From Terriglobia bacterium (GTDB lineage: Bacteria > Acidobacteriota > Terriglobia > UBA7540): a DNA stretch of 44,406 nt. How positions within the stretch are numbered: position 1 is the first letter of the stretch; every line of letters starts with the position of its first letter. The stretch is taken from positions 1-44,406 of the forward strand of contig JASHON010000168.1 in assembly GCA_030041095.1 (NCBI GenBank), read 5' to 3'. Made by a program: the position numbers and the translations under genes. The notes beneath the pieces are model-generated. The model had not been told where the DNA came from. It was given only the letters and a program-made list of their open reading frames with translations, and ran no database searches. This document shows positions 1-44,406 of the stretch, in pieces.

Positions 1-994
1 ACCGGGTCCTCTTCCAGGAGGCATGCCAGACGCTCCGGTTGAAGGTAGGTGGCAACTGGTTTTCTGACCAGGCAGAGTATTTTTCCCAGGCAAGGCAAAG
101 CCCATAGCTGAGAAAATGAGGAAGGTAAATGGACCGGAAGCGCCTTACATTCCTCTTATAGCAGCGCAAGAAGAAGCGGCTCGTAGGCAGATTGTCATCC
201 ACCACGTTGAAGATCTCCGTTTCGACCCCTTTTTTCAGTCCCGCCAGCACGATCGCATCTGCGCAATTATCGACATAGGTGAAGGGCATGGTATTCGAAC
301 CGCCAAGGTGCAGGAAAATGCCGAACGAATCGGAGCCAACACGGCCGCTAATCCCGGGATTTCCGGGACCAATCACGTAGCCTGGCCTCACGATCACGTA
401 GGGGATATCGAACTTTTGCCCGTACTCCTCAACCAGCTCGTCCTGTTTCGCTTTTGCGAACGCGTAGGCATCCGGAAGCAGCTCCGCAACCGTTGCCGCC
501 GGCGCTGACTCGTCAAGCAGTCTTCCATGCGGATTTCGCCGGTTGCTGTAAACCGCGAAGGAACTGACGTTCACAAACCGCTTCAGTGCGGCTTCGCGGC
601 GGCAAGCCTCCAGAAGGTTGCGCGTAGTGACGACTGAGTTTCTAAATGCCTCGGGAATCGATTTCACGCCCCGTCCTGCCGCCAAGTGCAAGATGACCGA
701 CGCATCGCGCGCGGCTGCGCTGGCATCTCCGGGTGACAACAGGTTGCCTTTGATGATTTCCAGGAGCACGCTCTGCCTGAAGCGCTCCTGCAGGGCGACG
801 AGTGGCGACGCCGGGCTCAAGCGCCGGCCAAAACAGCGCAGATTGCGAAACCCAAGCTGAAGAAGGCTTCGGACAACCTTGGGTCCAATAAACCCCGTCG
901 CTCCCGTAATGAGAATCAGATCGTCGGGCCCGATGATGAAGTCATTGCGGGCGACCGCTGCCGGCGCTCCGTTATTGCCGCTATTCGGTAACAT
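1..994 (-). CDS. NAD-dependent epimerase/dehydratase (partial, 3' end outside window)
   Basis: An open frame of about 331 codons reads leftwards off the window edge without a stop, so the C-terminus is missing. The N-terminal Rossmann motif GATGFIG lies about 30 residues in. An SDR-type catalytic pair follows: Ser-Ser in NVSSFAVYS and YAFAK (Tyr-x-x-x-Lys). The segment VIVRPGYVIGPG is typical of extended SDR sugar-nucleotide epimerases/dehydratases, and MPFTYVDNCADA matches the conserved cofactor/substrate region. The ATG at 994 overlaps the end of the upstream glycosyltransferase gene by 14 bp, so it is probably translationally coupled. Likely role: changing a nucleotide sugar or lipid-linked sugar for the surface polysaccharide made by this cluster. 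The exact substrate cannot be read from the sequence. Confidence 0.85.
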   Translation of the reverse strand, partial: MLPNSGNNGAPAAVARNDFIIGPDDLILITGATGFIGPKVVRSLLQLGFRNLRCFGRRLSPASPLVALQERFRQSVLLEIIKGNLLSPGDASAAARDASVILHLAAGRGVKSIPEAFRNSVVTTRNLLEACRREAALKRFVNVSSFAVYSNRRNPHGRLLDESAPAATVAELLPDAYAFAKAKQDELVEEYGQKFDIPYVIVRPGYVIGPGNPGISGRVGSDSFGIFLHLGGSNTMPFTYVDNCADAIVLAGLKKGVETEIFNVVDDNLPTSRFFLRCYKRNVRRFRSIYLPHFLSYGLCLAWEKYSAWSENQLPPTFNRSVWHASWKRTR

Positions 995-1871
995 ACGCAA
1001 CTTTAATCGGCTTGATGCCCACCCACGCCAGCAGCCGGCCCACGTGGTCGAAAAGACGGACAAGAATCGTCATAAACCGATGCTGGCCAAGAATCAGCGC
1101 AACAGGCAAGGCCAGAGTATAAGCCGGAATTGCGATCATCGATTTCACAATGTCCGACGCGCCGAAAGTGGGATGAACGGGAACGAGCGCTCCGCGAAAC
1201 AGCGCTTTTCGCAAAAGCACGCTGCGCTTGCACCGGACCGAAGGCACATACTCATAGGCCACCGCCTCGTCGCACCAGATAAAGGTGTAACCTTTCGCGA
1301 TCATGCGTCTGAAGAAGTCCATGTCTTCACCCGTGCGGAACTCCGGCCTGAAAGGCAACACCTGACCCTCAAAAACTTGCTTCCTGAGCAACACATTGCC
1401 GGTTCGTCCTTTCCGCCAGTCGATCACAAAGCCTGTAGGATAGGTGGGGCGGTCCCAAAACCTGCCCTTCACCACCCACGAGGGTGTATCGGGCTCGAAG
1501 CAAGGCTTGACCGGCCCGAGTGCGCCGTCAACGTTGTTTTGCTCGCAGATCGTAAATAACGTCAGCAGCCAAGACTTACGCGGAAACTCGTCATCATCAA
1601 TGAACGCGATGAAATCCCCGGTGGCATTCTCGACAGCTTTGTTCCGGGCGAGCGCAATATTCTGTTCCGGCTCGACGCAATACTGGACGGCAACCGGCGC
1701 GGATGCGGCACACGCCGTCACAACGGGCTCGGCGGACCGCAACACGTCGTTATCAACCACCAGAATCGAGTAGGTGAACCGTCCGCGCGTTTCCTGAGCC
1801 GCCAGTTCCTCGAGCAGACGCTTCAGGTATGCCGGCCGCCGGTACGTACAAATACAGACTGAGATGTGCAT
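981..1871 (-). CDS. Family 2 glycosyltransferase (GT-A fold)
   Basis: A 296-aa protein starting SVCICTYRRP, the typical beginning of a GT2 nucleotide-sugar binding domain. It has VVDND near residue 40 and FIDDDEFP around residue 95, the DxD-type metal/nucleotide site. The segment TGEDMDFFRR in the second half matches the acceptor-side ED motif. The C-terminal 60 residues are hydrophobic (AIPAYTLALPVALILG) and suggest peripheral or single-pass membrane attachment. It probably adds a sugar to a lipid-linked repeat unit on the cytoplasmic face. It lies 30 bp after the YdjC gene and overlaps the epimerase downstream. Donor and linkage are unknown. Confidence 0.9.
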   Translation of the reverse strand: MHISVCICTYRRPAYLKRLLEELAAQETRGRFTYSILVVDNDVLRSAEPVVTACAASAPVAVQYCVEPEQNIALARNKAVENATGDFIAFIDDDEFPRKSWLLTLFTICEQNNVDGALGPVKPCFEPDTPSWVVKGRFWDRPTYPTGFVIDWRKGRTGNVLLRKQVFEGQVLPFRPEFRTGEDMDFFRRMIAKGYTFIWCDEAVAYEYVPSVRCKRSVLLRKALFRGALVPVHPTFGASDIVKSMIAIPAYTLALPVALILGQHRFMTILVRLFDHVGRLLAWVGIKPIKVAYVTE

Positions 1872-1901
1872 GGGTTTCGCCGGCGCTCGCCCGATCGCGC
1901 C

Positions 1902-2756
1902 TCAGCCTGCACAATGCGCCGCGCACCGCGCATCGCCGTACAAGCCCAGCGCGCCAAAAGAAGTCATCAGGCGCGCGTCTCCACGGCGGAATATTCCACC
2001 GCTCACAAGGAACCGGTATTCCTCTGCATTAATGGGATGTGTCTCAATTTCGACAATGGACCGTCGTGCCAGGGAAAAGATTCTGTCCAGACGGGATTCA
2101 GGCTGGAGAGGTTTGAGCGACAGGAAAAAATCCGTGAGTCGATGACGCCGCGCGATGACTCGGTCGAGCCCGCGGCGGTAGAGGCGGTTTGCCAAGCCCT
2201 TTTCGCCCGGCTCGAACGAGAAACTGCGCCGGACCATGGCGCCTTGCGGCAAGAGCCGTCCCGCCAGAACGTTCGTGCAAAGATGCATGTGATGATGGCC
2301 GTCAAAACGGCGGGGAGGAGCGCCATAGATCCGCAAGAACTCTTCAACCTGGGCCTCCACCACGCAACGAAAGGACTGCATGAGAGCCGGATAAAAGCAG
2401 ATCTGAGCCAGACGATGCCGCAGCAAGCAGGAGGCAATCTTTTGCTGCTCCTCGACCAGTTGCCTCGAACAGGCCGCCGCCGTAAACGGTGTGGTCAGGT
2501 TCAGGTGTAAACCAACATCGATCTGCCGCTCGCGAGCGATCTCCGCAGCGCGTTCCGAGTCTTCCATGAATACCATGGCGCTTGCGGAGGAGATCGCGCC
2601 GCGAGCCCAGCAATCCAGGGTCCGATCAGTGGTGTTGCGATTGCGTCCCCAGTCGTCTGCATTCACGATGAGTCCCTGGCCATGCCCGCACGCTGGCAAA
2701 TCAGGCCACGGGCCTGCCGGCGGAGGCTCTCTCAAGTTGATCGGACTAACGCGCAT
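1902..2756 (-). CDS. YdjC/ChbG-family carbohydrate deacetylase
   Basis: A 284-aa protein with the YdjC hallmarks: NADDWG near residue 33 (the Asp-Asp metal site), GLHLNLT near residue 85 and DGHHHMHL near residue 150 with the metal-binding histidines. The family removes acetyl groups from N-acetylated sugars; relatives act on chito-oligosaccharides, and a hopanoid-linked branch (HpnK) is known. In this cluster it may deacetylate a glycan or lipid-linked sugar. Its ATG directly follows the TGA of the upstream FemAB-like gene (TGAATG), so the two are probably coupled. The first 25 residues are proline-rich and not conserved in the family, so a slightly later start is possible. Confidence 0.85.
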   Translation of the reverse strand: MRVSPINLREPPPAGPWPDLPACGHGQGLIVNADDWGRNRNTTDRTLDCWARGAISSASAMVFMEDSERAAEIARERQIDVGLHLNLTTPFTAAACSRQLVEEQQKIASCLLRHRLAQICFYPALMQSFRCVVEAQVEEFLRIYGAPPRRFDGHHHMHLCTNVLAGRLLPQGAMVRRSFSFEPGEKGLANRLYRRGLDRVIARRHRLTDFFLSLKPLQPESRLDRIFSLARRSIVEIETHPINAEEYRFLVSGGIFRRGDARLMTSFGALGLYGDARCAAHCAG

Positions 2757-3776
2757 TCAACGGCCCGCAGACGCACGGCGTTCCTGGTCAATAAGATCGC
2801 CTCCAGCCAGCAGCCGCGCGGCAAACACATAAGCCGCAAACTTCAGCCTGCGGAGCGGATACCTCCAGGAGTATCCTTCAACGACGCTTCCTCCGAAGCC
2901 GCGCTTGTAAGATGCAATCCCTTCCTGCTTCGATCCCTTTTCCGGGTTGACGCGCATGCCCTGAAAATCAAATCGCCTCACGCCCAGCGCGCGAAACGCT
3001 CGCATGGCCTCCCAGTGCAGCAGGTGCATGGCGCCCCGCGCCGGCCCGCGTTTAGACCCCGCATAGCAGTTGTAAGCGCAATGCTCGCTGAAGGGCGCCA
3101 CCATGCAGCCTTGAATCTCGCCATTGAGCACGGCGACGAATGTCTTCACGTTTTCGCCGAAAGCAGCCACACGGCGCTTGAAGGTTTCATAACTCAAGAA
3201 CGATGCGCCGGACCGCTTCATCGTGTCCGAAAACAGCATATAAGATTCGTCCAGGTAATCCATGCCGCACTTGATTTCGATCCCCGCCGCCTCCGCTTTG
3301 CGGATGTTCTGGCGATGCGTCTTGCGGATCTCACTCCAAAGAACTTCCTCGGGACGGCTCAGGTCCTTAACAACGGTGCCATACGGGGCGGTCGAAGCGC
3401 CGTCGGGATAAGTCCGAAATATCGCCGTGTTCCCCGAGGGCAGAATCAGATCCGCGCCTGCTGCCCGAAAATAGCCCACGACGCTGTTCAGGAACGACCG
3501 TTCTTCCGCCACCCCAATCTCTCCGCTCCAAGGAATGGTCGCGCTTCGGAAGCGGACCATCCGAAACCCGGCTTTTCGCAAAATCGTGTAGGGCACCACG
3601 CAACTCATCTCTCCATGATCGTTCGAGCCTCCGAGCCATCCGAACTCATCCCCTTCCGCCTTCAGGAATGCAGCGGAAGCATAAATGGGGAGGCTGCGAT
3701 GCCATTGCACATCAACAGGAGTTACGGTCAAACTTGTCAAAGAGATACTTCCCTCATGAGGCCACGATTCGGGCAA
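2757..3776 (-). CDS. FemAB-like GNAT acyltransferase of a polysaccharide cluster
   Basis: A 339-aa protein of the FemAB/GNAT type (acetyltransferase_6 superfamily). The C-terminal half carries the family pattern: YAGSKRG near residue 245, LLHWEAMR, then FDFQGM and KGSKQEGIASYKRGFGG near residues 290-310. FemAB proteins are best known for adding amino acids to peptidoglycan from aminoacyl-tRNA. Relatives in exopolysaccharide and PEP-CTERM/exosortase clusters are thought to acylate or aminoacylate the glycan. The gene overlaps the upstream DegT-like gene by 23 bp and abuts the YdjC gene. The acyl donor is unknown. Family assignment is firm; the role in glycan decoration is inferred from the neighbourhood. 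Confidence 0.82.
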   Translation of the reverse strand: MPESWPHEGSISLTSLTVTPVDVQWHRSLPIYASAAFLKAEGDEFGWLGGSNDHGEMSCVVPYTILRKAGFRMVRFRSATIPWSGEIGVAEERSFLNSVVGYFRAAGADLILPSGNTAIFRTYPDGASTAPYGTVVKDLSRPEEVLWSEIRKTHRQNIRKAEAAGIEIKCGMDYLDESYMLFSDTMKRSGASFLSYETFKRRVAAFGENVKTFVAVLNGEIQGCMVAPFSEHCAYNCYAGSKRGPARGAMHLLHWEAMRAFRALGVRRFDFQGMRVNPEKGSKQEGIASYKRGFGGSVVEGYSWRYPLRRLKFAAYVFAARLLAGGDLIDQERRASAGR

Positions 3777-4821
3777 GCCGGTCGCGATCTCGTCGTTTGA
3801 TGGCGGGGTAAAGCGGGAGGGTAATAACCTGCGCTGAGATCTCGTGGCTAAAACGGCAGTCGGGCGCGAAGTCGCGGTCCAGACGCCAGTGGACCTGCAA
3901 GGGAATCCCGGCCCGCCGGGCTCTGGATTCCAGGGACTGACGAGCCAGTACCTTCACAGGAAAGCCAAAGGGACACACGCCAGCGGGCAAAACGGCAAAT
4001 ACCGGAACAACGGATGTTGCCGCTCTGCATATATCCCGCCAAAAATGGAAGTCATCCCTTCGTCTTTGGATCACTTCAGGCAAAGAAAGGGAACTCACGG
4101 CGCTTCGAGCAAAGCGAGAAAGCGGCAGGAGCCGCCGGCCTACGTTTGACGATGTGGTGTGGGCGCCCAGCCTGGCGGCACGCGAAGCGACACGCGCTCT
4201 GCTGAATGAATCGCTATGTGCATTAAGCAGGGATTTGACTCTCGCCGCAACCGAGAGCGCATCCGAGCAGGCCCGGGGATAGAAGTTGGGAGCGGGCAAG
4301 GTGAGCCCCTTTTTGCGGTTTACCCTGACCCCTCCGCCATCGCTAACGGGCAGGATCTTGCGAAAACTGTAAATGGCTAAGTCACCCGTTTCGCCCGAGC
4401 CTTCAGAGAGCAGCGAATGAGCGCAATCCTCAATCAGCCAGGCGCCGGCGCCAGAGCAGGCGGCTTTAATCTCCTCGCGGCCGGGTTGCAGAAAGCCAAA
4501 GTAGTCCGTCATCAGAACTGCGCCGATCTTGCGGTTCTTAAGCTTTGTCCGTATCTCATCAGGGTCAATGGCAAAGCCCGGCCCTACGTCGTAGAACGTC
4601 ACTCTGCTGGCGCGCGCCAACTGTTCGAGGACGTCCTTGCAAGTGAAAGCAGGCGCAAGCACCGTGTCATCTTCGTGCAAGCCAGTGAAATTAATTGCGA
4701 GAGACAAGGCGTCTCTTCCCATGAACGTACCGACCAAGCCTGGAAAACCAGGGACCTCAGCAGCCGCGGTCGTTTCCGCTCTGTCAGCGTCCGTCCATGC
4801 TGGCAAAACCTGAGCTTCCAT
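3754..4821 (-). CDS. DegT/DnrJ/EryC1/StrS-like PLP-dependent aminotransferase homologue
   Basis: A 355-aa protein with the type I PLP aminotransferase fold. GTFMGRDALSLAI near residue 30 corresponds to the cofactor-phosphate loop, LAPAFTCKDVL follows, and VLMTDYFG and LIEDCAHSLLSE near residue 135 supply the Asp expected to contact the pyridine nitrogen. The motif IYSFRKILPVSDGGGV holds the only plausible Schiff-base lysine, two residues after SF. This differs from the usual SF-(4)-K spacing of sugar aminotransferases, so it belongs to a divergent branch. Its start overlaps the upstream GT2 stop (TGATG). It may aminate a keto sugar, but another PLP reaction cannot be excluded. Confidence 0.78.
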   Translation of the reverse strand: MEAQVLPAWTDADRAETTAAAEVPGFPGLVGTFMGRDALSLAINFTGLHEDDTVLAPAFTCKDVLEQLARASRVTFYDVGPGFAIDPDEIRTKLKNRKIGAVLMTDYFGFLQPGREEIKAACSGAGAWLIEDCAHSLLSEGSGETGDLAIYSFRKILPVSDGGGVRVNRKKGLTLPAPNFYPRACSDALSVAARVKSLLNAHSDSFSRARVASRAARLGAHTTSSNVGRRLLPLSRFARSAVSSLSLPEVIQRRRDDFHFWRDICRAATSVVPVFAVLPAGVCPFGFPVKVLARQSLESRARRAGIPLQVHWRLDRDFAPDCRFSHEISAQVITLPLYPAIKRRDRDRLARIVAS

Positions 4822-5810
4822 CAGCTTTCGGAGCGATGCGCCTGGGATACAGGGTGTACACTGCCGTGCGTCGGATCCGCGGCCAGGCGCCCCAGCGCTC
4901 TTTGAGCAAGATCACGCAGCCTACGCCACTCTTCGTGCCGGCGGAATCGCACGAGCTCAGGCGGCACAGCCCGCTCCGCACGGCACAGCATCGCCCAGAA
5001 GAAGCCTGCCAGGCAAACAGCCCCTCCCAGTACGAGGGGCCGAACCCTTATCAGGCGGCGGGTGCACCGCATCACCTGCCACACCGGGCCGCAGCCAAGA
5101 GCATAGTCGCTACGCCCATCCTTGAAGGCGTAGGCCAACGTGCCGTGCGTCGCCGAGCCTTGCTTGCGATGGTGAACACAGGTCTTCTGCGGAAAGCTTC
5201 TTGTCTGCCAGCCCTTCATGCGCGCCGTCATAACAGCAACTAAATCAATCCCTCCAGTCTTGATGGGAGTGTATCCGCCAATCTCCTCGAAACATTCGCG
5301 CCGGAAAAGTTGGCAGGCGCCCGAGACATGCTCGACGCTGACGAGATCGTAATTATGCTGTCTGGACGAATCCTTGAAAGGCGTTCCTCCAACACCAAGC
5401 CGGGGATCTTGGGCAAACCTCTGCATGAGGAACTGGAAGTAATCCGGGTCAAACGTAATATCGGCATCGAGATTGCCAACTACATCGAAGCGGAGCGGCG
5501 CCAGCCTCGCATATCCCGCTTTGAAGGCATAAACCTTTGCCGCGAAATGCCTCTCACGGCGTGGTGGCATCCGGAGGAGCTGAATCCACGGGTACACCTC
5601 GGCATGTCTCCTGACGATTTCATCCGTGCCATCGGTTGAGCCGTCGCTGACGATCACCCACCGCAGCGGCCGAATGGTTTGCGCGACCACAGCACGAATG
5701 GTCAACCCGATGAACTGCGCCTCGTTCCGCGCCGGTGTGATCAGGACGTAAGAAGGCAAGTTCGCGGAAACGGCCGCCGGATGCCGGGATGGTGTGGTGT
5801 CAGTGCGCAT
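4821..5810 (-). CDS. Family 2 glycosyltransferase with C-terminal membrane segment
   Basis: A 329-aa GT2 enzyme. YVLITPARNE near residue 20 and VIVSDGSTDGT near residue 52 form the nucleotide-sugar site, and NLDADI near residue 115 is the DxD. GACQLFRRECFEEIGGY and GGIDLVAVMTARMKGW, followed by a His-His pair, match the acceptor half of processive-like GT2 enzymes. A hydrophobic stretch near residues 250-275 (LVLGGAVCLAGFFWAML) probably anchors the C-terminus. It overlaps the upstream deacetylase gene by 11 bp and shares one base with the DegT-like gene downstream. It most likely extends the lipid-linked repeat unit. Confidence 0.88.
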   Translation of the reverse strand: MRTDTTPSRHPAAVSANLPSYVLITPARNEAQFIGLTIRAVVAQTIRPLRWVIVSDGSTDGTDEIVRRHAEVYPWIQLLRMPPRRERHFAAKVYAFKAGYARLAPLRFDVVGNLDADITFDPDYFQFLMQRFAQDPRLGVGGTPFKDSSRQHNYDLVSVEHVSGACQLFRRECFEEIGGYTPIKTGGIDLVAVMTARMKGWQTRSFPQKTCVHHRKQGSATHGTLAYAFKDGRSDYALGCGPVWQVMRCTRRLIRVRPLVLGGAVCLAGFFWAMLCRAERAVPPELVRFRRHEEWRRLRDLAQRALGRLAADPTHGSVHPVSQAHRSES

Positions 5811-6867
5811 GGGCCGCGAGCGCTCCCGCGATGACGCTGCGCGCGCGAGCTCCAGAAACCTGGTTTGGCGTTGACTTGCGTAGCCTGGCGTATACAGATT
5901 GGAACGTCGCTACCGGGATCTTTTGTGACTGGAGATACGACAGAAACAGATCGACGGTTCGCAAATCCCTGAGATCTTTCGTGTGTCCGATGGCGACGAC
6001 CGGTTTATACGACTGTGGCGACTTCCGATCCTCACGGATGACGCCGTCCACCATGGTGGTAAGCTCGCCGAGCGTCATGCGGCAGAAATCAAGCTTGAGC
6101 GGATAGCGAAAGCGAGCGAAGTCCAGCAGGCGCAGGACCCGGCTCTGGCGCGAGCCTGACCCTCCTGCGAGGCTGCTTTTGAATCCCAACCGCTTCCGCG
6201 TGGCCATTCGCCACAGCGGAACCTGCTTGGCGTAAATGGGAAATTCGAGCCACTGACCTCCAGGTTCGGCGCGATTCACGTCCAGATCGAACGGCCAGTA
6301 ATAACCGTTTGTGAGAGCGCGCCGGTAATCGAGACCGTGGTTTCGCTGCGACCCTCCCTTGAACACCGATGAATCCACCCTGAGCCCCTTGTGGTGCAAG
6401 ACTGTGGCCGCGTTACTTGTAGGCTGAAACAGCCAATTCCCGGCGCGAAAAGAGAGCGGGCTGAACCGCTCTGCGCCCACCGCATGCCGCAAGAAGCCAA
6501 GCGCGCGATCAACAATCTGGGCGATTCGGGCGCGTGGAAGATTGCAGAGATTGTATTCGGCATAATCGAGGGCCCAGCGTCCGCGTTCGAAAAGCGCATT
6601 GGCCCACTGAGGATGAACGTGTAATCCAATCTCAAAGCCGTCGCGAGATAGTGTCTCAATCTGGCGCTTCACTCGGTCGATGGCAACATCCGAGCCAGCC
6701 GCTTCGATTTTCTCCAGCTCCACCGCTTCGACAAACGCAACCCAGCGCACGTCCCAGCGTCGAAAAATGCCTGCGAGGCGCTCCGCCGGCTCATAAACCA
6801 ACTCCTGCAGGGAACCCTCACCGTTCCCGTAAATCTCATAATCGACAGTAAAGATCAGTTCGATCAT
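5800..6867 (-). CDS. Polysaccharide deacetylase-like protein (NodB-related)
   Basis: About 355 aa from the ATG at 6867. A longer in-frame reading to 7029 exists, but its 54 extra residues lie over the upstream gene and look non-coding. The protein opens with LIFTVDYEIYGNG, which resembles the Asp-containing metal motif of NodB-type deacetylases. EIGLHVHPQW near residue 85 supplies the two histidines. FRAGNWLFQP near residue 150 and GLRVDSSVFKGG match later family motifs, and VAIGHTKDL near the C-terminus supplies another conserved histidine. The family removes N- or O-acetyl groups from glycans. No signal peptide is visible, so it may act on cytoplasmic lipid-linked intermediates. The gap to the upstream gene is 23 bp with only a weak ribosome binding site. 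Confidence 0.82.
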   Translation of the reverse strand: MIELIFTVDYEIYGNGEGSLQELVYEPAERLAGIFRRWDVRWVAFVEAVELEKIEAAGSDVAIDRVKRQIETLSRDGFEIGLHVHPQWANALFERGRWALDYAEYNLCNLPRARIAQIVDRALGFLRHAVGAERFSPLSFRAGNWLFQPTSNAATVLHHKGLRVDSSVFKGGSQRNHGLDYRRALTNGYYWPFDLDVNRAEPGGQWLEFPIYAKQVPLWRMATRKRLGFKSSLAGGSGSRQSRVLRLLDFARFRYPLKLDFCRMTLGELTTMVDGVIREDRKSPQSYKPVVAIGHTKDLRDLRTVDLFLSYLQSQKIPVATFQSVYARLRKSTPNQVSGARARSVIAGALAAHAH

Positions 6868-6890
6868 CGTGCCAATGAGTAAGGAAACCT

Positions 6891-8132
6891 TCAGGCGCGC
6901 GCCGCGTACGCCCGGGCGGCCACGCGAGCGTTCATCGCCGGCTCCATCGCCACTTGCGGTCGAAGCTTCTCGACGCTCTTGGCGGCAAGGAGCGTCGATG
7001 CTGCGAGCAACATCCACGCCTGGGACCATCTGAAATAAGGAGTGCGAATGGTTCCCCAGCGCAGCACCCGGTAATAGAAGAACCCCCGGCTATCCCACAT
7101 GTGTTTCAGGGCCCAGTGGAAGACAGTCTCCGCGGCCGCAAGGTTGTCTGGTGCGAGATCAGGGAATGCCAGCGGAGTGATGACGCTCTGCGCGATGCAG
7201 TGAATGTCGATGGGATAAGTACGATCGTGAAAATACCGCACGGCGCCGCCAGCAAGGAAGAAGCGTCTCCGATAGAACTCAAAACCTCGCCGGAGACGAT
7301 CACGAAACTCTGCCGTCCCGGCGTATTCTGAAATGGTCTGCAAGGCACAGAGGTCAAAGCCAGAATGGAAGTTATCGATCCACTGCTGTGACGGCGCCTC
7401 ACCGTAATACCAAGAGCCGTCGGGGTTTTGCTTTGCCGCGGAATAGCGCGCCACTTTGAGCGCGGGCGGCCAGAATCGCCCTTCGCCAGTCGATGCCGCC
7501 ACACGGCATAAGAGCGCGGAAGCCAGCAGGTTCGCGTTATGCACCCGATCCCTGTTATGCGGGAGGGGATAGGCAAAGCCGGCGACGCGATCTCCTTCGC
7601 TCCAGTACAACTCTTCGAGTAGATACTCCGCAGCGCTCGCTGCCATCTCCAGGCATCGCGGATTGTGCCAGCGGGCGTATGCATCCAGCAGCGCATTGGC
7701 GACGAACGACGTGCAGACGAGGTTCGGCGCTCCGGCCGGCACCAGAACCGTGCGGGTTTGCCACGGAAAGCTGTATCCCCAGCACCAGCGCTCCCGATGG
7801 AGCGAGCGAAGCGAGGCCAACCGGTCGATCACCCAGCGTGAGAGCTCGTCGTGGCCGTTGAGCGACAACTTCGGCAGCTTGACGAGCGCCGAAAGAATGA
7901 GCGCCAAAGCCTTCGGGTTTTGGGTCTTAGGAACGAGCAGGAGCGGCCGCAAGTTAATAGGACTGCGCTTCAAAACCTGCGTGACAGCGATGCGCGGAAT
8001 TCGCGCATTCAACAACGGCAGGGCGCTAAAAAGTCTGCTGTTCAGCGCGTCATAGGGGTCGTAGCCCGCCCAACCGCTGGCCTCGCAATAGGCCAGCAAG
8101 CGCTGAATGACGGATTTGAGGGCATTCGTCAT
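6891..8132 (-). CDS. Unrecognised protein of the glycan cluster, probably alpha/alpha-toroid
   Basis: About 413 aa from the ATG at 8132, which overlaps the upstream epimerase stop by four bases (ATGA). The longer frame to 8270 is judged spurious because the coupled ATG is far better placed. I do not recognise a named family. The sequence is helix-rich and aromatic, with motifs such as RWCWGYSFPWQTR, FAYPLPHNRDRVHNANL, QNPDGSWYYG and WIDNFHSGFDL spaced as in (alpha/alpha)-barrel proteins that bind or cleave sugars. The NPDGSWYYG unit also resembles repeats of squalene cyclase/prenyltransferase toroids. No signal peptide or membrane segment is visible. Its place between the 2-epimerase and the deacetylase argues for a role in glycan synthesis or trimming. 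Confidence 0.75.
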   Translation of the reverse strand: MTNALKSVIQRLLAYCEASGWAGYDPYDALNSRLFSALPLLNARIPRIAVTQVLKRSPINLRPLLLVPKTQNPKALALILSALVKLPKLSLNGHDELSRWVIDRLASLRSLHRERWCWGYSFPWQTRTVLVPAGAPNLVCTSFVANALLDAYARWHNPRCLEMAASAAEYLLEELYWSEGDRVAGFAYPLPHNRDRVHNANLLASALLCRVAASTGEGRFWPPALKVARYSAAKQNPDGSWYYGEAPSQQWIDNFHSGFDLCALQTISEYAGTAEFRDRLRRGFEFYRRRFFLAGGAVRYFHDRTYPIDIHCIAQSVITPLAFPDLAPDNLAAAETVFHWALKHMWDSRGFFYYRVLRWGTIRTPYFRWSQAWMLLAASTLLAAKSVEKLRPQVAMEPAMNARVAARAYAARA

Positions 8133-9460
8133 GAAGCAGAAGCGAGACGCGCACGAAGCGTGGGGTGTTCGACGCGATCGGGCATCGACGGATCGTGAGC
8201 CATCAAGCCGCCGTAGCGATGCGCGCGGGCCAGGACTTCCACCACGCGCCGTGCGGCCTGGCCATCCCATTTCTCCGGCTGGCTGTGACCGTTACGAAAG
8301 CTCAATTGGCGCCGGATGGCGGCGGCGATCGTCTCCTTCGCGGTTCCGGCAATCACGTTAGTTCCGCTCTCGACCGTTACGGGTCTCTCGGTGTTTTCCC
8401 GGACGGTGACGCAAGGAACGTTCACGCACGTTGTTTCTTCCTGGATTCCACCCGAATCGGTCACGACCAGCTCCGCGTGTTTCATCAAGCACAAAAAGTC
8501 CAGGTAACCCAACGGGCCGATGATGCGAATACTCCTGGCGCCACGGGCGCCGGAGCATGTTGCCGGCGCTCGCGGATCCTCGCTGTCCTCAAAAAAGCGA
8601 TCCAGTGCGAACTCTCGAATGCGTGCTCGCGTGCGGGGATGAGCGGGAAAGATGACCGGGCATTCGCAGGTCAATGCCGACAGGCCTTCGAGAATGTTCA
8701 GGAATGCCTCGCTGTTATCCACGTTGGATGGCCGGTGCAGCGTGAGGAGAGCGTAGTGCACGACGGAATTGGCGGCGCCGTTCGCTGCGGCCTTGCGCCG
8801 CAGCCCCAACGAATCGAGCACGGAGGAGTTGTCTGCCCTTTCAACACAGCTCAACAACGAGTCAATCATGGTGTTGCCGACGAAGTGTACCTTCTCTGCC
8901 GGAACACCCTCACGCGCCAGGTTTCGAAGCGCGCTTCGCTCCGTAACGAAGAGCAGATCCGCAAGCTGATCCGTCAGCACGCGGTTCACTTCTTCAGGCA
9001 TCGAGCGGTCAAACGATCTGAGGCCCGCTTCCACATGAGCTATGAGCGGCCGCGTTCCAGCGCTGTCATAGGAAATCTTCGCGGCTACGAGCGCGCAAGC
9101 CAGCGTAGAATTCACGTCTCCAACCACCAGCAGCACGTCAGGCTTTTCACGCAGTAAAACCTCTTCAAACCTCTTCATGATCCCGGCGGTCTGGACGGCG
9201 TGCGACCCCGAGCCGACATTGAGCTCGGCGTCAGGCGGCTTGAGGCTCAGGTCCCGGAAGAAGGCGTCGGACATCATCCGGTCATAATGCTGGCCCGTGT
9301 GCACGAGGAAGTGGCCGATAAAGACGTGATCGCCGCCAGCATTTCCGTTGCGAGCCCGGTGCAGCTCCTGCGCCATGCGATTTTGTTCATTGATTGCAGA
9401 TATAATCGGAGCCACCTTCATGAAATTGGGGCGTGCTCCGACAACGCTCATCACCTTCAT
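8129..9460 (-). CDS. Non-hydrolysing UDP-GlcNAc 2-epimerase family (WecB/WbpI type)
   Basis: A GT-B-fold epimerase of about 443 aa. The family series is complete: VVGARPNFMK at the N-terminus, HTGQHYD, VVGDVNSTLA, HVEAGLRSFDRSMPEEVNR, DQLADLLF, FVGNTMIDS, LTLHRPSNVD and VTDSGGIQEE. It inverts C2 of UDP-GlcNAc-type sugars. Beside WbpB-, WbpD- and WbpE-like genes, a WbpI role on UDP-2,3-diacetamido-glucuronic acid is likely, but plain WecB activity is possible. A Gly/Asn/Arg-rich insert before HTGQHYD and other inserts make it longer than typical family members (about 350-380 aa). A GTG start at 9475 is possible, but the ATG at 9460 has GAGG nine bases upstream. It overlaps the next gene by ATGA. 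Confidence 0.92.
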   Translation of the reverse strand: MKVMSVVGARPNFMKVAPIISAINEQNRMAQELHRARNGNAGGDHVFIGHFLVHTGQHYDRMMSDAFFRDLSLKPPDAELNVGSGSHAVQTAGIMKRFEEVLLREKPDVLLVVGDVNSTLACALVAAKISYDSAGTRPLIAHVEAGLRSFDRSMPEEVNRVLTDQLADLLFVTERSALRNLAREGVPAEKVHFVGNTMIDSLLSCVERADNSSVLDSLGLRRKAAANGAANSVVHYALLTLHRPSNVDNSEAFLNILEGLSALTCECPVIFPAHPRTRARIREFALDRFFEDSEDPRAPATCSGARGARSIRIIGPLGYLDFLCLMKHAELVVTDSGGIQEETTCVNVPCVTVRENTERPVTVESGTNVIAGTAKETIAAAIRRQLSFRNGHSQPEKWDGQAARRVVEVLARAHRYGGLMAHDPSMPDRVEHPTLRARLASAS

Positions 9461-9510
9461 CTCGAACAACCTCACGCGTGATGGATTAAGGGCGGCAAAA
9501 GGAGGGACGG

Positions 9511-10548
9511 TCAGGACGGAGCAGACTGGATCAGGCTGGAGATGTTATCGACGATCTTGCGAAGCGCTAAATTGCTCCGGCCGGCATCCGGAGGCGCTTG
9601 GCGCCGGCGTCTCAGATCGATCTTCGTGCGCACATCTTCGGGGGTCTCGAGCAGAATCAAGCGGCCTTGATCTGCCAGATATCGATCGACCGCTCCGATC
9701 TTGCCCCGGAAGATGCTGTAGACGGGCACTCCTAATGCCGCTGCTTCACGGTTCATTGTTCCCCCACCACTGACCACCAAGTCGGAATTCCAGATGAGAT
9801 TGAGCCCGTCTACAGCACGGCGCGGAATGATGGCTCTTCCGGACTCAAACAGAACCGGCCAGGTGGCTCGCAGCCAACCTGCCTGAGCCTCGTTGCGAGG
9901 CAGCACGACGGCCTTTACTGCCGATTGCCGGCCAAGCAGGTCCATCAGCGCGTGGAAAAGCTCTTCGCTTGCCGGGTTGTGGTAGTGCGCCTCATTGGCA
10001 GGCGGGCGAACGGTGGCCACCACATGATCGTCTGCAAGCCCTAATTCGGCGCGAATTGCGGGATCGGGCTGGAATTTTCCGACGTAGACGTCTTCCTTGA
10101 TGCCGGGATAGCGCCGCAGAGACTTGCCCTTGAAACGAACGGCGGATTCAGGGATAACCTCGGGCGCCATCGCCCAGGTTGGAGCGAAAAGAGCCCGGGC
10201 GAACTCGTAGTCAAGGATGAGCAGCGACGGGATGCCGAGAAAGCGGCAAGCAAGCAGTTGTGCCCTCGAGCCATGCGAGACACCCAAGGCTGGCCGTTCT
10301 CGCAACGCAAACGGCACCAGCCGCGCGGCGCGAATGCAGAGTCCAATGACTTTTAGGACTTTATGCCTGCCGTAGTGGCGTCCGATGCGCGTGTACTTGA
10401 AATGGTACAAATCTGCCAGCCCGCATACCTGAAAAGCCGACCGCGCCGTTAGCGTAACGGAATAACCGCGGTTCTCGAGTTCCTCGATAATGGGAGCAAA
10501 AAAGGGAACGTGCGGGCTATTATCGAGATCGATCCAAATCTTTTTCAT
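9511..10548 (-). CDS. DUF354 family protein, GT-B glycosyltransferase-like
   Basis: About 345 aa from the ATG at 10548, where the DUF354 consensus start appears (KKIWIDLDNSPHVPFF). The frame is open upstream with an ATG at 10671 and a TTG at 10683, nearer the previous stop. The 41-45 extra residues are Ala/Arg/Ser-rich and unlike the family, but a longer start is possible since no good ribosome binding site marks 10548. Other signals: GVSHGSRAQLLACRFLGIPSLLILDYEFA in the middle, VVLPRNEAQ, then SDLVVSGGGTMNREAAALGVPVYSI, typical of UDP-sugar-binding GT-B C-terminal domains. DUF354 proteins recur in archaeal and bacterial glycan loci. A sugar-transfer role is inferred, not shown. Confidence 0.82.
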   Translation of the reverse strand: MKKIWIDLDNSPHVPFFAPIIEELENRGYSVTLTARSAFQVCGLADLYHFKYTRIGRHYGRHKVLKVIGLCIRAARLVPFALRERPALGVSHGSRAQLLACRFLGIPSLLILDYEFARALFAPTWAMAPEVIPESAVRFKGKSLRRYPGIKEDVYVGKFQPDPAIRAELGLADDHVVATVRPPANEAHYHNPASEELFHALMDLLGRQSAVKAVVLPRNEAQAGWLRATWPVLFESGRAIIPRRAVDGLNLIWNSDLVVSGGGTMNREAAALGVPVYSIFRGKIGAVDRYLADQGRLILLETPEDVRTKIDLRRRRQAPPDAGRSNLALRKIVDNISSLIQSAPS

Positions 10549-10679
10549 GCTCGCATCGCGTGACGCGGACCGGACCGGACCGCCGCTCGCCGCGCGGCTT
10601 CGGGCAATCTCCTGTTGGATGTCTACAGATGCGGCACGACCGGCGGAGGCGCTGCGGAAGAGTCTTTGCATCTTTTCAC

Positions 10680-11963
10680 TCAATGGGATTTAAGAAAAGT
10701 GGCGCTGCCAAGGGTTTGCTGTGGCCGGTGGGTGTTTTCGGCATCGTGCTGCGAGCCGACGGCGGCAACACAGGCTTTGGGTTCGGAGAAAAACTCCAGA
10801 ACGCACTCGGTGACCTGGGTTTGGAGCTCGCGCGTCAACTCGGGATACATCGGAAGAGAGAGAACTTCCTCCGCAGCGCTCTCCGCCACGGGGAAGCTGC
10901 CGATTCTGTAACCGAGCGTTTCGCAAGCTTTTTGAAGGTGTATCGGGATCGGGTAATGGATTCCCGTCCCAATACCCCGGCTCGCAAGATGAGCCTTAAG
11001 ACGGTCCCGGGACGCCGCTCGAACCACGTAAAGGTGATAAACGGATCGCGCCCAGCCGGGCTCGGACGGAAGCGCGACCTCTCCGTTAGCAGCCGCAAGG
11101 AGTTCGTCATAGCCTGAGGCGACCTCCCTTCTTCGTTCATTCCACTTCGGGAGATGATCGAGCTTCGCGCGCAATATCCCGGCCTGGATCGCGTCAAGCC
11201 GTCCGTTATAGCCCTCCATTTGGTGGTAATACTTACGGACTTGCCCGTGGTCCCTCAGCATTCGTACCTTCCTCGCAACGTCTTCATCACTGGTCGTCAC
11301 GGCGCCCCCTTCTCCGCAGGCTCCCAGGTTCTTCCCGGGATAGAAACTGAAGGCTGCCGCGCGCCCCATCGATCCCACTCTTCTCCACTGCTCCTGTTTC
11401 CTTGAGAAGTATTCGGCGCCGTGGGCCTGGCAGGCGTCTTCGATAACCGCCAGCTTGAAGCGCGCGGCCAGATCGAGGATGGGATCCATATCAGCCGGTT
11501 GTCCGTACAGATGCACGGGCACAATGGCGGTGACAACACTCTGGCTTTGGGAATGGATGACTCTGCCGCTGCCCGGGTCCATGCGGCATTTATTGTGAAG
11601 AAATTCTTCCAGGCTGGTAGCGCTCAGGTTAAACGTCTCTGCGTCAACATCAACGAAATCGACCCGGGCTCCGGCTTGAGAGATCGCTTCCGCGGTCGCG
11701 ATGAAGGTGTTCGGGACAGTGACCACCGTTTGGCCGCGGCCGACGCCGCAAGCCATCAGGGCGAATCGAAGCGCATCCGTTCCGCTGCCAACTCCGACCG
11801 CGTCATGCGTCCCGCAAAAAGCGGCAAAGGCTCGCTCGAATTCCTCGAGCATCTCGCCGCCGACAAATGCGCCGCGCCGCAATGCCGCCCGAAAGACACC
11901 GACAAGGTTCTCCTCGAGCGCACGATGCGGCTGCGCCAGATCTAGAAAAGGAATCATCATCAT
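10680..11963 (-). CDS. DegT/DnrJ/EryC1/StrS sugar aminotransferase (WbpE/WlbC-like)
   Basis: About 427 aa from the ATG at 11963, which overlaps the upstream acetyltransferase stop (ATGA); two further in-frame ATGs follow at once. It begins with IPFLDLAQPHR, as sugar aminotransferases do. It has GVGSGTDALRFAL near residue 60 (PLP phosphate loop), VTVPNTFIATAEAI, AVIEDACQAHGAEY (pyridine-ring Asp) and FSFYPGKNLGACGEGGAV, whose lysine forms the Schiff base. The family transfers an amino group from glutamate to a keto sugar. Its neighbours suggest amination of the 3-keto product of the Gfo/Idh dehydrogenase. An insert before the PLP Asp motif and a tail of about 35 residues make it longer than WbpE. 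Confidence 0.92.
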   Translation of the reverse strand: MMMIPFLDLAQPHRALEENLVGVFRAALRRGAFVGGEMLEEFERAFAAFCGTHDAVGVGSGTDALRFALMACGVGRGQTVVTVPNTFIATAEAISQAGARVDFVDVDAETFNLSATSLEEFLHNKCRMDPGSGRVIHSQSQSVVTAIVPVHLYGQPADMDPILDLAARFKLAVIEDACQAHGAEYFSRKQEQWRRVGSMGRAAAFSFYPGKNLGACGEGGAVTTSDEDVARKVRMLRDHGQVRKYYHQMEGYNGRLDAIQAGILRAKLDHLPKWNERRREVASGYDELLAAANGEVALPSEPGWARSVYHLYVVRAASRDRLKAHLASRGIGTGIHYPIPIHLQKACETLGYRIGSFPVAESAAEEVLSLPMYPELTRELQTQVTECVLEFFSEPKACVAAVGSQHDAENTHRPQQTLGSATFLKSH

Positions 11964-12529
11964 TGCTCTCCCACGGCCCCGGCTGCAGACGAAAGTCTCC
12001 GGAGCACACGCGCCGGATTGCCCGCCACAACGCATCGGGAGGGTACGTCGTGCGTCACCACGCTGCCGGCGCCCACGATGGCCTGTTCTCCAATTTCCAC
12101 ATTCGCCAGAATCGTGGCGCCGGAGCCGATCGACGCACCTCGCCTGACGAGCGTAGGAACGACGATCCAGTCGTTTTCGTTTTGCAAGCGTCCACCCGCA
12201 ACCGTCGCCCTTGGATATAAGTCGTTAATGAACGTCACCCCGTGGCCGATGAACACGTCATCCTGAACGGTGACGCCCTCGCAGATGAACGTGTGGCTCG
12301 AAACTTTGCAGTTCTTGCCGACCCTCGCATTTTTCTGGATTTCGACGAATGCGCCGATCTTGGTGTTATCTCCAATTTCACAGCCATAAAGATTAATGAA
12401 CCGCGAGAGCTTCACCCCTGCTCCCAGCTTGACGTCGGGAGAAATACACGTGTCAGGCGTTGCGTCGACCGCCGTCGTTTCCTTACCGGGCGCGGAGGCA
12501 GCTTGGGCAACGATGGAGGGTTCCGTCAT
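11960..12529 (-). CDS. Left-handed beta-helix N-acetyltransferase, WbpD/WlbB-like
   Basis: About 189 aa from the ATG at 12529, which overlaps the dehydrogenase stop by ATGA. The frame extends to 12703, but that Arg-rich extension is a shadow of the upstream gene. After a 35-residue lead, the protein is made of hexapeptide repeats: INLYGCEIGDNTKIGAF, EIQKNARVGKNCKVSSHTF, ICEGVTVQDDVFIGHGV, then TFINDLYPRA. This closely follows the WbpD/WlbB pattern. Those enzymes acetylate the 3-amino group of UDP-2-acetamido-3-amino-2,3-dideoxy-glucuronate using acetyl-CoA. The C-terminal coils ATILANVEIGEQAIVGAGSVV and VVAGNPARVLRR are the usual trimer/CoA end. Length fits the family. Substrate is inferred from similarity and gene order. 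Confidence 0.9.
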   Translation of the reverse strand: MTEPSIVAQAASAPGKETTAVDATPDTCISPDVKLGAGVKLSRFINLYGCEIGDNTKIGAFVEIQKNARVGKNCKVSSHTFICEGVTVQDDVFIGHGVTFINDLYPRATVAGGRLQNENDWIVVPTLVRRGASIGSGATILANVEIGEQAIVGAGSVVTHDVPSRCVVAGNPARVLRRLSSAAGAVGEQ

Positions 12530-13527
12530 ATGCGCACTGCCTTGCCTCTCTGCTTGAGCGACTGATGCGCGGCATGGAGCAGCTTGACCACGCGCACGCC
12601 GGCGTCGCCGTCGTTGAACGGCCGCTCGTTCTTCTCGATGCAATCGACGAAATACTCGGCTTCCGTTTTCAACGCTTCGGTCTGCTCGATCCTCGGCGCC
12701 CACATATCTCCCGAGCGGTAGCTCACCAGAAGGTCATAGACGCCCTGGCGGTTCTTGACCCGTACGCCCTTGTCATACACCCGAATCTTCTCGTCGGCCT
12801 CGAGGTCATTCCAGACGAGCATCTTCCGCTCGCCCCCGATCAGGGCCGTTCTTACTTTCACGGGAGAGAGCCAGTTCACGTTGATGTGGGCAATCGTATT
12901 GCCCGGAAAGTAGATCGTGATAAACGCCAGGTCTTCGAGGCCATTCAGGTGCGCCTCGCCCGTGGCGACAATAGCTTGGGGGCGCGCGTCGATCAAGTAG
13001 TCCATGATGGAAAGGTCGTGGGGCGCGAGGTCCCAAATCACGTTGACATCGTGCTGAAAGAGCCCCAGATTCACCCGCGTGGAATCGTAATAATAGAGGT
13101 TGCCAAGAGCGTCTTCGTCGATGAGCTGACGGATTTTTCTCACGGCTCCGGTAAAGAGGAACGTGTGATCTACCATAACCGTCAGACTGGCGCGGCTAGC
13201 CAGCTCGACTAGCTCTTCCCCCTGCTCGGGGTTACACGTAAAGGGCTTCTCGACGAATACATGCTTACCGTGCTCGAGGGCGGCCTTGGCTAGCGAATAG
13301 TGCGACGCAACCGGCGTAATCAGCGCCACCGCGTCAACATCCTTCGAGTTCAGAAGCTCGCCGGCCGAGCTCGTGAGCCTTACGCCCGGGTAATTCCGTT
13401 TGGCTCGCGCCAGCGCCGAGGGGTTGGCATCACATATCCCAACCAGTTGGGCCCGGTCGACGGCGTTGAAGTTCCTGGCGACGTTAGGTCCCCAGTATCC
13501 ATATCCGATAACACCAATTCGAAGCAT
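12526..13527 (-). CDS. Gfo/Idh/MocA-family oxidoreductase (WbpB/WlbA-like)
   Basis: A 333-aa NAD(P)-dependent sugar dehydrogenase. GVIGYGYWGPNVARNF at the N-terminus is the dinucleotide-binding loop, and VFVEKPFTCNPEQG near residue 95 holds the EKP motif with the conserved lysine. FQHDVNVIWDLAPHDLSIMDYL near residue 170 carries the catalytic His region. Gene order with WbpD-, WbpE- and WbpI-like genes suggests oxidation of the C3 hydroxyl of UDP-GlcNAcA. The ATG at 13527 is preceded by GGAG eight bases upstream. The 92-bp gap before it is one of the few real gaps in this part of the cluster and may hold a transcript boundary. Confidence 0.92.
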   Translation of the reverse strand: MLRIGVIGYGYWGPNVARNFNAVDRAQLVGICDANPSALARAKRNYPGVRLTSSAGELLNSKDVDAVALITPVASHYSLAKAALEHGKHVFVEKPFTCNPEQGEELVELASRASLTVMVDHTFLFTGAVRKIRQLIDEDALGNLYYYDSTRVNLGLFQHDVNVIWDLAPHDLSIMDYLIDARPQAIVATGEAHLNGLEDLAFITIYFPGNTIAHINVNWLSPVKVRTALIGGERKMLVWNDLEADEKIRVYDKGVRVKNRQGVYDLLVSYRSGDMWAPRIEQTEALKTEAEYFVDCIEKNERPFNDGDAGVRVVKLLHAAHQSLKQRGKAVRI

Positions 13528-13541
13528 GTCTTAATCTCCGC

Positions 13542-13555
13542 GGGCTTCAGCCCCT
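13542..13555. repeat. REP-like hairpin unit GGGCTTCAGCCCCT
   Basis: A short inverted sequence (GGGCT/AGCCC around a CTTCAG-type centre) lies in the gap between the sugar transferase and the Gfo/Idh gene. The same 14 bases occur at 44218-44231 near the right end of the window, again outside genes. Two intergenic copies in 44 kb suggest a dispersed REP-like unit. It could also act as a weak transcript-end hairpin. Confidence 0.4.
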
Positions 13556-13619
13556 CCGCAGCCAAAGCTGTGTCCTGATGCAAAGCCGCAGGTAAAGGCG
13601 GTGTCCAGGCTCGCTGCCA

Positions 13620-14783
13620 TCAATAGGCCCCTTCGCCACTGAACACAGCCCTCGGCGTCTTCAGAAGAATCCTCAGGTCCAGCCACACGGACCACGTTCG
13701 GGCATACTTGAGATCGAGACGCACCATTTCGTCGAAGGTGGTTCTGCTCCTTCCCGAAACTTGCCACAGCCCGGTGATGCCGGGCTTTACCCCCAGCACT
13801 CGCCGGCGGTGCCAGATGTCGTAGCATTCGATCTCATAGGGAATCGCGGGGCGGGGCCCGACCAGTGACATCTCTCCCTTCAAAACGTTCCAAAATTGCG
13901 GAAGCTCATCAAGGCTCGTTTTGCGCAGGATCCGGCCCACCCAGGTCACACGAGGATCGTTCTTGATCTTGTAGAGACCGTCGGAATTGGCCAGCGTGGG
14001 ATCCGGGCGGCGCGATCCAGAAATGAGCCGGCGCACATAGTCCTTATGGATCGCCGGATCGCACGACACATGCATCGACCTGAATTTGAGGCACTCGAAC
14101 CTGCGGCCGCCGCGGCCCACCCTCACCTGCCTGAAAAAGACCGGGCCTTTCGAAGTGAGCTTAACGGCACAAGCGATGAGCGCAAACAACGGACCGAGGG
14201 CCATGAGCGTCAGGCCACTGCCAGCCACGTCGATCAGCCTCTTCGAGGCGCGGGCGAACGTTCTGGATTTGGGGTTCTCGAACGGATCGGAGAGCGGCAG
14301 GCCATTCCCGCCGTCTCCGCGTGGTTCTTCCCCGCTGGTTTCCGGAAAGAAATTCACTGAAATGGCAATGCGTTTGGTCTGAGCCGAGGTGAGGCTGTGC
14401 TCGAGCAAGCGGGTGATGCGGCTGAAGACGGCGCGGCCGACGCTCTCCTTTTCCTCTTCGCCAATCTCTGTAAAAATGATGCCGACAATTGATTTTTTCT
14501 TGAACCACCCTCTGACGTCGGTCTCGCGGGTCGACGACGAAAGCGTGGAAAGCATGGTGGAGAGCAATGGCCGGTGGTCCTGGCCTACGCTCAGCTTCGT
14601 CGCATCCAGCAGCATCAACAGCAGAAGCTTCCGGGAGCGCTCCACTCGTTTCTGCTCCACGGAAAGCGCATGAAGAAAATTCTTTTCGGACAAGAACCAG
14701 CCGTCGTCTTGCCCGGCACTGGCTTCGCCCAAGCTCGTCCCCTCGCCGGAATCGCCGACCCAATCTCTGAACAGCAAGCGCAT
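13620..14783 (-). CDS. Phosphoglycosyl transferase (bacterial sugar transferase) with degenerate GGDEF-like N-terminal domain
   Basis: A 387-aa protein. Residues 180-387 form the monotopic polyprenyl-phosphate sugar-1-phosphate transferase domain: [19 protein letters not shown] (re-entrant helix), [50 protein letters not shown] and [13 protein letters not shown]. It starts repeat-unit assembly by loading a sugar phosphate onto undecaprenyl phosphate. The usual four N-terminal membrane helices are absent. Residues 35-150 are instead a soluble domain ([41 protein letters not shown]) that resembles a GGDEF/cyclase fold without the GGDEF signature. ATG at 14783 has AGGAG nine bases upstream. Confidence 0.93.
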
Positions 14784-14948
14784 TACGGGATCGCTCCTTG
14801 TGTTCTCACCTCTGCCTCAGTGGAGGAAGGCGGATCGCCTCCATGACCGGCGACCGGCCAAAAACCACAGGCTCTGGGGGAAGGGCGGCAAGTTGCACGG
14901 AAGTCCGCTTGAGACATGACGAGCGAGGAATGCTCTTCTGTACACCGG

Positions 14949-15917
14949 CTAAAACGTGATGCGTTGGCTCGTCTCGTTCGCAGGCTCGCCGGCATGGGCA
15001 GGGTGGCCCTCGTTGCCGCGATACTCGTATCCGTACCTCGACCCTGTATCCACTCGGTTCAAGACGACACCCACGAACGGCTTTCCACGAAACTCCCGGT
15101 AGGCAAGCTGGGCAAGATCGCTCTGCGTCTGTCCGGCTCTGACGACCAACAATACCCCGTCGCTCGATTCTGCGATGAGCCTCGCGTCGGCCACCGGGAT
15201 GACGGGCGGTGAGTCAATAAGAATCCAGTCGAATGCGATCGCCAGCCGCTTCAGCAACGTCCGAAGGCAGCCGTTGCCAAGCAGTTCTGTGGCATTTGGC
15301 GCTGCCGTGCCACTGGGAATAAAGAAGAAGTTTTCCAAAGGACCACGTCGCACGATGGCAAATTCGTTTACGTTGCCCGCGAGATAGTCCGAAAGGCCCG
15401 GAACCGGACTCACGCCCAGCGCCTGATGAAGCTTCGACGACCGCAAATCACCATCAATGAGCAACACATGCCGCTCTCGTTGCCAAACAATCACCTGGGC
15501 CAGATTGGCGGCGACAAAGGTTTTGCCTTCCCCGGGCATCGGACTTGTAATCAGCAGCGTTTGCAAGGGCTGACGGTCACGGATCAAGTCCAGACGCGAT
15601 CGCAGAGTTCGAAATTCCTCACTGCCTGGAGTTCGAAATCCTTCTCCATAAAAGAGCACGGTTCCCGGATCAGGCGCCCATTCGGTCTGGGGGCATTGTT
15701 CCGCAAAGGCCCTCAAGGGTCCGGCCACACCCCCTCCGTTGCCGCTGGCCCGTGCGGCGCCGCCAACATGGCGAGACGCGTCCCCATCTACGCCGTTCGG
15801 GCTCGATGAAGACCCATCAGGCTCCTTCGTTTCAGACAGAAGGTCGCGGACCTGAACGGAATCAACCTCAACCTTTTCGCACTCAGCTCTCTTGAGAGCA
15901 TCATGAAGGCGGCTCAT
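14949..15917 (-). CDS. CpsD/CapB-type tyrosine-protein kinase (Wzc cytoplasmic domain)
   Basis: A 322-aa BY-kinase. Walker A is SPMPGEGKT at residues 125-133, Walker A' is LLIDGDLR near 153, and Walker B is WILIDSPPV near 230. Residues 1-90 are a low-complexity Ser/Gly/Asp linker. The C-terminal tail has only a few tyrosines (YGYEYRG), fewer than the classical Tyr cluster, so autophosphorylation may be reduced. It pairs with the Wzz-like protein encoded 58 bp upstream, as in two-protein Gram-positive systems. The pair controls polysaccharide chain length and export. ATG at 15917 has GAGGGAGAA just upstream. Confidence 0.92.
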   Translation of the reverse strand: MSRLHDALKRAECEKVEVDSVQVRDLLSETKEPDGSSSSPNGVDGDASRHVGGAARASGNGGGVAGPLRAFAEQCPQTEWAPDPGTVLFYGEGFRTPGSEEFRTLRSRLDLIRDRQPLQTLLITSPMPGEGKTFVAANLAQVIVWQRERHVLLIDGDLRSSKLHQALGVSPVPGLSDYLAGNVNEFAIVRRGPLENFFFIPSGTAAPNATELLGNGCLRTLLKRLAIAFDWILIDSPPVIPVADARLIAESSDGVLLVVRAGQTQSDLAQLAYREFRGKPFVGVVLNRVDTGSRYGYEYRGNEGHPAHAGEPANETSQRITF

Positions 15918-15975
15918 AAGTTCTCCCTCTTTGACAATCCTTCAGGCAACTTCCCAGAAACCGGTCTGGACGCAG

Positions 15976-17517
15976 CTAAACCTCAACGGGCCTGCGTCTT
16001 TTCCCCGTTCCGTTGCCATCGGTGAGCCGGCGAATCGCGTCGGTTTCGATGGACGGAATGAGTCCGAAAGCCGCTGTGCCCAAGTAGTACTGAAGATCGC
16101 GTTCGGTGCGGATGCGCTTATCGCTCGTCTCTATGGCCAGTACCACCGCCAACCCCAGCGCGAGACCTCCGGCCAAACCGCCTCCCATAAAGAGCAGTGG
16201 TTGGGGAAAGGAAGGAGACGAAGGAAAATTGGCCGGGTCCATCACCTTCAACTGCTGGCCTTGCTGCCGCTGCTCGAGAGAAGTTGCCATCTCAGAATCG
16301 TCTTCCTTTGCGAGCAACGTGTTATAAAACTTAAGTGCGGTGTCATGATCGCGCGTGATTTTCTTGTATTGTTCCTCGACAGCAGGAACCAGCCGCAGAC
16401 GCGACTCATAAAATTGAATATTGCGCCGGATATGCTCTTGCTGCTGCCGGTCTGTTACGATCGTCTCTTGCACCGCTCGCAACTGCCCGCGCACACTTTG
16501 AATCGAGGCCGGCTCAAGAGCCATCGCGGCTTTCGCCCCGAATTTGCCGCCGACTGCCAGGCCCGACCCCTGCTCGATCTCTTTCTTAAGCTCGGCAATT
16601 TCCGCTTCAGTCTTGGCCACATCGGGATATTGAGTGGTGTAGTGCGCGCGCAGGCTGGCCAACTGCGCTTCCGCGTCTGCCAGCCGATCAATGAGTGGAT
16701 TTGAATTGCCGTAACCATCTGGAAAGTATCCCTCCCTCATCTCCGTCTCCATCTTCCAGGCCTGGAGTTCTTGCGAAAGGACGGAGTCAAGGTACGCCTG
16801 GTTCTGCGATGCCCGTCCTAAATCTTCCGTCACGGCTTGGAGTTGCGTGTTCAGCGTGCTCAGCATGCTGAGATTCGTTTTAGTCTCATCGGGCAAGGCG
16901 CCCATGTACTTGCGCTCAAACTTGGCGAGAATCGCATCTTGTTGGTTCAGATTCTGCTTTGCTGCGCCCAATTGATTTTCCAAGAAATCCGTAGTGCCCT
17001 CTGCGGCGCTTTCTTGTTGACGAAGATCCTGATCGATGAAGGCCGACGCAATGTCGGCGCATACTCGCTGGGCGATTTGAGGCTTATCGAGGGCAACCGA
17101 TAGATAAAAGCCGGGAACTGTCTGGTCCGTCGTGTGAACGGTTGGAGTGATCGGGGTGAGGGTGACAGCCTGCTGCAGCAGGCCAACCATGCTATCGAGA
17201 GCCTGATTCGACGGGTTGTTCGGCAGCAACCCATCGCGCTCGATAATGGGCGCCAGACCTGAGCGGCTGAGCACTTGCTCCTGGAGCTGGGCAATTTGCG
17301 CGTTCAGGTCCTCTGTGCTGATTGGCTGAACATAGCTATTCGGTACCTGCGGGCGCTCGACGAGCATCAGAGTTTCAGAAGTGTATTGTTTGGGCAAAAC
17401 CCGGACTAAGCCGTAGCCGACGATGAGGCCGGCCACGGCGGGTACCGCAACCCATCGCCATCGCCGGCGCAACATCGTCATGTAATCTTGCAGTGTATAG
17501 ATGCGTGGTTGCGGCAT
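15976..17517 (-). CDS. Wzz/GNVR-type polysaccharide chain-length determinant
   Basis: About 513 aa from the ATG at 17517, which has GGGAG eight bases upstream; the frame extends to 17589 but that start lacks such a site. One transmembrane helix lies near residues 20-40 (VAVPAVAGLIVGYGLV). A Wzz domain follows (YTSETLMLVERPQVP), then a long periplasmic coiled-coil region (residues 150-400) rich in Glu/Gln/Leu. A second helix lies near residues 450-475 (LLFMGGGLAGGLALGLAVVLAIE). This is the polysaccharide copolymerase layout without a fused kinase; the kinase is the next gene. It sits in the inner membrane and sets chain length. Confidence 0.92.
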   Translation of the reverse strand: MPQPRIYTLQDYMTMLRRRWRWVAVPAVAGLIVGYGLVRVLPKQYTSETLMLVERPQVPNSYVQPISTEDLNAQIAQLQEQVLSRSGLAPIIERDGLLPNNPSNQALDSMVGLLQQAVTLTPITPTVHTTDQTVPGFYLSVALDKPQIAQRVCADIASAFIDQDLRQQESAAEGTTDFLENQLGAAKQNLNQQDAILAKFERKYMGALPDETKTNLSMLSTLNTQLQAVTEDLGRASQNQAYLDSVLSQELQAWKMETEMREGYFPDGYGNSNPLIDRLADAEAQLASLRAHYTTQYPDVAKTEAEIAELKKEIEQGSGLAVGGKFGAKAAMALEPASIQSVRGQLRAVQETIVTDRQQQEHIRRNIQFYESRLRLVPAVEEQYKKITRDHDTALKFYNTLLAKEDDSEMATSLEQRQQGQQLKVMDPANFPSSPSFPQPLLFMGGGLAGGLALGLAVVLAIETSDKRIRTERDLQYYLGTAAFGLIPSIETDAIRRLTDGNGTGKRRRPVEV

Positions 17518-17593
17518 TGATTTCTCCCGCCGTCTGTAAATGTAAAGGGGTTGTCTTCGTGGTGAAGAAGTGTCTGGAGGGGAAAACAACTGA

Positions 17594-17625
17594 GGCTGTT
17601 GCTCCGCATGGTTACAGCAACAGCC
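17594..17625 (-). terminator. Stem-loop in the leader between the PEP-CTERM gene and wzz-like gene
   Basis: A perfect 10-bp inverted repeat (GGCTGTTGCT / AGCAACAGCC) with a 12-base loop lies between the PEP-CTERM gene and the wzz-like gene. Read in the gene direction it is followed by TCAGTTGTTTT, a poor U-tract. It may be a weak terminator or attenuator; a cluster with its own antiterminator would be expected to have such sites. Confidence 0.4.
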
Positions 17626-17744
17626 CCAGGGAAGATCTACTTGGCCGTAGTCCGGGTACCGATCACCCTCAACCCGCCAAGCCCAAACGATAGACGCGGA
17701 AGATCGCCCTCAACCGGGCCCCTACCGTATAAATCAGGAGGTGG

Positions 17745-18362
17745 TTAGCGAACGAACGCCGCTTGCCGCGTCCGAACCAGCCCGATGAACCCAAGAAGCG
17801 CGATGGCAAACAACGTCACCGTACCGGGTTCCGCAACCGCCTGGTTGGACGTGAGCGAAGGGCCCATCCAAACGGTGGCCGTTCCGGTTGACCCGGCTAA
17901 CACGGCCAGAGTCCCGGTCACGGTGAGCGAGGATACGCCGGTGAAAGTGGTCATCGCCATACCCGTGTTCGCAGCCATGAGAGAGGCACCGTTACTCAGG
18001 CCAAGGAAGACCGTGTCTCCCGAGCCGCCGGAGAGCTGCAGAGCAAAGTCCGTGATCAAGCTCCCGGCAGGAGCAGTTACAGTGAAACTAAATGTGCTTG
18101 CACTCCCCGCGAGGGCCGACAAACTCACGCTGGTCAGCGAAAGATCACCGGCGTTGCTGCCTGTCGTGACTGGCGCCACCGAGATGGTGGAGGCCTGACC
18201 GTTCGCGATGCTCGCCGCGAAGCCGCTGTATGCATTGGTATTCACAGTGCAACTTGCCGCGCTGCTTACGTAACTCGATAAGCTTGCGGGCGTACAAGGA
18301 CTCGCCCAAACCGGCGACGCCATGAAGCACAGAGCGCCCATAAATAGAAGAACTTTCCGCAT
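17745..18362 (-). CDS. Secreted PEP-CTERM protein
   Basis: 205 aa from the ATG at 18362, with GAGG about ten bases upstream; the frame extends to 18623 but that part looks non-coding. Residues 1-21 are a signal peptide (VLLFMGALCFMASPVWA). The middle is Ser/Thr/Ala/Gly-rich and beta-prone, typical of small surface adhesin-like proteins. The C-terminus reads AEPGTVTLFAIALLGFIGLVRTR: an EP-containing motif, a hydrophobic helix and basic residues, the PEP-CTERM sorting signal, with Ala in place of the first Pro. Such proteins are processed by an exosortase and surface-displayed, often with exopolysaccharide. No exosortase gene is in the window. Tandem GATC-containing dyads lie about 145-180 bp upstream. 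Confidence 0.8.
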   Translation of the reverse strand: MRKVLLFMGALCFMASPVWASPCTPASLSSYVSSAASCTVNTNAYSGFAASIANGQASTISVAPVTTGSNAGDLSLTSVSLSALAGSASTFSFTVTAPAGSLITDFALQLSGGSGDTVFLGLSNGASLMAANTGMAMTTFTGVSSLTVTGTLAVLAGSTGTATVWMGPSLTSNQAVAEPGTVTLFAIALLGFIGLVRTRQAAFVR

Positions 18363-18506
18363 TGCGTTGTCACCTCTTCTTTGTTGAAAGTAGTCAGTCC
18401 AGTAGTAGATAAACGTTTTAAATGACGATCCTGCTTGCCGCTGGCTTGACCGAACTATTGAAGCAGAGCCAACCAGCAGACAACCCGCCCAAAATCGCCC
18501 CCGAAC

Positions 18507-18541
18507 GATCATACACCTGATCAGGATCATACGCATGATCC
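18507..18541. promoter_or_regulatory. Tandem palindromic operator-like repeats upstream of the PEP-CTERM gene
   Basis: Two 16-bp dyads lie end to end with an 18-bp period: GATCATACACCTGATC (18507-18522) and GATCATACGCATGATC (18525-18540). They match at 14 of 16 positions, and each is an inverted repeat. The second extends to GGATCAT-ACGC-ATGATCC. Four GATC sites fall within 34 bp. The layout suits a dimeric regulator binding twice about 145-180 bp upstream of the gene start. The regulator is unknown. Confidence 0.5.
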
Positions 18542-19087
18542 CGCCAGAAAAAGCCCGAAACCGCCGCCCGTTAAGCTTACCCTTCCTTCCAAAACGCTGC
18601 GAACACTGGCGGCGGAAGGCCAAACCGATACGTCACGTCAGCAACCCCAAGCCACGATAAACGAGCATGTTTGTTGCCAGCATTCAACAACCCAAGGCCA
18701 AGGACAATATCACAGCCAACAGATTATTACAACTCCTAATTTTTCTTTCTGTTGCTCGCCGACGCCGCTCTCAAGCCCGGCAAATCTCAACACAACATGA
18801 AACAGTGATTCGAACCTCGACACACGGACTTCCACGCTCCCCTCACGGGTTTCCGTGACCCCTTGGCCCTTGCCCCTTTCGTCTCGGAGCAAGCCGTTGG
18901 CGAGGGCTATCTGTGCTAATGTCAGCTTCGTGTAGCATCGCCGAATCCCGCAGTCACCCGTGCTTTGAGGCATTTTGGAGCACAGCTCCGCCCTGTGAGT
19001 CACGTCAGGGAGCCCAAGGCATTGCTCAGAGCGCCTTAGTTGAAGCTTTGCCGCTCGGAGAGTGGCCAGAGCTTGATCGGGCTCGGC
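18542..19087. other. Gene-poor stretch between the second PilZ gene and the PEP-CTERM operator
   Basis: No convincing gene was found on either strand. Short frames exist (for example minus strand 18710-19003) but have no recognisable domain, good ribosome binding site or conserved-looking composition. The stretch probably contains the long upstream region of the PEP-CTERM gene. Confidence 0.5.
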
Positions 19088-19456
19088 CTAGTCCGACCAA
19101 GCGATCCTCTCCACGCTCTTTTCGCGTGATACCCGGGAATGTCGAATGGCCGCAACCATGATCGGCGCGCCGTTCCCGTTGGCGCTCGCCTTGAAGCGGA
19201 CGACGGTGCCACCACACACAATTCGCGCGGCGGCGTTACTGCCCGCTAAGGCAGGTAAAGTCAGCACCATTTCCACCGGCGTCTTCGGCTGCAGCAGACG
19301 GTTGGCGCGGAAGACCACTCCTGATTTGCTCACGCAGATGGTGGTCCCCTCTTGCCATTCAAGATCCCCTTTTTTTCGAAACCTTATTGGCATCTGCATG
19401 GCAAATCGGCGCGCACTGCTGACAACCTGGGTTTCGTTTATTTGGAATCTCGACAT
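19088..19456 (-). CDS. PilZ-domain protein
   Basis: A single-domain protein of 122 aa. ARRFAMQMPIRFRKKG near residue 16 matches the PilZ N-terminal arginine region and first strand. ICVSKSGVVFRA near residue 40 corresponds to the (D/N)xSxxG loop, with Cys in place of Asp/Asn. VEMVLTLPAL and GGTVVRF follow as later strands. PilZ domains often bind cyclic di-GMP, but the altered loop makes binding uncertain. Its position between the sigma-54 regulator and the PEP-CTERM gene suggests control of surface glycan or adhesin production. It resembles the PilZ protein encoded at 21800-22141. Confidence 0.8.
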   Translation of the reverse strand: MSRFQINETQVVSSARRFAMQMPIRFRKKGDLEWQEGTTICVSKSGVVFRANRLLQPKTPVEMVLTLPALAGSNAAARIVCGGTVVRFKASANGNGAPIMVAAIRHSRVSREKSVERIAWSD

Positions 19457-19768
19457 GGCGGACCGTTTTCTGAGCGCATTCTCAATGCCATTTGTGAGAT
19501 CAAGTGCTTTGGACAGTCAGCGCCAACGCCTCTGACGCAGGATATCCGCCGTGATTTCCGCTCGTTAGTAGAATTGTTTCCTTCAGGGTCATCTGCCGTT
19601 ACCGTGCGGGATTTGCCTTAGCACCGACCGGGGTAACCCTGCGGATGACTGGCTTCGAATCCACGGAAATCCGCGTGAAGAACGCGGATTTCCACGCGTT
19701 TTAGATGCGAGTGGCCGATGGTCCCTGTACCGATGAGCAGCGTTGGTGCTGTCTTTTGAAGCAGTAAC
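19457..19768. other. Intergenic region with a strong hairpin (19665-19693)
   Basis: No supported gene. It holds a perfect 12-bp inverted repeat, GGAAATCCGCGT at 19665-19676 and its complement at 19682-19693, with a 5-base loop. It lies about 75 bp past the stop of the sigma-54 regulator gene. No U-tract follows in the gene direction, so a simple intrinsic terminator is not clear; a processing or transcript-end structure is possible. Confidence 0.45.
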
Positions 19769-20863
19769 CTAGGTTTGCGCTATACTTGCGGACCCGGAGG
19801 GTGCAGTCGCTGTCGAGACGAGACTGGATTTCCAGGACTCGGCATACCGGAGAAGGCCGTGTTTCTTCAGCCGGTCGCGGAACGTTGACGGATTCATCTT
19901 CAGCATTCTTGCTGCCTTCGCTTGATTGCCGTCTGCCTCTCTAAGCGCAAAGCGTAAGAGGTTCTTTTCCACGCGGCCGACGACCTCGCTGAAGGACAGG
20001 GCAGCCTTACATGCGGCTTCTGAGTACGCAGACGCCATGTCATCTGAGGAGGCGTGTTCGTTCATCAAGCACTGAATCCAGCTCTGCGCCAGGCCGAACG
20101 CGGGCTTTGCGGTGACTTCGGGCGGCAAATCCCGGGCGTGGATGGCTTCTTCTTCAGCAAGAATTGCGACGCGGCGCATCACGTTCCTCAACTCGCGCAC
20201 GTTTCCCGGCCACGAATGCGCCACGAGCGCGCATTGCGCATCTTCGGCGAGCATTAGCTCACGGTTCTCCGCGAAGCGCTGCAAGAAGGCTGCAGCCAGC
20301 AACGGGATATCCTGCCTGCGTTGGCGGAGCGGCGGAATTCGGACGGGCACTTCGTTGAGCCGATAATAGAGATCGCTGCGGAAGGAGCCGTGCTTTACCA
20401 ACTCAACCAAATCGACCTTCGTCGCAGCAATCAAACGGATGTCCACGGGAATCGGCTTTGTTCCACCTAATCGGAGAACCTCCCGCGCTTCGAGAGCGCG
20501 CAGGAGCTTGGCCTGAAGATGAACCGGGAAGTCATCGATATCATCCAGAAAGAGCGTTCCGGCATTCGCCAACTCGAACAGCCCTTTCTTCGTGTTGAAT
20601 GCGCTCGTGAAGGCGCCTTTTTCGAACCCAAACAACTCGCTTTCCAGAAGCTCGTGCGGAAAAGCCGCGGCTTCGACTTTGATGAACGGCCTGCCCGCAC
20701 GATCGCTCGAGTGGTGAATGAAGTCGGCGAAGAGCTCTTTCCCAACACCTGTCTCTCCAACCAACAGTACCGTGCAGTTGGACCGTGCAATCGTCTCAAC
20801 CCGGCTCAGAATCTCCTGCAACGCCGGATCTTTTGTAATGATGGGACAGGCGCACGATGTCAT
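19769..20863 (-). CDS. Sigma-54-dependent Fis-family activator without receiver domain
   Basis: About 364 aa from the ATG at 20863 (a TTG at 20890 is the alternative; neither has a clear ribosome binding site). The AAA+ domain covers roughly residues 5-235: Walker A GETGVGKE, ELFGFEKGAFTSAF, Walker B GTLFLDDIDDF, FRSDLYYRLNEVPVRIPPLR (arginine-finger region) and HSWPGNVRELRNVM. The C-terminal NQAKAARMLKMNPSTFRDRL is a Fis-type helix-turn-helix. There is no N-terminal sensory domain. Two key motifs deviate: GAFTSA for the sigma-54-contacting GAFTGA, and LDDI for the usual LDEI in Walker B. Its place in the head of the glycan cluster suggests local control. Confidence 0.92.
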   Translation of the reverse strand: MTSCACPIITKDPALQEILSRVETIARSNCTVLLVGETGVGKELFADFIHHSSDRAGRPFIKVEAAAFPHELLESELFGFEKGAFTSAFNTKKGLFELANAGTLFLDDIDDFPVHLQAKLLRALEAREVLRLGGTKPIPVDIRLIAATKVDLVELVKHGSFRSDLYYRLNEVPVRIPPLRQRRQDIPLLAAAFLQRFAENRELMLAEDAQCALVAHSWPGNVRELRNVMRRVAILAEEEAIHARDLPPEVTAKPAFGLAQSWIQCLMNEHASSDDMASAYSEAACKAALSFSEVVGRVEKNLLRFALREADGNQAKAARMLKMNPSTFRDRLKKHGLLRYAESWKSSLVSTATAPSGSASIAQT

Positions 20864-20971
20864 GGGCGAAGTGTCTGACTTCAGATTCAACGTCGGGTCA
20901 GCGAAGCGCAGTGTTGGTTGGGTTCGTTCAGCCTGAAGGAGGAGCGGAGCGATCCGCCTGGAAACTCAGGA

Positions 20972-21589
20972 CTACATTACGATTGAATGAGTAGGCCCGG
21001 CAACGCGGTGAGGGGCGATCGCCGAATTTTCACCGACTCTCCGCACCCCTTCGACGGAGGAGATGTGGCGCCAACTGTTTCTCGTCGCACGTTCTACCAT
21101 TGCGGCATCCACTTCGATGGCTACGGACTTTTCGAGCATCTCCACCGAGATCACCAAGCGGCAAAGGCCTTTCGTTCGAATGAGAATCCCTTCGATGCCG
21201 CTCAGCGGTCCCGACTTGACCCGCACCCAATCGCCGCACCTGAGGAAAGGGTGAGGCTCAACCCGCAGCGAATTCTCGATCATCCGCCTTACAGCGTCGA
21301 TCTGGTCGTCAGGGATAACGGCCGGACGTCCTGCCGCGCTGACCATCCAATATACGCCTGGCGTCGTCACAACCTGAAGGTGCTGAGCGGTTGCGCCTCG
21401 AACGAAAACGTAAGAGGGAAATAGAGGAAGAGACAGGGTTTTAGTTCGATCTTTCCAGCGGCGCTTGCTCTGATAGAGAGGCAAGAAAACTGGAAGCCCC
21501 TTTTTGGAAAGAATATCCGCAACCGCCTTCTCGTGCTGATGACGTGTATACAGAGCATTCCACGGGAGTTGTGTTTGGGGCGTCATCAT
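20972..21589 (-). CDS. UpxY/RfaH-type NusG-like transcription antiterminator
   Basis: A 205-aa NusG paralogue. The NGN domain is at residues 8-110: WNALYTRHQHEKAVADILSKKG, VFLPLYQSKRRWKDR, LFPSYVFVRG and TTPGVYWMVSAAGRPAVIP. A KOW domain follows (CGDWVRVKSGPLSGIEGILI). Proteins of this type load on RNA polymerase at the start of long polysaccharide operons and suppress early termination. It lies at the head of about 21 kb of co-directional glycan genes, the standard position. GGTGAG lies just before the tandem ATGs at 21589/21586. The tail of about 35 residues after KOW is unassigned. Confidence 0.92.
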   Translation of the reverse strand: MMTPQTQLPWNALYTRHQHEKAVADILSKKGLPVFLPLYQSKRRWKDRTKTLSLPLFPSYVFVRGATAQHLQVVTTPGVYWMVSAAGRPAVIPDDQIDAVRRMIENSLRVEPHPFLRCGDWVRVKSGPLSGIEGILIRTKGLCRLVISVEMLEKSVAIEVDAAMVERATRNSWRHISSVEGVRRVGENSAIAPHRVAGPTHSIVM

Positions 21590-21638
21590 AGACTCACCTA
21601 TAATTTTAACCCAGTCCGGGCCATTCCCGAGGTCGGTT

Positions 21639-21669
21639 TTAGCTTCCTGTCGGGAGCCCTGGAAGCTAA
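21639..21669 (-). promoter_or_regulatory. Stem-loop upstream of the antiterminator gene
   Basis: A perfect 9-bp inverted repeat (TTAGCTTCC / GGAAGCTAA) with a 13-base loop lies about 50 bp upstream of the upxY-like start. It may be a leader attenuator acted on by the antiterminator, or an operator. No U-tract follows in the gene direction (AACCGACC), which speaks against a plain terminator. Confidence 0.4.
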
Positions 21670-21799
21670 CATGGCTACAGCTCCGCCCTGCGACTTACAT
21701 TCGGCCATGCGCCCAAAAACTCAGAGTTTACGGAGAAACCAGACCCTCGGTCCCACCACCAATATCAACAGCCTGCCAACCCGGCTCCGCCGGCGGGAG

Positions 21800-22141
21800 T
21801 CAATTCACTTTTTGCCTTCCGCTCGGCATGAATCGGGGTTTCACGATCTTCGCCGCCAGCATGACTGAATCCGAAGATTCCACGAGTGGCGCGCACCGCA
21901 CAACCACGCCATCACAACCCACCTGACCAGGTCCTTCGCCGGCAATTACTACGGGCAGAGTGAGAGTAAATTCGAACGGAGTGCCGACTTCCATGGGGCG
22001 CATGGAGCAAAAGAGCACACCCGACCCGCTGATGTTGACCGTCCTTCCATTCTCCCAATCGCTGCAACCTTTCTCGCGGTACCGGATCGGAAGCTCGATG
22101 TCGTAGCGCGGCGCCCGAGGAGAAAAGACCGATTTGCGCAT
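21800..22141 (-). CDS. PilZ-domain protein
   Basis: A single-domain protein of 113 aa. PRYDIELPIRYREKG near residue 11 and TVNISGSGVLF near residue 39 are the PilZ arginine region and the NxSxxG loop; FEFTLTLPVVI and CDGVVVRC are later strands. The loop is intact, but the upstream arginines read RAPR rather than the textbook RxxxR, so cyclic di-GMP binding is likely but not certain. It is the first gene of the minus-strand block and lies about 210 bp upstream of the antiterminator, so it may sense the signal that switches the polysaccharide locus on. Confidence 0.82.
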   Translation of the reverse strand: MRKSVFSPRAPRYDIELPIRYREKGCSDWENGRTVNISGSGVLFCSMRPMEVGTPFEFTLTLPVVIAGEGPGQVGCDGVVVRCAPLVESSDSVMLAAKIVKPRFMPSGRQKVN

Positions 22142-22824
22142 GCCAAGGGGACCCGTCCTTGCGCGAGGCGAAATTCAGTGACTCCCGCCGTCGAACTCCG
22201 GACCCTCCTCTGTGTCTCGCAGCCACATCCCCTCTAGCCGCACCGGAGAATAACGTCCTCAAGACGTTGAATACAGTGAACGACACCTCGAGCAGCCACC
22301 AGCGCCCCGGACGGCGTCCTTTCACTTCACCAACGCCGGGCGGCGCGTTGTGCGGCCTTCTGTCGGCTTATGCTGGTTGATCTTCGCCGTGCCCTGGCGA
22401 GGAACGTTTCAAACCGCATCCACGATTCGGCGCGATGGAATCCGGCGGCGACACTCGGAATGCGTGGCCGTCAGTCCCATGCGGAATTAAATCAGAAAGG
22501 AATCGAGTCAGAGCGCCAACTCCTTCCGCCCCTCCCCGAAAGCGGCCAACCCCTCAATCCGCCGCTCAACTTGAAACGCCTCAGCGGCGCTTCCTACATC
22601 GAGAATGCAATCAGCCTCGCGGATTTGCAATGGCACTGCGGTTCTAGGGGTTATACCGGATGAGAGCTAATGGAAACTCTGCGGCGAAGAGCTCGAGCTT
22701 TCAAAATGCGCGCGACGCATTCATGCGGGGTTTTTTGACTTGGGTTCAGTCGTGTGTTAGGCTCCGAAGAACTGGGGGGTTGTAACGCTTCCGTGTATCG
22801 CCGGGCGAGGGCCTGGTTGTTCCT
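22142..22824. other. Divergent intergenic region
   Basis: 683 bp between the outward-facing PilZ gene and the plus-strand small membrane gene. Frames in it are short, overlap each other and show no domain. It should hold the upstream control region of the minus-strand block. A candidate plus-strand promoter near its right end is listed separately. Confidence 0.5.
22735..22763 (+). promoter_or_regulatory. Candidate sigma-70 promoter for the small membrane gene
   Basis: TTGACT at 22735-22740 and TAGGCT at 22758-22763 are separated by 17 bp. The -35 box is good (5 of 6), the -10 box weak (3 of 6). It would start transcription about 55 bp before the ATG at 22825. Confidence 0.35.
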
Positions 22825-23076
22825 ATGAAATGGTGGCTGGCAACTTTAAGAGCGATTTTCTTTCTCTGTCTCGGCCTCACGCTTTGCTTTGGTCCATGGG
22901 GACCGATGTGGCACCAGAACTTCTTTGTAACGCACTACCAATGGGCGGGAGCGCTGAGCGAGAGCAATTTTGTTCGCGGCGCAATTTCTGGCATCGGCTT
23001 GACGAACTTTTACCTGGCTATCGAAGAGCTTCGTCCCAAAAACCGAAGACGAAACCAGCGCGCGCAGCCCCATTGA
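22825..23076 (+). CDS. Small membrane protein of unknown function
   Basis: An 83-aa frame from the ATG at 22825. Residues 6-24 (ATLRAIFFLCLGLTLCFGP) form a likely N-terminal transmembrane helix or uncleaved signal, followed by an aromatic segment (HQNFFVTHYQW), a second weakly hydrophobic stretch (GAISGIGLTNFYLAI) and a very basic C-terminus (RPKNRRRNQRAQPH). This reads as a genuine small membrane protein rather than a shadow, and no competing gene lies opposite it. I do not recognise a family. It is followed within 25 bp by an inverted-repeat element. Confidence 0.5.
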   Translation: MKWWLATLRAIFFLCLGLTLCFGPWGPMWHQNFFVTHYQWAGALSESNFVRGAISGIGLTNFYLAIEELRPKNRRRNQRAQPH

Positions 23077-23100
23077 CGGTTGGGCCATCAACTGCCTTCA

Positions 23101-23231
23101 CAGGCTGCGGAAAAACTCTTTCGGGAGTTGACGTAGCACCGGCTTCCAGCCGGCAACTCCCTTCAATTCAACGGAGGCCGGCAAGATGCCGGCGCACCGT
23201 TCGCGGCGTCGTCGAGTTTTTCCGCAGCCTG
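23101..23231. repeat. 131-bp inverted-repeat element (MITE-like)
   Basis: The ends are perfect 18-bp inverted repeats: CAGGCTGCGGAAAAACTC at 23101-23118 and its complement at 23214-23231. A 4-bp direct repeat TTCA flanks both sides (23097-23100 and 23232-23235), as a target-site duplication would. The inside holds two smaller dyads, CCGGCTTCCAGCCGG and CCGGCAAGATGCCGG. No coding capacity. It resembles a non-autonomous mobile or REP/BIME-type element. It ends 21 bp before the thiE start, so it forms most of that gene's leader. Confidence 0.7.
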
Positions 23232-23252
23232 TTCAGCCCGGGGCAGTGAACG

Positions 23253-23861
23253 ATGATTCTCTATTACATTACCGATCGCCACGCCCTTCGTGACCGCCCA
23301 TTGCTCACTTTTCTCCGTGACGCCATTGAAGCGGGCATTGAGATGATTCAAATCCGTGAAAAGGACCTCGACACCAGGTCCCTTCTATCGCTCGCCCGGA
23401 CTGTATCGGATTACGCTGCTGCCTCGCGGACCGAGATCACCATCAACGATCGCTTAGACGTCGCAATGAGCGCAGGCGCGCAAGGCGTACACCTGGGCAG
23501 CCACTCTCTGCCGATCGCCAAAGTACGGTCGCTCGCGCCACAAGGATTTCTCATTGGCGCCTCTTGCCATTCGGTGAGCGACGTGCTTCGAGCGGAGGCC
23601 GCTGGCGCCAGCTATGCTCTACTTGGCCCTATATTCGATACACCTTCCAAACGAGCGTACGGACTGCCTTTGGGACTGCAGCAGCTTGAAGAAGCTGCTT
23701 CGAAGGCGAACCTGCCTGTCTATGCGCTCGGAGGAATTACGATCGAAAACTGCCGCGAATGCCTCGCTACCGGCGCGCGCGGCGTGGCGGCCATTCGGAT
23801 GTTTCAGGATGCGGCGTCACTTGCCGGGCGTGTCCGTGAGCTTCGGGCATTGATCGAATGA
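23253..23861 (+). CDS. thiE: Thiamine-phosphate synthase
   Basis: 202 aa with the TIM-barrel ThiE pattern: YYITDRHAL at the N-terminus, MIQIREKDLDTRSLL near residue 31, ITINDRLDVAMSAGAQGVHLG near residue 62, IGASCHSVSDVLRAEAAGASYALLGPIFDTPSK near residue 97, and ALGGIT with GARGVAAIRMF near the C-terminus. It joins hydroxymethylpyrimidine diphosphate and the thiazole phosphate to give thiamine monophosphate in the cytoplasm. Length is normal. No other thiamine gene is adjacent, and no TPP riboswitch is evident upstream; an inverted-repeat element lies there instead. TenI-like proteins share the fold, but the intact QIREKD and INDRLD motifs favour ThiE. Confidence 0.88.
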   Translation: MILYYITDRHALRDRPLLTFLRDAIEAGIEMIQIREKDLDTRSLLSLARTVSDYAAASRTEITINDRLDVAMSAGAQGVHLGSHSLPIAKVRSLAPQGFLIGASCHSVSDVLRAEAAGASYALLGPIFDTPSKRAYGLPLGLQQLEEAASKANLPVYALGGITIENCRECLATGARGVAAIRMFQDAASLAGRVRELRALIE

Positions 23862-23903
23862 AACCGCTCTGGCCCTACGGCTGCCGGGATCGCCGCTCCC
23901 AAA

Positions 23904-25454
23904 ATGAAGCTTTTGCCGGCCGAGCCTTTGCACAACCCACCGCCCATGACTGCACCCGATCAGAATTCTCAATTTCGCGCCCATCCTTTGCTATATGAAA
24001 TCCATACGTGGGCCTGGCTGGAAGAGGTATCGGACCGTAAGGGATTGACCGTCACGCTCGGCACGGTGCCCGATGAGGAATGGGACGCGCTGCGGGACCG
24101 AGGCTTCGATCTGGTGTGGCTCATGGGGGTTTGGAAACGCAGCCGCAAGAGCCGCGAAGCCTTCCAGACTAACACGTCTTGCTACGCGGCTTACGATGCC
24201 GCTCTTCCGGGATGGGATTTGAACGACATTGTCGGCTCGCCCTATTCCATCGCAGATTTTGCTCCCGACCCGCGCGTCGGAAGTTGGTCTGAGCTTGATG
24301 CTGTCCGAAACAAGCTCCATGCCCGGAACATGGGCCTGATTCTGGACTTTGTGCCGAACCATACTGCTCCCGACCACCCGTGGGTTCTTGCTCATCCCGA
24401 CTACTACATTCAGGGAACGCTGGCAGACTTTCGCAACAATCCAATCGCTTTCTTCCCGGTGAGCCACGCCCGCTCGACCGTGCTCGTGGCCCACGGCAAG
24501 GACCCTTATTTCCCTCCCTGGCCTGACACTGCGCAATTGAATTATTTCAATCCTGCCACTCGTAAGGCCATGCTCGGCGTGCTCTCCGAGATCGCGCATC
24601 ACTGCGACGGCGTCCGCTGTGACATGGCGATGCTGTGCCTCAATGAAATTTTCGGAAAAAACTGGGGACCGTTGGCCGGGCGTTACAGCGCGCCGCAACA
24701 CGAGTTCTGGGCTGAGGCTTTCGAAGCGCTACCTGGCTTCCTATGGATTGCGGAAGTTTATTGGGACCTGGAGTGGCAGCTTCAACAGCTTGGCTTTGAT
24801 TTCACTTACGATAAGCGTCTTTACGATCGGCTCTTGCACGCGTCCGCATCGGAAGTGCGAGCTCAGCTGACGTCCGATATGGCCTATCAAAGCAAACTGG
24901 TGCGGTTTCTCGAGAATCACGATGAGCCACGCAGCGCCTCAGTCTTTTCTGCCGAAAAGATTCAGGCCGCTGCCACGCTCGTCGCCACTCTTCCAGGCAT
25001 GCGGTTCTATTATCAGGGTCAGATCGAAGGAAGGAAGAAGCGCCTGCCCATCCAGCTTCGCCGCGCCGCAAACGAAATTCCGGACGCTGGGCTCGAAGCT
25101 CTCTATACGAAATTGCTCGCACTGTCGCGGCGGAATATCTTCCATGAAGGAGAATGGAGGCTTCTCGAAGCTCGAGCCGCCGGCGATCAAAGCTTCGAGA
25201 ACCTCATTGCTTATCAGTGGCGCAAGGGCGGTGAGCCAAGCGTCATTGTTGTGAATCTCGCTTCCTCAACCTCCCAAGGAAACGTTATCGTCGAGAGCAC
25301 GTTTAAGGCGGCCGGCCGCTACCGATTTATCGACCAACTTCATGACCAGAGCTACGACTGGCACGGAGACGATCTGCTAAAAACGGGACTCTACGTGCGG
25401 CTTGAGCCTTTCCAGAGCCACATCTTTGACGTAGAGCCCGCCAGCACGCCATAA
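23904..25454 (+). CDS. GH13 alpha-amylase-family glycosidase
   Basis: 516 aa (502 aa if translation starts at the in-frame ATG 23946; neither has a strong ribosome binding site). All four GH13 regions are present: LDFVPNH at about 147-153, GVRCDMAM with the nucleophile Asp240, WIAEVYW with the acid/base Glu284, and FLENHDEP at 336-342. The last 110 residues look like the usual C-terminal beta domain (VIVVNLASSTSQGNVIV). No signal peptide, so it is probably cytoplasmic and acts on imported or stored alpha-glucans. The subfamily is not clear. A TonB-dependent receptor and a ROK regulator nearby fit a glycan-use locus. Confidence 0.92.
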   Translation: MKLLPAEPLHNPPPMTAPDQNSQFRAHPLLYEIHTWAWLEEVSDRKGLTVTLGTVPDEEWDALRDRGFDLVWLMGVWKRSRKSREAFQTNTSCYAAYDAALPGWDLNDIVGSPYSIADFAPDPRVGSWSELDAVRNKLHARNMGLILDFVPNHTAPDHPWVLAHPDYYIQGTLADFRNNPIAFFPVSHARSTVLVAHGKDPYFPPWPDTAQLNYFNPATRKAMLGVLSEIAHHCDGVRCDMAMLCLNEIFGKNWGPLAGRYSAPQHEFWAEAFEALPGFLWIAEVYWDLEWQLQQLGFDFTYDKRLYDRLLHASASEVRAQLTSDMAYQSKLVRFLENHDEPRSASVFSAEKIQAAATLVATLPGMRFYYQGQIEGRKKRLPIQLRRAANEIPDAGLEALYTKLLALSRRNIFHEGEWRLLEARAAGDQSFENLIAYQWRKGGEPSVIVVNLASSTSQGNVIVESTFKAAGRYRFIDQLHDQSYDWHGDDLLKTGLYVRLEPFQSHIFDVEPASTP

Positions 25455-25462
25455 TCGTTGGT

Positions 25463-25621
25463 ATGGACCTGATAGCGCAACTCTTCGTTTATTTCTTTGC
25501 GCTCGCCTATATCGCCCTCTTTGTGTGGCTCTTTCAAAAGTGGGCAGTCGGTCTGCTCCGAGGCACAAAAAAGGCACCGCGCCGCCCATCCCGGAACACG
25601 ACAACTCCTTCTCAGGTGTAA
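25463..25621 (+). CDS. Very small single-pass membrane protein (52 aa)
   Basis: A 52-codon frame from the ATG at 25463 to TAA at 25619-25621, starting 8 bp after the glycosidase stop. Residues 3-24 (LIAQLFVYFFALAYIALFVW) form one hydrophobic helix; the rest is basic (GTKKAPRRPSRN), giving a positive-inside tail. The spacing suggests it is co-transcribed with the glycosidase gene. There is no clear ribosome binding site and no known family, so it could be chance, but the helix-plus-basic-tail layout is typical of small membrane proteins. It ends 20 bp before the convergent receptor gene's end. Confidence 0.5.
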   Translation: MDLIAQLFVYFFALAYIALFVWLFQKWAVGLLRGTKKAPRRPSRNTTTPSQV

Positions 25622-25641
25622 ACACCCGCATCTTTCAATCG

Positions 25642-28600
25642 TCAGAAACTAAACTTCAACGCAAACTGGAAGATGCGGCCCAGCCCGGCCCCGCTTGCAT
25701 TCAACAGGTCGTACGTTCCCAGGCAGCTCGAAGCAGCGGCATTGAAATTGGCGCCAACGCAACTGATCCCGCTGTTCACTCCAAGCCAGCGGACGTCGTT
25801 AAGTGCATTGAAAACCTCAGCGCGAAACTGAACGTTCGCCCGCTCACCGTGAATGGGGAAGTTCTTCATGATGCCCGTATCCCAGTCTTCCTCGGTCGGG
25901 TTGCGGAAGTCGTCGCGCCCCTGGTTCCCGAACGTCAAGGCGGTTGGCTGGCAGAAAGCAGCAGCATTGAAGAGCGTGGGCCCCACAATGTTCCCCGGAT
26001 TGATGTACGAAGGCGGGGCAGCATAAGGATTACCGCAAAGGCTAGCGTACGAGCCCGTTCCAACTCCGTTCGCGACGCCAGCGCTATCACCGTAAACACC
26101 GTTGGTTACCGTGAACGGCGTTCCGCTGTTAACGCTGACGATTCCTGTGAGCTCCCACCCGCCTACGGTGTTCCGGACCAGGAAATCAGAATGGTGCAAA
26201 GTCGGCAGATTATAAACGTAGCTGCCGCTCAGAATGTGCGTCTCGTCGAAAGTCGAAGTGCCATAGATTCCCTTCAGATCGTAGGAGTTGACAAAACTAC
26301 CGTCATATCGATCAGAAGAGTCATCGAGCGAATGCTCCCAAGTGTACGCAACGCTCAAATTCAAATGTCCTACGGTCTTCCGCAGGTAAACTTGCAGCGA
26401 GTTGTAATTCGAGTTCGCTTCCGTCTCTAAGTAGGTCAGGTCTCCGAAGCCGGTGATCGGCCGGTAGGGATCCGGATCAACATTGCCGCAAGCCACGTTA
26501 AGATTCGTCAGCGCCTTTCCCGTAACCGGCGTTCCAGTTGTCAAGCCATTCACCGTAAGATTGGTGCAGATGGCGCTGGTGAGTCCTTGCCCTGCCGGGA
26601 ATGGATTCTCCGAGGCCGGAGTAGGATAGAGCTGATTCAGGTCCCTCTGATCTGTTAAGTGGGTGCCCTTGCTTCCCACGTAGGCAACGCTCAACACCAT
26701 GTTCTTTCCCAGGTTGTGCTGAACGTCCAGGTTCCATTGCTGGACGTAGGGCCACATAATTTGGGGCTCAATCGACGTCACGGCCAACGGGAAGAGGAGA
26801 GCGGATGGCCCAGTGGCGGTGGGAATGTTTCCGTAGCCATTGATGTTGTAAACCGTAGGATCCAGCACGTAAGGCGGCGAACCCTCAAGAGACTCGCTGT
26901 CCGCTTCGTTTCCGTTGGTGTGATCGTAAAAGATCGCATATCCGCCGCGAATCGCAGTTGTTCCATGGCCGAAAGGATCCCAGGCGAACCCAAGGCGTGG
27001 AGCGGGGTTGAACCAGTGACCCTTGATGCAGCCCGGGGGCGCGCCGCCAACGCCGCATTGCACCATGCCGTCGAACGGATTACCCACGCCAGGAACCAGC
27101 GCTCCCGCTTGGCCAGTGATGGCCCCCGTTACGTCGATTTCCGGGGCGTCGGCCGGGTTGTAGGCTGACTGCTCAAAGCTGTATTCGTCGTGGTAGCGAT
27201 CCCAGAAGGTGCCGTAGCCTTCAATTCGCAAGCCAAGATTCATCGTCAGCTTGCGAGTAAGGCGCCAGTCATCCTGAAAGTAAGGGGAGAGAATTTTGTA
27301 GCGGTTGTAGTACTTAGCCGTGAGATTGTTCTGGGAAAAATTGGCGATCCGGCCAAGCAGGAAATCTGCAAATCCGTTGCCAGTGGTAATTGAAGAATCG
27401 GTACTGTCGAACGACAAGAATCCTTGAGTCTCCCCGCCGCCCTGCTCATTCTTCTCGTAAGCAATGTAATCCGCGCCGAATGTAAGGTTGTGGTTGCCGG
27501 CAATCTTCGTCACCATGTCCCGAAGCGTGAATATGGGATTTGCATTGTAGTTCGGAGCGGCAGGATCAATGAACCCCGGGTCTTCCCCGAAGCCTCCGCC
27601 GTAAACAGAGTTGCAGCAAATGCTGATGCCGCTCAATTTTCCCCCAAAGCCGTTATCGAAGAGACCCGTCATGGTCATGCTAGACGGCCGCTGCCACGAT
27701 CCCGTGTTATTGAGGATGATGTGGTCGGCCGTGTAGCCGAAGATGGTCTCGTTCAGCAGAGTGGGAGAAATACTCTGAGTAAGCTGGGTAACGAAACTTG
27801 TGCCGGGCCCGCCGAATGCCGTGTTGATTGTGGGAAAGCTTCCCGTGCTCCAGAGCGTTGTTGGAGTCGTGGTTTCCCAAGTGTCGTGGATGTAGTGGAC
27901 CATCAAGCGCATTTTTGGCCCCAGGTTCTGGTCGACGCGAACTAATTCTTCGCGCCAGTCTGTAGGGAACGAGTCCGTCGCGTCGAAAAACGATGATGCC
28001 CCGCTGCCGAAGTTCGGCGCGGGAATCATGGCCATTTCAGCCTGGGCGTTGGGATCGATCGGGACAATATTCCCCGGGAAATAGGTGCCCGTGGTTGGAT
28101 TCACCGGGCAATCCACATACGAGCCGGTGGAAGCGTTCGGGCAGACATCCGAGAAATTACCTCCGCGCTCGAGCGTGGAAGGGACCTGGTTGACAAAAGT
28201 CGTGGGATCCTTTTCTCTGCGCCATTCCTCGGACCAGAAGAAGAACGTTTTGGTCTTGTTAGTGTTGTAATGACCGGGAATATAAAAAGGACCTCCGAAT
28301 GTGTATCCCCAATCATTCTTCTTATACGGGGGATTACCCGTATCGAAGAAGCTTCGAGCGTTGAAGATTTCATTGCGGTTGAATTCGTAGACGTCGCCGT
28401 GAAATTGGCTCGTTCCAGATTTAAGAACCGCTACTACAGCGCCGGAAGCGTTTTGCCCATACTGCGCTCCGTAGTTCGAAGTCAGAACCCGTGTCTCGGC
28501 AATAGCATCGACGCTGGGATAGACGTTAATGGTTCCGTTTGAGCCCGTGTCAAGGATGCTGATCCCGTCCACTTCCCAGTTGTTGTATTCCGTGCGGCCG

Positions 28601-29160
28601 CCGTCTACGCTGTAGGCCACGCTTCCGTAAACGCCTACCGTGCCCTCCTCTTGTCCCGTCTGGTTGTTAACTCCCGGAATGAGCGTGATGAGCTGGGTGA
28701 AGTTGCGCCCATTCAGCTCGAGCTGGGTGATCTGTTTTCCGGTAATCGTTCCCCCGAGCTGGGCGTCCTGTGTGTGCACCTGTCCGATATTCGTTCCCGT
28801 CACCGTGACCTGTGCCGAGACGGCTCCGATTTCGAGCCTGGCATCGGCTCGGATTTTCTGCGCCGATTCGATGACAATCCCGTTAGCCACGTATGTCTTG
28901 AAACCCTTGGCACTCACTTTCAGCGAGTAGTGTCCCGCCGGGATGGCCGCAACCAGGTAGCTGCCAGATCCATTTGTCTTCGTGGTCCGGACGATACCTT
29001 GGGATAGATCGCTCACCGTCACCGTAGCGCCCGGAACAACCGCCCCTGACGCGTCCATGACTGTACCGGTAATCGAGCTCGTCACGGCTTGCCCAAATGC
29101 CGCCGCTGTGAGCATGCCCGCGGCGAGCAACAGTACCAATCCGATCAGTAAGCGCTTCAT
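25642..29160 (-). CDS. TonB-dependent outer-membrane receptor, Oar-like with carboxypeptidase-regulatory domain
   Basis: 1172 aa. Residues 1-23 are a signal peptide. Residues 27-110 form a carboxypeptidase-regulatory-like beta-sandwich (SITGTVMDASGAVVPGATVTV, GSYLVAAIPAGHYSLKVSAKGF). A plug domain follows (QLELNGRNFTQLITLIPGV, YSVDGGRTEYNNWEVDGI), then a long beta-barrel with many aromatic strand ends, finishing FQFALKFSF as outer-membrane barrels do. This is the very abundant acidobacterial Oar-type receptor. It probably takes up glycans or other large substrates with TonB energy. GGAGGAG lies seven bases before the ATG, and a good promoter is visible. The ROK gene is divergent. Confidence 0.95.
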   Translation of the reverse strand: MKRLLIGLVLLLAAGMLTAAAFGQAVTSSITGTVMDASGAVVPGATVTVSDLSQGIVRTTKTNGSGSYLVAAIPAGHYSLKVSAKGFKTYVANGIVIESAQKIRADARLEIGAVSAQVTVTGTNIGQVHTQDAQLGGTITGKQITQLELNGRNFTQLITLIPGVNNQTGQEEGTVGVYGSVAYSVDGGRTEYNNWEVDGISILDTGSNGTINVYPSVDAIAETRVLTSNYGAQYGQNASGAVVAVLKSGTSQFHGDVYEFNRNEIFNARSFFDTGNPPYKKNDWGYTFGGPFYIPGHYNTNKTKTFFFWSEEWRREKDPTTFVNQVPSTLERGGNFSDVCPNASTGSYVDCPVNPTTGTYFPGNIVPIDPNAQAEMAMIPAPNFGSGASSFFDATDSFPTDWREELVRVDQNLGPKMRLMVHYIHDTWETTTPTTLWSTGSFPTINTAFGGPGTSFVTQLTQSISPTLLNETIFGYTADHIILNNTGSWQRPSSMTMTGLFDNGFGGKLSGISICCNSVYGGGFGEDPGFIDPAAPNYNANPIFTLRDMVTKIAGNHNLTFGADYIAYEKNEQGGGETQGFLSFDSTDSSITTGNGFADFLLGRIANFSQNNLTAKYYNRYKILSPYFQDDWRLTRKLTMNLGLRIEGYGTFWDRYHDEYSFEQSAYNPADAPEIDVTGAITGQAGALVPGVGNPFDGMVQCGVGGAPPGCIKGHWFNPAPRLGFAWDPFGHGTTAIRGGYAIFYDHTNGNEADSESLEGSPPYVLDPTVYNINGYGNIPTATGPSALLFPLAVTSIEPQIMWPYVQQWNLDVQHNLGKNMVLSVAYVGSKGTHLTDQRDLNQLYPTPASENPFPAGQGLTSAICTNLTVNGLTTGTPVTGKALTNLNVACGNVDPDPYRPITGFGDLTYLETEANSNYNSLQVYLRKTVGHLNLSVAYTWEHSLDDSSDRYDGSFVNSYDLKGIYGTSTFDETHILSGSYVYNLPTLHHSDFLVRNTVGGWELTGIVSVNSGTPFTVTNGVYGDSAGVANGVGTGSYASLCGNPYAAPPSYINPGNIVGPTLFNAAAFCQPTALTFGNQGRDDFRNPTEEDWDTGIMKNFPIHGERANVQFRAEVFNALNDVRWLGVNSGISCVGANFNAAASSCLGTYDLLNASGAGLGRIFQFALKFSF

Positions 29161-29187
29161 GGAAGCTCCTCCTCACCACTTGCTAAA

Positions 29188-29236
29188 GGTTCCTAAAAAA
29201 TGTTCCCTTTTTACACCTTAAATGTTCGAATGTCAA
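29188..29236 (-). promoter_or_regulatory. Promoter and GTTC-repeat region of the TonB-dependent receptor
   Basis: On the minus strand, TTGACA (29236-29231) and TAAAAA (29213-29208) are 17 bp apart: a perfect -35 and a 4/6 -10. On the plus strand the region shows repeated GTTC units: GGTTCC at 29188-29193, TGTTCC at 29201-29206 and TGTTCG at 29223-29228, the last lying in the spacer. These could be binding sites for the divergently encoded ROK regulator. Confidence 0.55.
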
Positions 29237-29341
29237 CCCACTTTTTGTAGAACCGGGACCACTTGGATTAGAATGGCTCAATGTGGAAAGTGACAAACCG
29301 GGTTCGAGAGCGTCCAAATTGGGAGGGAGTGGGCAACCCAG

Positions 29342-30664
29342 ATGAATTCCAAAGCCAAAAGATCGCAGCCGGACGGAGACTCAGGCGAAGCGGCGCTGCA
29401 TTTTGGCCGCCCGGTTCTGCTGCGCGAGGTCAACGCCCGCCAACTCCTACGCTTGCTGCTCCGCCACGGACCGTGCTCCCGTGCGGACTTGGTTCGCCAT
29501 TCAGGTCTAAGCGCGCCAACGGTCTCAAGCTCGGTGGATTACCTGCAAAAGAGGGGCCTGATTGAGCCGCTGGGCCCGGGTCGGTCAAACGGAGGCCGAC
29601 GGCCGGGCCTGCTACGGTTTAACGCGCAATTGGGCTACGTTGCCGCCACTGACATCGGTCGCTCGGTGCTGAGAGTCGCTCTCGCCGATCTGCGCGGGAC
29701 TCTGGTAGAACGTTGGCTTTCTCCCACGGATCCGCGCGCCGCGCCCGGGCGCGTGTGCAGCCAAGTCGCGCAAGGGCTTCGGCAAATCCAGATTCGTCGC
29801 CGAATACCCACGGAGAAGATTCTGGCGCTGGCTGCGAGCGTGCCGGGCATTACCAATCCGCTAACGGGACTCGTCGCTTCAGTGCCGAATTTCTCGCCGC
29901 CGTGGGAAGCCGTCCCACTCCGCGAAATCCTCGAAGCTAAAACGGGCATTCCCGCCGTCGTGGAAAACGACGTGAATCTGGCGGCGCGCGCCGAGCATTG
30001 GTGTGGGGCGGCGCATGCGGTGCGGGACTTCGTCTTTATAAGCATTGGGACGGGTGTCGGCGCCGGCATCTTCGTGAATGACCGTCTTTATCAAGGCCCG
30101 GAATGGACCGCTGGAGAAATTGCTTATCTGCACGTTCCCGGCACTGAAGAGGTTCCCGTGGCCCTTCGCCGCCGCGGCTCCCTCGAAAGCGCCATCGGCA
30201 GCAAAGGGATTCAACAATGCTGGAGAAGACTTCTTCGTCACCGCTCACCCAAGCTGGCCACGCTCCGCCCGAACCTCGAAGCGGTCGACATCCTCAACCT
30301 TGCCACCCAGGGTGTGCCGGAGGCCCAGGTTGTACTGAACCAGACCGCTCGCATCCTGGCAGACGCCATAACGAATGTTTGCGTCATCCTCAACTCATCC
30401 TTGGTCGTGCTCGGCGGCCGCGTGGGCACGCATCCGGCATTATTTGAGGCAACGCGGTGCATCTTGCATCGCAACGAGTTCTCACGCCCGCAACTCGCCG
30501 TTAGCAGTCTGGGACGCGAAGCGCAACTCTTCGGAGCGGTGTGGCTCGCGCTGAGCGTGGCGGACGTACGAATCCTGCCGGGCTCCGAAGCCCATAGCAG
30601 CCCTCTTGTTCCCGGCGAGCATCGCCTGTCTCCGCCGGTGCTCGGGTCATTACCGCCTCAATGA
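29342..30664 (+). CDS. ROK-family transcriptional regulator (NagC/XylR type)
   Basis: 440 aa. Residues 30-88 form a winged helix-turn-helix: NARQLLRLLLRHGPCSRADLVRHSGLSAPTVSSSVDYLQKRGLI. Residues 100-420 are the ROK sugar-binding/kinase fold: AATDIGRSVLRVALADLRG, VENDVNLAARAEHW, ISIGTGVGAGIFVNDRLYQG, EWTAGEIAYL and VLGGRVG. The standard zinc motif (CxCGxxGCxE) is missing; PGTEEVPVALRRRGSLESAI occupies its place, so the protein probably does not bind zinc there. Such regulators release DNA on binding a sugar or sugar phosphate. It is divergent from the TonB receptor gene, its likely target. Start at 29342 is the first ATG upstream of the HTH. Confidence 0.92.
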   Translation: MNSKAKRSQPDGDSGEAALHFGRPVLLREVNARQLLRLLLRHGPCSRADLVRHSGLSAPTVSSSVDYLQKRGLIEPLGPGRSNGGRRPGLLRFNAQLGYVAATDIGRSVLRVALADLRGTLVERWLSPTDPRAAPGRVCSQVAQGLRQIQIRRRIPTEKILALAASVPGITNPLTGLVASVPNFSPPWEAVPLREILEAKTGIPAVVENDVNLAARAEHWCGAAHAVRDFVFISIGTGVGAGIFVNDRLYQGPEWTAGEIAYLHVPGTEEVPVALRRRGSLESAIGSKGIQQCWRRLLRHRSPKLATLRPNLEAVDILNLATQGVPEAQVVLNQTARILADAITNVCVILNSSLVVLGGRVGTHPALFEATRCILHRNEFSRPQLAVSSLGREAQLFGAVWLALSVADVRILPGSEAHSSPLVPGEHRLSPPVLGSLPPQ

Positions 30665-30769
30665 AGCCGAAAATTAGTCTGGACGCAGCCAGCTTATCCC
30701 TGCGATGCTTTTCTCTGGACTGGAAGGAGCACTTGCTTCGGGCAGTCTCAGGTAAGGAGGCAACACCCG

Positions 30770-32554
30770 ATGAATCGATCGTTTCAGCTTGCGGCTTATG
30801 CGGGAATGGCGCTCTTGGCGCTTATTTTGGGACTTAATGCCCCTGTGGCCACGGCGAATGCCCAGTCTGGTGGGCAGCGGCAGGGCGAAGCGACCGCACC
30901 AAGTCCCACCGAAATCAAGAAGGCCATGTTGAAAGCCTTCCTGGATACCGCTCGCATTAAAGATTTGCTAAGTGTCACACAGCCCGGCCAAGGGAAAATG
31001 ACGGATGCGGAGCGAGCGATGTTTAGCGAGCAGATGCGGTCCGTTCAAAGCGACCTCGCAACGCTGGAAAAATGGCGATACCAGTTTTTATACCACGTGA
31101 GTAATCTGGCATACGGCCGAAACACAGCTTCTGCGCTGGCCACTCTGCTCAACCACCTCCATCAGCTTGAAACTGCTGTCTCGCAATTCGGAAGCCCGGC
31201 GCAAGCCGCCCAATTCGATCAGCCCGGGAAGGAGCTGGGGAGCATTCAGAACGAAGTGCAATCCTACCTGGCGAGCTTGGCCCCCCAGCCGGAAACGCAG
31301 GCCGCCTCGCCCGCCAAGTCGAGCAGTTCTGAGACGAAACGGATTGTAGCTCACGCCGTTCCTACGCCCTTGATCACGCCCCACCAACCCGCGAAGACTG
31401 CCGCGAGTCCAGCCCACGCTGAGACCGCAGCAACAGTAGCGGAGGCCTCAGCCCCCGCCGCCGGGCAAATCAAGCAAGCCATGTTGGAAGCGTACCTGAA
31501 CACAGCCCGAATCAAGGATCTGCTGAGTGTCGCTCAGCCTGGGCGATGGAAGATGACGGATGCGGAGCGAGCGATGTTTACCGAGCAGGCGCAAGCCGTT
31601 CAGAGCGATCTCGCGGCGCTAGAAAAATGGCGCTATCAGTTTTCATACCATCTGGGTGATTTGGAATACGGCAAAAACACAGAGGCAGCGCTCGCCGTGC
31701 TGCTAGATCACCTTCACCAGCTTGAAACTGCCATCTCGCAATTCGAAAGCCCCGCACAAGCCGCCCAATTCGATCAGCCCGGGAAGGCGCTGGCTGGAAT
31801 CCAGAACCAACTTCAATCCTACCTGGCGAATCGCACTGCTCAGCAGGAAAGGAAGATGGCGGCGCTCACAAACGCTAACGGGCTGGAGACGGTGCGCATT
31901 GTGCCTCGTACGGCGCCGCCTCCGCCCCTTTCTGCCTTCGGACCCGCGAAACCTCCGCTCACTTCGGTTCAGGTGAAGGCTATTTTGAACCAAGTTTATA
32001 TGTCCGTCTTTCGCATCCGCGACCTGCTGAGCCAGGAACATCCGGCTTCGTGGAAAACTTCCTCACCAGAACGCGCAGTCGGAGAACTGGCGCGCACGGC
32101 GCTTCTCTCACGTGCGGACCGGATCGAACGCTGGCGCGCCCTCTTCAACGAGCATCCAGACAATATGTATGATGCTTTTCAGGTTTACCGCACGGTCGAG
32201 AACCTTTTCCTGCCTCTCGACGTTTTCCGCCGCAGCGTGGCCGAGCACGAGAATACGGCCTTGGCCGGCAACTATGCCATGACTGCGGCCGCCCTTCAAA
32301 ATAGTCTCGACCAGTTGACGCCGTACATTGGCTTCATCCTCGAACACGAATCGAACGGCATTGCCTTATACCGGGCGGACCTGGCCAATTGCCAGACCAA
32401 ACTGGGCTACGCGATGCACGGTCTGCTACCTGCACCGAACGCATTGCACGATGTCTTGCCGGTCTTCCAAGGCCGGCACACTGCTTCGCGGAAATCGAAG
32501 AGCGATCGCCGCGGAACCAGCCACAGGCGTAGACAGCACGCTGGCGAGAGATGA
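30770..32554 (+). CDS. Secreted protein with three related helical modules, unknown function
   Basis: 594 aa. Residues 1-31 are a signal peptide (LAAYAGMALLALILGL, ending ANA). Modules occur at about 48-171, 233-356 and 400-530. Modules 1 and 2 share long runs such as MTDAERAMF, LEKWRYQF and AAQFDQPGK, and are also near-identical in DNA, with a constant 555-nt offset. Module 3 is diverged but keeps the order (FRIRDLLS, RIERWRALFNEHP). Each is almost wholly alpha-helical. Pro/Ala-rich linkers join them. No known family recognised. A periplasmic or secreted scaffold is the simplest guess. The start codon follows AGGAGG by about eight bases. The stop abuts the enolase stop. Confidence 0.82.
   Translation: MNRSFQLAAYAGMALLALILGLNAPVATANAQSGGQRQGEATAPSPTEIKKAMLKAFLDTARIKDLLSVTQPGQGKMTDAERAMFSEQMRSVQSDLATLEKWRYQFLYHVSNLAYGRNTASALATLLNHLHQLETAVSQFGSPAQAAQFDQPGKELGSIQNEVQSYLASLAPQPETQAASPAKSSSSETKRIVAHAVPTPLITPHQPAKTAASPAHAETAATVAEASAPAAGQIKQAMLEAYLNTARIKDLLSVAQPGRWKMTDAERAMFTEQAQAVQSDLAALEKWRYQFSYHLGDLEYGKNTEAALAVLLDHLHQLETAISQFESPAQAAQFDQPGKALAGIQNQLQSYLANRTAQQERKMAALTNANGLETVRIVPRTAPPPPLSAFGPAKPPLTSVQVKAILNQVYMSVFRIRDLLSQEHPASWKTSSPERAVGELARTALLSRADRIERWRALFNEHPDNMYDAFQVYRTVENLFLPLDVFRRSVAEHENTALAGNYAMTAAALQNSLDQLTPYIGFILEHESNGIALYRADLANCQTKLGYAMHGLLPAPNALHDVLPVFQGRHTASRKSKSDRRGTSHRRRQHAGER
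30998..31830 (+). repeat. Intragenic tandem duplication, period 555 nt
   Basis: Identical stretches recur exactly 555 bp (185 codons) apart: ATGACGGATGCGGAGCGAGC starts at 30998 and again at 31553, and GCCGCCCAATTCGATCAGCC at 31205 and 31760. The unit encodes modules 1 and 2 of the secreted protein. The near-identity at DNA level suggests a fairly recent duplication or ongoing gene conversion. Confidence 0.85.
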
Positions 32555-33880
<1,326 letters not shown>

Positions 33881-33898
33881 CTATTGAATAAACGGGGC

Positions 33899-33907
33899 AT
33901 TGTACCA
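33899..33907 (-). promoter_or_regulatory. Extended -10 promoter of eno
   Basis: TGGTACAAT on the minus strand is an extended -10 (TGn plus TACAAT, 5 of 6). The -35 position 17 bp further up (CTGCGG) is poor, as is usual for extended -10 promoters. The start of transcription would fall about 30 bases before the TTG codon. Confidence 0.5.
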
Positions 33908-33941
33908 TATCGTCCCGAAAGCCGCAGTGACGCGCACACCT

Positions 33942-33962
33942 GACGCCGGGACAGCGGGCGTC
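33942..33962 (-). terminator. Possible hairpin at the end of the patatin operon
   Basis: GACGCC and GGCGTC pair perfectly around a 9-base loop, just after the stop of the large membrane protein gene. No U-tract follows, so it is only a weak terminator candidate. Confidence 0.3.
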
Positions 33963-33976
33963 TTAACGCAACGTTG

Positions 33977-36900
33977 TCATTTCATGGCCTGCAGGCCCGG
34001 CTGGATCCACGAGAAAAAGAAATTGCCGATGAACGGAAAATGAGAGGCGACGAGGGTAAGCAACGGCAGCGCGCCGAAAGCTGCCACGCGGAAGTAGAAC
34101 TCCCAACTCAACTTCCCTGGAGCTGTCTCAGAGAGACGGCTCAGAACGGAATCCTTTTCCATTTCAGCGAAAAGCTCGACAACCACAATCCCGACCGCCA
34201 CAAACATTACGATCATCACTTCATCCATGCCGCGATGCACTTCGAACGGGTAGGATGCCACGGCGAGCAGGCCAAGAGCGAAGGCGACGACCAACGAGAA
34301 GACGATGTAAGTAAGCTGTGCGCACGTGTAGCGGATGTAGTCGACGTATCGGAAGGCCACAAACTCTTCAGCGACAATCGTTCGGTCACGCGATTCGAAA
34401 GCCCTTTCCCGTGTTTTATTTGTCCGGTTTGCGGCTTCTTCGGCAGAAAGCGAATCGGAGTAGCCGCGCTCCCATTCGCTGGCGAGATAATCGCGCTGGA
34501 GTTGCTCCGAAAGTGTCCCTAACATTGACTGCAGCTCGAGGATTTCAGATTGAGGCGTACAGCGCCCGTTTTCTATATTTTCGCCGATCTGACGAGCTCT
34601 CGCTACCAGAGCCACCTCCTCAGCCTTCAGCGACGCGTCCTGGGTTTGAGCCACGAACCTTCGCAGGCAATTGATGGAGGGCGCCATCAACTTCTGGGCC
34701 CACAAGACGCTGCTCAACTTCCACAGTGGGGGACAGGAATATTGTTTTGGAAGGCGGCTGAATGCTTCGCGCAGCGGATGGCGCTCCAGCTTGTGCAACA
34801 CGGGCTTCAAATGCAGGTGCCATACATAAAGGAGCCGCCAGCAGTTGCTTAGAACCAGCGAACAGAAAGCCACCAGGCCGATAAGGAACGCGTCGTTGAA
34901 GGTAGGGGCTTCGATGCTGATCGTGCTTGGCCGGGGAGCAAACAGAGCCAGGATCAAAACAAACACGCCCACGAGGATGAGCTGCCATCCCCCGTCGTAC
35001 ACTACGTCTTGAAAAGCTCTGTCTGCGCGCTCCGCAGATGGAGCCAGTCGAAGTGCGCCTGTCAATTCAGGCAACGCGGGACGTATGCCGAGCAGTACCA
35101 GGCTGCTCAAACGCGTCCACGCCAGAAAACCAAAAGCTGCAAGGAGCAATAGCAACGGCAAAGCAGGTGATACGCCGCTTACCAGCCGCGCAGAGCGATA
35201 GCTCAGAAAATACGCGTAGTAGCTTCGGGCGCCGACGTTGCGCCACCAATACAAGGAAAAGATCGCAGACGCTGCCAACGCTACGACGCTCCAGAAGACA
35301 TACGTGAAAGCTGGCGCCATCGTCAGGCGCGGCTTTCGCTTGTCCGGTGTGACTGCTGCCAAGCGAACCTTCAGGTCGGAAAAAAGTCTGATGATCAGCC
35401 AGGCGACTGCCGCGAGAAGGCATAGGACACCGACAAGGTCAACGACCCCCAACGGTCCCGCGTCGTAAACCCTCCACGTTGGTAAGCTCACGAGCGCATG
35501 GCCAAGCAGAAGAAGCAGGGCCCCAAGGAACAGATACATCGCGCGGGGAGACACTTGCTGCTCAGTGCAGCCAGCCAGGCGAAGCCTCCTGAGCCAGATG
35601 CGCTCGGAACAGTTTGCCAGAAGCAGCAGGATCGGGTAGATAAACGACAACACGATCAGCCCCAGCCAGACGGCTTTCCACAGAAAGGGCATGGGCTCGC
35701 GCCCGGAGCTAACGCTTGAATTCCAGGTTTTGTTCAGGATGGTGATCGGCCAATATCCGTTCCGCCCCACCATCGTCAGCCATACCGGGCCGCGCTGGAC
35801 GCCTCCAAGTTTCGACCCGGGGAGCCATCCCCAAACGACCGTCTGATGCGAAGACGGCTTCCGGCCTCGCGTGAACGGATCAGGAACACGTTGCTCAAGG
35901 GCCTTGTCTCCGTGTCTTAACAGAGTGACGCACGCATTGTAAAGCGCCTCCGAGTACTCATCGGGAAATAGCACTCGTTGGGTTGTCTCAGCGGCGGTCC
36001 AGTACTGATTGCGTAAAAACAACGGATAGGAGCTAACCGCCAACAAGCCGAGAGGAGGTTGCTCACCGAGGGCTCGCAAAAAAAGCAGGTCTGGATCGAG
36101 AACTATCAGTTGCACGCCTGGGTTGGTCCGCTGCAGGAACCGGATGAGGAATAGAACGTCCAGCGGATCCGTAGCCTGGATCACAGCACCATCAATGTTT
36201 TCATCCTTCAGCTCGCGCGCCAAACTCGCCATTTCCATTTCTTGCGAAAGCGGTGTCTGCGCCTCGGAAAAAGCGGGGGGCTGATCTTCGCCAAGAGCAG
36301 GGCTCTCCTTCAAATTCAACGGAAGGTATTGCCCCGGCGTACCCGACGCCTGGCTGCCGGGCGGCGCCCAAATTTGTGGGTTCTGGTCGTAAGCTTCGCG
36401 AAGGTGGGAAATCCCTCGCGGAAACTGTAGCTGGATGAACCGCTCAGGCGAGATGGCCCAGCGGGCGCGCCAGCGGCCGTCCAAAGATTGCATCACACCG
36501 TACCCAGTGCCGCTCTCGGTCACCAAGGCTACCCGAGACGTGAAAAAATGTCCCCATTGGAGGAAATGAAAGAGATATCCCTCGCGCGTATCGTCATCCC
36601 AAAGGGTGGTTTGCGCCTCGACACAAGCGCGCTGCGGCAGCTTGCCACATTGCTGGAACAGGTCTTCGACAGCGTCCGTGCCAGTTACTGAGCCGCTTAG
36701 AATGGCGAATCGCGTATTCTGATGGCGCTGGTGAGATTGCGAAATAGCCTCCATAAAAGAGGGGGCCGAACCGGAGAAGGCTGGACCTGCCACGGGGACG
36801 CGGCATGACGCATGGTCGGAGCAACGGCCCCACCGGAAAAGGTCGTCTACCGCCCGTGTGAACTCCATCTTGTTGATGCCCCAGGTTGGAGTTTCGGCGA

Positions 36901-37513
36901 CCAGGAAGACCAGGAGCAGTTTCCTGGGCGCCGCATCGTTGTTATCCGGACCGCGAAACACCAGCACTCCTGGCTCCTGACTTCTTCGTTCGAGCTCGAG
37001 GTTGCGGCGGACGAGGTAGGAGCAATCAGGCTGGGGATCCGGGGGCTTAGAGCTCCAGGGCAGCCAGAAGGAGTAATCGCGGTTGTATCCGCTTTGCTGA
37101 GCGGCCAGGATAATAGCGTCCACGGAACGGTCGAACCACAAGGCGAGATGGCTGTGCACCGGATCAGGAACAGTGACGATGAGAGCAGTTGAGGTCTTCA
37201 GACTGGCCTGAGAGTTTGCGTCCTCCAGTACATAAGCCTGGTCTGCCGATACCAACGGCGGCGGTCCAACGAACCCGAGAGCTGAAGCTAACGCCTTCAT
37301 GGGATTCTCTTCGGCGTTCGTGCACGGGTTTGAAGGGCTGGTAGAACTGTTGGGCGATGTCGTTCGCGCGGCTTGCCTTGACTGTGCCTGTTCAGATTCT
37401 GCCGCTGGTGCCGCACCTTGCAGAGCGGATGACGCCGGCGCCGTTGACTCTCCGCGATAAAGGAATGCAGACAACGCCATTACCGCAATGACCGTTCCAG
37501 TCCATCGGTTCAT
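33977..37513 (-). CDS. Large membrane protein with periplasmic-binding-protein-like extracytoplasmic part, patatin partner
   Basis: 1178 aa from the ATG at 37513, which overlaps the patatin gene's stop by ATGA. A signal-anchor helix lies at residues 5-19. Residues 25-605 are extracytoplasmic. They contain alternating strand/helix segments recalling type I periplasmic binding proteins (TRFAILSGSVTGTDAV near 268, SRVALVTESGTGYGV near 326, IDGAVIQATDPLDVLFLI near 440, VQLIVLDPDLLFLRAL near 467). Several helices follow from residue 609 (LWKAVWLGLIVLSFIYPILLLL onward), at least eight in total, with a charged cytoplasmic region near 930-1050. No known enzyme motif found. Coupled translation with a lipase suggests a ligand-sensing partner. 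Family unknown to me. Confidence 0.8.
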   Translation of the reverse strand: MNRWTGTVIAVMALSAFLYRGESTAPASSALQGAAPAAESEQAQSRQAARTTSPNSSTSPSNPCTNAEENPMKALASALGFVGPPPLVSADQAYVLEDANSQASLKTSTALIVTVPDPVHSHLALWFDRSVDAIILAAQQSGYNRDYSFWLPWSSKPPDPQPDCSYLVRRNLELERRSQEPGVLVFRGPDNNDAAPRKLLLVFLVAETPTWGINKMEFTRAVDDLFRWGRCSDHASCRVPVAGPAFSGSAPSFMEAISQSHQRHQNTRFAILSGSVTGTDAVEDLFQQCGKLPQRACVEAQTTLWDDDTREGYLFHFLQWGHFFTSRVALVTESGTGYGVMQSLDGRWRARWAISPERFIQLQFPRGISHLREAYDQNPQIWAPPGSQASGTPGQYLPLNLKESPALGEDQPPAFSEAQTPLSQEMEMASLARELKDENIDGAVIQATDPLDVLFLIRFLQRTNPGVQLIVLDPDLLFLRALGEQPPLGLLAVSSYPLFLRNQYWTAAETTQRVLFPDEYSEALYNACVTLLRHGDKALEQRVPDPFTRGRKPSSHQTVVWGWLPGSKLGGVQRGPVWLTMVGRNGYWPITILNKTWNSSVSSGREPMPFLWKAVWLGLIVLSFIYPILLLLANCSERIWLRRLRLAGCTEQQVSPRAMYLFLGALLLLLGHALVSLPTWRVYDAGPLGVVDLVGVLCLLAAVAWLIIRLFSDLKVRLAAVTPDKRKPRLTMAPAFTYVFWSVVALAASAIFSLYWWRNVGARSYYAYFLSYRSARLVSGVSPALPLLLLLAAFGFLAWTRLSSLVLLGIRPALPELTGALRLAPSAERADRAFQDVVYDGGWQLILVGVFVLILALFAPRPSTISIEAPTFNDAFLIGLVAFCSLVLSNCWRLLYVWHLHLKPVLHKLERHPLREAFSRLPKQYSCPPLWKLSSVLWAQKLMAPSINCLRRFVAQTQDASLKAEEVALVARARQIGENIENGRCTPQSEILELQSMLGTLSEQLQRDYLASEWERGYSDSLSAEEAANRTNKTRERAFESRDRTIVAEEFVAFRYVDYIRYTCAQLTYIVFSLVVAFALGLLAVASYPFEVHRGMDEVMIVMFVAVGIVVVELFAEMEKDSVLSRLSETAPGKLSWEFYFRVAAFGALPLLTLVASHFPFIGNFFFSWIQPGLQAMK

Positions 37514-40500
37514 GGCTTTTCCCCTTGGCTTTTCCGAAAGTTCAATGCAACCCCGATTGCGAAACCGAGCACGCCAACGACAGCAAGCCAGAGGATTGCG
37601 TGCCAAGTCGGCAAGCGCACGGGCGCGGAGCCGGGCGTCAAATGAACGACGCGCAAACAGATTTCAGGCAGCGCCGAATAGCTCAGGATTGAAAGGGCGA
37701 GAAACAGAGGGATCAGCAGCATCCATCTCCAGCGCATTCCGAAGAGCTGCCCTGCCAGGCACATCAGCGCCAGCACACCAGCGGGCGCCACAATCAAAAC
37801 ACCGAGCCAGACGAAGGAAAAATGACCATCAGGAAAAAGCACGGAATCCCGTGCCGCGATGCCGACCAGAAGCAGAGCCACACAAACGGCCCAAATCGCA
37901 ATTCGCCGGTAGCGTTCATCCCCTGGACTCTTGTGCCACCAGAGAGCGTACCCATAGAGAAGGCGGAGCGGACGATCAATAACCCACCGGAACGCCGCGC
38001 TACTCTCGATTGGCTTGCCAGTCGAGCCGAGCGCGGTCAGCGCGCACCGGAGCAGGACTCGTGCAGCTCGGAGAACCGTTAATGACAAGACCGCAGGAGG
38101 CAGATTCTGTAACAGATTTGTGCTCTTCAGGCCGAAATAGTTCACAAAGAACTGGCCCAGCGGCGTTTCTCGGGGTGTATTGCCGGGCAACGGCTGGCGG
38201 CCTTCGATATCGCCGATTCCACGTTCGGCAGCCACTGCGGTTGCAATCGCTACACTCGTTGGGTCCAATTCTCCGCTGCCCTCTCTAAACGCGCCAGCAT
38301 TAGGATCGAACCTCAAGGGCCCTTGAGCCCTCGCCGCAGCGTTCCTCCCACCGGAGCCTCGCGTCGAGTAGGAATTCCATTCCAGTTGCTCTTGGGCGGC
38401 ATCGTGCGCAACTTGTGGTAGAAGTTCGTGGATTACTTCGTACTGCGCCATCTCAATCAGTAATTCCAAGGGACCACCGATGGTTGAGCCGCCAGCCCCA
38501 TTAGCCCCCCCGGGAGGCAGCTCATCGAGCGCTTTTTTCCTTTCGTCTTGACTATTCGAGAGTAGCCGTTCGAGCCAGTCGAGAAGCGCCTTGCGACTTC
38601 CCGGGCTGTTATTGGGGAAGAGCCTGTCAGGGTGAAGCGGATGGTTTCCCGAAATGGAGGAGCCGTTTTCAGTGTTGGTGAGCCCAAAACGATTCCGGAT
38701 TTTCTTCAGTTCCAGCCTTTCTTCGTCTCGGGTGGGAATGATCCTGCATAGCCGGTCCTTCTTTAGCAGGGATTCGGCAAGCTGGCAGATTCCATCCAAA
38801 CGGCCCCACATGATGTCGTTCGACCGCCACGACTGTTTAAAGAACGCTGCGAAATGGTAAAACCCGATCCCTGCTACTTTCTCGTTCGGTTTCTTGCGAC
38901 TGAAGCCGCGCTGCGCGTCGCAAGGGCTCAGGCGAACGGTCTTGATGACGTCCCGGCACTGCAGTTCTCCTGCAAGCTCGATAGGATAAAGAACGGAATC
39001 CACTGCCTCAAAGTTCGCATAGGCAGTGCGAACCCGATCTCCAGGTTCGGTCAACGCCGCGAAAGCTCGCTCGGTGCACCCATCGACCGCGGAGAGCACG
39101 CTCCTGAACCGTTCGGGTTGGGGCACGGCGTTGGGTTCGCACTTTCTGAGTTCATCGCGAATAGAACGCAGCCCATCAATTACTGTGCTGAGCGTTGCCT
39201 GCGGCAGCCATTCCCCCTCCAGCGCAAGCAGGGACTTTTCTCTCCATCCCGGTTCCCACGATCTGCAGTAATCTTCCAAGCAATCCTCATATTTCGCGCG
39301 GGCGCCCTGGTGATCCAGCACCGGCAAGCTTCCTTCGACGTTTAGAAGATTCTTCAGAAGGTTCTCGACGAGCTCCCACGTCCCTTTAACATCTATTTGG
39401 TGCGGACTCTCGATTTTGGTCCAATCAATGATCTGATAGAGGTCTACCAGCTCCTCCATCACCGTCCGTACGATCTGCAGAAACTCAATCTGCCGGTTGA
39501 GGACATAACGAAGTTTTAGATAGTTCCTGGCCTGGTCGCTTTGAAGGTCGACGGTCCTGTCCTTATAAAGGATGTCCCGGATCAGAAGAACAGCATGAAA
39601 TGTTCGACGCAGACGATAGTGAACATCTATGTCTTCAAGAACAGCGCTCTTATTGTTCTCCCCTTCGACGAGCTCCAAAAGCCCGGCGGCAAGCTTCTCT
39701 GCCGCTTGCGCCTCTACAGGGTTCAATGGCACGGCGCGAATGAGGTTATCCCCTGGCTCACCCTGCCTCAGCGCGCCCTCGATAACCGTTTGTCCAAGAC
39801 CAAGGAGCCTGCTCCGAAGGTACAGACCCACGGCAGGCCGATCCATCTTCTCCGGGTCCTCCCATAATTGTTCGTGGATTTTCCTCGTGAGGAGCTGGTA
39901 GCGCTTCACCTTGCTATTTTGCTCGGCCAACTCCTGGAGGTCGCTTGCGATGCTTTGATAGTCGGGGAGCGAAACCAGCGAATCGGAAATGCCTTCGAAA
40001 AAGCTCGGCGCTTTGGCCAATCCTTCCTGCTGTTCCTTGAGCACGTTCTCGAATCGCTCCGGGTCAGGCTCAACATAGAGGAGCAGACGCTCGACTTCCG
40101 TATTGGCCAGCCGATCGATGATGTCACGAATGGTGTAGCCGAAAGGCTTGTTGTAAAGCACGCCGCCGTCAACAAGGTAAGCCTTTACGCCCATTCGCCC
40201 CCATCTCTGCAGCCAGCCATCGACGCTGCTGGGAGTTCGCCCATCTTCCTTCGCATCCTCAACCTCGACGGGCGAAAACGCCGCCGGAAAAGCCGAGGTA
40301 ATCCGGGCCAGTTTCGCCAGCGAGTCACGCGTTTCTAAGCTAAAAGGCAACTTACGGCCGAGCCGGTGGCGAAGGATGAAAACCGTGCGGTGGTCCTTCA
40401 CGGTGATGGCGTGGCCTGCGTCGTCAATCTGGGTAAAAATGTTGCCGCCGACGTTCGTCCCGGAAATAAAGAGGTCAAGCTCCTTGACGTGCGGTCGTTC

Positions 40501-41067
40501 ACTTTTCTTGTTCCCCCCGTCCGGGAAAACCCCGTCAAACACACCCGAGGGAGTTTCGACGACACTCTGATCGATGTCTCGCACCGCCCGAAAAGCGTCC
40601 TGCAATCGGTTCTGATAATAACCCTCGCTGTCAAAAAGCGAGGTGAATGTGCCCGGTGTGCCATCCGGCTGACGAAGCAGGAGCGAGACGTCGCCTTGTT
40701 CCCGCCAAAGCGGGGCGAAGTCTCCGAATTCCTTTTCGTTGCAGAGGGCATACGCCAGGAAGATTCCGTTGATTCCTCCTGCCGACGCGCCGCTGACGAT
40801 ATCCACAATGATGTCGGAGTCAGTCAATGCCTTGATCAGTGCGTAGATCCCGCGGCCGCGTACGGCATTAAAGAACTCCTGCGCCACCCCGTTCATATAA
40901 ACAGCCAGTGAAACGCCTCCATAGAGCACAAGTCCCAGGCGCACTTCCCGGCTCATACCATCAAATTCAGTAGCTGGAGGTTGAGCCTCAGGCACTGGCG
41001 CCTTCTGCGGCTCCCCTTCAGCTGGCTGAGTCCGTACGGGGCGTGCTGGCCCGTTGGAATTTGTCAT
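37510..41067 (-). CDS. Patatin-like phospholipase, large form with C-terminal membrane helices
   Basis: 1185 aa. The patatin domain spans roughly residues 40-430: LGLVLYGGVSLAVYMNG (oxyanion hole, 45-60), GASAGG with nucleophile Ser95, and LVDGG with Asp300 completing the Ser-Asp dyad; RITSAFPAAFSP near 255 is also typical. This matches the patatin-related long-protein group rather than short CapV-like lipases. Residues 430-1000 are a helical region of unknown role. The last 150 residues hold about four transmembrane helices (WAVCVALLLVGIAA, VWLGVLIVAPAGVLALM, WMLLIPLFLALSILSY, ILWLAVVGVLGFAIGVAL). Expected activity: hydrolysis of membrane phospholipids. GAGG lies eight bases before the ATG. 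It leads a two-gene operon. Confidence 0.9.
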   Translation of the reverse strand: MTNSNGPARPVRTQPAEGEPQKAPVPEAQPPATEFDGMSREVRLGLVLYGGVSLAVYMNGVAQEFFNAVRGRGIYALIKALTDSDIIVDIVSGASAGGINGIFLAYALCNEKEFGDFAPLWREQGDVSLLLRQPDGTPGTFTSLFDSEGYYQNRLQDAFRAVRDIDQSVVETPSGVFDGVFPDGGNKKSERPHVKELDLFISGTNVGGNIFTQIDDAGHAITVKDHRTVFILRHRLGRKLPFSLETRDSLAKLARITSAFPAAFSPVEVEDAKEDGRTPSSVDGWLQRWGRMGVKAYLVDGGVLYNKPFGYTIRDIIDRLANTEVERLLLYVEPDPERFENVLKEQQEGLAKAPSFFEGISDSLVSLPDYQSIASDLQELAEQNSKVKRYQLLTRKIHEQLWEDPEKMDRPAVGLYLRSRLLGLGQTVIEGALRQGEPGDNLIRAVPLNPVEAQAAEKLAAGLLELVEGENNKSAVLEDIDVHYRLRRTFHAVLLIRDILYKDRTVDLQSDQARNYLKLRYVLNRQIEFLQIVRTVMEELVDLYQIIDWTKIESPHQIDVKGTWELVENLLKNLLNVEGSLPVLDHQGARAKYEDCLEDYCRSWEPGWREKSLLALEGEWLPQATLSTVIDGLRSIRDELRKCEPNAVPQPERFRSVLSAVDGCTERAFAALTEPGDRVRTAYANFEAVDSVLYPIELAGELQCRDVIKTVRLSPCDAQRGFSRKKPNEKVAGIGFYHFAAFFKQSWRSNDIMWGRLDGICQLAESLLKKDRLCRIIPTRDEERLELKKIRNRFGLTNTENGSSISGNHPLHPDRLFPNNSPGSRKALLDWLERLLSNSQDERKKALDELPPGGANGAGGSTIGGPLELLIEMAQYEVIHELLPQVAHDAAQEQLEWNSYSTRGSGGRNAAARAQGPLRFDPNAGAFREGSGELDPTSVAIATAVAAERGIGDIEGRQPLPGNTPRETPLGQFFVNYFGLKSTNLLQNLPPAVLSLTVLRAARVLLRCALTALGSTGKPIESSAAFRWVIDRPLRLLYGYALWWHKSPGDERYRRIAIWAVCVALLLVGIAARDSVLFPDGHFSFVWLGVLIVAPAGVLALMCLAGQLFGMRWRWMLLIPLFLALSILSYSALPEICLRVVHLTPGSAPVRLPTWHAILWLAVVGVLGFAIGVALNFRKSQGEKP

Positions 41068-41572
41068 GTGTTTGCCTCACTGGGACAGACCGTTACCGTT
41101 CACAGTGATCTCGGTTTTGAGTGGAATGCATCGTTGGGTGGTACCGGCAGGCTTGGCTTCGCCCGCGCCTGCGGCCTCCGATTGAGACGTCATGCGAGCA
41201 GCGGCGAGAATAGTCGTGAGAATTGCAAAACACGTCTCCTGATAATCGCGCAATGTCCCCTCCGCGTCGCCACGCGACGAGCACTTATGACAGCGCCTTC
41301 AATGGGCAAGTGGAACGTCCCTGGCCAGCCAATCCCGTCCCTGAAGCTCCCAGGCTCCGCGTTGCCTAATGGCTATCAGAGCCAACTCGCCGGGTGCACA
41401 GTCAGGATTGAGGATCAGCTTGCCGAGAAACAATGGTCGTTAGTTAACACGTTATAACGCGCGTGTCAAGAGGAATAGCGACAGGACTTTCCCCGCACGG
41501 CTCGATACGCCGCCTGCCGCCATCCACGCGCTGGGCTGGTCAGCCTCGTTGAGTTGATGCCAAAATGAACCC
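41068..41572. other. Intergenic control region upstream of the patatin operon
   Basis: 505 bp without a supported gene; short frames on both strands lack any recognisable domain. An AT-rich patch near 41436-41470 carries a perfect TTGACA on the minus strand (41469-41464) and several TTAAC/GTTATAAC words, but no good -10 at the right distance. If that were the promoter, the patatin mRNA would have a leader of more than 350 bases. Confidence 0.4.
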
Positions 41573-41863
41573 GTGATACCCCAAAGCCCTCGAATTGAAA
41601 TACGCTACTGCACCCAGTGCCGGTGGCTTCTGCGTGCCGCATGGATGGCGCAGGAGCTGCTCACAACTTTTCAGGATGAGATTGGCGAAGTGGCGCTCGT
41701 TCCAGGCACTGGAGGCATCTTCGAGGTGCGGGCCGGTGACGACCTTCTCTGGTCGCGGGCGGAACGCGGCCGCTTTCCAGACATCAAAGAACTCAAGCAG
41801 CTTGTCCGCGACCGCATCGCTCCGCAAAAAGATCTCGGACATGCTGAGCGCCGGGCGGAATAG
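41573..41863 (+). CDS. SelT/SelW/SelH (Rdx) family thioredoxin-fold protein, Cys form
   Basis: A 96-aa protein. IEIRYCTQCRWLLRAAW near residue 8 carries the redox CxxC motif. FQDEIGEVALVPGTGGIFEV and GRFPDIKELKQLVRD follow the SelW/Rdx pattern (the GxFPDxKxLKQ segment is distinctive). In selenoprotein relatives the second Cys is often Sec; here both are Cys. The family is thought to work in thiol redox balance, though substrates are poorly known. The start is GTG at 41573; the nearby upstream ATG is out of frame and quickly stopped. It converges on the mnmG end. Confidence 0.85.
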   Translation: MIPQSPRIEIRYCTQCRWLLRAAWMAQELLTTFQDEIGEVALVPGTGGIFEVRAGDDLLWSRAERGRFPDIKELKQLVRDRIAPQKDLGHAERRAE

Positions 41864-42034
41864 GTGGATTCGCTTTGCGCTTCCTTGCGTCTTGGCGGCT
41901 TTGCGAGAGGCCGTTGATGATGCCATACAAAAGCAGCATGGCGAAAACGGCCCAAATGTTCGGGGAGAGCCCGAGCGCCGGCGATTCCTCGAAACCCTCA
42001 CTCGAACTGAAACTCAAGTTCGCGAGAACCGCGG

Positions 42035-44017
42035 TCAGCTTGCTCGCTGCTCGGCGGCGCGGCGCTGGAAGATTTCGATGTAGACGTTAAGGAGAGAAAC
42101 GGCGGCCGGGGTGACGCCGGAAATGCGCGACGCCTGTCCGAGGGTGAGAGGCCGAATTTTGACCAGCTTTTCAACGATCTCGCGCGAGAGCCCGGACACT
42201 CTCTGGTAATCGAACCATTCGGGAATACGCCGCGACTCCGCCTTTTTCATGCGTTCAATCTGCTTTTCCTGTTGGAGGAGATAGCCCTCGTACTTGAAAT
42301 CCGTCTCCACGCGGCGCGCTTCTTCGCGCGACAGGCCGATGGCGCCGTCGGCGCCGGAGTTAGTCCCAGAAACGCCCAGTCCCTCCCGAATCCACTCGGC
42401 GAAGTCTTCAATCGTCACTTCCGGACGCTTCAATAGACTCGCACCCGTAAGCGTAGCAGCGCCAAGGAACCTGCCTCCACTCATCATGCCTAGCCTTGTA
42501 TAAACGGCCTCGCCCACTCGCGATTGTGGGCTAAGACGGCTTTCGAGCAGGAACCGGGAAACGGCTGAAATCCGCTCCTGCTTTTGGAGAAAAGCATCGT
42601 ATTCGTTTTGCTTGATCGTTCCCACCTCGAACGCCAGCGGCGTCAGCCGCTCATCCGCGTTGTCAATTCGCAGGTGCAGACGGAACTCAGCGCGGGACGT
42701 GAACATACGATAAGGCTCATCCACTCCTTTGTTCACCAAATCGTCAATCAGAATTCCGGTATAGCCGCGCGAGCGCTCGACGACGGCAGGATTCTTGCCT
42801 TGCACGCGCAGGCCGGCATTGATTCCCGCCATGACTCCCTGGCACGCCGCTTCTTCGTAGCCGGTGGTGCCGTTGATCTGGCCCGCCAGGAACAGGTTCT
42901 CGATTTTCTTGGTTTCGAGCCAAAGAGTCAACTCGGTTGGCTGGACCATGTCGTACTCAATGGCATAGCCGGGCCGGATCATTTCGGCATTTTCCAACCC
43001 TGGAATTGACTTAACCAGCTCTATCTGCACGTCAATGGGCATGGACGTAGACATGCCGTTGACGTAGGTCTCGTACGTATCCAGGCCCTCAGGTTCGAGA
43101 AAAAGCTGATGCTGGAGCTTATCCGGGAACTTCACGATTTTGTCTTCGATGGAAGGACAATAGCGCGGACCGCGACTCTGAATCTGCCCTGAATAGAGCG
43201 GCGAACGGTGCAAGTTTCGGCGAATGATTTCGTGCGTCTCAGGCTGAGTGTAACCAATCCAGCAGACAGCCTGCGGCTGGGTGATGGCGCGGGTACGGAA
43301 GCTGAAAGGGGTGGGAAAACGGTCGCCTTCCTGCACCTGGAAGCGGCTGAAATCAATAGTGCGGCCGTCGAGCCGGGGCGGCGTGCCCGTTTTAAGCCGG
43401 CCCACCTCAAAGCCCAAGCGCCGGAGTGATTCCCCCAGCATCAGCGCCGGCGGCTCACCCGAGCGACCCGCGGGATAAGTTTGCTCTCCGCAATGAATGA
43501 GGCCGTTCAAAAACGTGCCTGTCGTGATCACAACCGCGCTCGCTTCGACCGTCCGGCCGTCACGAAGGCGGATACCGCGGATTTTCAGTTTTCCCGCGTT
43601 TCCTTCGCCTCCGAGCTTTTCGAGGAACAGATCCGCCACTTCCGCTTGCTTGATCCGGAGATTCGGTTCCGACTCCAGCACCTGCCGCATTCGCGCCCGA
43701 TACTGCTTCTTATCCGCCTGAGCGCGCGGCGACCAGACGGCCGGCCCCCGGCTGGTATTCAACAGCCGAAACTGAATGCCGACGGCGTCGATGACCTCGC
43801 CCATTACTCCGCCGAGCGCATCGACCTCACGCACCAGATGACCTTTGGCAACCCCTCCCACGGCGGGATTGCAGGACATTTGTGCGATGAGGTCAAGATT
43901 GATGGTGTATAGCGCGGTTTTCAGACCCATGCGCGCCGAGACCACGGCCGCTTCGCAACCCGCGTGGCCTGCTCCCACCACTACGACATCGTATTTTTCG
44001 CTAAAAGTCTCAACCAC
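42035..44017 (-). CDS. mnmG: tRNA uridine-5-carboxymethylaminomethyl modification enzyme, FAD-dependent
   Basis: 660 aa from the GTG at 44017; a TTG at 44026 adds three residues. It begins [16 protein letters not shown], the FAD-binding site, then [90 protein letters not shown] and [19 protein letters not shown], all MnmG landmarks. The C-terminal helical domain ends near [10 protein letters not shown]. With MnmE it installs the cmnm5 group on U34 of certain tRNAs. AAGGA lies nine bases before the GTG but directly abuts the TTG, so GTG is preferred. Length is slightly above the usual 620-640. Confidence 0.97.
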
Positions 44018-44026
44018 TCCGCCCAA

Positions 44027-44031
44027 TCCTT
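44027..44031 (-). promoter_or_regulatory. Ribosome binding site favouring the GTG start of mnmG
   Basis: AAGGA on the minus strand is nine bases from the GTG at 44017 and zero bases from the TTG at 44026. Only the GTG has workable spacing. Confidence 0.6.
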
Positions 44032-44406
44032 GATAAAAGAGCTCAATGTCATTCTATCAGTTGCTCATGTCACTCTGCGACACCCGCAAAGCGTGAAAAC
44101 GTTTGGGGTAGGGGGGGGTTCAAACCCTACCTGGAGTTTCTACATTTTGGGATTGATCGAAGCCGCGGCGTGTCAGGGCATGACTTTAGTCGTGCCGCAA
44201 GCATGCTGGAGGGGAGAGGGCTTCAGCCCCTGCTGATGTCAAGGCCTACCCGTAATGCCAACCCGAGCCAGATCGTGGACTCTTCGCGTACGCTCTTCGT
44301 CTCTACCAAGACGCGCCAGGGACGAGCCCTGTTGCAATCGGAGCGCAACGTTACGCTGATGATCGACGTGCTGCCCTGTCTTGAAAATTGAGTAGGGGCG
44401 GGTTTG
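44032..44406. other. Right-end region with REP-like repeats, no supported gene
   Basis: The region upstream of mnmG holds hairpin-forming repeats: GTAGGG/CCCTAC at 44108-44130, an imperfect palindrome around 44177-44196 (GGCATGACTTTAGTCGTGCC), and GGGCTTCAGCCCCT at 44218-44231. GTAGGGGCGGGTTTG at 44392-44406 begins another unit like the first and is cut by the window edge. A 73-codon plus-strand frame (44170-44391) reads through these repeats and starts with SGHDFSRAA. It looks like a translated repeat, not a gene. Confidence 0.55.

Follow-up and report, generated by a model that had tools for sequence, protein, structure and literature searches.

When the gene for a large lipase overlaps the gene for a large membrane protein, do the 2 products work together and, if so, how could the second control the first? 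This question is raised by a locus in a 44,406-nucleotide stretch of DNA from a Terriglobia bacterium (hereafter the window). An earlier note, made from the sequence alone, had proposed a coupled system in which a ligand sensed outside by the membrane protein (the partner) controls phospholipid hydrolysis inside by the lipase, a patatin. We examined the locus, both protein families and the loci at which their members occur.

A two-gene operon in an unconserved setting

Both genes lie on the minus strand, the patatin gene upstream and the partner gene downstream, and the 1185-aa and 1178-aa reading frames and 4-base ATGA overlap described in the earlier note were found exactly as it gave them (Table 1). 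On the evidence of their relatives both reading frames are real genes, because each has distant homologues elsewhere with conserved motifs, and the window locus is a two-gene operon. A scan for promoters and terminators gave signals no more than those of shuffled sequences.

Table 1. Features of the locus, with positions in the window.
Feature	Position	Strand	Basis
Patatin-like lipase, TIGR03607/DUF3376, 1185 aa	37510..41067	-	TIGR03607 E 2.7e-111, DUF3376 E 5.1e-22, Patatin E 8e-19
Patatin Pfam domain PF01734, residues 46-311	40135..40932	-	70.9 bits in genome search
Nucleophile Ser95 codon, in GASAG (residues 93-97)	40783..40785	-	sequence motif; Ser95 invariant in 10 diverse homologues
Catalytic Asp300 codon, in DGG (residues 300-302)	40168..40170	-	motif; D300, G301, G302 invariant
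DUF3376 match, residues 688-849, holding WRSNDIMWGR	38521..39006	-	Pfam; W747-R756 invariant
Four C-terminal transmembrane helices, residues 1060-1175	37543..37890	-	hydropathy; long helices in low-confidence model
ATGA stop/start overlap	37510..37513	-	4 bases shared by patatin stop and partner start; junction ...AAGCC ATGA ACCGA...
Partner, polytopic membrane protein, 1178 aa	33977..37513	-	homologue alignments; 42/299 class genomes
Conserved extracytoplasmic domain, residues about 98-600	35714..37222	-	family alignments; E333, P365, D452, P181, G212 invariant in 41 members
Ten predicted transmembrane segments, residues 614-1157, C-terminal part conserved	34043..35674	-	hydropathy
Rdx-family (SelW-like) gene, between patatin and MnmG	41573-41863	+	PF10262 E 2.5e-33

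Enolase follows the pair on the same strand, 115 bases downstream, and the patatin is preceded by the opposite-strand Rdx-family gene and then by MnmG. The synteny around enolase is not kept in 15 related genomes, so that an empty site for the pair cannot be defined, and a genome of the same genus (G247) has neither gene. A recent import of the pair, judged by base composition, was rejected, since its GC and GC3 resemble those of the other window genes. Facing enolase on the plus strand (30770-32554), a 594-aa secreted-looking protein contains 2 similar internal repeats and has no convincing family match.

The lipase belongs to a known but unstudied family

Scoring 373.8 bits against NCBIfam TIGR03607 (curated cut-off 262.45) and 79.3 bits against Pfam DUF3376 (PF11856, cut-off 25), the window lipase belongs, by these sequence matches, to a known but unstudied family, and the literature searched contained no mention of TIGR03607, or of DUF3376 together with patatin. 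It is the only protein of the window genome that matches the Patatin domain PF01734. Conservation was read from an alignment of the window protein with nine sequences from Nitrospirota, Cyanobacteriota, Myxococcota, Bacillota and others, across which the catalytic residues and the WRSNDIMWGR signature are invariant; the Ser95-Asp300 dyad is thus intact, as had been claimed. The 4 C-terminal helices proposed earlier likewise correspond to strong hydrophobic segments. Hydropathy also marks a weaker fifth segment at residues 992-1010, and the protein has no obvious signal peptide.

An AlphaFold model built on the ten-sequence alignment had a mean pLDDT of 55, rising to 65-89 in much of the catalytic core. 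Its best matches among solved structures were all patatin-fold proteins (a lipase complex, CapV, PlpD, CapE and a plant patatin), with Z scores of 16-18 and rmsd values of 3.8-5.5 over about 240-295 residues. Because the matched range, from about residue 40 to about residue 769, far exceeds the size of the solved enzymes (only about 250-360 residues) and helices are predicted at 373-700, we infer from these ranges that roughly 370 residues of helical insertion split the catalytic fold, which the DUF3376 part then completes. With the CBASS effectors CapV and CapE the window lipase shares the patatin fold and the Ser-Asp dyad, but it is much larger, with the predicted insertion and C-terminal membrane helices. 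It also shares the catalytic fold of PlpD (Z 17) and other secreted patatin lipases, whereas it has no obvious signal peptide or autotransporter barrel and is membrane-anchored.

The partner represents an undescribed family

By hydropathy the partner begins with a signal or anchor segment, continues with about 590 residues outside the cytoplasm and has 10 hydrophobic segments from residue 614 on. No match to it was found in Pfam, NCBIfam, PADLOC or PDB sequences. Its homologues are mostly 21-35% identical, and in an alignment of 41 near-complete copies the most conserved residues are P116, D117, P118, D128, P181, G212, G243, P244, E333, P365, R372 and D452 in the extracytoplasmic part, together with the C-terminal end; the segment at about 1047-1178 was repeatedly matched alone in distant homologues. 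Members occur in 15/247 genomes of the phylum and 42/299 of the class, compared with 1/193 in a control set drawn from the phylum to which a myxococcal genome belongs, which centres the family on Acidobacteriota. As judged from these comparisons, the partner family is undescribed, diverse and mainly acidobacterial.

Several copies (L142, L147, L150, G171 and G210) are broken by stops, inserted genes or splits, which suggests an accessory gene that decays frequently, though draft-assembly errors may account for the broken copies. With the patterns used, relatives of neither protein were found on viral contigs; plasmids yielded seven distant patatins and no partner.

The extracytoplasmic part is about as large as the earlier note had described, and the likeness suggested there between it and type I periplasmic binding proteins is unproven. 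The domain looks alpha/beta and, by eye, some of its motifs are arranged in much the same sequence as in type I binding proteins (Peripla_BP_6/ANF_receptor), from which the partner differs in being fused to 10 membrane helices and in having no significant profile or structure match. A profile of 40 extracytoplasmic domains found nothing among PDB sequences, even at E 10, and the 40 members searched singly against Pfam gave scattered weak matches, one of them to ANF_receptor (E 0.1). Aligned with Peripla_BP_6 (18 proteins) by hhalign, the domain profile scored 21.0, within the range of block-shuffled controls, which reached 21.8 and 23.4. An AlphaFold model of the domain, built from two sequences only, had a pLDDT of 38.1, and its Foldseek matches were meaningless.

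The pairing is rare but recurs

To establish how often the 2 genes go together, we read 21 distinct TIGR03607 loci with their surroundings and 49 partner loci. TIGR03607 patatins scored above the cut-off in 6/247 genomes of the phylum and were found in 11/299 of the class. The partner adjoins such a patatin at 2 of the 21 loci, the window and L046/L073, and is missing beside it at the other 19; the sequence of 2 of the 21 (L066 and L070) runs out close to the patatin, and the genomes of both contain no partner. Seen from the other side, a patatin of any type stands beside the partner in 3/49 loci (the window, L046 and L047) and is absent from 46. In L046/L073, which comes from a distant acidobacterium (G242), the partner gene is first and 5 bases separate the 2 genes, a gap that widens to about 30 if the first ATG is taken as the patatin start. 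L047 carries a different patatin of 903 residues (PF01734 E 1.8e-9) directly upstream of the partner. Outside the window, TIGR03607 patatin and partner co-occur in three genomes found, being adjacent in G242 and on different contigs in G210 and G412. In the seven TIGR03607 genomes reached by a protein search, six outside Acidobacteriota and one other Terriglobia, the partner is absent genome-wide (0/7).

By the refutation test that the earlier note had itself set, a dedicated, conserved patatin-partner module fails on these counts, because patatin homologues usually occur without the partner. Of the coupled sensor proposed earlier, the membrane-anchored intact lipase, the translational coupling and a recurring pairing stand, and the module does not. 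The earlier note knew of no described system that combines these 2 proteins, which is consistent with the libraries and literature searched.

The recurrence nevertheless calls for an explanation. In our tree the window patatin falls among patatins that lack the partner, from Nitrospirota, Cyanobacteriota, Pseudomonadota and other Acidobacteriota; the L073 patatin lies outside this group, and a sister relation of the two paired TIGR03607 patatins was rejected (AU p 0.007). A single clade of the window and L046 partner genes was compatible with the data but not favoured by them (AU p 0.29). That the paired patatins are not sisters, and that the two loci differ in gene order, makes more than one origin of the pairing probable, as far as these trees go; an early pairing followed by many losses is possible. 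Leaving the window aside, one of the three genomes that have both genes has them adjacent. Assuming about 4500 genes per genome, we estimate random adjacency at roughly 1 in 2000 per genome and the probability of this outcome by chance at the order of 0.001. Only three pairings are known, and one of them, in the window, is where the analysis started. Chance hardly explains a joining in the opposite order and a third with another patatin, and such recurrence is a hint of a functional link. We hold with modest confidence that the relation between patatin and partner is real, functional and optional: the 2 are usually apart, and their pairing, though rare, is probably non-random by these counts and is not an established sensor-lipase system.

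Neighbours of the partner at other loci

Elsewhere the partner mostly stands by itself or has unrelated genes as neighbours, and its company provides leads only. At five loci in genomes of the same family (L117, L119, L120, L121 and L123) an FAD-linked oxidase lies just upstream of it and, in four of these five loci, a cholesterol-oxidase-like GMC oxidoreductase sequence lies further upstream, making up a different, conserved neighbourhood. Within about 7 kb, a PF04185-type phosphoesterase (tested against Pfam for L137, by similarity for the others) and a three-helix protein of 320-360 residues are present in L052, L133 and L137. The three-helix protein, with no Pfam match for the 2 copies tested (L046 and L052), is found near the partner in L046:12428-13489, L052:13478-14533, L133:18416-19501 and L137:2440-3405, and accompanies the PF04185-like phosphoesterase in 3 of these 4 loci (L052, L133 and L137).

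A SLATT or DUF4231-type gene occurs in L120 and L133 (Pfam-tested for L133); directly downstream of the partner, L120:4730-7042 encodes a glyoxalase, the SLATT-like gene and a TIR-FGE-sulfatase protein. The partner of L047:5687-15366 is flanked by its patatin, which has 11 hydrophobic segments, and by a downstream animal haem peroxidase, possibly forming a lipid-oxidising cluster. In L049:5307-8057 a contractile tail sheath gene and a tube-gene-like neighbour stand next to the partner copy, and sheath-like and tube-like genes are also near the L074 patatin.

What the pair may do

Our preferred reading, held tentatively, is that the 2 products of the operon form a complex in the membrane, the partner positioning or gating the lipase, and that envelope lipid is hydrolysed in response. 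The lipase, with a patatin fold and a long helical insertion, would be tethered through its C-terminal helices, and its active site would face the cytoplasm, since the patatin has no signal peptide. The partner would be an inner-membrane protein with a large alpha/beta domain outside, whose 10 helices could dock the lipase. Being mostly found without any lipase, the partner family would have a job of its own and would have been joined to a patatin here and at 2 other loci; hydrolysis of envelope lipid would then follow upon something that the partner binds or transports. The two genes, the catalytic residues, the fold class of the lipase, the overlap and the recurring pairing are established; we infer the complex together with its orientation, substrate and gating, and sensing outside with hydrolysis inside is the hypothesis that it offers.

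Almost as likely is that the 2 genes simply share a transcription unit and act independently, for example in lipid turnover and in solute binding or transport, the adjacencies reflecting the shuffling of accessory regions. Both families mostly occur alone, the patatin has its nearest relatives in Nitrospirota, another acidobacterium, Cyanobacteriota and Pseudomonadota, all of which lack the partner, and the absence of both genes from G247 marks the pair as accessory. Against this reading, the genes overlap at start and stop, and the pairing recurs, probably independently and even with a different type of patatin. Remodelling of envelope lipids without signalling, in which the lipase recycles or edits lipids or glycolipids that the partner moves or binds across the inner membrane, seems unlikely. 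Ten helices are more than a simple receptor needs, and lipid- or sterol-acting enzyme types are found near some partner loci (GMC cholesterol-oxidase-like and FAD-linked oxidases, the phospholipase C-like PF04185 phosphoesterase and the haem peroxidase), but such neighbours are a minority and the same-family loci are closely related and so not independent.

A little less likely again is the model of the earlier note as it stood, a sensor system dedicated to the purpose and made of these two genes, where ligand sensing by a type I periplasmic binding domain would switch the lipase: the motif order as judged by eye and the weak ANF_receptor match of 1 of the 40 members speak for it, while the Peripla_BP_6 comparison was no better than its controls, the domain profile has no PDB match and the patatin usually lacks the partner. 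The earlier note had also raised a membrane-damaging defence. By analogy with CBASS CapV, the partner could be the trigger and the patatin the effector of an anti-phage system, which we regard as very improbable. The nearest structural matches include CapV and CapE, PADLOC gave a partial, weak phospholipase match (E 2.8e-4), and SLATT and TIR genes lie near two other partner loci; however, the structural matches would hold for any patatin fold and the partner family is mostly solitary. The flanks of the window pair are enolase, MnmG and the Rdx-family gene, and no adjacent CD-NTase cyclase gene or other defence gene was recognised among the neighbouring proteins scanned.

The partners could form a new family of receptors or transporters in the acidobacterial envelope, with an extracytoplasmic domain that governs recruited neighbour enzymes, patatins here and perhaps oxidases or phosphoesterases elsewhere, with an outside signal triggering lipid hydrolysis inside, an idea that we consider speculative and improbable. 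The partner family occurs in about 1/7 of the class genomes but has no model in Pfam or NCBIfam, which is an annotation gap. TIGR03607 patatins are thinly scattered across many phyla, with no assigned function found in our searches, and the recurring membrane partner provides a handle for testing what controls one of them.
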